This document shows positions 1 through 42,637 of a DNA stretch of 42,637 nt, piece by piece. Both the position numbers and the translations under genes were made by a program. Below the pieces are notes generated by a model that worked only from the letters and a program-made list of their open reading frames with translations, had not been told where the DNA came from and searched no databases. Source of the DNA: [Chlorobium] sp. 445 (GTDB lineage Bacteria; Bacteroidota; Chlorobiia; Chlorobiales; Thermochlorobacteraceae); assembly GCA_002763895.1 (NCBI GenBank), contig NSLH01000023.1:1-42637 (forward strand). Reading direction: 5' to 3'. How positions within the stretch are numbered: position 1 is the first letter of the stretch; every line of letters starts with the position of its first letter.

Positions 1-1053
1 GTTAATCATATTGATTGCGTAGCCATCACGCAAGTTGTTCTGACCGCTCACAATGACACGCTCACCTTCTTTCAAGCCATCTATGACTTCCAGCATTTTT
101 CCTGCTTCCCTGCCAACCGTGATAGCTCTGAGTTTTGCTACACCATTTTCTGCCACGAATACTTCTGGCGCCCTGACGCTCCCAATCAGCGCTTCGCGTG
201 GAATCGTTAGTGCTTCACGCTCACCCAGCAAGGTAAAATTCACGCGCCCAAACATTCCGGCTTTGAGCGGATGCTCTTTGCTGTTGCTAAGCATAATTTC
301 AACAGGATAGGTATGCGCTTCATCGCCTTTTGCGCTAATTGTGGCAATCGTACCTTTGAATTTTATGCCAGGATAAACATCGGTGGTTACCTCAACTTCA
401 TCGCCCACCTTGAGCTTGAAGACATCTTGCTCTGCCACATTAACTTTGACTTTGAGCTTAGCAATATCAACGACATTTGCTACCGTCATGCCTGCGCTGA
501 CCATAGCGCCGATATCGACCTTGCGTTCCGTTACAATTCCTGAGATTGGTGTCGTGATACGTGTATCGCGCAACTGACGACGCGCCACAATGTATTGCGC
601 TTCAGCAGATTTGAAATTGAGCCGCGCCGACTCGACTTGCGCATCAGAAATACCGCCTTCCTTGAGCAGGGCTTCGTAGCGCTCAAGGTCCTTTTTGGCT
701 TTCTCGTAGGCTATTTCAGCAGATTTGAAATTGGCAAGTTTGAGTTCATCGTCGACTTGTGCAATCAAAGCACCAGCTGGCTTGTAATCACCAACTTTTG
801 CCCCAACTGCCACAACCCGTCCCGAAGTCTCGGAGACAATTGCCACGTCATTATTTGCCGTAATTGTTCCAATCAGCGAGAGCGTCTCACTCAGTTTGGT
901 TTTACTTACGCTGATTGTGGAGACAGATACGGCTTTTTCAGTTTCCAGACTTTTCGCGGCTTTTGCATCCGATTTGGCCTTGTTGTTTAGCAAGATTGCT
1001 ATGATGCCAGCTAGCACCGCAAGAACAATTACAGTGTTTCTCAGAATTTTCAT
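1..1053 (-). CDS. RND efflux periplasmic adaptor (HlyD/MFP family), C-terminus cut by window edge
   Basis: My own reading of the minus strand gives 351 codons from an ATG at 1053 with no stop before base 1, so the C-terminus lies outside the window. The start is MKILRNTVIVLAVLAGIIAI, an N-terminal membrane anchor or signal segment. It is followed by the usual adaptor order: a first lipoyl half (AIVSETSGRVVAVGAKVGD, about residues 72-90), a short alpha-helical hairpin rich in K/E/A, the second lipoyl half (RITTPISGIVTERKVDIGAM), a beta-barrel (LKVKVNVAEQDVFKLKVGDEV) and a membrane-proximal domain. Such proteins link an inner-membrane RND or ABC pump to an outer-membrane channel. The gene lies 72 nt downstream of a co-directional TetR gene, so drug or solvent efflux under TetR control is likely. 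The pump gene itself would be to the left of the window. The family is clear; the substrate is unknown. Confidence 0.88.
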   Translation of the reverse strand, partial: MKILRNTVIVLAVLAGIIAILLNNKAKSDAKAAKSLETEKAVSVSTISVSKTKLSETLSLIGTITANNDVAIVSETSGRVVAVGAKVGDYKPAGALIAQVDDELKLANFKSAEIAYEKAKKDLERYEALLKEGGISDAQVESARLNFKSAEAQYIVARRQLRDTRITTPISGIVTERKVDIGAMVSAGMTVANVVDIAKLKVKVNVAEQDVFKLKVGDEVEVTTDVYPGIKFKGTIATISAKGDEAHTYPVEIMLSNSKEHPLKAGMFGRVNFTLLGEREALTIPREALIGSVRAPEVFVAENGVAKLRAITVGREAGKMLEVIDGLKEGERVIVSGQNNLRDGYAINMIN

Positions 1054-1125
1054 TTTGCTTGCTCGTTAGTTTGATTTTCGTTGATAGTTAAACTCATTCA
1101 TAAACTCTTTGCGTGCATATCTAAG

Positions 1126-1827
1126 TCATGTTAGCAAGGCTACTTTTTTGGCTCTCGCTCTCGATGACAGCCGTTTTGGGCTTTCTACTTGCTTGGCTTT
1201 GATATACTCCAGAAACACACGCGCGATGTTCATCACGAACACTTTGCGATCTACCCCATCAAACATTGCTGTATGATTGCAACGCTCCGACGACATCATA
1301 ATTGCGCCCGCAATGGACGACCAGACCATCAACACGATTTCTCTCGGATTGATATCCTTGCGAAAAATGCCTTGCGCTATACCTTCTTTGATTAAATCTT
1401 CGGCTTGCTTAAAGCGCCGCCACTTTGCGTTTTGCAGTTGGGCTAAGCGCTCTGGCTCCACTTTACCATGCAGTGCCCCTGCATGAATAGCCATAAAAAT
1501 TCTCATGTAGTCTTGATGTTTCTGTGAAAAGTTGTAGTAGGCTTCGGTATGTGCAAGTAGTTTTTCCTCAATCGTCTTTGCAGTGCGCATTGCATCATCA
1601 ATCATCTCATCAATAGCAGCTAAGCCTTCTTCCGCCAGCGATACATACAGCTCTTCCTTGCTTTTGAAGTAAAGGTACAGCGTGCCTTTGGCAAGCTCGG
1701 ACTCGGCAGCCACCATATCCATCGATGCTTGCTCAAAGCCATGCTTAAAAAAAACTTCTTTGGCTGCCTTGAGAATCGCCTGACGGCGCTCCGCTTTTTC
1801 ACGCTCTTTGCGTTCGAGAATACTCAT
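1126..1827 (-). CDS. TetR/AcrR family transcriptional regulator
   Basis: A 233-residue protein with an N-terminal helix-turn-helix of TetR type at about residues 15-62 (RQAILKAAKEVFFKHGF, then ASMDMVAAESELAKGTLYLY and FKSKEELY). The rest is an all-helical ligand-binding and dimerisation domain. The C-terminal tail is basic (SSRARAKKV). Length is ordinary for the family. The efflux adaptor gene follows on the same strand after 72 nt, the usual arrangement of a local repressor with the pump it controls. A perfect 8-bp inverted repeat lies 77-97 nt upstream of its start (1904-1924) and is a candidate operator for autoregulation. The ligand cannot be predicted. The family assignment is secure from the HTH; the regulatory target is inferred from position. 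Confidence 0.9.
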   Translation of the reverse strand: MSILERKEREKAERRQAILKAAKEVFFKHGFEQASMDMVAAESELAKGTLYLYFKSKEELYVSLAEEGLAAIDEMIDDAMRTAKTIEEKLLAHTEAYYNFSQKHQDYMRIFMAIHAGALHGKVEPERLAQLQNAKWRRFKQAEDLIKEGIAQGIFRKDINPREIVLMVWSSIAGAIMMSSERCNHTAMFDGVDRKVFVMNIARVFLEYIKAKQVESPKRLSSRARAKKVALLT

Positions 1828-2157
1828 TGAGAAATGTTAGTTTTATAGAATGTTGTTATACTGCCAAATAGTTGCTTTGCCCACTGCTTTGACGCCAAGT
1901 CAATAAATGACCGAAAGTCATTTACGAAGATGGTAACGAAAGTTTCAGACTTTAAAGTTTCAGATGTAAAATTTTTTTGTAGAGCAAGGTGAGATATTGT
2001 GAGCGCATGCGCTGGCAGTTCGGACTAAAGAGAAAAGGACCTGATGGAAGTAACCTTCACTTAAGGTTTCGTTGTTGACTTTCGGCGAGGTGATTGCCTT
2101 GCTTTTGCAGCTTTGCTTAGATGGCTGCCTGTGCCCAGCACGCTCGTCTCATTGAGT
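1828..2157. other. Non-coding gap between tetR and the CDF transporter gene
   Basis: About 330 bases without a convincing gene. It holds the candidate TetR operator (1904-1924), a direct repeat AAAGTTTCAGA at 1939-1949 and 1954-1964, and a small inverted repeat AACCTT/AAGGTT (2052-2068). That inverted repeat is not followed by a T-run on either strand. No tRNA-like fold and no conserved short ORF was seen. Confidence 0.6.
1904..1924. promoter_or_regulatory. Palindromic candidate operator upstream of tetR
   Basis: Two perfect 8-bp arms, TAAATGAC (1904-1911) and GTCATTTA (1917-1924), flank the 5-nt centre CGAAA. It lies 77-97 nt upstream of the tetR start codon in an otherwise unstructured gap. 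The size and symmetry suit a TetR dimer. Binding is inferred, not shown. Confidence 0.6.
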
Positions 2158-3117
2158 TCAGTGATTGTGATTACAAGTTCTGAGCTCTCTTTTCTCTGCA
2201 GTTTCAGCTAGTGAGGCGTGCTTAATTTCTGCTTTGACTTTGTAGGTTTCTAACTGAATTGTGACATGCTCAATGCCAAAACGCTCCTTGAGCATCCTGT
2301 TGATGCAGAGAATCAGTTGCTCGCTGCAGTCATATTCATCGACGACGACATGGCAACTGAGCGCATTTACCCCTGATGTAATTGCCCAGACGTGCAAATC
2401 ATGCAAATCACATACATGCGTCATTTGGCGCAGTGCTTGCTCAAGCTCCTGAATGTTCAAATCCTTTGGCACAGATTCCAGCAGCACATCCACGGCTTCT
2501 GTGATCACACCCCACGAGCTTCTTACAATGAGCGCCGCAATTGCCATGCTGATAAGAGAGTCTACAAAGAGCCAGTTTGTAAAGTAAATAATGCTGGCGC
2601 CGATTACGACCCCAACGGAACCCAGTAAATCGCCAATCACGTGCAGATATGCGGCTCGCACATTAACACTCGTTTTACTTGTTTTGTGCAGCAGCAAGGC
2701 AGACACCACATTTGCTAGCAGCCCTATTGTACCAAATCCGAACATTTCCTCAATGTAGATGTGTTTGGGTTCATTTAGCCGCATAAGTGCTTCATAACAG
2801 ATGAGCAGCGACAGCGCACACAGTACAACCCCATTTGCCAGAGCCGCTAAAATTTCTACACGATAGTACCCGTAAGTACGCTCTGCAGTTGCTGGTTTTT
2901 TTGCAAACCAGACTGCTACCCACCCCAAGCCCAACGCCATCACATCGGTTGCCATATGTCCTGCATCAGCAAGCAACGCCAGACTGCCGCTGATGAGCCC
3001 GCCAATTAACTCCACCAGGAAAATTGCCGTCGTAATGAGGCTAGCCAGTGCCAAGCTCTGCTGCGCTGACTTACCAAGTTCTAACCGTTCGAGGTAGATA
3101 GAATGATTGTGTTCCAC
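2158..3117 (-). CDS. Cation diffusion facilitator (Zn/Co/Cd efflux, CzcD/ZitB type)
   Basis: A 319-residue inner-membrane protein with about six transmembrane helices and a C-terminal cytoplasmic domain (about residues 215-300). The two metal-binding HxxxD motifs of CzcD-type proteins are both present: H54-M-A-T-D58 in TM2 (context LLADAGHMATD) and H159-V-I-G-D163 in TM5. The cytoplasmic region carries HVCDLHDLHVWAITSG, a typical CDF C-terminal stretch, and the protein ends in a small His-rich tail (CNHNH). The family exports divalent metal ions, usually zinc, by proton antiport. The start is GTG at 3117. It lies 62 nt downstream of the asparaginase gene on the same strand and may be the last gene of that operon, though metal export has no obvious link to the upstream enzymes. 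Metal specificity is not decided by the sequence. Confidence 0.93.
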   Translation of the reverse strand: MEHNHSIYLERLELGKSAQQSLALASLITTAIFLVELIGGLISGSLALLADAGHMATDVMALGLGWVAVWFAKKPATAERTYGYYRVEILAALANGVVLCALSLLICYEALMRLNEPKHIYIEEMFGFGTIGLLANVVSALLLHKTSKTSVNVRAAYLHVIGDLLGSVGVVIGASIIYFTNWLFVDSLISMAIAALIVRSSWGVITEAVDVLLESVPKDLNIQELEQALRQMTHVCDLHDLHVWAITSGVNALSCHVVVDEYDCSEQLILCINRMLKERFGIEHVTIQLETYKVKAEIKHASLAETAEKRELRTCNHNH

Positions 3118-3179
3118 GGCAGTTACTTTTGTTTGCGCTTGTGTGTCTTCTCTCTCGTTACTTTCTTACTCTTCGCTTC

Positions 3180-4202
3180 CTATCTTGTGAGCTCGCCACG
3201 CAAGTTTTGCTCAATTTGGCGCCTGATGCGCTGTAAGGTCAGCGATGAATTGCCCAAAAGATAAAAAAGTTTTGCCAGCGTTGCTTCTGTCGTCATATCG
3301 TATCCAGAGAGCACTCCTGCCTCTTTGAGCCGATAGCCTCCAACATAACTTTGCATGTCGACTCGCCCCTCAAGACACTGCGAGACATTGACGATATAGA
3401 CGCCACGTTGTGTGGCTTCCCGAAAGACTTCAATCAAATCTGGATTGTCTGGAGCATTGCCCACGCCAAAGGTTTTTAGCACGAGCCCCTCAATCGGAGC
3501 ACGCAAGAAGTTTTGCACCACTTCTGGCGAGATACCCGGAAAGAGTGTCATCACGCCAATGCGCACCTGCTCTAACGACTTAACTTTGAACTTATTTTTT
3601 GGCTTAGGCAAAATGTTTTTCCAGTTGAGCCTAATGCTAACACCAGCAGTTGCCAGCGGTGGGTAGTTTGGTGATTCAAACGCACTAAACCCGCTGGCGC
3701 TTACCTTCACTGCGCGATTACCTCGCAAGAGCTTACCATTGAAATACAAACCTACTTCTGGAATCTGAAAGTTTGCTGCAAGGAACAACGCACCGATAAG
3801 ATTTTCGCGTCCATCAGAACGCAGCTCCATAAGTGGTAATTGTGCTCCTGTCAAAATGACGCTTTTGCTGAGGTTTTCGAGCATAAAGGAGAGTGCAGAT
3901 GCTGTGTAAGCCATCGTGTCTGTACCATGCAGAATAATGAATCCATCATAATCGTCGTAATGCGCCTCAATATCTCGTGCAATTGCTACCCACTGGTGCG
4001 GTGTCATATTAGCTGAATCTAAGAGCGGCTCATATTCATGGATTGTTACTTCAGGCAGTTCTGGTCGTGCAAACAGCGAGAGCGCTCGAAGTTGCTCTTC
4101 TAAGAAACCTTTTTCAGGTGCATAGCCCTTCTGCGTTTGTTTCATGCCAATTGTGCCACCTGTGTAGGCGACATAGATGCGCTTTCTTGACTTATGTCGC
4201 AC
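3180..4202 (-). CDS. ansA: Cytoplasmic type I L-asparaginase
   Basis: A 340-residue asparaginase hydrolysing L-asparagine to aspartate and ammonia. Both catalytic segments are visible: YTGGTIGM with the nucleophile threonine at about T14, and HGTDTMAYT with T94-D95. ILTGAQLPL and the ELRSDGRENLIGAL segment are also typical of the cytoplasmic bacterial enzyme. There is no signal peptide, as expected for type I. The start codon is GTG at 4202, 33 nt after the stop of the upstream amidohydrolase, so the genes are probably co-transcribed. In an operon with two exported amidohydrolases it may take part in using Asn- or isoAsp-containing peptides; this is an inference. The family call is secure. 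Confidence 0.93.
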   Translation of the reverse strand: MRHKSRKRIYVAYTGGTIGMKQTQKGYAPEKGFLEEQLRALSLFARPELPEVTIHEYEPLLDSANMTPHQWVAIARDIEAHYDDYDGFIILHGTDTMAYTASALSFMLENLSKSVILTGAQLPLMELRSDGRENLIGALFLAANFQIPEVGLYFNGKLLRGNRAVKVSASGFSAFESPNYPPLATAGVSIRLNWKNILPKPKNKFKVKSLEQVRIGVMTLFPGISPEVVQNFLRAPIEGLVLKTFGVGNAPDNPDLIEVFREATQRGVYIVNVSQCLEGRVDMQSYVGGYRLKEAGVLSGYDMTTEATLAKLFYLLGNSSLTLQRIRRQIEQNLRGELTR

Positions 4203-4235
4203 TTGCTTCGTTCGTATTCTGCAGTTTGTGAAGGC

Positions 4236-5438
4236 TCAATTGCACTGTTCTTTGACGATTTTGCCATTGATTATCACCGTGCACACATGCGAGGTATATT
4301 CAAATGGATCGCCGTCGTAGAGCACAAGGTCAGCATCCTTGCCTTTTTCAAGTGAGCCCACGCGCTTTGCAATCCCTAAAATTTCTGCGGCATCAATTGT
4401 GATTGTACGCAAAGCCTCTTCAAAACTTAGTCCATTTGCGGCAGCTACTGCTGCTTCGAAGAGCACGACACGCGTCTTTGGAACATAGGCTTCATAGCCG
4501 GACTGCAGCGCAACTTTAATTCCAGCTTTGCGCAATTTTGCGGCTGTCTCAAATGAGGCGTTTTCACCATCGCCGACATTGCGCATCATGGGTGGATGCA
4601 CAATCACTGGTACACCTGCTTTTTTGATGTCATCAATGACAAGGTAGGCTTCTGCAGCACCATCGAGCACAAGTTTGAAGCCAAACTCTTTTTGCAAGCG
4701 CAGTGCTGCAAGAATGTCCGTCGCTCGATGCGCCGTAAAGAGCGCCGGCAGCTTGCCCGATAGCACATCGTTTAGAACTTCAAGGCGCAAATCGCGCGCA
4801 GGTCGTTTGCTTGGGTCTTTGGCTTGCATGCGCTTGGCATAATCCTGTGCTTTGAGAAATTCTTCACGCAACATGGCTACACCTTTAGCTCGCGTACCCG
4901 GCTTTTTGTAATTCTGACTAACCGATGAGCCGAGTGTAAAGGCAACCATAGCAGGCGTTTGCACAATAGCTTCGGATACCGTGTTCGCATCCGTTTTAAC
5001 AATCATGGTCTGTCCACTTGAGAGTGCACCCGGTCCATGTCCTGTATGCACGGTTGTTACGCCAAAGTCGCGCAGCCACTTCACAAGCCGCTCTTCAGCG
5101 TTGTAAGCATCCTCAGCACGCAGCTCTGGCTGAATGGCTTCAGAGAGTTCGAGTTGGTCTTGGTCGTGATTGTAGTTCAAAATACCTGCCAGACCGACGA
5201 CCGAATGTGCGTCAATGAGTCCGGGCGTAACCACTTTGGCTCTGAGCATGCGATAGCCACTTGGAATCGGGAGATTGACGCCCACAGCTTCGATTTTGCC
5301 ATTTTTAATGAGCACCACACCATTTTTCAGCGGCGCTCCTGCCATAGTGTAGACAGCTTCGCCTTGCACGGCAATCTGCGCTGTGGCTTCTGCAAGCAGT
5401 GCCAGCCAAAGTCCGAGAGTGAAAATCCTTGTTTTCAT
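4236..5438 (-). CDS. Exported amidohydrolase-family protein with degenerate metal site
   Basis: A 400-residue protein with a signal peptide (MKTRIFTLGLWLALLAEATA, then Q) and the overall imidazolonepropionase-like amidohydrolase fold: an N-terminal beta-sandwich, the motif PGLIDAHSVVG, and the C-terminal EKGKDADLVLYDGDPFE. Compared with its neighbour (5435-6769), key ligands are changed. The metal HxH is HSV (second His lost), the LHH segment is LDG, and the HTDD segment with the catalytic Asp is QSGYE. TAHRATDI is kept. Its ATG overlaps the upstream stop by four bases (ATGA) and follows a strong GGGAGGAG ribosome-binding site, so the two proteins are probably made together. It could be a non-catalytic partner or have a different chemistry. 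The fold is clear; function is uncertain. Confidence 0.85.
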   Translation of the reverse strand: MKTRIFTLGLWLALLAEATAQIAVQGEAVYTMAGAPLKNGVVLIKNGKIEAVGVNLPIPSGYRMLRAKVVTPGLIDAHSVVGLAGILNYNHDQDQLELSEAIQPELRAEDAYNAEERLVKWLRDFGVTTVHTGHGPGALSSGQTMIVKTDANTVSEAIVQTPAMVAFTLGSSVSQNYKKPGTRAKGVAMLREEFLKAQDYAKRMQAKDPSKRPARDLRLEVLNDVLSGKLPALFTAHRATDILAALRLQKEFGFKLVLDGAAEAYLVIDDIKKAGVPVIVHPPMMRNVGDGENASFETAAKLRKAGIKVALQSGYEAYVPKTRVVLFEAAVAAANGLSFEEALRTITIDAAEILGIAKRVGSLEKGKDADLVLYDGDPFEYTSHVCTVIINGKIVKEQCN

Positions 5439-6769
5439 CTTTCTCCTCCCATTTCCGATTGACCGTTATCGTCCAAGGCATCTGCACCGCGATAGACGCT
5501 ATGCCCACCGACGGCATACTTGTAGTCGTCAGGATTTGAGCGGTCGTAGACTTTTTGTCCTTCCACCCAAGTCTGCAGCACGTGTGTATAGACACTGAAG
5601 GGGTCACCAGAGAGAATGATAAAATCAGCATCCTTACCTTTTTCAAGTGAGCCAATGCGATCTTGCAAATCCAGCATGCGTGCGCCTGCAAGGGTCAAGG
5701 CTTCTAAGGCTTTTTTGCGTGACATACCTGCGCGCACGGCTAAACCTGCTGAACGCAAAAAGAGTCGTGAATCGGTAATGCTATCATCGGTATGAAACGC
5801 GACATCTACACCGGCTTCTTCCAACACACGACCATTTTCAAAGCGAATATCGACCGCCTCTAACTTTCCGCCTGGGGAATCCAGCACAATGATTGAGCAA
5901 GGGGCTTTTGCAGCGGCAATTTCTTTGGCGACTTTCCAGGCTTCGCTGACATGATGCAAGACCACACGAAAACCAAATTCTTTGGCAAGACGCAACACTG
6001 TAAGAATATCATCATGCCGGTGCGTGTGATGATGCACGATGCGCTTGCCCTCCAGCACTTGCAGCAGACACTCCATATCAAGGTCGCGCTTCGGCAATTT
6101 TTCTTTGTCATTTCCAGCCGCTTTGATTTTCTCACGATAATCTTGGGCTTTGAGATAGATGATGCGCACGACGGATGCCGACTTGCCACGTGTGCCTGTA
6201 AAGGGCGCTGGACGTAGTGGATTAGTGCCATTTGCCATTTTGAGTCCACCTGCAATCTCATTCGTTGCATCTTTGACGAAGAGCATGTCTTCGATCGAGT
6301 TTGCGTCTTTGCGCAGTTTGAGATAGACAGTCTGTCCGCTCATCAAGTGTCCAGAGCCCGGCATGATGTTGACGGTTGTAATGCCCCCGACCAAGGCTTT
6401 TTTGAAGTTTGTTGCTCTTGGGTCAATCGCGTCTAAAATGCGCACACTGGGATGCAAGGTGCTCGAGGCATCGCCGCCATCACCACGCCCAATGTGCGAA
6501 TGTGTATCGACTAAGCCGGGCATAATCACTTTGCCCTCAACATTGTGTTCCACAGCACCCGATGGCACTGGCACTTCACCGGATTTGCCGACCGCCACAA
6601 TTTTCCCACCTTGCACCACTAACACCCCATTTTCAATCGGCTCACCGACAATTGGGTAAATCAATGCTCCACGAAAAACCTGCGCCGTCTCTTGCGCACG
6701 CAGAGGAACTGCGAAGAAAAGTATCAGACATAACACGAGGGAGAAGCGACAAGTTGTGTTGTTTATCAT
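5435..6769 (-). CDS. Exported amidohydrolase (imidazolonepropionase-like metal hydrolase)
   Basis: A 444-residue enzyme of the amidohydrolase superfamily. I choose the ATG at 6769 because it starts a good signal peptide (MINNTTCRFSLVLCLILFFA, then VPLRAQ); the frame is open 46 codons further upstream but that part is not signal-like. Metal-site elements are intact: LVDTHSHIG (HxH), VHHHTHRHDDI, VVLHHVSEAW and AFHTDDSIT with the catalytic Asp. The C-terminus has the usual EKGKDADFIILSGDPFS. The family hydrolyses amide or ester bonds in cyclic or peptide-like substrates; the actual substrate is not evident. It is the first gene of a four-gene minus-strand run and overlaps the second, degenerate amidohydrolase by four bases. 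Confidence 0.88.
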   Translation of the reverse strand: MINNTTCRFSLVLCLILFFAVPLRAQETAQVFRGALIYPIVGEPIENGVLVVQGGKIVAVGKSGEVPVPSGAVEHNVEGKVIMPGLVDTHSHIGRGDGGDASSTLHPSVRILDAIDPRATNFKKALVGGITTVNIMPGSGHLMSGQTVYLKLRKDANSIEDMLFVKDATNEIAGGLKMANGTNPLRPAPFTGTRGKSASVVRIIYLKAQDYREKIKAAGNDKEKLPKRDLDMECLLQVLEGKRIVHHHTHRHDDILTVLRLAKEFGFRVVLHHVSEAWKVAKEIAAAKAPCSIIVLDSPGGKLEAVDIRFENGRVLEEAGVDVAFHTDDSITDSRLFLRSAGLAVRAGMSRKKALEALTLAGARMLDLQDRIGSLEKGKDADFIILSGDPFSVYTHVLQTWVEGQKVYDRSNPDDYKYAVGGHSVYRGADALDDNGQSEMGGER

Positions 6770-6885
6770 TGATGTCTGTCTGCTTTTTCTGCTGTTACAA
6801 CCTGCGTAAAGATAAAACTTTATCAACTGCTCTGAAGCACAGTGTTCGTTTTGCAGGAGAAATTTTGTACTCCTCAAACATGTCG

Positions 6886-6919
6886 TTGTATAAAAAATCT
6901 TTCGCACGCGCTAACTTTG
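6886..6919 (+). promoter_or_regulatory. Bacteroidota-type promoter for iscX
   Basis: TAACTTTG at 6912-6919 matches the TAnnTTTG -7 element known from Bacteroidetes sigma-A promoters. A TTG at 6886-6888 is 23 nt upstream, within the spacing reported for that group. The element ends 37 nt before the iscX ATG. An overlapping sigma-70-like pair (TTGTAC 6865-6870, TATAAA 6889-6894, spacer 18) is an alternative. Matches are by eye. Confidence 0.5.
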
Positions 6920-6956
6920 CAGCAACACATTACAATTAACTCAAACTTTTATCGTT

Positions 6957-7166
6957 ATGAAACTGACTTGGAATGACGCTGAAGACATTGGCATTTTGCT
7001 TCAAGAAAAATATCCTGATATTGATCCGCTCACGGTACGTTTTACTGACTTGCATCGCTATGTCACCGAGTTACCTGATTTTGTCGACGATCCGAAAGCC
7101 TCCAATGAAGGCAAATTAGAAGCCATTCAAATGGCATGGTATGAAGAGTGGAAAAGCGCAAAGTAG
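6957..7166 (+). CDS. iscX: Fe-S cluster assembly protein IscX
   Basis: A 69-residue acidic protein that aligns along its length with E. coli IscX (YfhJ): LTWNDAEDIG, YPDIDPLTVRFTDLHRYV, LPDFVDDPKASNEGKLEAIQ and MAWYEEW all have direct counterparts. IscX binds the cysteine desulfurase IscS and iron and tunes Fe-S cluster assembly in the cytoplasm. The size is normal for the family. Here it stands alone, with none of iscS, iscU, hscA or fdx beside it, so its partners must be encoded elsewhere. A Bacteroidota-type promoter lies just upstream. It converges with the flavodoxin gene, with a 45-nt gap. Identification is confident because the family is small and highly conserved. Confidence 0.92.
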   Translation: MKLTWNDAEDIGILLQEKYPDIDPLTVRFTDLHRYVTELPDFVDDPKASNEGKLEAIQMAWYEEWKSAK

Positions 7167-7211
7167 CATGCGCTTGCCACCTTAAGAGCCTGACAGAGTA
7201 GAGCTTAATGT

Positions 7212-7675
7212 TTAAGCTGAACTTTTTTCCAGCAATGCCGTGGCTTTGCGGTAGATTTCATCAGCGAACTCTACAGGTGCTTGCGGGTTATTTTTTTCAA
7301 CTAGCCCGAAGAGTTTTTCAGCAATAACCTTGTGATTGAGCAAGCGCAAACTTAGTTGCGGTCGATAGAGAAACTGCGCTGTTACTTCTGGTCCACCAAA
7401 GACCATAAAGAACGCCACGAGTTTGTTCTTGCTTTTTCGAGCAAATTGCTCTGATTGAGTGCGCCAATAAAATTAGGAGACATGGCAAGGTTGTAAATTG
7501 GTGTGCCAAGAATCACCACATCGAACTCCTCGAGGAAGCTGTAATCGGCACGAGGTGGTGTTTTTGCTTTTTCCACATAAAACCCGCGCTCGACGAGTGT
7601 TTGTCCGATGGTGTCAATAATACGGTCAGTTGAGCCGCCTGTGGTGAGGGCGTCATAAAGAATGATGGCTTTCAT
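7212..7675 (-). CDS. Flavodoxin-like protein, reading frame broken by one base
   Basis: An ATG at 7675 opens a flavodoxin-type sequence: MKAIILYDALTTGGSTDRII with the FMN phosphate loop, then FDVVILGTPIYNLAMSPNF. This frame stops near 7382. The continuation (FFMVFGGPEVTAQF and onward to ALLEKSSA) is in the next frame, ending at 7212. Adding one A to the A5 run at 7433-7437 joins them as LEKSKNKLVAFFMVFGG and yields a normal flavodoxin of 154 residues. Adding a base at 7422-7424 also works. Flavodoxins carry electrons through bound FMN in the cytoplasm, often substituting for ferredoxin. The break may be a sequencing error (see findings) or a real mutation. Confidence 0.8.
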
Positions 7676-7724
7676 TTGTCGTGATTATTTAAGAGTTAAT
7701 TGTCGACACAAACCTGCGAAAATA

Positions 7725-8234
7725 TCATTCTACGATTTCGACAGGTGTATGGATGCTTACTAACGTTTTCAGTTCTTCCAGATCTTTGTTTTTCATCCGA
7801 ATGCAGCCTTCAGTTGCACATGTGCCAATAGAACTCTCGTCATGCGTACCGTGAATACCGATGCCTTTCCATTCCTTGCCCGACTTTGTGCGCTCTTTAC
7901 TTGTATGCAATCTTAGAAACCACGGTCCATAGGCACCAGCAATTTCACCTTTACCATCTTTGAAATCATGTGTCCAATTGCGCGCATCTTGAATTTGCGA
8001 GATATAGAATTTACCTTCTGGTGTGCGCATATCGCCAACGGCTTGCTTATCGCCTGCGTTTTTTCCGACGGCAATTGGGTACGAGGCTTCAAGTGTCCTG
8101 CCATTGTAGAGGTAGAGCCTAAACTCACTTTTTTTGATGAGAATATGCCGTGTTCGCTTTTCTTGCAATGTATCGACGAGTAGATTCGGTCTAAATTCGC
8201 TGAATAGCAAAAGCGCAAGAAAAATCAGCAGCAT
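7725..8234 (-). CDS. L,D-transpeptidase (YkuD domain), exported
   Basis: A 169-residue protein with an N-terminal hydrophobic segment (MLLIFLALLLFSEF) and a YkuD catalytic domain filling the rest. The catalytic motif reads GIHGTHDESSIG followed by TCATEGCIRM: H128, the nucleophile C144 and R146 are present. The residues before the nucleophile are T-E-G rather than the commonest S-H-G, a variant in the second-shell histidine position. These enzymes make 3-3 peptidoglycan crosslinks or attach proteins to the wall in the periplasm. The gene is divergent from the ferritin-like gene with a 63-nt shared spacer. The family is clear; the exact wall reaction is not. Confidence 0.9.
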   Translation of the reverse strand: MLLIFLALLLFSEFRPNLLVDTLQEKRTRHILIKKSEFRLYLYNGRTLEASYPIAVGKNAGDKQAVGDMRTPEGKFYISQIQDARNWTHDFKDGKGEIAGAYGPWFLRLHTSKERTKSGKEWKGIGIHGTHDESSIGTCATEGCIRMKNKDLEELKTLVSIHTPVEIVE

Positions 8235-8250
8235 TGTTAGTTTCTTTCAG

Positions 8251-8273
8251 ATTTTCTCAAAATAATTTTCTCT
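8251..8273. promoter_or_regulatory. Direct repeat ATTTTCTC between ykuD-type and ferritin genes
   Basis: The octamer ATTTTCTC occurs at 8251-8258 and 8265-8272, 14 bp apart, in the 63-nt divergent spacer. The second copy, extended to AATAATTTTCTCT (8261-8273), matches 12 of 13 bases of the right half of the palindrome upstream of the ferredoxin-NADP reductase (19053-19065). It may be a shared binding site for an iron or redox regulator; this is only suggestive. Confidence 0.35.
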
Positions 8274-8297
8274 AACGCTTTAACCAACAACAGTCCT

Positions 8298-8780
8298 ATG
8301 TCGTCTATCACCGTTCTTGAAGAAAAAATTGATAAGAAAGCTGTTGCGGCAGTGCTCAACAAAATTTTGGAAACCGAACTTGCTGGTGTAGTGCGCTATA
8401 CGCATTACTCGCTAATGATCTACGGTTACAACCGCATTCCGATTGTCTCATGGCTGCGCGATCAAGCCAATGAATCATTGGCACACGCACAACAAGCCGG
8501 TGAGCTCATCACGGGTTTGGGTGAGCATCCTTCGCTTGCAATTGGACCACTTTTGGAGACAGAAAACCATGACATTGGCGATATTTTACGCGAGTCGTTG
8601 GAGCACGAAATGGCTGGTCTTTCTGCTTATCGTGAACTGCTTGCGTTAGTAGAAGGCAAATCGGTCGTACTTGAAGAGTATGCGCGTCAGATGATTCACG
8701 ATGAAGAGTTGCACATTATGGAGGTAAACAAAATGTTGCGCAAGCCGGGCGAAATTGCCGCCTTCCAAAATGGTAAATAA
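8298..8780 (+). CDS. Ferritin-like diiron protein (bacterioferritin family)
   Basis: A 160-residue four-helix ferritin-like protein. The diiron ligands are visible: E27, the ExxxH pair E59/H63, E102, and the second ExxH with E136/H139. The length matches bacterioferritin. The usual haem-ligating methionine near position 52 is replaced by tryptophan (W52), so it may be a haem-free bacterioferritin. The family stores iron or oxidises Fe(II) in the cytoplasm. It reads as a single gene: a rho-independent terminator follows at 8832-8853. The upstream spacer contains a repeated octamer also found upstream of the ferredoxin-NADP reductase, which hints at common iron or redox control. A DNA-protecting Dps-type role is an alternative, though the length favours bacterioferritin. 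Confidence 0.85.
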   Translation: MSSITVLEEKIDKKAVAAVLNKILETELAGVVRYTHYSLMIYGYNRIPIVSWLRDQANESLAHAQQAGELITGLGEHPSLAIGPLLETENHDIGDILRESLEHEMAGLSAYRELLALVEGKSVVLEEYARQMIHDEELHIMEVNKMLRKPGEIAAFQNGK

Positions 8781-8831
8781 GCCAAATGGCGCCATATTTA
8801 CCACATGGTAGAGCACTCACTGACATTTGAT

Positions 8832-8853
8832 GGCGGGTTATTCCCGCCTTTTT
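8832..8853 (+). terminator. Rho-independent terminator after the ferritin-like gene
   Basis: GGCGGG (8832-8837), a 5-nt loop TTATT and CCCGCC (8843-8848) form a perfect six-pair GC stem followed immediately by TTTTT (8849-8853). It lies 52 nt after the ferritin stop codon. Confidence 0.88.
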
Positions 8854-8968
8854 AATTTGCCGTTTTTTTGTTTTGCCAATCCGACTTACGTTTAGCGTGT
8901 ATAGCACTTTTGCGCTTAAAAAACTTCGTAACCAAACCTTTTGCTGTATGAGAGGCTCTCGTTCTTCT

Positions 8969-10114
8969 ATGACCCAAATCATTGCACAAAAACCTGCTCT
9001 TTGGCTACTGCTGTTTGCATTTGCTGTATCGGCATGCGCAAAACCTGAGTATGGCGTAAAACTTTCTGCTTTGCCTGCTGGCGTGCAAATCCCTGAGAAC
9101 TTGAAAGAAAAACTGCGCTATGATGCCGCTACACAAACACTCTTTGTTAAAGATCACTTAACTGCCACTGAAAAGGAAGAATTGCTCAAACTCTCGGAGG
9201 ATAAAAGCTATCGCCGTGCGGTTCAAGGTCTTTACGAATACAATCAGCCTGAAGAAACAACTCAGGTCGGGGAAATGACCATCGGTGTAGAACCTGCTTT
9301 GATGCCGATTGCGCAAATTCTTGCCAAGGCTTTTAATGAAAAGCGTCCGAATGCAAAGATTTTGCTTGAGCCGATGTCCACCAATGAAGCCATGACAGAG
9401 CTTGCAAATGGTCGGCTACGTTTTGCGCTGACAATTCGCGATAGTTCGACGGCGGAAGGCAGTTTATTTCGTGCTAACAAAATTCCTGTGCTGCGTCGCA
9501 TCTCTGCACTAGATGCTTTTTGTTTTATTGTCAATCCTCAAAATCCGACTACAGAGCTTGGCTTGCAGCAGCTCAAATTCTTACTCAGCGGCACAGCAAA
9601 GGATTGGTCGGAAGTTGATAAAAGTCGCAAACCTACGCCCGTGAGTGTTTTCATCAGTAATGATGGACGTGCTGACTATTTGCGTGATAGTGTTTTGGCA
9701 GGAAAATTCTCAGACAGTGTTGTCGTATGCACGTCCAAAGAGGACATGATTGAGGCTGTAAGACGCACGCCCGGCGCACTCGGCTATCTGACAATGCTCG
9801 ATATCAAAGATGTTATTGGCGTCAAGCAAGAGGGCGAAAAGTTTGTGGTTGACTTAAAAGACACGACACGGTTTAAGGTGATGGCAATTAAAGGCGCAGA
9901 ATTTGAGTCGCCAACCGCCTTACCTTTGCAAGGCTATGTTGCTAACGGTCAATATCCGTTGAGTTACAGGATATACTACTTTCAGCGCACACAAGGTCAG
10001 TTACCTGCAGGATTTTCTGGCTTTCTGCAATTTGGCACGTCCGGTGAAGGTCAAGAAGTCTTTTTCAAGAATGGGCTTGTGCCTTTCACTCAAATCATTG
10101 TTGTCAAGCAATAA
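8969..10114 (+). CDS. PstS-like periplasmic binding lipoprotein, divergent (paralogue 1)
   Basis: A 381-residue protein starting at the ATG at 8969, chosen because it gives a lipoprotein signal (MTQIIAQKPALWLLLFAFA, lipobox VSAC with C23). An upstream in-frame ATG at 8873 would put the signal too far inside. After an N-terminal segment of about 80 residues comes a PBP-like domain similar in order to the pstS product nearby: TIGVEPALMPIAQILAKAF, FCFIVNPQNPTTELGLQQLKF, LLSGTAKDWSEV, and a C-terminal GFSGFLQFGTSGEGQEVFF. The phosphate-binding loops of PstS (GSDT, GGGSGTG, SSGTYE) are not kept; the last one reads ISNDGRADYL. It may bind another ligand or act as a sensor. It is 11 nt before a second PstS-like gene. 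Confidence 0.8.
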   Translation: MTQIIAQKPALWLLLFAFAVSACAKPEYGVKLSALPAGVQIPENLKEKLRYDAATQTLFVKDHLTATEKEELLKLSEDKSYRRAVQGLYEYNQPEETTQVGEMTIGVEPALMPIAQILAKAFNEKRPNAKILLEPMSTNEAMTELANGRLRFALTIRDSSTAEGSLFRANKIPVLRRISALDAFCFIVNPQNPTTELGLQQLKFLLSGTAKDWSEVDKSRKPTPVSVFISNDGRADYLRDSVLAGKFSDSVVVCTSKEDMIEAVRRTPGALGYLTMLDIKDVIGVKQEGEKFVVDLKDTTRFKVMAIKGAEFESPTALPLQGYVANGQYPLSYRIYYFQRTQGQLPAGFSGFLQFGTSGEGQEVFFKNGLVPFTQIIVVKQ

Positions 10115-10125
10115 GAATTTTCCTT

Positions 10126-11061
10126 ATGTCGCCATACGTTCTGCGCTGGTTGCTTTTTTGTTTAGGCGTATTGCTCTTTCATCTCTTGTGTCAAGGCTGT
10201 TCTGGCTCTGACGGCAACAAGCGCGAGTCTACAACCGAAGGCGTACTTGAGTATGTCGTTGATGAATCACTTGCCCCTGCACTGCTACCTCAGCAGCAAG
10301 AGTTCATGCGCATCTGGAAGACGGCATCGCTTAGCAGTACCGCTCTTGAGACGCGTGTCGCTATACAACAGTTGCTTGAGCGCAAGGCACGGCTGATTAT
10401 CATCAATCGTAACTTCAAGCCCGATGAACTCGAAGCTATCGAAAAAGTTGGTTTGAAGCTCGAAAAAAAGCCCTGTGGGGTCGATGGGGTATGTTTTCTT
10501 GTTCATCCTGAAAATCCTGTTCGAGCTTTGCGCCTTGAGCAGTTGCGCGATGTGCTCTCTGGCAAAATCACAAACTGGTCGGCGCTCGGTGGCAAAGATG
10601 CACCGATTCAACTTTTCATTACAACGCCTAACGATGGAATGCGCGACCTTTTGCAAGATTCCCTGCTCAAATCGGTTGAGTTTTCAAAGTCGGCTTACCC
10701 ATGCACCTCGTTTGCCCAGATGCGTGCAGCGATGACACGCACCAAACATTTTTTGGCATACACAGGCACAGCGCATGCACGCCCTGCACTTGATACCAAA
10801 CACATGGATACCACAGCATTCAAAGTGCTGGCGCTTGCCGCAGATTCGGCAAATGCAGAATTTGTCATGCCATATCAAGCCAATGTCTATGAAGGTAAGT
10901 ATCCTTTCGCGCACTTTGTCTATGTCGTCTATCCTCTGGGCGAAAAACTGCCGCTGGGCTTTGCTTCTTTTCTCTTGCGCGAAGGTCAGCAAATCTTTGT
11001 TCGCAATGGCTACGCGCCGTATAAGTTACCGGTGAGAATTGTCAATTTCCGAGAAGATTAA
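10126..11061 (+). CDS. PstS-like periplasmic binding lipoprotein, divergent (paralogue 2)
   Basis: A 311-residue lipoprotein with a signal segment and lipobox LCQGC (MSPYVLRWLLFCLGVLLFHL then LCQGCSGS). The body is a shortened PBP-like domain: CFLVHPENPVRALRLEQL, RDVLSGKITNWSALGGKD and FITTPNDGMRDLLQDSLL align with VHESNPVAKLSISQ, IYTGKIQNWKELG and YGRENSSGTYEFF of the canonical pstS product downstream. As in paralogue 1, the SSGT phosphate loop is lost (here TPNDGM). It follows paralogue 1 after 11 nt and is followed by a receiver-like gene after 14 nt, suggesting one operon. Function is unknown; a phosphate-sensing or ligand-relay role is only a guess. Confidence 0.8.
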   Translation: MSPYVLRWLLFCLGVLLFHLLCQGCSGSDGNKRESTTEGVLEYVVDESLAPALLPQQQEFMRIWKTASLSSTALETRVAIQQLLERKARLIIINRNFKPDELEAIEKVGLKLEKKPCGVDGVCFLVHPENPVRALRLEQLRDVLSGKITNWSALGGKDAPIQLFITTPNDGMRDLLQDSLLKSVEFSKSAYPCTSFAQMRAAMTRTKHFLAYTGTAHARPALDTKHMDTTAFKVLALAADSANAEFVMPYQANVYEGKYPFAHFVYVVYPLGEKLPLGFASFLLREGQQIFVRNGYAPYKLPVRIVNFRED

Positions 11062-11075
11062 TCATCTCAATTTTG

Positions 11076-11429
11076 ATGTCTATGTCAAACTATATCGCCC
11101 TGTTTATCACCGATCTTGTCTTTCAAAGTCAGGTTCGTGTTGCAATGCAAGGTGCGGCGCCTGAGCTTCGCTTTGTCTTTTCGCCGCAGATGCTCCCAGC
11201 TGATGAGCCGCCTGCGCTTGCCGTCTTTGATTTAAGCTCGGGCGATTTAGAAGCGCTTCGGCTCTTTCGCGAGAAATTCCCTGAGGTTGCGACGCTTGCC
11301 TTTTTACCACATGTAGAGACCACACTGCGCCAGCACGCTGTTGCATTAGGCTGCTTGCGTGTTGTCTCTCGCTTTGAATTTTCCAACAACATTCGCAAAC
11401 TTCTCACCGAGCCCTATGCGAACGTTTAG
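11076..11429 (+). CDS. Receiver-like small protein (degenerate response regulator), function unknown
   Basis: A 117-residue protein from the ATG at 11076 (another ATG follows two codons later, and a TTG lies one codon upstream). The order of secondary structure looks like a response-regulator receiver: LAVFDLSSGDLEALRLF around a possible acceptor Asp, then FPEVATLAFLPH, LGCLRVVSRFEF and a final helix. The usual acidic pocket at the N-terminus and the conserved Lys of the KP motif are not clearly present. No output domain follows. It sits 14 nt after the second PstS-like gene, so it may belong to that operon. I do not recognise a named family; the receiver comparison is by pattern only. Confidence 0.6.
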   Translation: MSMSNYIALFITDLVFQSQVRVAMQGAAPELRFVFSPQMLPADEPPALAVFDLSSGDLEALRLFREKFPEVATLAFLPHVETTLRQHAVALGCLRVVSRFEFSNNIRKLLTEPYANV

Positions 11430-11503
11430 CACATACTTTGGCTTACTATTTGCTGCTCATTCTGGATGCAGCATCTCAAAACCTAAACTTTGCTTTGTAA
11501 CAC

Positions 11504-12007
11504 ATGTTTGAGCTCACTGAACTGTCAACACTGACGAAAACCGAGTTTTACAAAGCCCTCACGGGTCAGCTTTACGCACTTTTAGGCGATGAGGAGGATT
11601 TTATCGCCAACGCTGCCAACTTCTCTTCACTTCTCTTTCATACGATGCCCGACCTTAATTGGGTAGGCTTGTATCTCTACAAGCAAGGCGAGCTTGTCTT
11701 AGGACCGTTTCAAGGTAAGCCTGCTTGCACGCGCATTGCTGTGGGCAAAGGCGTTTGTGGTACAGCTGCGGAACGACGTAAGACCATCATCGTCGCTAAT
11801 GTGCATGAATTTCCAGGTCATATTGCTTGCGACCAAGCCTCGAACTCTGAAATTGTTGTGCCCATGATAAAAGGAGGTCAACTTATCGGAGTCTTGGATT
11901 TGGATAGCCCAACGCTGGCACGCTTTGACCAAGAAGACAAAGCGGGTCTGGAAAACTTGGTTGAGGTCTTTCTTTCCAAAACTGAAGTGCATTTTTTGGT
12001 ATGCTAA
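11504..12007 (+). CDS. msrC: Free methionine-(R)-sulfoxide reductase (GAF domain)
   Basis: A 167-residue single GAF domain protein. The three cysteines that define the free methionine-(R)-sulfoxide reductases are all present: C75 (GPFQGKPACTRI), C85 (GKGVCGTAA) and C109 (GHIACDQASNSEIVVP). The DLDSP and F.. segments at the C-terminal end are also standard. The enzyme reduces free Met-R-sulfoxide in the cytoplasm with thioredoxin, protecting against oxidation. It lies 74 nt after the receiver-like gene on the same strand; functional ties to the PstS-like genes are not apparent. A plain signalling GAF domain is less likely because the full cysteine set is present. Confidence 0.92.
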   Translation: MFELTELSTLTKTEFYKALTGQLYALLGDEEDFIANAANFSSLLFHTMPDLNWVGLYLYKQGELVLGPFQGKPACTRIAVGKGVCGTAAERRKTIIVANVHEFPGHIACDQASNSEIVVPMIKGGQLIGVLDLDSPTLARFDQEDKAGLENLVEVFLSKTEVHFLVC

Positions 12008-12147
12008 CATGACCAGATACTGCGCTTGACAGCGTGGTCGTTTTGAGCGTACCTTGCAACATTCGTTGTGAATTCTTTCTGCAGTGCACTATTGCTATTC
12101 AACCCATCATCTTGTGCTTCGTGCTGGATACCGCACACCAATAGCGT

Positions 12148-12178
12148 TTGACATTACAAGCGTTCTTGGTTAGTTTTG
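12148..12178 (+). promoter_or_regulatory. Promoter upstream of the Lon-N domain gene
   Basis: TTGACA (12148-12153) and TAGTTT (12171-12176) are separated by 17 nt, and the latter extends to TAGTTTTG (12171-12178), matching the Bacteroidota TAnnTTTG element. The next ATG is at 12199. The position argues that translation does not start at the in-frame TTG at 12148, which forms part of the -35 element. Confidence 0.6.
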
Positions 12179-12198
12179 TAATTCTTTTTCAACGATTG

Positions 12199-12849
12199 AT
12201 GAAGACGAAAATGGCTGAGAAAAGTATTATACCGATATTTCCATTACCGCTTGTTGTTTGTCCCGAAGAGACTCTACCGCTTCACATTTTTGAGGAACGC
12301 TATAAAGCGATGATTGCTTACTGCCGCAGTGAAAATAAGCCTTTTGGAGTCTCGCTGGCTTACAACAACAAACTCTATCCGATTGGCTGTGCTGTAGAAC
12401 TCGAGGAAATCGTTAACGAATATCCCGATGGTCGCTTGGATATTATCACGGTTGGCGTGATGCGCTACAAGATGCTTGAGATCTATAAGGATAAGCCTTA
12501 TATGCGCGCCTCTGTAGAGTTTTTCGACGATGATGGTGAGCCAGCCGAACCGTCTTTGCGCCAGCGCGTGATCACGCTGCACCTTAAATTCATCGAACTC
12601 TTGCAAGGCGAGACCACTGTCGAGGATTACGATTTTAATGAGCGCGTCTCGTTTCGTGTAGCGCATTCAGCTGGATTTGATGTGTTGCAAAAGCAAAAGG
12701 TGCTTGAGATGACAAATGAAAACAAGCGCCTTGAATTGCTCATTGAACACTTTGAGAAAATCATTCCCGATATTGAGCGTACTGAAGAAATCAAGCGTCG
12801 TGTGCGCTCCAACGGACATTTCAAGAATCTGCGCTCGTTTGATTTGTAA
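12199..12849 (+). CDS. Lon N-terminal (substrate-binding) domain protein
   Basis: A 216-residue protein made of a stand-alone Lon N-terminal domain: IIPIFPLPLVVCPEETLPLHIFEERYKAMI is the family signature, followed by PIGCAVELEEIVNEYPDGRLDI. There is no ATPase or protease part, so it is not Lon itself; such small proteins are widespread and their role is unclear, perhaps substrate or adaptor binding. I choose the ATG at 12199 because a promoter overlaps the longer in-frame start at 12148; ATG 12211 (MAEKS) is also possible. nadC follows after 21 nt on the same strand and is probably co-transcribed, but no functional link is known to me. Confidence 0.86.
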   Translation: MKTKMAEKSIIPIFPLPLVVCPEETLPLHIFEERYKAMIAYCRSENKPFGVSLAYNNKLYPIGCAVELEEIVNEYPDGRLDIITVGVMRYKMLEIYKDKPYMRASVEFFDDDGEPAEPSLRQRVITLHLKFIELLQGETTVEDYDFNERVSFRVAHSAGFDVLQKQKVLEMTNENKRLELLIEHFEKIIPDIERTEEIKRRVRSNGHFKNLRSFDL

Positions 12850-12870
12850 GCCTTGCTTGTTTGCCTGCCA

Positions 12871-13776
12871 ATGAAGCGCCGTACGCCAACTTCTTCCTTC
12901 GCTGAGTTTCATGCACACTGCGAAACAGAAGCAATTGAGCTAGCTATGCTGGAAGACCTCTACGAAGGCGATATTACGACTGAAGCTATCATTCCCAAGA
13001 CACACCGCAGCAAGGGCGTGATTCGTGCTAAGTCCGATGGCGTGATTGCCGGCGTGCGTGTTATGGAGCGCATTTTTTCAATGTCCAAAAACAAAATGTC
13101 CGTCCATGTGCACAAGCGTGATGGTGAGCCTGTCAAGTCAGGTGATATCATTGCGGAAGTTATTGGCAGCACGCAAACACTGTTGCTTTGCGAGCGCACG
13201 GTGCTCAACTTTATGCAGCGTATGTCTGGCATTGCTACCAAAACAGCAGAATGGGTAAAACTTATCGCACACACAAAAGCCAAACTTTTAGACACACGCA
13301 AGACGGCGCCAGCACTGCGCTACTTCGACAAAGAAGCGGTGAAAATCGGCGGCGGGGTCAATCATCGCTTTGGACTCTATGATATGATTTTGATTAAAGA
13401 TAATCATATTGATGCAGCGGGCAGTGTTTCGGAGGCGATTCGTCGCGCAAAGGAATATCGCATGCGCAAAGGTTTGGAGGTCAAAATTGAAGTTGAAGTG
13501 CGCTCGCAACAGGAAGTGCAGGAAGCCCTACGCTTTTCTCCTGACATGCTTTTGCTCGATAACTTTTCACTTGAAGCCTTGAGGCAAGCGGTAACTTTTG
13601 TGCGTGCCAAGTCCTCAAAGGTTTTGCTTGAAGCTTCTGGTGGCGTTAGCAAAGACACACTCTGCGAGATTGCCGAAACTGGTGTAGATTTTATTTCTGC
13701 CGGGGCGCTCACACACAGCGTTTCTGCAATGGATATTTCTATGAAAATTACGCCGCTCTCAAATGCGATTGAATAA
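12871..13776 (+). CDS. nadC: Nicotinate-nucleotide pyrophosphorylase (carboxylating), quinolinate phosphoribosyltransferase
   Basis: A 301-residue enzyme of de novo NAD synthesis that converts quinolinate and PRPP to nicotinate mononucleotide, CO2 and PPi. Recognisable segments are LYEGDITTEAI, TVLNFMQRMSGIAT, LLDTRKTAPALRYFDKEAV, GGGVNHRFGLYDMILIKDNH and the C-terminal VDFISAGALTHSVSAMD. The ATG at 12871 is preferred to an in-frame TTG at 12853. Length is normal. It follows the Lon-N domain gene by 21 nt, and its TAA overlaps the ATG of the next lipoprotein gene by one base (TAATG), so three genes appear coupled. nadA and nadB are not in the window. Confidence 0.95.
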   Translation: MKRRTPTSSFAEFHAHCETEAIELAMLEDLYEGDITTEAIIPKTHRSKGVIRAKSDGVIAGVRVMERIFSMSKNKMSVHVHKRDGEPVKSGDIIAEVIGSTQTLLLCERTVLNFMQRMSGIATKTAEWVKLIAHTKAKLLDTRKTAPALRYFDKEAVKIGGGVNHRFGLYDMILIKDNHIDAAGSVSEAIRRAKEYRMRKGLEVKIEVEVRSQQEVQEALRFSPDMLLLDNFSLEALRQAVTFVRAKSSKVLLEASGGVSKDTLCEIAETGVDFISAGALTHSVSAMDISMKITPLSNAIE

Positions 13777-14294
13777 TGCATCGATGGCTTTTTGTGCTCA
13801 GCATAAGCGTTGTGCTCACGCTGAATTTTTCTTCGTGCAGCCAAGGGCTTGAGCCTGAATACCGCAGCACGGATCCGAATGCGCGCGGACGTTTTCGCGG
13901 TACAATTACATTCAGAAATTTTCCACCACCCGTGCCCGATAGCACTCGCCCTGATAGCTTGCGCGAACTTTTGCTGGTTGTCTATCGCACAGCGCCAAGC
14001 GTAGAGACGTTTCTTGATCTGAATACGCTTGCCGACACGATTTTTCTGCGACCGTTTTATGTGCCACACTTGCGCTATGAACGCGAGATTGCCGCTGGCA
14101 CTTACGAGTATGTTGCTGTTGCACAACTTTTTCGTGGCTTTGCACTCAATCCTAACGATTGGCGTCCAGTCGGGGTTTATGGCGGTAGCCGTGAAAATCC
14201 TCGTGGGCGACCGCTCATTGTGCGTCCAAATGCACTGACTGATAGTGTCGATATCTTCGTTGATTTTTGGAATCCTTTGCCTTTCCCACGCTAG
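13776..14294 (+). CDS. Lipoprotein of unknown function
   Basis: A 172-residue protein with a lipoprotein signal (MHRWLFVLSISVVLTLNF, then lipobox FSSC and SQGLEPEY). The mature part is rich in beta-forming and proline residues (GRFRGTITFRNFPPPVPDS, LLLVVYRTAP, FYVPHLRYEREIAAGTYEYV). The pattern suggests an Ig-like or transthyretin-like beta-sandwich exported to the outer membrane. I do not recognise a named family. Its ATG overlaps the nadC stop by one base, so it is translationally coupled to nadC, and pstS starts 86 nt downstream. Function is unknown. Confidence 0.7.
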   Translation: MHRWLFVLSISVVLTLNFSSCSQGLEPEYRSTDPNARGRFRGTITFRNFPPPVPDSTRPDSLRELLLVVYRTAPSVETFLDLNTLADTIFLRPFYVPHLRYEREIAAGTYEYVAVAQLFRGFALNPNDWRPVGVYGGSRENPRGRPLIVRPNALTDSVDIFVDFWNPLPFPR

Positions 14295-14380
14295 CGTACA
14301 GCGTTAAATTTTTGTTAAGACGATTTATTTTTGCTGTAGGTGCGCTAAGTTTACGCACTTTCTTAGCGATGCAAAACCTT

Positions 14381-15247
14381 ATGAAGTCGCCGCTTTTTCT
14401 ACTTAGTCTTCTTTTTTTTCTCTACAGCTGCACTAGTCGTGAGCAAGTCATTACAGTGCGCGGCTCTGACACGATGGTTGCCCTAGGGCAAAAGTGGGCA
14501 GAAGTTTATATGAATAAGTTCCCAGAGGAAACGGTTCAGGTCAATGGTGGCGGCAGTGGCACAGGCATTGCTGCGCTGATTAACCGCACTGCCGATATTT
14601 GTCAATCATCACGACCGATGAAAGCAAGTGAGCACAAGAAAATCCGCGAAAAATTTGGACGAGATGTCATTGAAATTCCCGTCGCAAAAGATGGTATTGT
14701 GATCTATGTGCACGAAAGCAACCCAGTCGCCAAGCTTTCTATTTCTCAAATTCGAAAAATTTACACAGGCAAAATTCAGAACTGGAAAGAACTCGGCTGG
14801 GAAGATAAACGCATGATTGTCTATGGACGAGAGAACAGTTCGGGCACCTATGAATTTTTCAAGAAGGCAGTGCTCGAAGGTGAAGACTTCGTTGACTATG
14901 TTCAAACTCTGCCCGGTACCGCTGCTATTGTTAATGCTGTCAGCAAAGATAAGTACGCTATCGGGTACGGCGGCAATGCGTACTCACAAGGCATTCGACT
15001 TGTACCAGTCAGTCGCACCGATAGTTCGGAAGCCGTAGAAGCCAATGAAGCCACCGTTACCAGCGGGGAATATCCGATTTCACGCGACTTGTATTTTTAT
15101 CTTGCCAAAGAGCCAAGTAATGCACTTGCACGCTTCATTGAGTGGGTACTGAGCGACGAAGCACAAGAGATTGTTACGGCACAAGGTTATTTTCCTATAA
15201 AAACTTCAAAGACACATACAAAGCCAACCACTTCTCTTACTCACTGA
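14381..15247 (+). CDS. pstS: Phosphate ABC transporter substrate-binding lipoprotein PstS
   Basis: A 288-residue phosphate-binding lipoprotein. I start at ATG 14381 (MKSPLFLLSLLFFL, lipobox LYSC); ATG 14369 is four codons upstream and also possible, while the longer in-frame start at 14267 overlaps the previous gene and is unlikely. The phosphate-binding loops are intact: VRGSDTMVALGQKW, VNGGGSGTGIAAL, SSRPMK and YGRENSSGTYEFF. The protein captures phosphate in the periplasm and delivers it to PstCA. Its stop codon overlaps the pstC ATG (TGATG), so translation is coupled. Expression would normally be phosphate-regulated; no Pho box was found by eye. Confidence 0.94.
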   Translation: MKSPLFLLSLLFFLYSCTSREQVITVRGSDTMVALGQKWAEVYMNKFPEETVQVNGGGSGTGIAALINRTADICQSSRPMKASEHKKIREKFGRDVIEIPVAKDGIVIYVHESNPVAKLSISQIRKIYTGKIQNWKELGWEDKRMIVYGRENSSGTYEFFKKAVLEGEDFVDYVQTLPGTAAIVNAVSKDKYAIGYGGNAYSQGIRLVPVSRTDSSEAVEANEATVTSGEYPISRDLYFYLAKEPSNALARFIEWVLSDEAQEIVTAQGYFPIKTSKTHTKPTTSLTH

Positions 15248-16179
15248 TGCCTATAATGCAACTTCAATCTACCACATCTGCTCGTGCTGAGCGTATTGAT
15301 TTCCTAATGCGTGCTATCATCCTTGTCGTTGCAACCATTGCGCTTTCAATGATTTTTTTGATTTTCATTTTCACCTTCAAGGAAGCCAAAGATGTATTTT
15401 TTGATGCCGAGACACGCCATGAGGTTCTCCCGACACTTTTTAGTACGAACTGGCAACCTATCTCGGATAGCCCTAAGTATGGTATTATTCCGTTGCTGAT
15501 TGGCACACTCAAAACCACATTGATTGCTATGGTTATTGCCGTGCCTATTGGTGTGCTGGCGGCGATTTACACGTCTTGCTTTTCACCGATTTGGTTCAAA
15601 GAACTTATCAAGCCTGTCGTAGAATTGCTTGCAGGGTTTCCTTCGGTAGTGATAGGTTTTTTTGCGCTCTTTGTGTTAGCAGGATTTTTGCAAAGCCTTA
15701 CGGGTGCAGAGTCTCGCTTGAACGCCTTGGTGGCTGGTGTTGCCATGTCTCTGACTGCAATTCCTATTATTTTTACGATTTCGGAAGATGCCCTCTCAGC
15801 AGTGCCTAAATCTATTCAAGAAGCCAGTTACGGGCTTGGGGCCACGAAGTGGGAAACAGCTTTTTACATCACTTTTCCAACTGCTTATCCGGGTATTTTT
15901 GCTGCAACAATCTTGGGCTTTGGTCGCACAATCGGAGAAACCCTCATCGTGCTTATGGCAAGCGGCAATGCCGCAATTTCTTCTTGGTCGCTCATCGACT
16001 CTGCGCGCACACTCACAGCCACTATCGGTGCAGAAATGGCAGAAGTTGTCTTCGGTGACCCGCATTACAACGTCCTTTTTCTTATCGGTACCGCTCTTTT
16101 TCTTTTTGCATTGATTCTCAATAGCATCGCAGAGTTTTATATCAAAGAAAGATTGATGAAAAAATTTAGGGGTAGCTAG
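15247..16179 (+). CDS. pstC: Phosphate ABC transporter permease PstC
   Basis: A 310-residue membrane protein starting at the ATG at 15247, which overlaps the pstS stop by one base; a longer in-frame start at 15142 lies inside pstS and is rejected. It has about six transmembrane helices. The ABC-permease coupling segment is visible (SIQEASYGLGATKWETAFYI), and the PstC-type LLAGFPSVVIGFFAL and FGRTIGETLIVLMASGNA stretches are typical. It forms the channel with PstA in the inner membrane. pstA follows after 58 nt. Confidence 0.95.
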   Translation: MPIMQLQSTTSARAERIDFLMRAIILVVATIALSMIFLIFIFTFKEAKDVFFDAETRHEVLPTLFSTNWQPISDSPKYGIIPLLIGTLKTTLIAMVIAVPIGVLAAIYTSCFSPIWFKELIKPVVELLAGFPSVVIGFFALFVLAGFLQSLTGAESRLNALVAGVAMSLTAIPIIFTISEDALSAVPKSIQEASYGLGATKWETAFYITFPTAYPGIFAATILGFGRTIGETLIVLMASGNAAISSWSLIDSARTLTATIGAEMAEVVFGDPHYNVLFLIGTALFLFALILNSIAEFYIKERLMKKFRGS

Positions 16180-16237
16180 TACATCCATGTCCATTGTTTT
16201 TCTAAGGCAATCAAAGATGTAGCCAAACTTCTCGACG

Positions 16238-17137
16238 ATGAACAAACAAATTTTAGGCGGTTTTTATACAGGTGCTACTGCATTTGCTGTAATACTGATT
16301 TTTCTCATTGTTGCCATTATTCTGTTTGACATCTTACGTGGCGGATTAGCCAAACTGAGTTGGGAGTTTCTGACGCAGCCGCCGCGTGAAGGTATGACAG
16401 AAGGAGGAATTTTCCCTGCCATTTATGGTACCGTCGTACTGGTGATTTTGATGTCTATTGTTGGTCTTCCATTCGGCATCATCACGGCTATTTATCTTTC
16501 TGAATACACGACGGCACAAAGTCGGTTTGCGCGTGCTGTACGCTTTGCCGTTAGCAATTTAGCCAGTGTGCCTTCTATCGTGTTTGGCTTGTTTGGGTTA
16601 GGATTTTTCGTGCAGTTTATTGGTGCAGGATTAGATGCTGCGTTTGCGCTAGAAGATGAGGTCATTTGGGGCAAACCTGCCTTGATTTGGGCTGCTGCAA
16701 CCCTTGCTTTGCTTACACTGCCAGTTACGATTGTCTCCGTCGAGGAAGCCTTGCGCAATGTGCCGCGTGAATACCGCGAAGCCTCACATGCACTTGGCGC
16801 CACCAAGTGGCAAACGATCTGGCACACGGTTTTGCCTAATGCCGTCAGTGGTATTCTGACCGGCGCCATTCTTGCCGTTAGCCGCGGCGCTGGTGAAGTT
16901 GCGCCCTTGCTTTTTACCGGCGCAGCATTTTTTCTACCCAAACTCCCCAATTCGCTCGATGACCAGTTTATGCATTTAGGCTATCATCTCTATGTGCTTG
17001 CTACACAGTCGGTTAATGTCGAACTCACTTTGCCCCTTCAGTACAGCACTACACTGGTCTTGCTTGTTCTTACCTTCACATTGAATCTTACCGCCATCTT
17101 GATTCGATATCGGCTTCGTAGCCAGTTTTCTCTGTAA
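16238..17137 (+). CDS. pstA: Phosphate ABC transporter permease PstA
   Basis: A 299-residue permease with about six transmembrane helices. Family segments include SNLASVPSIVFGLFGLGFFV, the coupling region VPREYREASHALGATKWQTI, and AVSRGAGEVAPLLFTGAAF. It pairs with PstC. The next gene downstream is on the opposite strand (diguanylate cyclase), so neither pstB, which encodes the ATPase, nor phoU follows here. The ATPase must come from elsewhere in the genome for the importer to work. The 87-nt gap to the convergent gene has a small CTGCAG inverted repeat but no T-run. Confidence 0.95.
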   Translation: MNKQILGGFYTGATAFAVILIFLIVAIILFDILRGGLAKLSWEFLTQPPREGMTEGGIFPAIYGTVVLVILMSIVGLPFGIITAIYLSEYTTAQSRFARAVRFAVSNLASVPSIVFGLFGLGFFVQFIGAGLDAAFALEDEVIWGKPALIWAAATLALLTLPVTIVSVEEALRNVPREYREASHALGATKWQTIWHTVLPNAVSGILTGAILAVSRGAGEVAPLLFTGAAFFLPKLPNSLDDQFMHLGYHLYVLATQSVNVELTLPLQYSTTLVLLVLTFTLNLTAILIRYRLRSQFSL

Positions 17138-17224
17138 GCATATTGCAACTTTGTTCTGCAGGCTTCACTGCAGCAGGTCTCCTCGTCTATAAATTGCTTT
17201 GCCCTAACTGCACATTTTGCGATT

Positions 17225-18934
17225 CTAGAAACACACTTTGTTGCGCCCTGTGCGTTTTGCCTCGTAGAGTTTTTCATCTGCAGCGTGCAGCACCGCATCA
17301 AGGTCGTGATAACCTTTAGCTTCAACGACGCCGATGCTAATTGTGATAGCCAGATCGGGATGCATTTTTTGCCAGTCATAATTTTGCACACTTAGGCGAA
17401 TTTTCTCGCAAGCAGCCACAGCTTTGGACAGAGGGGTTTCCGGCATTACGATTACAAATTCTTCACCGCCATATCGTGCAATGATATCATTGCTGCGCGA
17501 TTCCGAGCGAAAAATTTTTGCCAGTTCCCGCAGCACCTCATCACCGACTTGATGCGAGAAACGGTCGTTGACTTGCTTGAAGAAATCAATATCCAACATA
17601 GCAACGCTGAGTGTTCGCTCATAGCGCCGTGAACGCTCGAGTTCTTGACTGAGTTCAATATCCAGATATCTTCGGTTAAGCAATTTGGTTAAGCCATCTT
17701 CACGCGCTTGGCGTTCTAAAACTTTTGCCTGCTCTTGAACTTGCAGCAGCAGTGCTGTCTTCTGGGCATTTGCTTCACGCAAAGATTCCATCAACTTTTG
17801 CAATTCCTGATTTGCCTTGACAAGTTCGATATTTTTTAACCGATAGATTTCCATCTCACGCTGTGCTTTTTCCGCATCGTATTGAATGGAGATGCTGCGA
17901 AGTTTTTGTGCCATTTCACGGCTGAGTACTTCTTCTTTGAGACTATGAAATTTTTTGAAGTGGAACAGGGCTTTTTCAAAATCTTGGATGCGTTCATAGG
18001 CTTGCGCCATAGCTTCATGGACTTTGTAGACACATTCCTTTAATTTTCTTTCTTCGGCAACCGACAACGCCGTTGAAAGATGCTGGAGCGCCTGTGCTAT
18101 GTTATTTTTTTCTATGAATAGCGTGCCTAAACGTGTGAGTGCAATCACCACGCCGTGCTTATGTTGCACTTCTTTTGAAATCTCGAGGCTTTGAAAATAA
18201 AACTTTTCGGCTTCCACAAGATTATTTTGCTTCTGGTAGAGCGCGCCTATGTTAGCCAGCGTTACGCCTTCTCCGCGCTTATCTCCAACCCGGCGGCGCA
18301 TCTCCAGCGCTTTTTGATAGTAGTCTAACGCACGCTGCATATCGCCAATGCGCTCATACGTCTCTCCAAGTTCATTGAGCGTATAAGCCTGGCCTTGCAA
18401 ATTTCCCAGTTCTTCTTTGAGTGCAAGACTCTTAAACAAATATGCAAATGCTTTCGGGGCATCATTAAGCCGCGCTTGCACACGCCCTAAATCATTGTAT
18501 GAGTAAGCTTCACCTAATTTATCGCCTGTCTCTTCTTTGAGTTTAAGGCTTCTGAGGTAGTAGTTAATGGCGTTCGGATAATCTCCCAAGCGGTAGTGCA
18601 CGTTGCCAATCCAGTTCAGCACATGCCCTTGAGAGATTTTATCGTCAAGATTTTGGTAGGCAGAGAGCACGTAAAGTAATTCTCTGAGGGCATCTTCATA
18701 ATCGGAGATCAAATACTTGCACACAGCATGATAATACAGGCTACGCACAGCGCCTTTTTCATAGCCCAGTTTTTTTGCCATAGCATGTGCGGCGTTGCTA
18801 AGGTCAATACTGCGTTGTGGGTTGATATCTTTGACTTCCCATGCATAGTCGTTAAGCAAATCCACTTTTTCTATACTTTCAGGTAAACTTTCAAGACGCT
18901 GCTCTATATTGCTCAATTTTTCTATCAGTTCCAT
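17225..18934 (-). CDS. TPR-containing diguanylate cyclase (GGDEF)
   Basis: A 569-residue protein. Residues about 1-330 are tandem tetratricopeptide repeats (for example RLGDYPNAINYYLRSLKLKE, AYTLNELGETYERIGDMQRA), then a coiled coil (about 330-405, KAQREMEIYRLKNIELVKAN), then a GGDEF domain. The catalytic motif is GGEEF at 489-493, with LTKLLNRRYLD and MLDIDFFKQVND upstream. An inhibitory I-site RSND (R480, D483) lies five residues before it, so product feedback is likely. It makes c-di-GMP in the cytoplasm, and the TPR part probably senses a protein partner. No signal peptide or membrane segment is seen. A c-di-GMP-degrading HD-GYP protein is encoded nearby on the other strand (20287). Confidence 0.94.
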   Translation of the reverse strand: MELIEKLSNIEQRLESLPESIEKVDLLNDYAWEVKDINPQRSIDLSNAAHAMAKKLGYEKGAVRSLYYHAVCKYLISDYEDALRELLYVLSAYQNLDDKISQGHVLNWIGNVHYRLGDYPNAINYYLRSLKLKEETGDKLGEAYSYNDLGRVQARLNDAPKAFAYLFKSLALKEELGNLQGQAYTLNELGETYERIGDMQRALDYYQKALEMRRRVGDKRGEGVTLANIGALYQKQNNLVEAEKFYFQSLEISKEVQHKHGVVIALTRLGTLFIEKNNIAQALQHLSTALSVAEERKLKECVYKVHEAMAQAYERIQDFEKALFHFKKFHSLKEEVLSREMAQKLRSISIQYDAEKAQREMEIYRLKNIELVKANQELQKLMESLREANAQKTALLLQVQEQAKVLERQAREDGLTKLLNRRYLDIELSQELERSRRYERTLSVAMLDIDFFKQVNDRFSHQVGDEVLRELAKIFRSESRSNDIIARYGGEEFVIVMPETPLSKAVAACEKIRLSVQNYDWQKMHPDLAITISIGVVEAKGYHDLDAVLHAADEKLYEAKRTGRNKVCF

Positions 18935-19041
18935 TAGCCATGCTGTGTTATAGATTAGAGTATCTCCTCATTCCTTGCCTGTCCAATGTCACTGTCTCTG
19001 AGTTTTTACGGTTAGCTTGATTTTGTTCAAATTTTCATTTT

Positions 19042-19064
19042 GAGAAAATATGAATTATTTTCTC
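19042..19064. promoter_or_regulatory. AT-rich palindrome upstream of ferredoxin-NADP reductase
   Basis: Perfect 9-bp arms GAGAAAATA (19042-19050) and TATTTTCTC (19056-19064) flank the centre TGAAT. It lies 112 nt before the ATG at 19176, in a 241-nt divergent spacer. The ATTTTCTC half also occurs twice upstream of the ferritin-like gene. A dimeric repressor or activator site is inferred. Confidence 0.5.
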
Positions 19065-19175
19065 TTCTTACTACCGCTGCGTTCTTTGCGTTTTTGCTAT
19101 GACAGGCTGAAACCTTCTAGCATTTAAGATTTGTTGAAAAACCGATTTTTGCATCATCAATTTTGCTGTTTTACT

Positions 19176-20246
19176 ATGTTAAGTTCGACTCACGGACAAA
19201 GTGCCTTTCTCAGCGAAGCGACACTTGACCAGACCCCTGATATCGCTGATCTTACTATCATCGGTGCAGGTCCTACTGGACTTTTTGGCGCATTTTATGC
19301 TGGGTTGCGCTCAATGCGTGTGCGTATCTTGGAAAGTCTGGCTGAAATTGGCGGTCAGCTCACGGCACTTTATCCAAAGAAAAATATCTATGATGTCGCT
19401 GGCTATCCGAAAGTGCTTGCTGAAGATTTGGTCAAGAGTCTCTATGAGCAATGTGTGCAGTATCAGCCTGATATTATTACCTCAGCGCGTGTTGAGAAAC
19501 TCGAGCGCGAACATGATTTGCTCAAACTTACGGTAGAAGATGGTCGTGTTTTTTGGTCAAAGACCGTTCTCATTGCTGCTGGTGTTGGAGCTTTTACACC
19601 GCGCAAATTAGAATCGCCCGAGATTGCACCGTGGGAAGGCAAGGGGCTCTACTACTTTGTCAAAGACCCAACCATCTTCTATGGCAAGAAAATTTTGGTC
19701 ATTGGTGGTGGTGATTCAGCGATGGACTGGGCAATGGCGCTTGGCGATAAAACTGATATGTTGCTCATTCATCGCCGCGATAAATTTGTAGCACACGAAG
19801 ATAGTGTCAAGAAAGTCAAAGAAATGGGTGTTCCGATTCGCACCTTCTGGGAACTCAAAGCGATTCACGGTGAAAACGATAAGATTCACAGTGTTACTAT
19901 CTTCAATAACAAAACCAAAGAGGAAGAAACTCTTGAAGTTGAAGCTGTTTTGTGCAACTTAGGGTTTCATACTAACCTTGGCTCCATTAAGGATTGGGGC
20001 TTAGAGATTCATAACAATGGCATTGTTGTCAACGCTCATATGGAAACCAACATTAAGGGTGTTTATGCTGCGGGCGATATTGCTTGGCATCAAGCCAAAC
20101 TCAAACTCATTGCTACTGGCTTTGGCGAAGCGGCTATTGCTGTTAATCATGCAAAAACCGTGATTGACCCGCATGCTTCGTTTTTCCCAGGACACAGCAG
20201 CAGCAAAGACGACAAAAAGGAAGAAAAGCAACCTCAATCTGCTTGA
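19176..20246 (+). CDS. Ferredoxin-NADP(+) reductase, thioredoxin-reductase-like type
   Basis: A 356-residue flavoprotein of the FNR type found in Chlorobium and Bacillus (YumC-like). The FAD-binding motif is G30-A-G-P-T-G35 in LTIIGAGPTGLFGAFYAG; the NADPH motif is VIGGGDSAMDWAMAL; the C-terminal flavin segment is GVYAAGDIAW. There is no CxxC redox disulfide between the domains, which separates it from true thioredoxin reductase. It passes electrons between ferredoxin and NADP in the cytoplasm. I choose ATG 19176; a longer in-frame start at 19131 adds 15 residues that do not look conserved. A 23-bp palindrome lies upstream, and a c-di-GMP phosphodiesterase gene follows after 40 nt. Confidence 0.92.
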   Translation: MLSSTHGQSAFLSEATLDQTPDIADLTIIGAGPTGLFGAFYAGLRSMRVRILESLAEIGGQLTALYPKKNIYDVAGYPKVLAEDLVKSLYEQCVQYQPDIITSARVEKLEREHDLLKLTVEDGRVFWSKTVLIAAGVGAFTPRKLESPEIAPWEGKGLYYFVKDPTIFYGKKILVIGGGDSAMDWAMALGDKTDMLLIHRRDKFVAHEDSVKKVKEMGVPIRTFWELKAIHGENDKIHSVTIFNNKTKEEETLEVEAVLCNLGFHTNLGSIKDWGLEIHNNGIVVNAHMETNIKGVYAAGDIAWHQAKLKLIATGFGEAAIAVNHAKTVIDPHASFFPGHSSSKDDKKEEKQPQSA

Positions 20247-20286
20247 TATGGAAATTTATTCTACCTGAACCAACTTATTTGAGACT

Positions 20287-21345
20287 ATGACTGCAGCACT
20301 ACAAACCCCGACCTTGAAAAATGGCTACTCTAAAGGCAGCGGGCAGCGATTAGCTGATATTCTGATTGTCGACGACCAGGAAATCATCTTAAAGTTACTT
20401 GAAGAAACCTTGCGCAGTGAGGGCTATAGTGTGCGCATGGCTACAAACGGCTACGAAGCCCTCAATGCGGTAAATGAAAAGAAGCCCGACCTTATCATCA
20501 CCGATATGCTCATGCCAAAGATGAATGGGGTCGATATGGTTGCAAAATTGAAGGAATCTGCTGATACGCGGCTCATTCCTACGATTATGCTCACAGGTCT
20601 TTTTGACTTCGATAACAAAGTAAGAGCCCTGGAAATCGGCGTCGATGATTTTTTAGGCAAGCCCTTTAACCGTGTAGAATTGATTACCAAAGTTCGTGCG
20701 CTGCTCAAGACTAAAATGTATATTGATCAACTTGAGAACGCCGAAACGGTGATTTTCTCACTTGCCCTCGCTATCGAGGGCAGGGATCCTTATACCAACG
20801 GACACTGCCATCGTCTATCTGACTACGGTATGAAACTTGCCAAAAAAATTGGCTTAGGCGAATGGGACATTGACGCTGTGCGCAAAGGTGGCGTGATACA
20901 CGATATTGGCAAAATCGCAGTGCCCGATTCTATTCTGCTCAAACCCGGCAAACTCACTCCCGAGGAATACGAGGTAATGAAGATTCACCCTGAAGCGGGT
21001 GAAAACATTTGCAAACCGCTTAAATCCTTGCATCATGTTTTGCCTATTGTGCGCAGTCATCAAGAACGCTGGGATGGCACAGGCTACCCTGATAAACTTT
21101 CAGGCACAAACATCCCACTTACGGCGCGCATCATCGCCTTGGTTGATTTCTATGACGCATTGATGACTGTCAGACCCTATAAACGCGCTCTTGATGTCAA
21201 ACAGTGTTTAGAGATTATGAGCCAAGAAACTCAAGATCATAAGTGGGATCCCAACTTGATGCGTGTCTTTCAAGACATGATTGTCTCTGGAGAAATTGAG
21301 AAACCTTTTTCAGAAATTCAACCTATTGTCTACGAGCATCAATAA
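20287..21345 (+). CDS. Response regulator with HD-GYP c-di-GMP phosphodiesterase domain
   Basis: A 352-residue cytoplasmic protein. Residues 24-142 are a receiver domain with acidic pocket D29-D30, acceptor D73 (LIITDMLMP), T103 and K125 (FLGKPFN). Residues about 150-340 are HD-GYP: H205-D206 in GGVIHDIGK, IHPEAGENI, and the signature RSHQERWDGTGYPDKL with GYP at 266-268. All expected metal and active-site residues appear to be present. Such proteins degrade c-di-GMP after phosphorylation by a sensor kinase, but no kinase gene is in the window. Together with the GGDEF protein encoded nearby it could set the local c-di-GMP level. The DHH-protein gene starts 7 nt after its stop. Confidence 0.94.
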   Translation: MTAALQTPTLKNGYSKGSGQRLADILIVDDQEIILKLLEETLRSEGYSVRMATNGYEALNAVNEKKPDLIITDMLMPKMNGVDMVAKLKESADTRLIPTIMLTGLFDFDNKVRALEIGVDDFLGKPFNRVELITKVRALLKTKMYIDQLENAETVIFSLALAIEGRDPYTNGHCHRLSDYGMKLAKKIGLGEWDIDAVRKGGVIHDIGKIAVPDSILLKPGKLTPEEYEVMKIHPEAGENICKPLKSLHHVLPIVRSHQERWDGTGYPDKLSGTNIPLTARIIALVDFYDALMTVRPYKRALDVKQCLEIMSQETQDHKWDPNLMRVFQDMIVSGEIEKPFSEIQPIVYEHQ

Positions 21346-21352
21346 TCTCAGC

Positions 21353-22237
21353 ATGAGGTATAATGTTCTTACGCGCGCGGACCTCGATGGCTTAGTCTGC
21401 GCAGTTATCCTGAAGAATACCGAAGACATTGAAAAGATCCGTTTCTCTGAGCCTAAGTTTGTTCAAGACCGTGAAATTGAAGTCTATCCTAACGATATTC
21501 TTACCAATCTACCTTATCACCCCAACTGTGCAATGTGGTTTGACCATCATATTGCGAACATTCGCCCAAAGAATTTCAAAGGGTCATTCAAAAACGCGCC
21601 GTCTGCTGCACGCGTTGTCTATGATTACTATCTACCTAACTTCCCACACCTGACAAAATATGAAGACTTACTGCACGCTACCGACCGCATTGATGCTGCT
21701 GAACTCACCTACGATGAAGTCTTAACGCCTGAAGGGTATCTCTTGCTTTCTATGACGATTGATGGCAAGTTCCATGAAGATGAACCCTACTGGCTCCATG
21801 TGATTGACTTGCTCAAAGACAAGTCGCTTGATGAAATTATGAATGATCCCTTAGTCAAAGCCAAGTGTGAAAAATTTCGTGAAGAGGACCTCAACTTTCG
21901 TGATGCAATTCGCAAGCATTCGCGCATAGAAAAAAATGTGCTGGTTACAGACCTACGCGCTTACAGTCAGGATTTGCCTAATGGAAACCGTTACTATGTT
22001 TATGCTTTTCAAGCGGCAACCAATCTCTCCATGCGCATTACGCCCGACCGAGAGCGTCCGGGGATGGTCTCTATCGGCGTAGGGTATAACATTTTTAACC
22101 GCACTGCAAACATCAATGTCGGTGAGCTTATGAAAAAATATGGCGGTGGTGGTCACAAGAGCGTCGGTAGCACCAAAGTTAAAGCTGAAGATGCTGACCG
22201 TATCATTCAAGAATTGCTCACCTACCTGACGCGCTGA
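21353..22237 (+). CDS. DHH family phosphoesterase
   Basis: A 294-residue protein. The N-terminal domain has the metal motifs of the DHH superfamily: TRADLDGLVCA and the signature FDHHIAN; the C-terminal DHHA1 part ends with YGGGGHKSVGST. The family cleaves phosphodiester or phosphoanhydride bonds (short RNA, pAp, cyclic dinucleotides or polyphosphate). Which one cannot be decided here. I choose the ATG at 21353; a longer in-frame start at 21281 would overlap the HD-GYP gene by 65 bases. It starts 7 nt after that gene and may be co-transcribed. Because it lies next to a c-di-GMP phosphodiesterase, a role in linear dinucleotide degradation is attractive but unproven. Confidence 0.88.
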   Translation: MRYNVLTRADLDGLVCAVILKNTEDIEKIRFSEPKFVQDREIEVYPNDILTNLPYHPNCAMWFDHHIANIRPKNFKGSFKNAPSAARVVYDYYLPNFPHLTKYEDLLHATDRIDAAELTYDEVLTPEGYLLLSMTIDGKFHEDEPYWLHVIDLLKDKSLDEIMNDPLVKAKCEKFREEDLNFRDAIRKHSRIEKNVLVTDLRAYSQDLPNGNRYYVYAFQAATNLSMRITPDRERPGMVSIGVGYNIFNRTANINVGELMKKYGGGGHKSVGSTKVKAEDADRIIQELLTYLTR

Positions 22238-22258
22238 TTCAATCGTCTTGCCTTTCAT

Positions 22259-22936
22259 ATGCAAAGCCGCTTAGACGAACTGCATCGCTTGCTCGCCTCG
22301 GTTTACAATCTTTCACTTGCTACATATTTCATCGGTGCGCATCGCTTTACATTTCTTAGTGTCGCCAACAGTTACGACTTGCTTGATTCACTGAGCGAAG
22401 CGTGCATCAAGGATGAGATTATGCCATACTGGGCAGAAATCTGGCCCGCTTCTTTCGTGCTGGCTGAATACATTTTGGAGGACCTTTGTCCTGCTGGTAA
22501 ACGGTGTATAGAGTTAGGTGCAGGTTTAGGTGTCGTTAGTGTCGCCGCTGCAAAGGCTGGCGCAAGCGTACTAGCAACAGACTATGTCGAAGAAGCCTTA
22601 CCTTTCATTGAATTCAATGCGCTGAGCAATGGCACGACACTCCAGACCGCGCAATTAGATTGGAATCATGTTTGGCTCAATGAACAGTTCGATCTTGTCT
22701 TTGCCGCTGATGTGCTCTATGAACGCCGCAATCTTCTGCCTATTGTTAGCGCAATTCATAAATTGCTCAAAGCAGATGGCAAAGCTATCCTTGCCACCCC
22801 ACAGCGTGAAATTGCTAGCAGCTTTTTGGCGTTATCACGGGAGAATCATTTTAAGGTCTCGCACCTCACGAAACCGTTGATCATTTTAGGCAAAACGTTG
22901 CCTATTGACATCTATGTACTTGAGCGCGAGCACTAA
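22259..22936 (+). CDS. Class I SAM-dependent methyltransferase (METTL/ETFB-lysine-methyltransferase-like)
   Basis: A 225-residue Rossmann methyltransferase. Motif I is RCIELGAGLGVVSVAA, followed by VLATDYVEEAL and FDLVFAADVLYE. The segment MPYWAEIWPASFVLAEYI before motif I resembles the PxWAxxWP region of the METTL/ETFB lysine methyltransferase group. That group methylates lysines in proteins; another protein or small-molecule substrate is possible. It starts 21 nt after the DHH gene on the same strand. Confidence 0.8.
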   Translation: MQSRLDELHRLLASVYNLSLATYFIGAHRFTFLSVANSYDLLDSLSEACIKDEIMPYWAEIWPASFVLAEYILEDLCPAGKRCIELGAGLGVVSVAAAKAGASVLATDYVEEALPFIEFNALSNGTTLQTAQLDWNHVWLNEQFDLVFAADVLYERRNLLPIVSAIHKLLKADGKAILATPQREIASSFLALSRENHFKVSHLTKPLIILGKTLPIDIYVLEREH

Positions 22937-22962
22937 ACACTTTACTTTTTTATGCTTGCACC

Positions 22963-23870
22963 ATGCTTGGACTGTTCAAGAAACGGCTTAAACCCACTTG
23001 GCAATTCACGAAACCTAATGGTTGGATTTGGCGTGCGCTTTTATCGGTGATGAATACCTAATTGGTGAATTTCGTCAGAGCGGCGAGCGCAAAGCCTCTT
23101 TTTTCTTACTCAATGCTCAGACGGGCGCACTGTTGTGGGATAATTTCGTGCTCACAGATAGCCATCAAAAACCTGTTGGCGACGGCTGGTGGGTTGGAAT
23201 GGAAACTGTCTACGCAGGCTTGGTCTATTTTCATGGCTATTACAGTCCTAATGTGCCCGAACATCTGGGCATCTGGGCAATGGAGCCGAGCCAAAAAGCC
23301 ATCAAATGGGTCCGCCCTGACTTAGGCTACCTTTGCATCAGCAGTGGTAAAATGGTAGCGCTGCGCAATGTGCTGGTCGAGGGTTATGCTGAACGCTCAT
23401 TTCTTACACTCAATCCTCTGACTGGTGAAGAGATTGATAACTTTGGTCAAAATGCTGCAGCGGCAAATTTCCTGCGTAATTCTGCACCGAGCCTTTTAGC
23501 CGAGCAAGAGGTTGTGCTGTCTGAACAAATTGCAGAATCCTCTCCGCGCTTTGCAGAAATAGCAAAGTTAGCTAAAGATGCCACACAGGGCACTCGTGTG
23601 ATTGGAGCTTTTGATGTGCTCGAGCATCATGGTCAGACGATTATCGGATATCATGAACAGACCAATCAAATGGTTACGAATCAGGCTGGCGCAAGGGTGC
23701 TTGGGCTGAACTACAAACTCTTCGTGCTCGATAGCAAACAAAATGTGATTTACAGTGATATCTTAGGTGAGCTTATGAGCGGGCTCTTGGTCGATGGCTT
23801 TTTTGTGCGTCGCAATCGGCTTTACTACGTCAAAGAACGCAACACACTTTGTGCGATAGACTTACCTTGA
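22963..23870 (+). CDS. DUF4905-like conserved protein, frame broken by one base
   Basis: An ATG at 22963 starts MLGLFKKRLKPTWQFTKPNG followed by WIWR, then the frame stops. The rest (FIGDEYLIGEFRQSGERKA through NTLCAIDLP) is one frame away. Adding one T to the T4 run at 23039-23042 gives WIWRALFIGDEYLIGEFR and a protein of about 302 residues. The N-terminal pattern (KKRLKPTW, IWR, LIGE) resembles DUF4905 proteins of Bacteroidota as I recall them, which have no known function. The body has repeated beta segments (LLNAQTGALLWDN, LTLNPLTGEEID) suggesting a beta-propeller-like fold. The stop is only 2 nt from the stop of the convergent pyruvate kinase gene. The frameshift is real in this sequence but may be an assembly error. 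Confidence 0.65.
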
Positions 23871-23872
23871 CA

Positions 23873-25308
23873 TTATCCGATACGGCTTACTTTAATTGTA
23901 TCGGTCGTGCCGTGCCTTAAAATCGGAATGCCCATGGTATAGACAATCACATCACCCGGCTTGATAATCGATCTCTCAGCAAGTTTTGTTTCAATCATTC
24001 GGAAACTGTCGTCTGTTGAAGTAATTGTCTCTGTGAGAATAGTCTCTGCGCCCCACACAAGCCCCATCAACCTTTGCACTTTTTCATTATCTGTAATCAC
24101 GATAATGGGCATAGAGGGCTTTTGCTTTGAGACTTTTATGGCGGTGCCGCCTGTGTGACTTAGCACGACAATTGCCTTTGCATGAATTTTACTTGCGACA
24201 TCTACGGCTGATATCGCAATGGCTTCACTCAAATCCACGGCGTTAGCATGATTTTTGTTTGCGGCGCAAAGATCTCACGCTCTGCCATGAGCAAGTGATG
24301 AATGTCTTTTGACTCCACACTGTTGATGATCTCGCACATGGTCTTGACCGTCTCCACAGGATATTTGCCAGCAGCAGTCTCACCAGAGAGCATGACGGCA
24401 TCTGTACCATCGAAGACTGCATTTGCAACATCACTGGCTTCGGCTCGTGTTGGGCGCGGATTTTCAGTCATTGACTCCAGCATCTGCGTGGCAATGATTA
24501 CAGGTTTGTAAGCGGCATTACATTTTTGCACGATAATTTTTTGGAGCACAGGTACTACTGATGTTTTCATCTCGACACCCAAGTCACCACGAGCGACCAT
24601 CACCGCATTAGTGGCTGCAATGATCTCATCAATGTTTTCAATAGCTTCAGGGCGCTCAATTTTGGCAACAATCCATGCATTTTTGCCACGCGAGCGAATA
24701 ATGTCAGAGAGTTGTTGGATGTCTTTAGCCGTGCGCACAAATGAAAGTGCAATCATATCGACCTCGTTGTCTAAGCCAAAATGTGCATCCTCAATATCTT
24801 TTTCGGAGAGCGAAGGCACAGACATATTGACGCCTGGCAAGTTCAATCCTTTTTGCGATTTCAGTAATCCGCCTACCACCACTTCCGTAATGACTTCTCG
24901 GTCAGTTTTGTCTAAGACCTTAACTTCCAACAAGCCATCGTCCATCAAGATTCTATCACCGCGCTGCACGTCGTAGACAATTTCTTTGTAAGTTGTAGAG
25001 ACTCGGTCATAAGTGCCGATAATATCGTCCGTTGTTATGATTAGCCGATCCCCTTGTTTGAGTAGGACGGTTTTTTCAAGTGTGCCAATGCGGATTTTCG
25101 GTCCTTGCAGATCTTGCAGAATTGCAATTGGTTTGCCTGTTCGGCGCGAAGCTTCTCTGACAAGGTCAATACGCGCTTTATGCTCGGCGTGGCTACCGTG
25201 CGAGAAATTTAACCGTGCCACATCCATGCCTGCATGAATGAGCTCGATGATTTTCTCAAGCGAATTCGTTGCCGGTCCCAGCGTGCAAATGATTTTTGTG
25301 CGTTTCAT
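23873..25308 (-). CDS. pyk: Pyruvate kinase, frame broken by one base
   Basis: An ATG at 25308 opens a full pyruvate kinase catalytic region: [82 protein letters not shown] and [15 protein letters not shown]. That frame ends at 24229. The C-terminal allosteric domain ([43 protein letters not shown]) is in the next frame down to 23873. Adding one A to the A5 run at 24252-24256 restores [18 protein letters not shown] and 478 residues, the usual length. The enzyme makes pyruvate and ATP from phosphoenolpyruvate. It lies 81 nt after the S46 peptidase gene. Because it is central and intact apart from one homopolymer base, a sequencing error is my preferred explanation. Confidence 0.92.
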
Positions 25309-25389
25309 TGCTTGTCAAGTTTAGCATTACCGTAAAACAGTTGACAGACGAAGGTGCTGCAAAATCTTCCTACTTACAAGTTGTCAGGC

Positions 25390-27534
25390 TTACCTTTTGC
25401 GAGATGCCGGCTTTTTGGTGTCTGGTTTCGGCTCGACTTGCATCTTTGGTTTTTCGCCTGTGAGTTCTTCTATGAGCCGTTCTGCACGATAGATATATTT
25501 GAGCGCCGCAATAATGCCGCCAGCATGCACCGCCACTGCACGATTGCTCTCTTGCGTGTAGATAAACGAGCCGGGCAGACTCTCGATATTACCATCAAAG
25601 ATCAGACCCACCGCTTCAAGATTTTTGTTGATGACAGCACTGCCGCTGTTGCCGCCAATGATATCATTCGTTGTAACAAAGTTGAGCGGCACAGGTAGCA
25701 AGTCCATCGGTGGTGTCTCCCATCTCTTCGGCAAATTCCAAGGATATTTTTTGTTATGCGAGTAGTAGCGATCGTAGAGTCCAAAAAATGTGGTTTTGGC
25801 GGGTGCTTCGGTGCCATTGTATTCATAGCCTTTGACCACCCCATCGTTGATGCGCAGCGAGAAAGTCGCATCTGGTGGTGTCGATTCGCCATACACATCA
25901 AAGAAGAGTTTTGCTAAGCGTGCACGCAAGCCATCGGCTTTAGCAGAGAGTTCAAAGTTTTTGCGGTTTGCATTGATAAAGCGAGGATAGGCAATCTTTA
26001 TCAGTTGCAGCAAGGGGTCCTGTGTTGCGCTAATTTCTTGTGCACTTTTCATGACCAAGTCTTGCAAAAACTTCGGGTCATAGAGCTTAGAGGATGAGGC
26101 TAAGCGTTTTGCAGCATCTGGAATTGAACTGCCCTGCAATGCCGTTTTCACATACTCGTCGTTTTCGCCTAAGTAATCACGCGCTGTGGCAAGATGAACT
26201 TCAAGCAGCGCAGTCTCAAGCGTCATGTCTGCTGGCTCGGCTGAAAGCAACAGCATTTGTGTTTGTGCTACTTGTGCTGTATCGCCGAGCTCTTTGAGGC
26301 GTGCCAGTCGCATCAGCAGAAAAGCGGTTTGCAGTCCCTCGCCTTGCGGATTGAGCCCAAATCGTTCAGGAAAAAGTTTGCGCATCTCGGCGTATAATGC
26401 GCTCATATCATCCCAGAGTTTTTCTTCATTTTTCAGTGCAGGATTTGCGGCGACTTTGGCACGAAACTCTCGCTCGAAGGCTCTTTTGCGCGCAAACAGA
26501 TACGGGTCTTGCAACCCACGCAACTGTCCTGAAAAGGCTTTGATGCTATTTTCGTAGCTAAAAATGACATTGAGAATGCTATCGCTCTTTGCGGTTTTGT
26601 TATAGTCTTTGAGAATAGCTGAACGCGCCTTTAAAAATCGAAGTTGAGCAGGCAGAAGCACATCGCGGTTAAATTCCAATTGCGCCATTGTGCTCAGTCG
26701 CTCGGTGCTACCGGGATTGCCCACAACGAAAACTGGTTCATTTTCTTTAACCCCATCGGTATTGAATTTGTAGTAATCAGGGGTTTTGCAAGGGTTACCA
26801 TTTTCGTCATAAGCGCGCAGAAATGCTACATCGAGCGCATAACGCGGGTAGGTAAAATTATCAGGATCGCCGCCGAAGTAACCGAGCTGCAGTTCTGGCA
26901 GAAATACCAGTCGAACATCGGAGTAGCGCTTGAAGCCATAGAGCGAATACTTTCCACCGCTATAAAAGGTAATGGCTTGAATGTTGAGGTCGCGCCACTC
27001 TGGTTTTTCAGCGTATTCTTGTTTGAGTTGCTCCAAGATTTTTTCGCGCAGGGCTATGCGCTCATTGTCATCCTTTGCTTTTGCCAATTCCGCTTGCACG
27101 CGTGCAGTGACATCCTCGATTTTTTCGAGCTGATCGACAAACAGACCGGGCACAGGGCGCTCTTCTGCGCGCGAAGCAGCATAAAATCCATTCTCGTTGA
27201 AATTCTCCCCTTTCCTCTCAACCTGCGTGCCGATTTCTCGCGCCACGTGATGATTGGTCATAATTAAGCCATTTGGCGACACAAATGACCCTGTACCGCC
27301 GACTTCGGTAAAACGCAGGGCAGCGCGGCGAGCACGCGTAAACCAGGCTTCATCTGGACGAAATCCGTATTCTTTCTCAAAAAAATCAGCGGGTGGCTTG
27401 TCAAATGTCCACATTTTACCATTATCAAACTTCCCCGCTTTGACTGTATCCGGATTGAATGAAAGTTGTGCAAAGGTTTGCGAGAGCGCGGTAAGAAAAA
27501 ATAGCAAAGAAAGAACGGTTTTATAGCGCCACAT
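25390..27534 (-). CDS. S46 family dipeptidyl-peptidase (DPP7/DPP11 type), exported
   Basis: A 714-residue serine peptidase. I choose the ATG at 27534 because it starts a clear signal peptide (MWRYKTVLSLLFFLTALSQT, then FAQ); the frame is open 20 codons further upstream. The catalytic parts are TNHHVAREIG (His95/His96) and DIIGGNSGSAVIN with the nucleophile S630. The residue 18 after this serine is glycine (G648, in FDGN), as in DPP7-type enzymes with hydrophobic P1 preference, rather than the Arg of DPP11. Such enzymes release dipeptides from peptides in the periplasm and are typical of Bacteroidota that feed on protein. It follows the GWxTD gene by 93 nt and precedes pyruvate kinase. Confidence 0.93.
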   Translation of the reverse strand: MWRYKTVLSLLFFLTALSQTFAQLSFNPDTVKAGKFDNGKMWTFDKPPADFFEKEYGFRPDEAWFTRARRAALRFTEVGGTGSFVSPNGLIMTNHHVAREIGTQVERKGENFNENGFYAASRAEERPVPGLFVDQLEKIEDVTARVQAELAKAKDDNERIALREKILEQLKQEYAEKPEWRDLNIQAITFYSGGKYSLYGFKRYSDVRLVFLPELQLGYFGGDPDNFTYPRYALDVAFLRAYDENGNPCKTPDYYKFNTDGVKENEPVFVVGNPGSTERLSTMAQLEFNRDVLLPAQLRFLKARSAILKDYNKTAKSDSILNVIFSYENSIKAFSGQLRGLQDPYLFARKRAFEREFRAKVAANPALKNEEKLWDDMSALYAEMRKLFPERFGLNPQGEGLQTAFLLMRLARLKELGDTAQVAQTQMLLLSAEPADMTLETALLEVHLATARDYLGENDEYVKTALQGSSIPDAAKRLASSSKLYDPKFLQDLVMKSAQEISATQDPLLQLIKIAYPRFINANRKNFELSAKADGLRARLAKLFFDVYGESTPPDATFSLRINDGVVKGYEYNGTEAPAKTTFFGLYDRYYSHNKKYPWNLPKRWETPPMDLLPVPLNFVTTNDIIGGNSGSAVINKNLEAVGLIFDGNIESLPGSFIYTQESNRAVAVHAGGIIAALKYIYRAERLIEELTGEKPKMQVEPKPDTKKPASRKR

Positions 27535-27627
27535 ATTGTAAGACGATTTTTTGTTTGCTGGAGACCGCATGTAATATCTTGTTTTTCGCTGCAAGAAAAA
27601 AATTACCGTATCGTTATGCTTCTTGCT

Positions 27628-29004
27628 TTATCGATTTGGCATTGCAATGAGCGTGCGCCAATTGACATTGCGCACTTCACCCGGCGCAGTTGAATGCACA
27701 AGTTCATAGTTGCCAACATTGCTTCTGTCGATAAAGACAAACATCATCTCAATTTGCTCCGATGCATTCAGATAGGTCCAAATTTCGTAGGGGCGCGACT
27801 GCTGATTGCCTGCAACACTTTCTACATTCGTCGGTCTGCCGTATTTGAGAAAGATGCGTCCTTTATCAGTTTCATAACCCCGGCGAGAGCGTGTGGAATA
27901 GAGTTTATCAGCTTCGGAGACTTTGTTCATATACTCACGGCGTGCGCTTATGCCGCCACGCACGCGCCAAAAGCGTTGAAAAAATTGCTGGCGTTCAGCC
28001 AGTGTTCTGAGTGTGTCATAGGCTTTAGCTTCGTCGGGCGTGATAAGTGCCGCAATTTGTGAGCGCATTTCTTGAGCATCCTTTTCCGTCATCCACACAA
28101 AGCTCTCGTCAGCTGCCGACATGCGAGGCATATTTGTCTTCACATTAGGATTGAAGACAAAGATTTTTTTGCTTTGCGCAAGTATGGGGCTCATTGCTGA
28201 GTCGACCAATTGCAGATGAAATTCGTAGCCCCCACTTGCTAGGTCTGCGATATAGACGCGCTCCAAGCACACTGCAGATTCGTGACTTGGCACGCAAGGT
28301 ACCATCCGTTCTGTATGCTCTAAGATTTGTGCGTTACGTGTCAGAAAAGAGCGCTGAAAAAATTTGGCATCTTTTGGCAGTGCATTCAGATTGTAGAATT
28401 CCGCATAGAGTATTGCGGTATCAAACCCAGAGCCATACAAAGCTGTTGGATTCGGTACAATTTCATAGCCATTTCTGTAAAACATTGAGGATTTTGCAAC
28501 ACTGCGGTAAGCCAGTGCTCCTAAGCGTATATCGCTCATTGCAACTTGCGCCACGCCAAAGGCTTTGACCTCAAGCTCACGCTCGGTCTCGGCTTGAAAG
28601 TCTTTCTTGCCCAAACTTTTTAGCGTTATCACAATGCGGTAGTTCTCAGGTGGCAGCATCAGTCGCGCCAGTACGATTAACTGTCCTTTTTCACGGGCGG
28701 CGGCGCTATCTGTCGAACTCGTCTTTACAGCGGTTTTCTGCATCAATTTTTCACCACGATAAGCCGCAACGTTGAGTTCGAGTTGTGTGCGAAATGTATT
28801 GGTCTCAATTTCATCGTAAGGCAGACGCACTTTGGGGAACGACAAGGCAAATTCTACAGCGGTCTGCATAGCGTCAGCACGAAACTGCGCAATGTCTATT
28901 GCACTGAAGAGTTCAGACTCACGCCGATTCTGCGCAAGTCCCAGCGTTAGGTGCACGCACAGGAACGCACTTGTGAGAACCACACGCCACCACGGTTTCA
29001 TCAT
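27628..29004 (-). CDS. GWxTD domain-containing exported protein
   Basis: A protein of about 458 residues whose ATG at 29004 overlaps the panC stop by one base (TGATG); a second ATG follows immediately and a TTG precedes it. The N-terminus is a signal peptide (MMKPWWRVVLTSAFLCVHLT, then LGLAQ). The C-terminal third carries the GWxTD signature in a variant form: RRGYETDKGRIFLKYGRPTN, followed by YEIWTYLNASEQIEMMFVFI. The domain is common in Bacteroidota and Chlorobi and has no established function; a cell-surface or envelope role is assumed. It is coupled to panC in a run rsmI-panC-GWxTD-S46, which is probably positional rather than functional. Confidence 0.82.
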   Translation of the reverse strand: MMKPWWRVVLTSAFLCVHLTLGLAQNRRESELFSAIDIAQFRADAMQTAVEFALSFPKVRLPYDEIETNTFRTQLELNVAAYRGEKLMQKTAVKTSSTDSAAAREKGQLIVLARLMLPPENYRIVITLKSLGKKDFQAETERELEVKAFGVAQVAMSDIRLGALAYRSVAKSSMFYRNGYEIVPNPTALYGSGFDTAILYAEFYNLNALPKDAKFFQRSFLTRNAQILEHTERMVPCVPSHESAVCLERVYIADLASGGYEFHLQLVDSAMSPILAQSKKIFVFNPNVKTNMPRMSAADESFVWMTEKDAQEMRSQIAALITPDEAKAYDTLRTLAERQQFFQRFWRVRGGISARREYMNKVSEADKLYSTRSRRGYETDKGRIFLKYGRPTNVESVAGNQQSRPYEIWTYLNASEQIEMMFVFIDRSNVGNYELVHSTAPGEVRNVNWRTLIAMPNR

Positions 29005-29864
29005 CAAAGCCAGATATGCAGGTTATCAAGCAAGCGTACGTTGCCAAAGCGCGCTGCAATCAACAGGTAATAGTCTTGTCCGTCACGCAGATGCTCTACC
29101 CTTTGAAAGTTTTCTGCATTTACAATTGCGACATACTCCACTTTGGCAAGTGACGCATGTGCCATAATGAATTCAGTTACCATGTGCTCAATTGCATGAG
29201 TGTTGCGCTCACCTTGTGCAATTTTTGTTTGTGCAAATTCGAGCGATTTATAGAGTGCTGTTGCTTGTTGGCGTTCTTCTGCAGAGAGATAGACATTGCG
29301 CGAACTCATCGCTAGTCCATCTGGCTCTCGGACGATAGGGGCAGCGAGGATTTCAACATCGAAGTTGAGATCGCGCACAAGATTTCTGACAAGTGAAAGC
29401 TGCTGTGCATCTTTTTCTCCGAAGACTGCAAAGTGTGGTTTTGTAATGTTGAAGAGTTTGGCGATAACGGTTGCTACCCCGCGAAAGTGTGTTGGACGAA
29501 TCTCTCCCTCGAGTCCTTGTGATGTACGCTCGAGCGCCACGTAGCTCTCGAAGCGCTCGCCATAGAGTTCTTCCATTGTTGGGTGAAAAAGCACATCCAC
29601 GCCTGCTTGAGTTGCAAGTTCAACATCGCGCTCAAAAGGACGCGGATAGCGTGAGAAATCTTCATGCGGTGCAAACTGCAAAGGATTGACAAAGATGCTC
29701 ATGACAACTCTATCGGCTTTTGCTTTGGCAATCTTGACAAGGCTCAGATGACCGGCATGCAGCGCGCCCATGGTTGGCACAAATCCAATTTTGTAGCCCG
29801 CAAGACGCAGGTTTTCTGCAAGGCGCTGCATCTCTTTGGGTTTCTCAATCAGCTGCACAGACAT
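29004..29864 (-). CDS. panC: Pantothenate synthetase
   Basis: A 286-residue enzyme that joins pantoate and beta-alanine using ATP to give pantothenate, for coenzyme A. The nucleotide-binding signature is FVPTMGALHAGHLSLVKIAK with H36 and H39. VNPLQFAPHEDFSRYPR, VFGEKDAQQLSLVRNLV and GLAMSSRNVYLS are all typical. Length is standard. It begins 9 nt after the rsmI stop and its own stop overlaps the GWxTD start, so the three genes look like one operon. panB and panD are not in the window. Confidence 0.96.
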   Translation of the reverse strand: MSVQLIEKPKEMQRLAENLRLAGYKIGFVPTMGALHAGHLSLVKIAKAKADRVVMSIFVNPLQFAPHEDFSRYPRPFERDVELATQAGVDVLFHPTMEELYGERFESYVALERTSQGLEGEIRPTHFRGVATVIAKLFNITKPHFAVFGEKDAQQLSLVRNLVRDLNFDVEILAAPIVREPDGLAMSSRNVYLSAEERQQATALYKSLEFAQTKIAQGERNTHAIEHMVTEFIMAHASLAKVEYVAIVNAENFQRVEHLRDGQDYYLLIAARFGNVRLLDNLHIWL

Positions 29865-29873
29865 TTTCTTCGT

Positions 29874-30586
29874 TTATTCAATTTCTTCACTCTGTTCAGC
29901 ACTATTTGACAGTGGTGAAAGAACCACGACAAATTCGCCTAAAATTTTTTTTCCTGAAAATCGCTGGCGCAATTCACTAAGCGAACCGACGACAATTTCC
30001 TCGTGCACTTTCGTCAGTTCTCGTGCAATCATGGCTTGTGCATTGCCAAAGTAAGTTTGCAGTTCTTCGAGCAATTTCAACAGTCGGTGTGGTGATTCAT
30101 AAAACACAATTGCACTTTGCGCATGTGCGGCAAGAAATTTCAAGCGACTTTGTCTGCCTTTTTGTGCGGCAAAAATCCCTCAAAGCAAAAACGATTAACG
30201 GGCAAGGGGCAAACTGAAATTGCTGTGGTTAGTGCCGAGACACCTGCCACTGGCACCACCTTCAACTGTCGCTCAAATGCTGCACGCACCAGATAAAAGC
30301 CCGGGTCTGAAATTGCAGGCGTACCGGCATCGCTTACCAGAGCCACATTTTGTCCTTGCTCTAAGCGTGCCAGAATTTTTTCCGTTACCGCCCGCTCATT
30401 GAAAGCATGGTAACTAATCAGTTCTTTTTTGGGCAAATTAAAGTGCTGCAAGAGCTTGAGTGTCTGTCGCGTGTCTTCGCAAGCCAGCACTGGTGTTTGG
30501 CGCAGTACCTCAATGGCACGCAAGGTCATATCGCTCAGATTTCCTATCGGTGTAGCGACAATGTAGAGCGTCGCAGGTGCAGTCAT
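29874..30586 (-). CDS. rsmI: 16S rRNA (cytidine(1402)-2'-O)-methyltransferase RsmI, frame broken by one base
   Basis: From ATG 30586 the frame reads TLYIVATPIGNLSDMTLRAI, EDTRQTLKLLQHF, LVSDAGTPAISDPGF and RFCFEGFLPHKK, all RsmI landmarks, then stops at 30140. The continuation (LKFLAAHAQSAIVFYESPHR, then LLKLLEEL) is one frame away down to 29874. Adding one A to the A5 run at 30159-30163 gives FLPHKKGRQSRLKFLAAH and 237 residues, the expected size. The enzyme 2'-O-methylates C1402 of 16S rRNA using SAM. The longer in-frame start at 30766 overlaps the end of gyrA and is not needed. The gene lies 98 nt after gyrA. A sequencing error is likely. Confidence 0.9.
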
Positions 30587-30684
30587 CTTACATTGAGAAT
30601 GCTCACAGGTGCGGTTTAGATTTCTTGCTTTCTTTCGAACCCTTAGCGCTTTTGAAGTATCTTCGCTTGCTTCTTTAAGCCACA

Positions 30685-33153
30685 CTAAGCTGTCCCGTTT
30701 GATGATGTGCCGCTTTTCTCTTCGGTGTCGTCGTCTTTCGGCACCCTTGCCACGGCACTCACACAATCACCTTCTTCCAAACGAATGAGCCGCACGCCTG
30801 AAGTGTTACGCCCCATTACGCGAATGTCTGCCACATGCTGGCGATTAATGATACCATTTTTTGTTATCAGAATCAGGTCGTCGCTATCTGCAACTTCAAC
30901 CATAGCTACGAGTTTGCCGACTTTTTCACTGGCTTTGAGCGTGATGACACCTGCCGCGCCGCGCTTTGTCATTCGGTATTCTTCAAGCTCGCTGCGTTTA
31001 CCATAGCCCAAATCTGTTACTGTCAGCAGTGTGATATCACTGCGGCGTGTGGTAACCAGTGAAACCACCGATTCTTCTTTATCCAGTTCTGCTCCTTTCA
31101 CACCGATTGAATTTCGTCCCATTGCACGCACATCGGATTCATGGAAGCGTACAGCGTAGCCACTGTTCTTTGCTAAAATAATTTGATGATTACCATCCGT
31201 GAGTTTTGCCCCGATTAGCTCATCACCTTTTTCAATGTTGATGGCAATAATGCCTGTGCGGCGCGGGTTAGAAAACTCGCTCAGTGCGGTCTTTTTGATC
31301 AGTCCGTTCTTTGTTGCCATCACCACGAACAGCGACTCGCTAAACTCCTTGACGTTGATATACGCCATAACTTTTTCGCCCGACTCAAACTCAATGAGAT
31401 TGTTCAGAGAGCGACCGCGTGCCGTGCGTGCTGCTTCAGGAATGTCATAGACTTTTTGCCAGTAACACTTTCCAAAGTTGGTAAAGAAAAGAATGTAGTG
31501 ATGTGTTGAGGCAATGAACATGTGCTCGACAAAGTCGTCATCTTTGGCTGCTGCGCCTGTAACGCCTTTTCCGCCTCGTCCCTGTCTGCGATAAGTATCA
31601 ACTGCTGTGCGTTTGATGTATCCATTGTGTGTCATCGTGATAATGACGTCTTCTTCCTTAATCATGCTCTCCATTGAGAAGTCATCGCTGACTTGGTAGA
31701 TAATTTCTGTTCTGCGCTCATCGCCATACTCTTTTTTGATTTGCTTGAGTTCATCTTTGATGAGTTTCATCTGCAGTTTTTCACTGCTCAGGATAGCGTT
31801 GAGCTGCTCAATTGTCTTGATGACTTCTTTGTATTCGTCTTCAATTTTTTGGCGCTCCAGACCTGTGAGGCGTTGCAAGCGCATATCCAAGATAGCTTTA
31901 GCTTGAATCTCGGAGAGTTTGAATTTTTTCATCAAGCCGTCTTTGGCTTCTTCACCATCTTTGGCTTTGCGAATGAGCGTGATGATTTCATCGAGATTAT
32001 CGAGTGCGATTTTCAACCCTTCGAGAATGTGCGCGCGCCGTTCTGCTTCGGCTAAGTCGAATTTGGTGCGGCGAATGACGACCGTATGGCGATGGGCAAT
32101 GTAGTGCTGCATCATTTCTTTGAGCGTCAGCACTTTTGGACGTCCATCGACCAGCGCCAGCATAATTACGCCGAAGGTCTCTTGCATCTGGGTATGCTTG
32201 AAGAGCTGGTTCAGCACCACTTTGGTGACCGTATCGCGTTTGAGTTCGATCACGAGCCGCATACCCTCACGGTCTGATTCATCGCGAATTGCTGAGATGC
32301 CTTCTATCTTTTTGTCATTGACAAGTTCCGCAATGCGCTCTTGCAGTTTCGCTTTGTTGACTTGATACGGCAGCTCGGTTACGACAATTGCTTCACGACC
32401 GTTTTTATTTTCCTCGATTTTGACTCTTGCACGAATTGTGATTTTGCCGCGTCCTGTCAGATAGGCTTCCTTTACACCATCGTAGCCGTAGATGATGCCA
32501 CCAGTTGGAAAGTCTGGCGCTTTGATGTACTTCATCAACTCTTCAATCGAGCTGTCAGGATTGTCAATGAGTGCAATAAGTCCATCAATAGTTTCAGACA
32601 GATTATGCGGCGGAATGTTGGTTGCCATACCGACCGCAATACCTGAGGAGCCGTTGATGAGCAGGTTTGGAATTGCGCACGGCAGTACGGTTGGCTCTTC
32701 GAGTGAATCATCGAAGTTTGGCGCAAAATCGACGGTGTTTTTGTCAATATCGCGCAGCAGTTCGCCAGCGATGCGCGTCATGCGCACCTCAGTGTAACGC
32801 ATCGCTGCTGGGGCATCGCCATCGATTGAGCCAAAATTGCCTTGTCCATCGACCAGCGGATAGCGCAGCGAGAAATCTTGAACCATGCGTACAATGGTGT
32901 CATAGACCGCGCTGTCGCCGTGCGGGTGATATTTTCCTAAGACTTCGCCGACGACACGTGCCGCTTTTTTGTAAGCGCGTCCTGCTTGCAAGCCCAGTTC
33001 GCTCATGCCAAAGAGCACGCGCCGATGCACTGGCTTCAAGCCATCGCGCACATCGGGCAATGCACGGCTGACAATCACCGACATAGAATAGTCGATGTAA
33101 GAATCTCGCATTTCGTCCTCGATATTTATCGGAACAATTTTTTCTCGCTGCAT
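30685..33153 (-). CDS. gyrA: DNA gyrase subunit A
   Basis: An 822-residue protein with the breakage-reunion domain followed by the C-terminal beta-pinwheel. The active-site tyrosine is Y120 ([11 protein letters not shown]). The quinolone-determining region is [13 protein letters not shown], with wild-type S81 and D85. The GyrA box in the pinwheel is [12 protein letters not shown], which distinguishes gyrase from topoisomerase IV. With GyrB it introduces negative supercoils using ATP. Length is normal. The gene is divergent from a TPR-protein gene, with 183 nt between starts. Confidence 0.96.
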
Positions 33154-33336
33154 ACCAAAGCGTTGAAATTGAGTTAACTTATAGAAACAGATTTGAAATA
33201 TACTTGATTTATCGCAACCTCTGAAAGCAGTAACTCATGCGTGCGCCGAGCGTTTTAAATGCAAAAGCAGTTGTGTATATTTCTCAAGTACGCTTGCGTA
33301 GCGTGTTTTGTGCTTCAACTCCAATCGAACCGTTAT

Positions 33337-34764
33337 ATGGACGAAAGAGACTTTCTTGATAGCAATTCCGACTATCCAAACCCTCATGAAAGGCATGAAT
33401 TCACAAAACGCATTAAACGCCTTATTGACCAAGATGAACTGCATACGATTTATGACCCCGATGAATTAGAAGAGATTGTGGGCGCCCTCATTGAAGAAGG
33501 GGATTATCGCCGTGCCCTACGGGCGGCAACACACCTCATTGCACTTGCTCCTTACAATGGCGATGCGTGGTTTAGCCAAGGACTTGCGCTGGCTAACCTC
33601 TCAGACTATGCTGGTGCAGCTGCCGCATTTGAAAAGGCTGTTGCGATGAACCCCTGCGATGTTGATGCACTTATGCACTTAGGTATTACGCTCGACAATC
33701 TTGGCAACTCGCTGAAAGCCTTGGAAGTCTATGATCGTGCCAGCGCACTCTCACCGCTTGACGATGAAATTCATTTCTGCCGCGCTATTTCGCTCGAGCG
33801 CTTAGAACGATACACCGAAGCTGAAGCCGAACTGCAGCACTGCCTTGAGCTCAATCCTCTACATCCTGAAGCATGGTATGAACTTGGATACTGCAAAGAT
33901 ATGCTCGGCAAGCTCGAAGAAAGTCTTATGTGCTACAATAAGCATATCGACATTGAACCTTACAATGCCAATGCGTGGTACAATCAAGGCGTAGTGCTGA
34001 GCAAGTTAGAGCGTTATCAAGAGTCAATTCAGAGCTACGACATGGCTATTGCAATTCGTACGGATTTTGCATCGGCATGGTATAATCGTGGCAATGTGCT
34101 TGCTGCTATCGGAAATCTACATGAAGCCATCGAAAGCTATCAGCAAACCTTACGCATTGAACACGATGATATTGCCAGTCTTTTCAATATCGCTACAGCT
34201 TATGAGGAACTTGGGAACTACGCAGACGCTATTTTCTATCTCGAAAAGTGTATAGCTATAGAGCCTAATTACGCTGACGCTTGGTATGGCTTAGCGTGTT
34301 GCTACGATATGATGGATGACCTTGTAACTGCCTTGAAATGCATCAATCAGGCAATTGCGCTTGATGCTGAGTGTGCTGATTATTGGCATGCACGTGCTGA
34401 AATTGAGTATGGATTAGGCAATGCAGAGAATGCCTTGGAATTCTACCGCAAGTCGCTCTCCCTTGATGACAAAAATGTTTATGCCTGGTACGATTACGCT
34501 TCTACGCTATTGGAAATGGAACATCATCAGGAAGCGGTGCTTGCCCTTGAGAAAGTCGTTGAACTTGAGCCCTCACTGGCAGAACTGGCGGATGTGCACT
34601 TTGAACTTGCCTGTGCCTACAAAGCCATCGGTGATACGGAAAATACCGTGCGTTCACTGCGTCGTGCATTTGCGCTCGATAGTGCCAAGCGCGACCTCTT
34701 CAAGAAAGTCTTCCCTGAACTCTACAAGCATCGCGCCATTCGTGAAGCCTTAGGTTTCAAGTAG
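33337..34764 (+). CDS. Tetratricopeptide-repeat protein
   Basis: A 475-residue acidic protein composed mainly of about eleven TPR units, for example GDAWFSQGLALANLSDYAGA, AWYELGYCKDMLGKLEESLM, AWYNQGVVLSKLERYQESI and AWYNRGNVLAAIGNLHEAI. I choose the ATG at 33337 (MDERDFLDSNSDYPNPHERH) because the residues from the longer start at 33259 do not look like a signal peptide followed by this highly charged start. No enzymatic domain or membrane segment is seen. TPR proteins scaffold protein complexes; the partner is unknown. It ends 9 nt before aroE, so the two are probably co-transcribed. Confidence 0.88.
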   Translation: MDERDFLDSNSDYPNPHERHEFTKRIKRLIDQDELHTIYDPDELEEIVGALIEEGDYRRALRAATHLIALAPYNGDAWFSQGLALANLSDYAGAAAAFEKAVAMNPCDVDALMHLGITLDNLGNSLKALEVYDRASALSPLDDEIHFCRAISLERLERYTEAEAELQHCLELNPLHPEAWYELGYCKDMLGKLEESLMCYNKHIDIEPYNANAWYNQGVVLSKLERYQESIQSYDMAIAIRTDFASAWYNRGNVLAAIGNLHEAIESYQQTLRIEHDDIASLFNIATAYEELGNYADAIFYLEKCIAIEPNYADAWYGLACCYDMMDDLVTALKCINQAIALDAECADYWHARAEIEYGLGNAENALEFYRKSLSLDDKNVYAWYDYASTLLEMEHHQEAVLALEKVVELEPSLAELADVHFELACAYKAIGDTENTVRSLRRAFALDSAKRDLFKKVFPELYKHRAIREALGFK

Positions 34765-34773
34765 TTATTTGCA

Positions 34774-35682
34774 GTGAGTAACCGATTTGACCTTTATGCA
34801 GCACGCAAAAAAATTTTGGGACTTATCGGCTATCAAATTGGTTACTCACTTTCAGCGCTCATGCACAACATTGCAGCTGAACATCTTGGGTTGCCCTACA
34901 CTTACACACTGTTTGAAATTCATCCGCCTGAAAATTTGGTCGCTGCGCTTGAGGGGGTAAAAGTTTTAGGCATTGCAGGCTTCAACATCACAATTCCTTA
35001 CAAAGAACGCATTCTGCCCTACCTTGATTTACTTAGCGCCGAAGCTTCCGAAACCCAAGCCGTGAATACTGTGCTCAATCAAGATGGACAACTCATCGGC
35101 TACAACACAGATATTTATGGGTTTGCCGAGCCACTTTTGCCGTTCAAAAGTCGTGTTGCTGGCACTGATGTTGTGGTGTTCGGGGCAGGCGGGGCAGCAC
35201 GCGCGGTCGTACAAGCTCTGCGTCAATACTTCAAACCCTCATGCATTCACATCATTGCCCGTGACGAATTCAAGGCTAATGCACTCAAAGATCACTTCAA
35301 GCGGCGCAGCAAAAGCCTGAACATTTCTGCGCACCTTTTCGATGACGAAGACCTCGAGTCTGTTCTTTCCTCCGCACATCTGATTATCAATGCTACGCCT
35401 ATCGGCACGGATTCGCCGAGCATGACTCCACGCCCTGCTATGCCCTTTCCTGCCGAATGGAAAATCTGGTCGCCGCACAAGATAGCCTACGACCTTGTCT
35501 ATCGTCCCAAGCTAACTCCGTTCTTGCGTGCTGCACAGGAGAGTGGCACCACCATCATCCCCGGCTTTGAGATGCTGATAGCACAAGGCGCGAAATCCTT
35601 TGAGATTTGGACGGGAAAAGAAATGCCACGCGAAATTGTGCGTGGCGCGTTGCTTGAAGCCTTGGCGCAACCGTCGATTTAA
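34774..35682 (+). CDS. aroE: Shikimate dehydrogenase (NADP+)
   Basis: A 302-residue enzyme reducing 3-dehydroshikimate to shikimate with NADPH in aromatic amino acid synthesis. The substrate site is LIGYQIGYSLSALMHN and NITIPYKE with the catalytic lysine K76, plus NTD (D112). The nucleotide-binding motif is VFGAGGAARAVVQAL. The C-terminus PGFEMLIAQGAKSFEIWTG is typical. The start is GTG at 34774, 9 nt after the TPR gene. Two small departures from the usual motif, GYQIGYSLSA for GYPIGHSLSP, are noted. The gene converges with cca, with 12 nt between stops. Confidence 0.94.
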   Translation: MSNRFDLYAARKKILGLIGYQIGYSLSALMHNIAAEHLGLPYTYTLFEIHPPENLVAALEGVKVLGIAGFNITIPYKERILPYLDLLSAEASETQAVNTVLNQDGQLIGYNTDIYGFAEPLLPFKSRVAGTDVVVFGAGGAARAVVQALRQYFKPSCIHIIARDEFKANALKDHFKRRSKSLNISAHLFDDEDLESVLSSAHLIINATPIGTDSPSMTPRPAMPFPAEWKIWSPHKIAYDLVYRPKLTPFLRAAQESGTTIIPGFEMLIAQGAKSFEIWTGKEMPREIVRGALLEALAQPSI

Positions 35683-35694
35683 GCCAAGTTCGCC

Positions 35695-37182
35695 TCACTT
35701 TGCCTGAGGCTGTGCCAAAATGTTTCGTTTCGCAGATGACTCAAAAAGTTCGGGATGGGCGCAGAGCTCCTCAAATTTTTGTTTCAGCAGTGCAATTGCC
35801 GCTTCACGCTCGTAAGGAATCACTCCATCCAAAATGGCATCCTCCATGGCTTTTTTGAGTAGCCCCACCATACGCTTCGGGAATGTTGAACATCTCCATA
35901 ATCTCATGACCATTAACAGGTGGGCGCCACTTTGCCCACTTGTCTTTTTCGGTTACATCGGCAACTTTCTCTTCAACTTTGGCAAAGTTTGCCAGAATGC
36001 GCTGCACTTTTTTCGGATTTTTACTCGTTACATCGGCACGGCAAAGCACCATCAAATCATCTAAGTCTTCACCTGCTTCTACCATCAAGCGGCGAATGGC
36101 GGCATCTGTAATGCCCTCACGATGCAGTGGAATGGGACGCAAATGCAAGCGCACCATTTTTTGTACATACGGCAAAGGCTCCATCGGAAATTTCATGCGC
36201 TTAAAAATTTTAGGCAACATTGCTGCACCCAGTGCATCATGACCGTGAAAAGTCCAGCCGTGTCCTTTGACGAAGCGTTTGGTGCGTGGCTTGCCAATAT
36301 CGTGCAGCAGCGCTGCCATGCGTAGCCAGAGTTTATCGGTCATTGCCGCACAATTATCGACCACTTTCAGCGTGTGGAAAAATGTGTCCTTATGCCCTAA
36401 GCCATCGACTTGCTCGACACCTGCCATGAGTGAGAGTTCAGGGAAGATTTCATCGAGCAATTTTGTGCGAAAGAGAATTTCAAGTCCGATCGAGGGCACA
36501 GGTGCCTTCATGATTTTGAGCAGTTCATCCGTGATGCGCTCTTGCGAGACAATTTTGATGCGCTGATGCATTTTTCCATTGCAGCAAGTGTTGCAGGATG
36601 CACTTGGAAGCCCAGTTGTGCTGCAAAGCGTGCGGCTCGCATCATGCGTAGGGGGTCATCGGAAAATGTCGATTCAGGCTCGAGCGGCGTGCGCAGGAGT
36701 TTCTTTTCCATATCCGCAAGCCCTTCGAAGCGGTCCATAATTTCGCCAAAAGATGCCCCGTTCAGTGAAATAGCAAGGGCGTTGATGGTAAAATCGCGCC
36801 GTAAGAGATCGTCTTCTAAGGTACCGATTTGCGTAATAGGCTTGCGCGAATCGGGATTGTAACTTTCTTTGCGTGCGCCGACAAACTCTAACTTGATTTC
36901 ACCATGCCTCTCATCGTCAAAAGTAAATTGTGCTGTGCGAAATCGCTCAAACACAACAAGCCCTCGTCCGTTGAGTTTTGCTTTTGCCGCATTTGCAAAG
37001 GCAATCGGGTCGCCGACGAGCATAATGTCAATATCTTTGCATTCACGTCCTAAGAGCCGATCGCGTACATAGCCGCCCACGACATAGCACGGCAGTTGCA
37101 TCTCGTCAGAGAGTTTGCCAAGTTCCACAAACAGTGGCTCAGCCAGCATCTCGGTCGTTAATGTTTTTTGCGCGCTTGTCAT
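35695..37182 (-). CDS. cca: CCA-adding tRNA nucleotidyltransferase / poly(A) polymerase family with HD domain, frame broken twice
   Basis: An ATG at 37182 opens the head domain: CYVVGGYVRDRLLGR, KDIDIM (metal DxD), RRDFTINALAIS and DDPLRMMRAARFAAQLGF. That frame ends near 36508. The middle part (RIKIVSQERITDELLKIM, LLHDIGKPRTK, FHGHDALGA with the HD motif) is in the next frame. The end (RMVGLLKKAMEDAILDG to AQPQAK) is in a third. Adding one A to the A5 run at 36571-36575 joins the first two as AAMEKMHQRIKIV. At 35879-35881 (a G3 run, read as CCC) either one extra base or two missing bases explains the second break. The result is about 495 residues, near the normal HD-type length. The enzyme adds or repairs the tRNA 3' CCA end. 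Confidence 0.85.
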
Positions 37183-37398
37183 ATCCAGTTTGTTTGAACT
37201 TTGAAGTTACAAATCACAGACGAAATCTTTAGCTAAATTCTTCATTAGCATCGCTTGCTGATTTGCTATCGTTCAAGCCGTTTTACTTGAGCTGCAACTT
37301 TCAATTTCGCATTTGCAATTTCAAAACATGGTGTCTTTGTCTGTAAAGCACAAGCCCGATTTGATGTATATTTAGGTTTAATTTTCAGCCAAGCCCCA

Positions 37399-40227
37399 AT
37401 GTCAGAGTTGCAACATATTGTTGTGCGTGGCGCGAAGGTGCACAACTTGAAAAATATCGATGTTGATATCCCGCGCAAGAAACTGGTTGTTATCACAGGA
37501 CTTTCTGGCTCTGGCAAATCCAGCTTAGCCTTTGACACCATCTGTGCTGAAGGACAGCGTCGGTTCATGGAAACGCTCTCGGCATACGCCCGCCAATTTG
37601 TCGGTGCTATCGAGCGCCCGGATGTCGATTTTATTGATGGTCTTTCGCCTGTGATTGCTATTGAGCAAAAAACCACGGCACGTAGCCCGCGCTCTACGGT
37701 TGGCACCATTACAGAAATCTATGACTTTATGCGCCTGCTCTGGGCACGAATTGGCGTGCGATACGACCCCAAAACCAATCAGCGTCTGGAAAAGCAAAGC
37801 GAAGAAGACATTCTTGCCAGCATTTTACGACTGCCTGAAAACACCAAAGTGCAAGTGCTTGCGCCGCTGGTTGTTGGACGCAAAGGTCATTACCGCGAAC
37901 TCTTCAGCGATCTTTTGAAGCGCGGCTTTGTGCGCGTGCGTGTCGATGGTGAAACACGCGAGCTCAAAAAAGATATGAAACTCGATCGCTACAAAGTGCA
38001 TAACATTGAACTCGTGGTCGATCGCTTCAGTATCTCGCCTGATATTGCGCCGCGCCTCAAAGAAGCTATTTTGCTTGCCCTCAAACTCTCCGAAAGTGGC
38101 TCTACTATGATTTGCGAAGTGCTTGGTGAAAAGAAATATGATCTTTTCTTCAACAAGAACTATGCTTACTCTGACGGACGCAGCGCCCTAGCGGAACTTG
38201 CACCTAACAACTTTAGTTTTAATTCGGTCTATGGCGCTTGCCCAACCTGCGAAGGGCTTGGTGAAATCATGCAACTCTCGCCCGACTTGCTCATTCCCAA
38301 CCCTGAACTGAGCATTGCGGAAGGCGGTCTGGCACCACTTGGAAAAGAAGGTCGCAGCGAACAGTGGCGACTCCTCAAAGCACTTGCTAAACAGCACAAC
38401 GTTTCTCTGAATGAACCGATTTCCACTTTGCCCAAAGCCTTTGTGAACATCTTGCTCCATGGCGCGCCTGATCCTGTACCGGTCTCCTATGGCTATGCTG
38501 GACGCGAGCATGTCTATCCCATACGCTTCAGCGGATTGATAGAGTATGTTAATTCTATCTATCGCACCACGCAGTCGATTTCGGTGCGCGAATGGGCAGA
38601 AAGCTTTATGCAAAAATCTCCTTGTCCAACTTGCAAAGGCGCCCGCCTGCGTGAAGAGAGTCTTTTCGTGAAAATTGCTGAGCACAACATCGCTCAAGTC
38701 TCCGACCTACCGATTCCTGAATGCAAAGCGTTTTTTGTAGAACTGCCCTCACATCTCTCTGGCAAAGACCTTGCCGTGGCAACCCCAATTCTTGCCGAGA
38801 TTCTTAAACGCTTGGATTTTCTTTTGAACGTTGGGTTAGATTATCTCTCGCTTTCACGTTCGGCGGCAACACTTTCAGGTGGTGAAGCCCAGCGCATCCG
38901 ACTTGCTGCACAACTTGGCTCGCAACTTACTGGCGTGCTCTACATTCTCGATGAACCCTCAATCGGTCTGCATCAGCGCGATAATGTCAAGCTCATTGAC
39001 TCACTTTTGCAACTGCGCGACTTAGGCAATAGTGTGATTGTCGTCGAGCACGACAAAGAAACGATGGAGCGCGCCGACTACATCATCGATCTGGGTCCAG
39101 GCGCCGGCGAGCACGGTGGCAAGGTCGTGGCTGAAGGTCATGCTCAAAACCTTCATTCAGAATCACTTACAGCGCAATACTTGCACGGCAAGTTGAAAAT
39201 CGAAATCCCCAAAACACGACGCGAAGGCAATGGTAAGTCTATCGTGCTCGAAGGCTGTACTGGACATAACCTTAAAAATGTTACGCTTCGCCTGCCCTTA
39301 GGCAAATTTATCGCGATTACTGGCGTGAGCGGCTCTGGCAAGTCGTCGCTGATTAATGAAACGCTCTACCCGATTCTGGCTCGACATTTTTATCGCTCAA
39401 AAGTGCTCACGCTGCCTTACAGAAACATTACAGGGCTCGAGCACCTTGATAAAGTTATCGACGTCGACCAATCCCCTATTGGCAGAACGCCACGTTCAAA
39501 TCCCGCCACTTACACCGGCGTCTTTACGCTCATTCGTGATTTCTTTGCTTCGCTGCCTGAAGCACAAATTCGTGGCTATAAAGCTGGTCGTTTTAGTTTC
39601 AATGTCCGAGGCGGTCGCTGTGAAGCCTGCGAAGGCGATGGCGTCAAAAAAATTGAGATGAACTTTCTGCCCGATGTCTATGTCACCTGCGATGTCTGCA
39701 AAGGCAAACGCTATAACCGCGAAACACTTGAAGTGCGCTACCGTGGCAAGTCCATTGCCGACGTGCTCGATATGCCCATCGAAGAAGCCCGACACTTCTT
39801 TGACGATTTTCCGCGCATCAAGCGCATTTTGGAAACCCTCGAGAGCGTCGGACTCGGCTACTTGCGCCTTGGGCAATCTTCCACTACGCTCTCTGGCGGT
39901 GAAGCGCAGCGCATCAAACTGGCAACAGAACTTGCTAAAACGCAAACGGGCCAAACCCTCTACATCCTTGACGAGCCTACCACCGGCTTGCACTTTCACG
40001 ACATTCAACTTCTGCTCAATGTGCTGCATCGGCTTGTCGACAAAGGTAATACGGTCGTTGTCATCGAGCACAACTTAGACGTCATCAAGCAAGCAGATTG
40101 GGTGATTGACCTTGGACCTGAAGGCGGAGAAAAAGGCGGTGAGATTATCGCTGAAGGCACGCCCGAACACATTACCACTGTTGAACGCTCAGCTACTGGT
40201 TACTTCCTGCGCCGTGAGTTAGATTAG
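37399..40227 (+). CDS. uvrA: Excinuclease ABC subunit A
   Basis: A 942-residue ABC ATPase that finds DNA damage in nucleotide excision repair. Two ATPase halves are visible: Walker [10 protein letters not shown] and GVSGSGKSS, signatures [12 protein letters not shown] and [12 protein letters not shown], and Walker [11 protein letters not shown] and [10 protein letters not shown]. The C-terminal zinc finger is intact (CEACEGDG and [10 protein letters not shown]). In the first zinc module only the second Cys pair is present (C281 and C284, ACPTCEGLG); the first pair is replaced by [11 protein letters not shown]. Length is standard. The upstream gap of 216 nt has no gene. A hairpin terminator lies shortly after its stop. 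Confidence 0.97.
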
Positions 40228-40258
40228 CTCGTGCTGATGTATCGCTATCGCCGCAAAT

Positions 40259-40284
40259 AAAAAAGGCGCCCCTCTCAGAGCGCC
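40259..40284 (-). terminator. Rho-independent terminator shared by uvrA and the T9SS protein gene
   Basis: GGCGC (40265-40269) and GCGCC (40280-40284) pair around a 10-nt loop. Read on the minus strand, the stem is followed by a T6 run (AAAAAA at 40259-40264), so it is a good terminator for the gene ending at 40311. For uvrA on the plus strand the tail (TCCTTT) is weaker. The two genes converge here. Confidence 0.75.
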
Positions 40285-40310
40285 TCCTTTGTGCATGCCT
40301 TCTATGAGCG

Positions 40311-42637
40311 TTATTTCACCAGCATCATTTTCTTTGTCTGCACAAAAGTTTGCGAACTGCCTTGCGCTTTTAGGCGATAGAAATACATCCCACTTGCTAG
40401 CGTTGCGGCATTGAACATCGGTGCATAGTTACCACGCTCTTGCACCGCATCAACCAGTGTGGCTACCTTTTGCCCTAGCGTGTTGTAGACTTCCAGCGTT
40501 ACTTTTGACCGCTCTTTGAGCTGGTAAGGAATGTTCGTTGTCGGATTGAAAGGATTAGGATAGTTTTGCTCTAAGGCAAAATCAGAAATAACCGTTGAAA
40601 AGCGAGTCTCCACGCGCACTTCTCGCAGGCGCTCAATCACGCCATTGAAACTGACTTCATCTAAGCGATACTCCACAATTGTGCCAACGGGTAAATCACT
40701 GACATCGGTGTAAGTATACTGTGCACCGTTGGTGCTGTTCTTGGAGACCAGTGCCGGATTGCGAGTGTAATCGTCGAGCTTTTGCCACTCGGTCTGACCT
40801 GCACTCAAAATTCGCCGATTGATGAGGAAGCCTGCAGACTCACGCTCCGATGCCGTTGCCCAATTCAGCACCACGCCCACGCGACTTGAGGTACCGGTGA
40901 AACTAATGAGTTCCACTGGCAGCGGCGCATCACTGACATTGATTGAGCCAAGTGTGTAGAAGCGCAAAGTGTTTGTTAAGGAGTTAGATTGCACACCCCG
41001 CACGCCGAGGAAGGAAGCCACATCGGTACCGCCATAGTCGGAGAATGCTCCTGCCAGCGGCGCCGGGCGTGCTGCAACACGCAACGGATAGGGCGAGAGC
41101 GAAGTGATACCATCATCGACAGGGTCCAGCACATAGCCTAAGATTACTTGATCTCCTGCTTGAGTGCCAGCTGCAGTCGCATCTGCATCTGTGAGTTCCC
41201 AATAGCGGAATGCACTGATTGACGCCAAGGGGCTGCCCGGTGTGGCACCAGCAGAAAGCGGTGAGCTATTGACAAGCTGCACACGCTGCAGTGTCGCTGC
41301 GTTAGTTCCTGTTGTAATTTGCAGCGGGCGATACACACTCCCATCACCCACAGGATAATTTTTCGGGTATCCAGCGCCAGTGCCGCCAAGCACCAGTGGA
41401 CCGTTGACATATGTGCTTGGACCACCGCCACTTGTTGCTGCCGCAGTCATCAAGCTCGTGCCCGATGTATTGAGGATACCGTTGCTGAGAAAAAGTGTAC
41501 TTCTTGCAGTCAGATTGCGCGACAGTGTTACGCCTGCGCTGTTATCGACCTCAAAATTTTCAATCGTGCTATTGCCAGAGCCTAGCACACTCTGCGCCGC
41601 ACTACCGTTCATAATGACCCTGCCGTTGGTCATCCCTGGTGAGCCTGTACCAGCGTCAATGAGCGTAAAATTGCCTCTCACCTGCACTGAATTCACTGAA
41701 CCTCCTAATGCTATACTACCTGTTCCAATGTTGAAGACAAGATTGTTGAAAATTGGTGATGCAAGCGAGCCATTGATAGTATTACTTGAGCCATTGTTTA
41801 GTGTGAGTGTACCGCCAGATACGTTGAAACTGCCACCGTTCATTGTGAGCGTACCGCCCGAGATGGTCACACTGCCGCCAATATTGCCTGCTTCAACGGT
41901 CGCATTGCCTGACACTGTTAGTCCACCGTTGTAGGTTGCATCGCCTGCGGTGTTGGTGTATGAACCTAATACACTGATTGGGTTGCCAGATAGAGATGTA
42001 AAAGCCGTGGCACTTTGCTTCGTCAAATTGCCATTAACGGTGATAGCGGTTTGCGCAGGTGTGTCATCCGAATTTGCTGTACCTGTTGCACCGTTAATCA
42101 CCAGATTTTGATAGACATCAGCATAGACATTTCCGGTTTGATACTCTACCGTGCCAGCTAAAAAATCTGTTCTCTGACTTAGCCACTGCGCGCCGGCTGC
42201 AGTTGAGAAGTCTAGGGTACTTTGAATCACCAGCGTGCCTGTTGCATCATCCATAGTCAGCGTGCGTGCCTCTGCTGCAGTTGAAATTGTAACAGTTCTG
42301 CCATTGCGAATAATGACATCAGAATTTGCGGCAAGCGATGGCGGTGAAGTTCTCTGATTGCCACTTGCATCTTCCCAGGTTGCAGCGTCGTTCCAATCTC
42401 CACCACCAAATGTGCGGGAAATCCAGAGGTTACCTGAACTTCGCCCAAGTGTGAAAAGACCTGTAAAGAAATTGGTGTAAGGAAAATTTGGTGCTTGTGT
42501 TGCGCGTGTACCGTCGTCATCGACATCTGCCCCTGTTGGCAAGCCCCCAGCGTAGGTATCAGGGCCTGTGCCGCTGCGGAAGACCACACGGTTCAACGGT
42601 GATGGAATACCGCCGCCTGCGATATCGACGTCTAAGC
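40311..42637 (-). CDS. T9SS-sorted surface protein with beta-solenoid repeats, N-terminus cut by window edge
   Basis: The frame is open from 40311 to the right edge (about 775 residues; no start codon is needed inside the window, and the TTG at 42596 is not a credible start). The N-terminal two-thirds is a Gly/Thr/Asn/Ser-rich repeat region (for example TISGGTLTMNGGSFNVSGG, TLTLNNGSSNTINGSL) of beta-helical look. Then come a fibronectin-like domain (PLPVELISFTGTSSRVGVVL, NWATASERESAGF) and a type IX secretion C-terminal domain (FALEQNYPNPFNPTTNIPYQ, LYN..GQKVATLVD-type end, GMYFYRLKA). The protein is exported by the T9SS to the cell surface; function may be adhesion. No other T9SS gene is in the window. 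Confidence 0.9.
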   Translation of the reverse strand, partial: LDVDIAGGGIPSPLNRVVFRSGTGPDTYAGGLPTGADVDDDGTRATQAPNFPYTNFFTGLFTLGRSSGNLWISRTFGGGDWNDAATWEDASGNQRTSPPSLAANSDVIIRNGRTVTISTAAEARTLTMDDATGTLVIQSTLDFSTAAGAQWLSQRTDFLAGTVEYQTGNVYADVYQNLVINGATGTANSDDTPAQTAITVNGNLTKQSATAFTSLSGNPISVLGSYTNTAGDATYNGGLTVSGNATVEAGNIGGSVTISGGTLTMNGGSFNVSGGTLTLNNGSSNTINGSLASPIFNNLVFNIGTGSIALGGSVNSVQVRGNFTLIDAGTGSPGMTNGRVIMNGSAAQSVLGSGNSTIENFEVDNSAGVTLSRNLTARSTLFLSNGILNTSGTSLMTAAATSGGGPSTYVNGPLVLGGTGAGYPKNYPVGDGSVYRPLQITTGTNAATLQRVQLVNSSPLSAGATPGSPLASISAFRYWELTDADATAAGTQAGDQVILGYVLDPVDDGITSLSPYPLRVAARPAPLAGAFSDYGGTDVASFLGVRGVQSNSLTNTLRFYTLGSINVSDAPLPVELISFTGTSSRVGVVLNWATASERESAGFLINRRILSAGQTEWQKLDDYTRNPALVSKNSTNGAQYTYTDVSDLPVGTIVEYRLDEVSFNGVIERLREVRVETRFSTVISDFALEQNYPNPFNPTTNIPYQLKERSKVTLEVYNTLGQKVATLVDAVQERGNYAPMFNAATLASGMYFYRLKAQGSSQTFVQTKKMMLVK

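Follow-up and report, generated by a model that had tools for sequence, protein, structure and literature searches.

Two overlapping genes in the window, that is, the whole 42,637-nucleotide stretch of [Chlorobium] sp. 445 DNA analysed here, probably encode a single heteromeric exported amidohydrolase, composed of a metal-bearing catalytic subunit and an obligate paralogous subunit that has lost its metal site. The metal-less twin is probably the partner subunit of a live enzyme, since bacteria of at least seven phyla keep the pairing, sometimes in fused form. This family is a clear example in which a metalloenzyme was duplicated, one copy was stripped of its metal site and both copies stayed together, the intact and metal-less copies being re-joined covalently several times. 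Because of this succession of duplication, metal-site loss, joint retention and refusion, it provides a testable model for the dependence of an enzyme on a dead paralogue.

The upstream gene (5435-6769, minus strand) encodes a protein of 444 aa with a hydrophobic N-terminus, MINNTTCRFSLVLCLILFFAVPLRAQ, and a full binuclear-type metal site, hereafter the intact protein. The downstream gene (4236-5438, minus strand) encodes a protein of 400 aa with a signal-peptide-like N-terminus, MKTRIFTLGLWLALLAEATAQ, and an amidohydrolase fold devoid of metal ligands, hereafter the metal-less protein. The initial annotation had claimed a four-base overlap of the two genes and a strong translation site on the second one, and both were found: stop and start share an ATGA (5435-5438, minus strand), an arrangement of translational coupling, and a Shine-Dalgarno sequence, GGGAGGAG, can be read 4 nt before the second ATG (5443-5450, minus strand). 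The proteins are paralogues, with 35% identity over 418 aligned columns (E 5e-67), and both passed the Pfam cut-offs of PF01979 (Amidohydro_1) and PF07969 (Amidohydro_3). A hydrophobic N-terminus was present in 75/78 metal-less and 70/74 intact relatives, and the two proteins are apparently exported, as judged from N-terminal hydrophobicity and not from a dedicated signal-peptide predictor.

The metal site of amidohydrolases is built from an HxH motif on strand 1, a Lys or Glu on strand 4, a His on each of strands 5 and 6, and an Asp on strand 8. All six positions are occupied in the intact protein, and each is kept in 87 or 88 of 88 intact proteins. They are H90 and H92 of the strand-1 HSH motif (6494-6502; 87/88 each), K177 of strand 4, the candidate carboxylated bridging Lys, also present in TM0814 (6239-6241; 87/88), H248 of strand 5 (6026-6028; 88/88), H273 of strand 6 (5951-5953; 87/88) and D328 of strand 8 (5786-5788; 88/88), all on the minus strand. 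We take these residues to be the ligands on the basis of alignment to TM0814 and of what is known of the superfamily. TM0814 of Thermotoga maritima (PDB 3ooq) is the closest solved structure to both proteins; the profile search of solved structures found nothing close to either clade and gave 3ooq as the nearest relative, with an E-value of 2.4e-60 for the intact protein, the model of which had a pLDDT of 86.7. No description of the function of TM0814 was found in the open-access literature searched.

TM0814 keeps all six ligands (HHKHHD), unlike the metal-less protein, wherein the sole survivor of the superfamily set is the first His of HxH, itself an Arg in 17 of 90 clade members. At this place the protein has H78-S-V80 (5199-5207, minus strand), and the clade pattern is H/R-x-V/T (H in 73 and R in 17 at position 78, V in 56 and T in 25 at position 80; n=90). 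On strand 6, D259-G260 (4659-4664, minus strand) replaces His-His, with D in 85/90 and position 260 mostly G (81/90) or S. The HTDD of strand 8 is replaced by QSGYExYVPK (Q312-K321; 4476-4505, minus strand), of which E316, Y318, V319 and P320 are found in 90/90 sequences and K321 in 88/90. The opposition of HSH, LHH and HTDD to HSV, LDG and QSGYE had been read correctly at the outset. The list of lost ligands drawn from it was right as far as it went, but it overlooked two losses: the strand-4 Lys, K177, corresponds to A166 or T168 according to the alignment used, and the strand-5 His, H248, is replaced by T235 (4734-4736, minus strand; Thr in 85/90).

The metal-less clade has acquired invariant residues of its own. 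A clade-specific H131-T-G-H134 stretch lies at the mouth of strand 2 (5037-5048, minus strand; each His in 88/90), where the intact partner has N and P, and H281, after strand 7 (4596-4598, minus strand), is present in 90/90. The AlphaFold2 model of the metal-less protein, built with 77 homologues, reached a mean pLDDT of 91.5 and a pTM of 0.90. Its best solved match with Foldseek was 3ooq (TM-score 0.89, 32-33% identity), also its nearest solved relative by profile search. Together with the Pfam matches, this agrees with the common fold that had been proposed for the two proteins, the superfamily fold being a distorted TIM barrel with an N/C-terminal beta domain. The model match, the profile searches and the missing ligands thus indicate that the fold was kept and the metal site lost.

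The initial annotation had suggested testing whether the HSV/LDG pattern marks a distinct clade standing always next to an intact paralogue, and this is what we observed in every sample. In Bacteroidota, all 86 metal-less genes, from 85 of 394 genomes and including one locus cut by a contig end, lay directly downstream of an intact gene on the same strand. Conversely, a search with the intact profile gave 88 matches, only two of which fell outside such pairs: an open frame of 310 aa that matches in part (G150) and an intact/metal-less chimera (G204). An intact partner lay directly upstream of, or was fused to, 19/19 metal-less genes in Acidobacteriota and 25/25 in Planctomycetota, four of the latter as one-chain fusions. 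A GTDB-wide scan yielded 80 loci, and the intact partner was upstream or fused in all 78 having upstream sequence; in the other two, the metal-less open reading frame starts at the contig end. These loci span Bacteroidota and Rhodothermota-like groups, Calditrichota, Acidobacteriota, Planctomycetota, Verrucomicrobiota and Pseudomonadota. The pairing is conserved in at least seven bacterial phyla, the counts being based on E-value thresholds that separated both clades cleanly in the samples seen, and on relatives many of which are metagenome-assembled genomes. A stop/start overlap was available in 44/78 relatives (-4 in 34, -1 in 10 more).

The relatives found place the window in a Chloroherpetonaceae/Thermochlorobacter-like genome. 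Within the family and order of the window, metal-less orthologues always adjoin an intact gene and carry the same substituted motifs. None of the sampled genomes of another family of the same order, the Chlorobiaceae-like f4, matched either gene, although both are kept in the family of the window.

Further support for a joint function of the two proteins came from natural one-chain fusions. In four Planctomycetota genomes, an intact and a metal-less domain are fused in one chain of 851-933 aa (L140-L143). Other loci hold triads in the order metal-less, intact, metal-less, encoded either by three separate genes (L133, L134), by a fusion of ~1000-1130 aa plus one gene (L135, L137, L139), or by a single chain of 1493 aa (L149), to which a chain of 1474 aa (L138) is similar; metal-less+intact and metal-less+intact+metal-less chains both occur in triads. 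In every fusion or triad, exactly one domain has HHKHHD at the six ligand positions, unlike its partner domains. The triad loci, each combining an intact domain with two metal-less ones, form a wider related system. Two further proteins of the intact type, TM0814 and L146, stand outside the pair, fusion and triad groups.

We analysed the origin of the two clades with two trees, one of 74 domains and a more careful one of 69 (35 metal-less, 34 intact) from which all motif segments had been removed. In both, a single branch parts all metal-less domains from all intact ones, in agreement with the metal-less proteins being a distinct clade; in the 69-domain tree, this branch had a support of 99/96 and was present in 98% of bootstrap trees. 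Ligand columns were considered as a possible cause of the split and were rejected, as the tree rebuilt without motif columns gave the same result. The two halves are broadly mirror images, pair and fusion forms being sisters on both sides, and TM0814 falls on the intact side. Since one branch separates the clades even with motif columns removed, the metal loss probably happened once. Although the tree is unrooted, we read the change as a loss and not a gain of the metal site, because the superfamily is metal-dependent. Independent loss in the triads was rejected (AU p 0.005 for holding triad domains together). Independent loss in the pair+fusion group was borderline (AU p 0.052), and a single origin is therefore likely, yet unproven for every lineage. 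A mirror-tree comparison gave a correlation of r 0.75 between intact and metal-less trees, against a maximum of 0.14 in 1000 permutations, the species tree being uncontrolled. This signal agrees with joint inheritance of the two genes.

We compared the pair with three known systems and found that the present proteins belong to none of them. In Rhodococcus wratislaviensis, AibH1H2 is a heterotetramer of two 28%-identical paralogues of the amidohydrolase superfamily encoded in one gene cluster, one paralogue being catalytic and the other, AibH1, probably non-catalytic but essential; AibH1 still binds Zn, and the two form a diiron monooxygenase that has ferredoxin partners (PMC7782822). The likeness lies in adjacent paralogous amidohydrolase genes, one of which has a catalytic-type site; unlike in AibH1H2, the second protein here is without the metal ligand set. 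Ferredoxin or reductase genes of the AibH1H2 type were neither recurrent in the 80 loci nor recognised among the open reading frames flanking the window pair. In the aspartate transcarbamoylase of Pseudomonas aeruginosa, the pseudo-dihydroorotase (pDHO) is an inactive subunit of amidohydrolase fold needed for the activity of its partner (PMC7053772). That partner is, however, an unrelated transcarbamoylase and not an intact paralogue, and the amidohydrolase family differs from that of the present pair. Nor did we find signs of a dihydroorotase identity or of a conserved aspartate transcarbamoylase gene alongside: the pyrC_multi score was far below cut-off and no neighbour besides the pair was recurrent in the 80 loci. 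The best functional and architectural analogy is offered by the M16B heterodimeric peptidases, which consist of metal-bearing and metal-less paralogous chains and exist as the one-chain fused versions FusC and PqqL (PMC12731061). Their fold and family are unrelated, and both halves are required there for a working active site. No earlier description of the pair was found in the open-access literature searched, outside which most subscription papers lie; superfamily precedents do exist, in AibH1H2 and pseudo-dihydroorotase.

In the heteromeric enzyme that we favour, the first gene would encode the metal-dependent catalytic subunit, relying on HxH, Lys, His, His and Asp, and the second the obligate metal-less paralogous subunit, which would fold in the same way and carry out no metal hydrolysis. 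The two chains would bind each other, and the metal-less chain may stabilise or activate the catalytic chain, or aid its substrate binding. The remodelled pocket (H131, H134, D259, H281, E316, K321) may bind a ligand or contact the partner. Of the traits of a pseudoenzyme partner subunit, the metal-less protein shows ligand loss, purifying selection and genetic association with an intact paralogue, which makes it a candidate for this kind. As for the substrate, an amide or dipeptide-like compound is only a guess, drawn by analogy with the nearest characterised amidohydrolases, Xaa-Pro and Arg/Lys carboxypeptidases. Because profile searches label both proteins alike, many proteins named 'amidohydrolase' are probably not metal hydrolases, and activity tests on the intact protein by itself may fail or give misleading results. 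The family would also help to account for apparently exported hydrolases of a widespread class.

The initial annotation had proposed a non-catalytic subunit or new chemistry. This is supported as an either/or. Eleven positions show conservation of at least 90% within each clade yet with different residues, and 10 of these sit at the mouth of the barrel, on its C-terminal side, as compared with just 8 of the 51 shared invariant positions, an enrichment that is indicative since the mouth segments were hand-drawn with the residue lists in view. They include (metal-less/intact) H131/N134, H134/P137, T235/H248, E316/D328 and K321/D333. The old pocket has thus been remodelled and then preserved in pairs encoded by two genes. 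Fusions retain the G[FY]E-x-YVPK stretch but not H131, H134, D259 and H281. As this set is not kept in the Planctomycetota fusions, the pocket appears inessential to the general role of the metal-less protein, which argues against a shared alternative catalytic site as the basis of that role. A tentative elaboration, to which we grant a modest chance, is that an ancient lineage of amidohydrolase-fold proteins lost its metals one time and turned the pocket into a metal-free site, for catalysis or sensing, that works only in a permanent complex with the intact paralogue, and that fused pairs and 1:2 triads came later.

It is rather unlikely, in our opinion, that the second gene encodes an enzyme in its own right, performing new, metal-free chemistry in the old pocket before or after the intact hydrolase of a short pathway, the pairing and fusion then reflecting pathway coupling and not a common holoenzyme. 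Two enzymes acting in one pathway would likewise be compatible with fusion and adjacency, and the mouth residues H131, H134, T235, R286, E316 and K321 are conserved yet unlike those of the intact partner; with H281 and E316 both at 90/90, the pocket does not show the drift expected of a pure scaffold. However, the metal-less domains of fusions and triads are without this residue set, which leaves no lineage-wide alternative catalytic site, and the fixed gene order and overlapping start fit subunits at least equally well.

The nearly invariant residues could also be viewed as ligands of a metal site of new geometry (for example H131, H134, H281, D259 and E316), and in the model these candidates do map to the C-terminal ends of strands 2, 6, 7 and 8. 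We nonetheless hold a metalloenzyme of this kind to be improbable: strands 2 and 7 lie far apart in a TIM barrel, the candidate residues are absent in the fused relatives, and the site has no close solved precedent.

Beyond the pair, no neighbour was recurrent across the 80 loci. In the window, an asparaginase gene (3180-4202, minus strand) follows the metal-less gene at a distance of 33 bp, and a cation-diffusion-facilitator-like gene comes next. This order is kept in the genus of the window (G001, G002) but was not seen next to the pair in G003, G004, G005 and G010, and the asparaginase was thus discarded as a conserved third gene, no such cluster recurring over the 80 loci. Its presence close behind the pair, in the genus of the window and not in the wider system, is compatible with two proteins that never touch, exported hydrolase-like proteins with related substrates that hitch-hike in one operon. 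Yet, across the 80 loci it is the pair and no other neighbour that is conserved, and covalent fusions recur, so that we give this explanation very little credit.

Finally, between close relatives, the metal-less gene had a dN/dS of about 0.03-0.14 and the intact gene one of about 0.04-0.17, taking only pairs with computable dS and leaving out those with saturated dS. Purifying selection acts on the metal-less protein, whose gene is not a product of chance or decay. A functionless decaying duplicate, as the loss of nearly all hydrolytic ligands might have suggested, is contradicted by these values, by full-length open reading frames throughout the samples, by retention in at least seven phyla and by the invariant clade-specific residues, and virtually nothing speaks for it any longer. 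In-frame stops were reported in some relatives; in the three loci inspected (L126, L129, L130), they fall where the match ends on its C-terminal side.

Two unusual loci were noticed along the way. The chimera mentioned above (L152:3429-4775, G204:C1) is a single gene such as recombination between the tandem genes would produce, 72% identical to intact proteins in its N-terminal half and 65% identical to metal-less proteins in its C-terminal half; it keeps the ligands of strands 1, 4 and 5, and those of strands 6 and 8 are absent. L136 (G403:C385:8500-13040) holds a run of amidohydrolase-like domains with very long branches, none of which has the full ligand set, and no intact domain lies within the stretch fetched. 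Elsewhere in the window, a Peptidase S46 of the dipeptidyl peptidase type (25390-27594, minus strand) shows that another peptide-processing protein is encoded nearby. On the plus strand, three phosphate-binding-protein-like genes (8873-11061 and 14267-15247), the first two being paralogues with 30% identity, are grouped closely upstream of apparent PstC and PstA permease genes.
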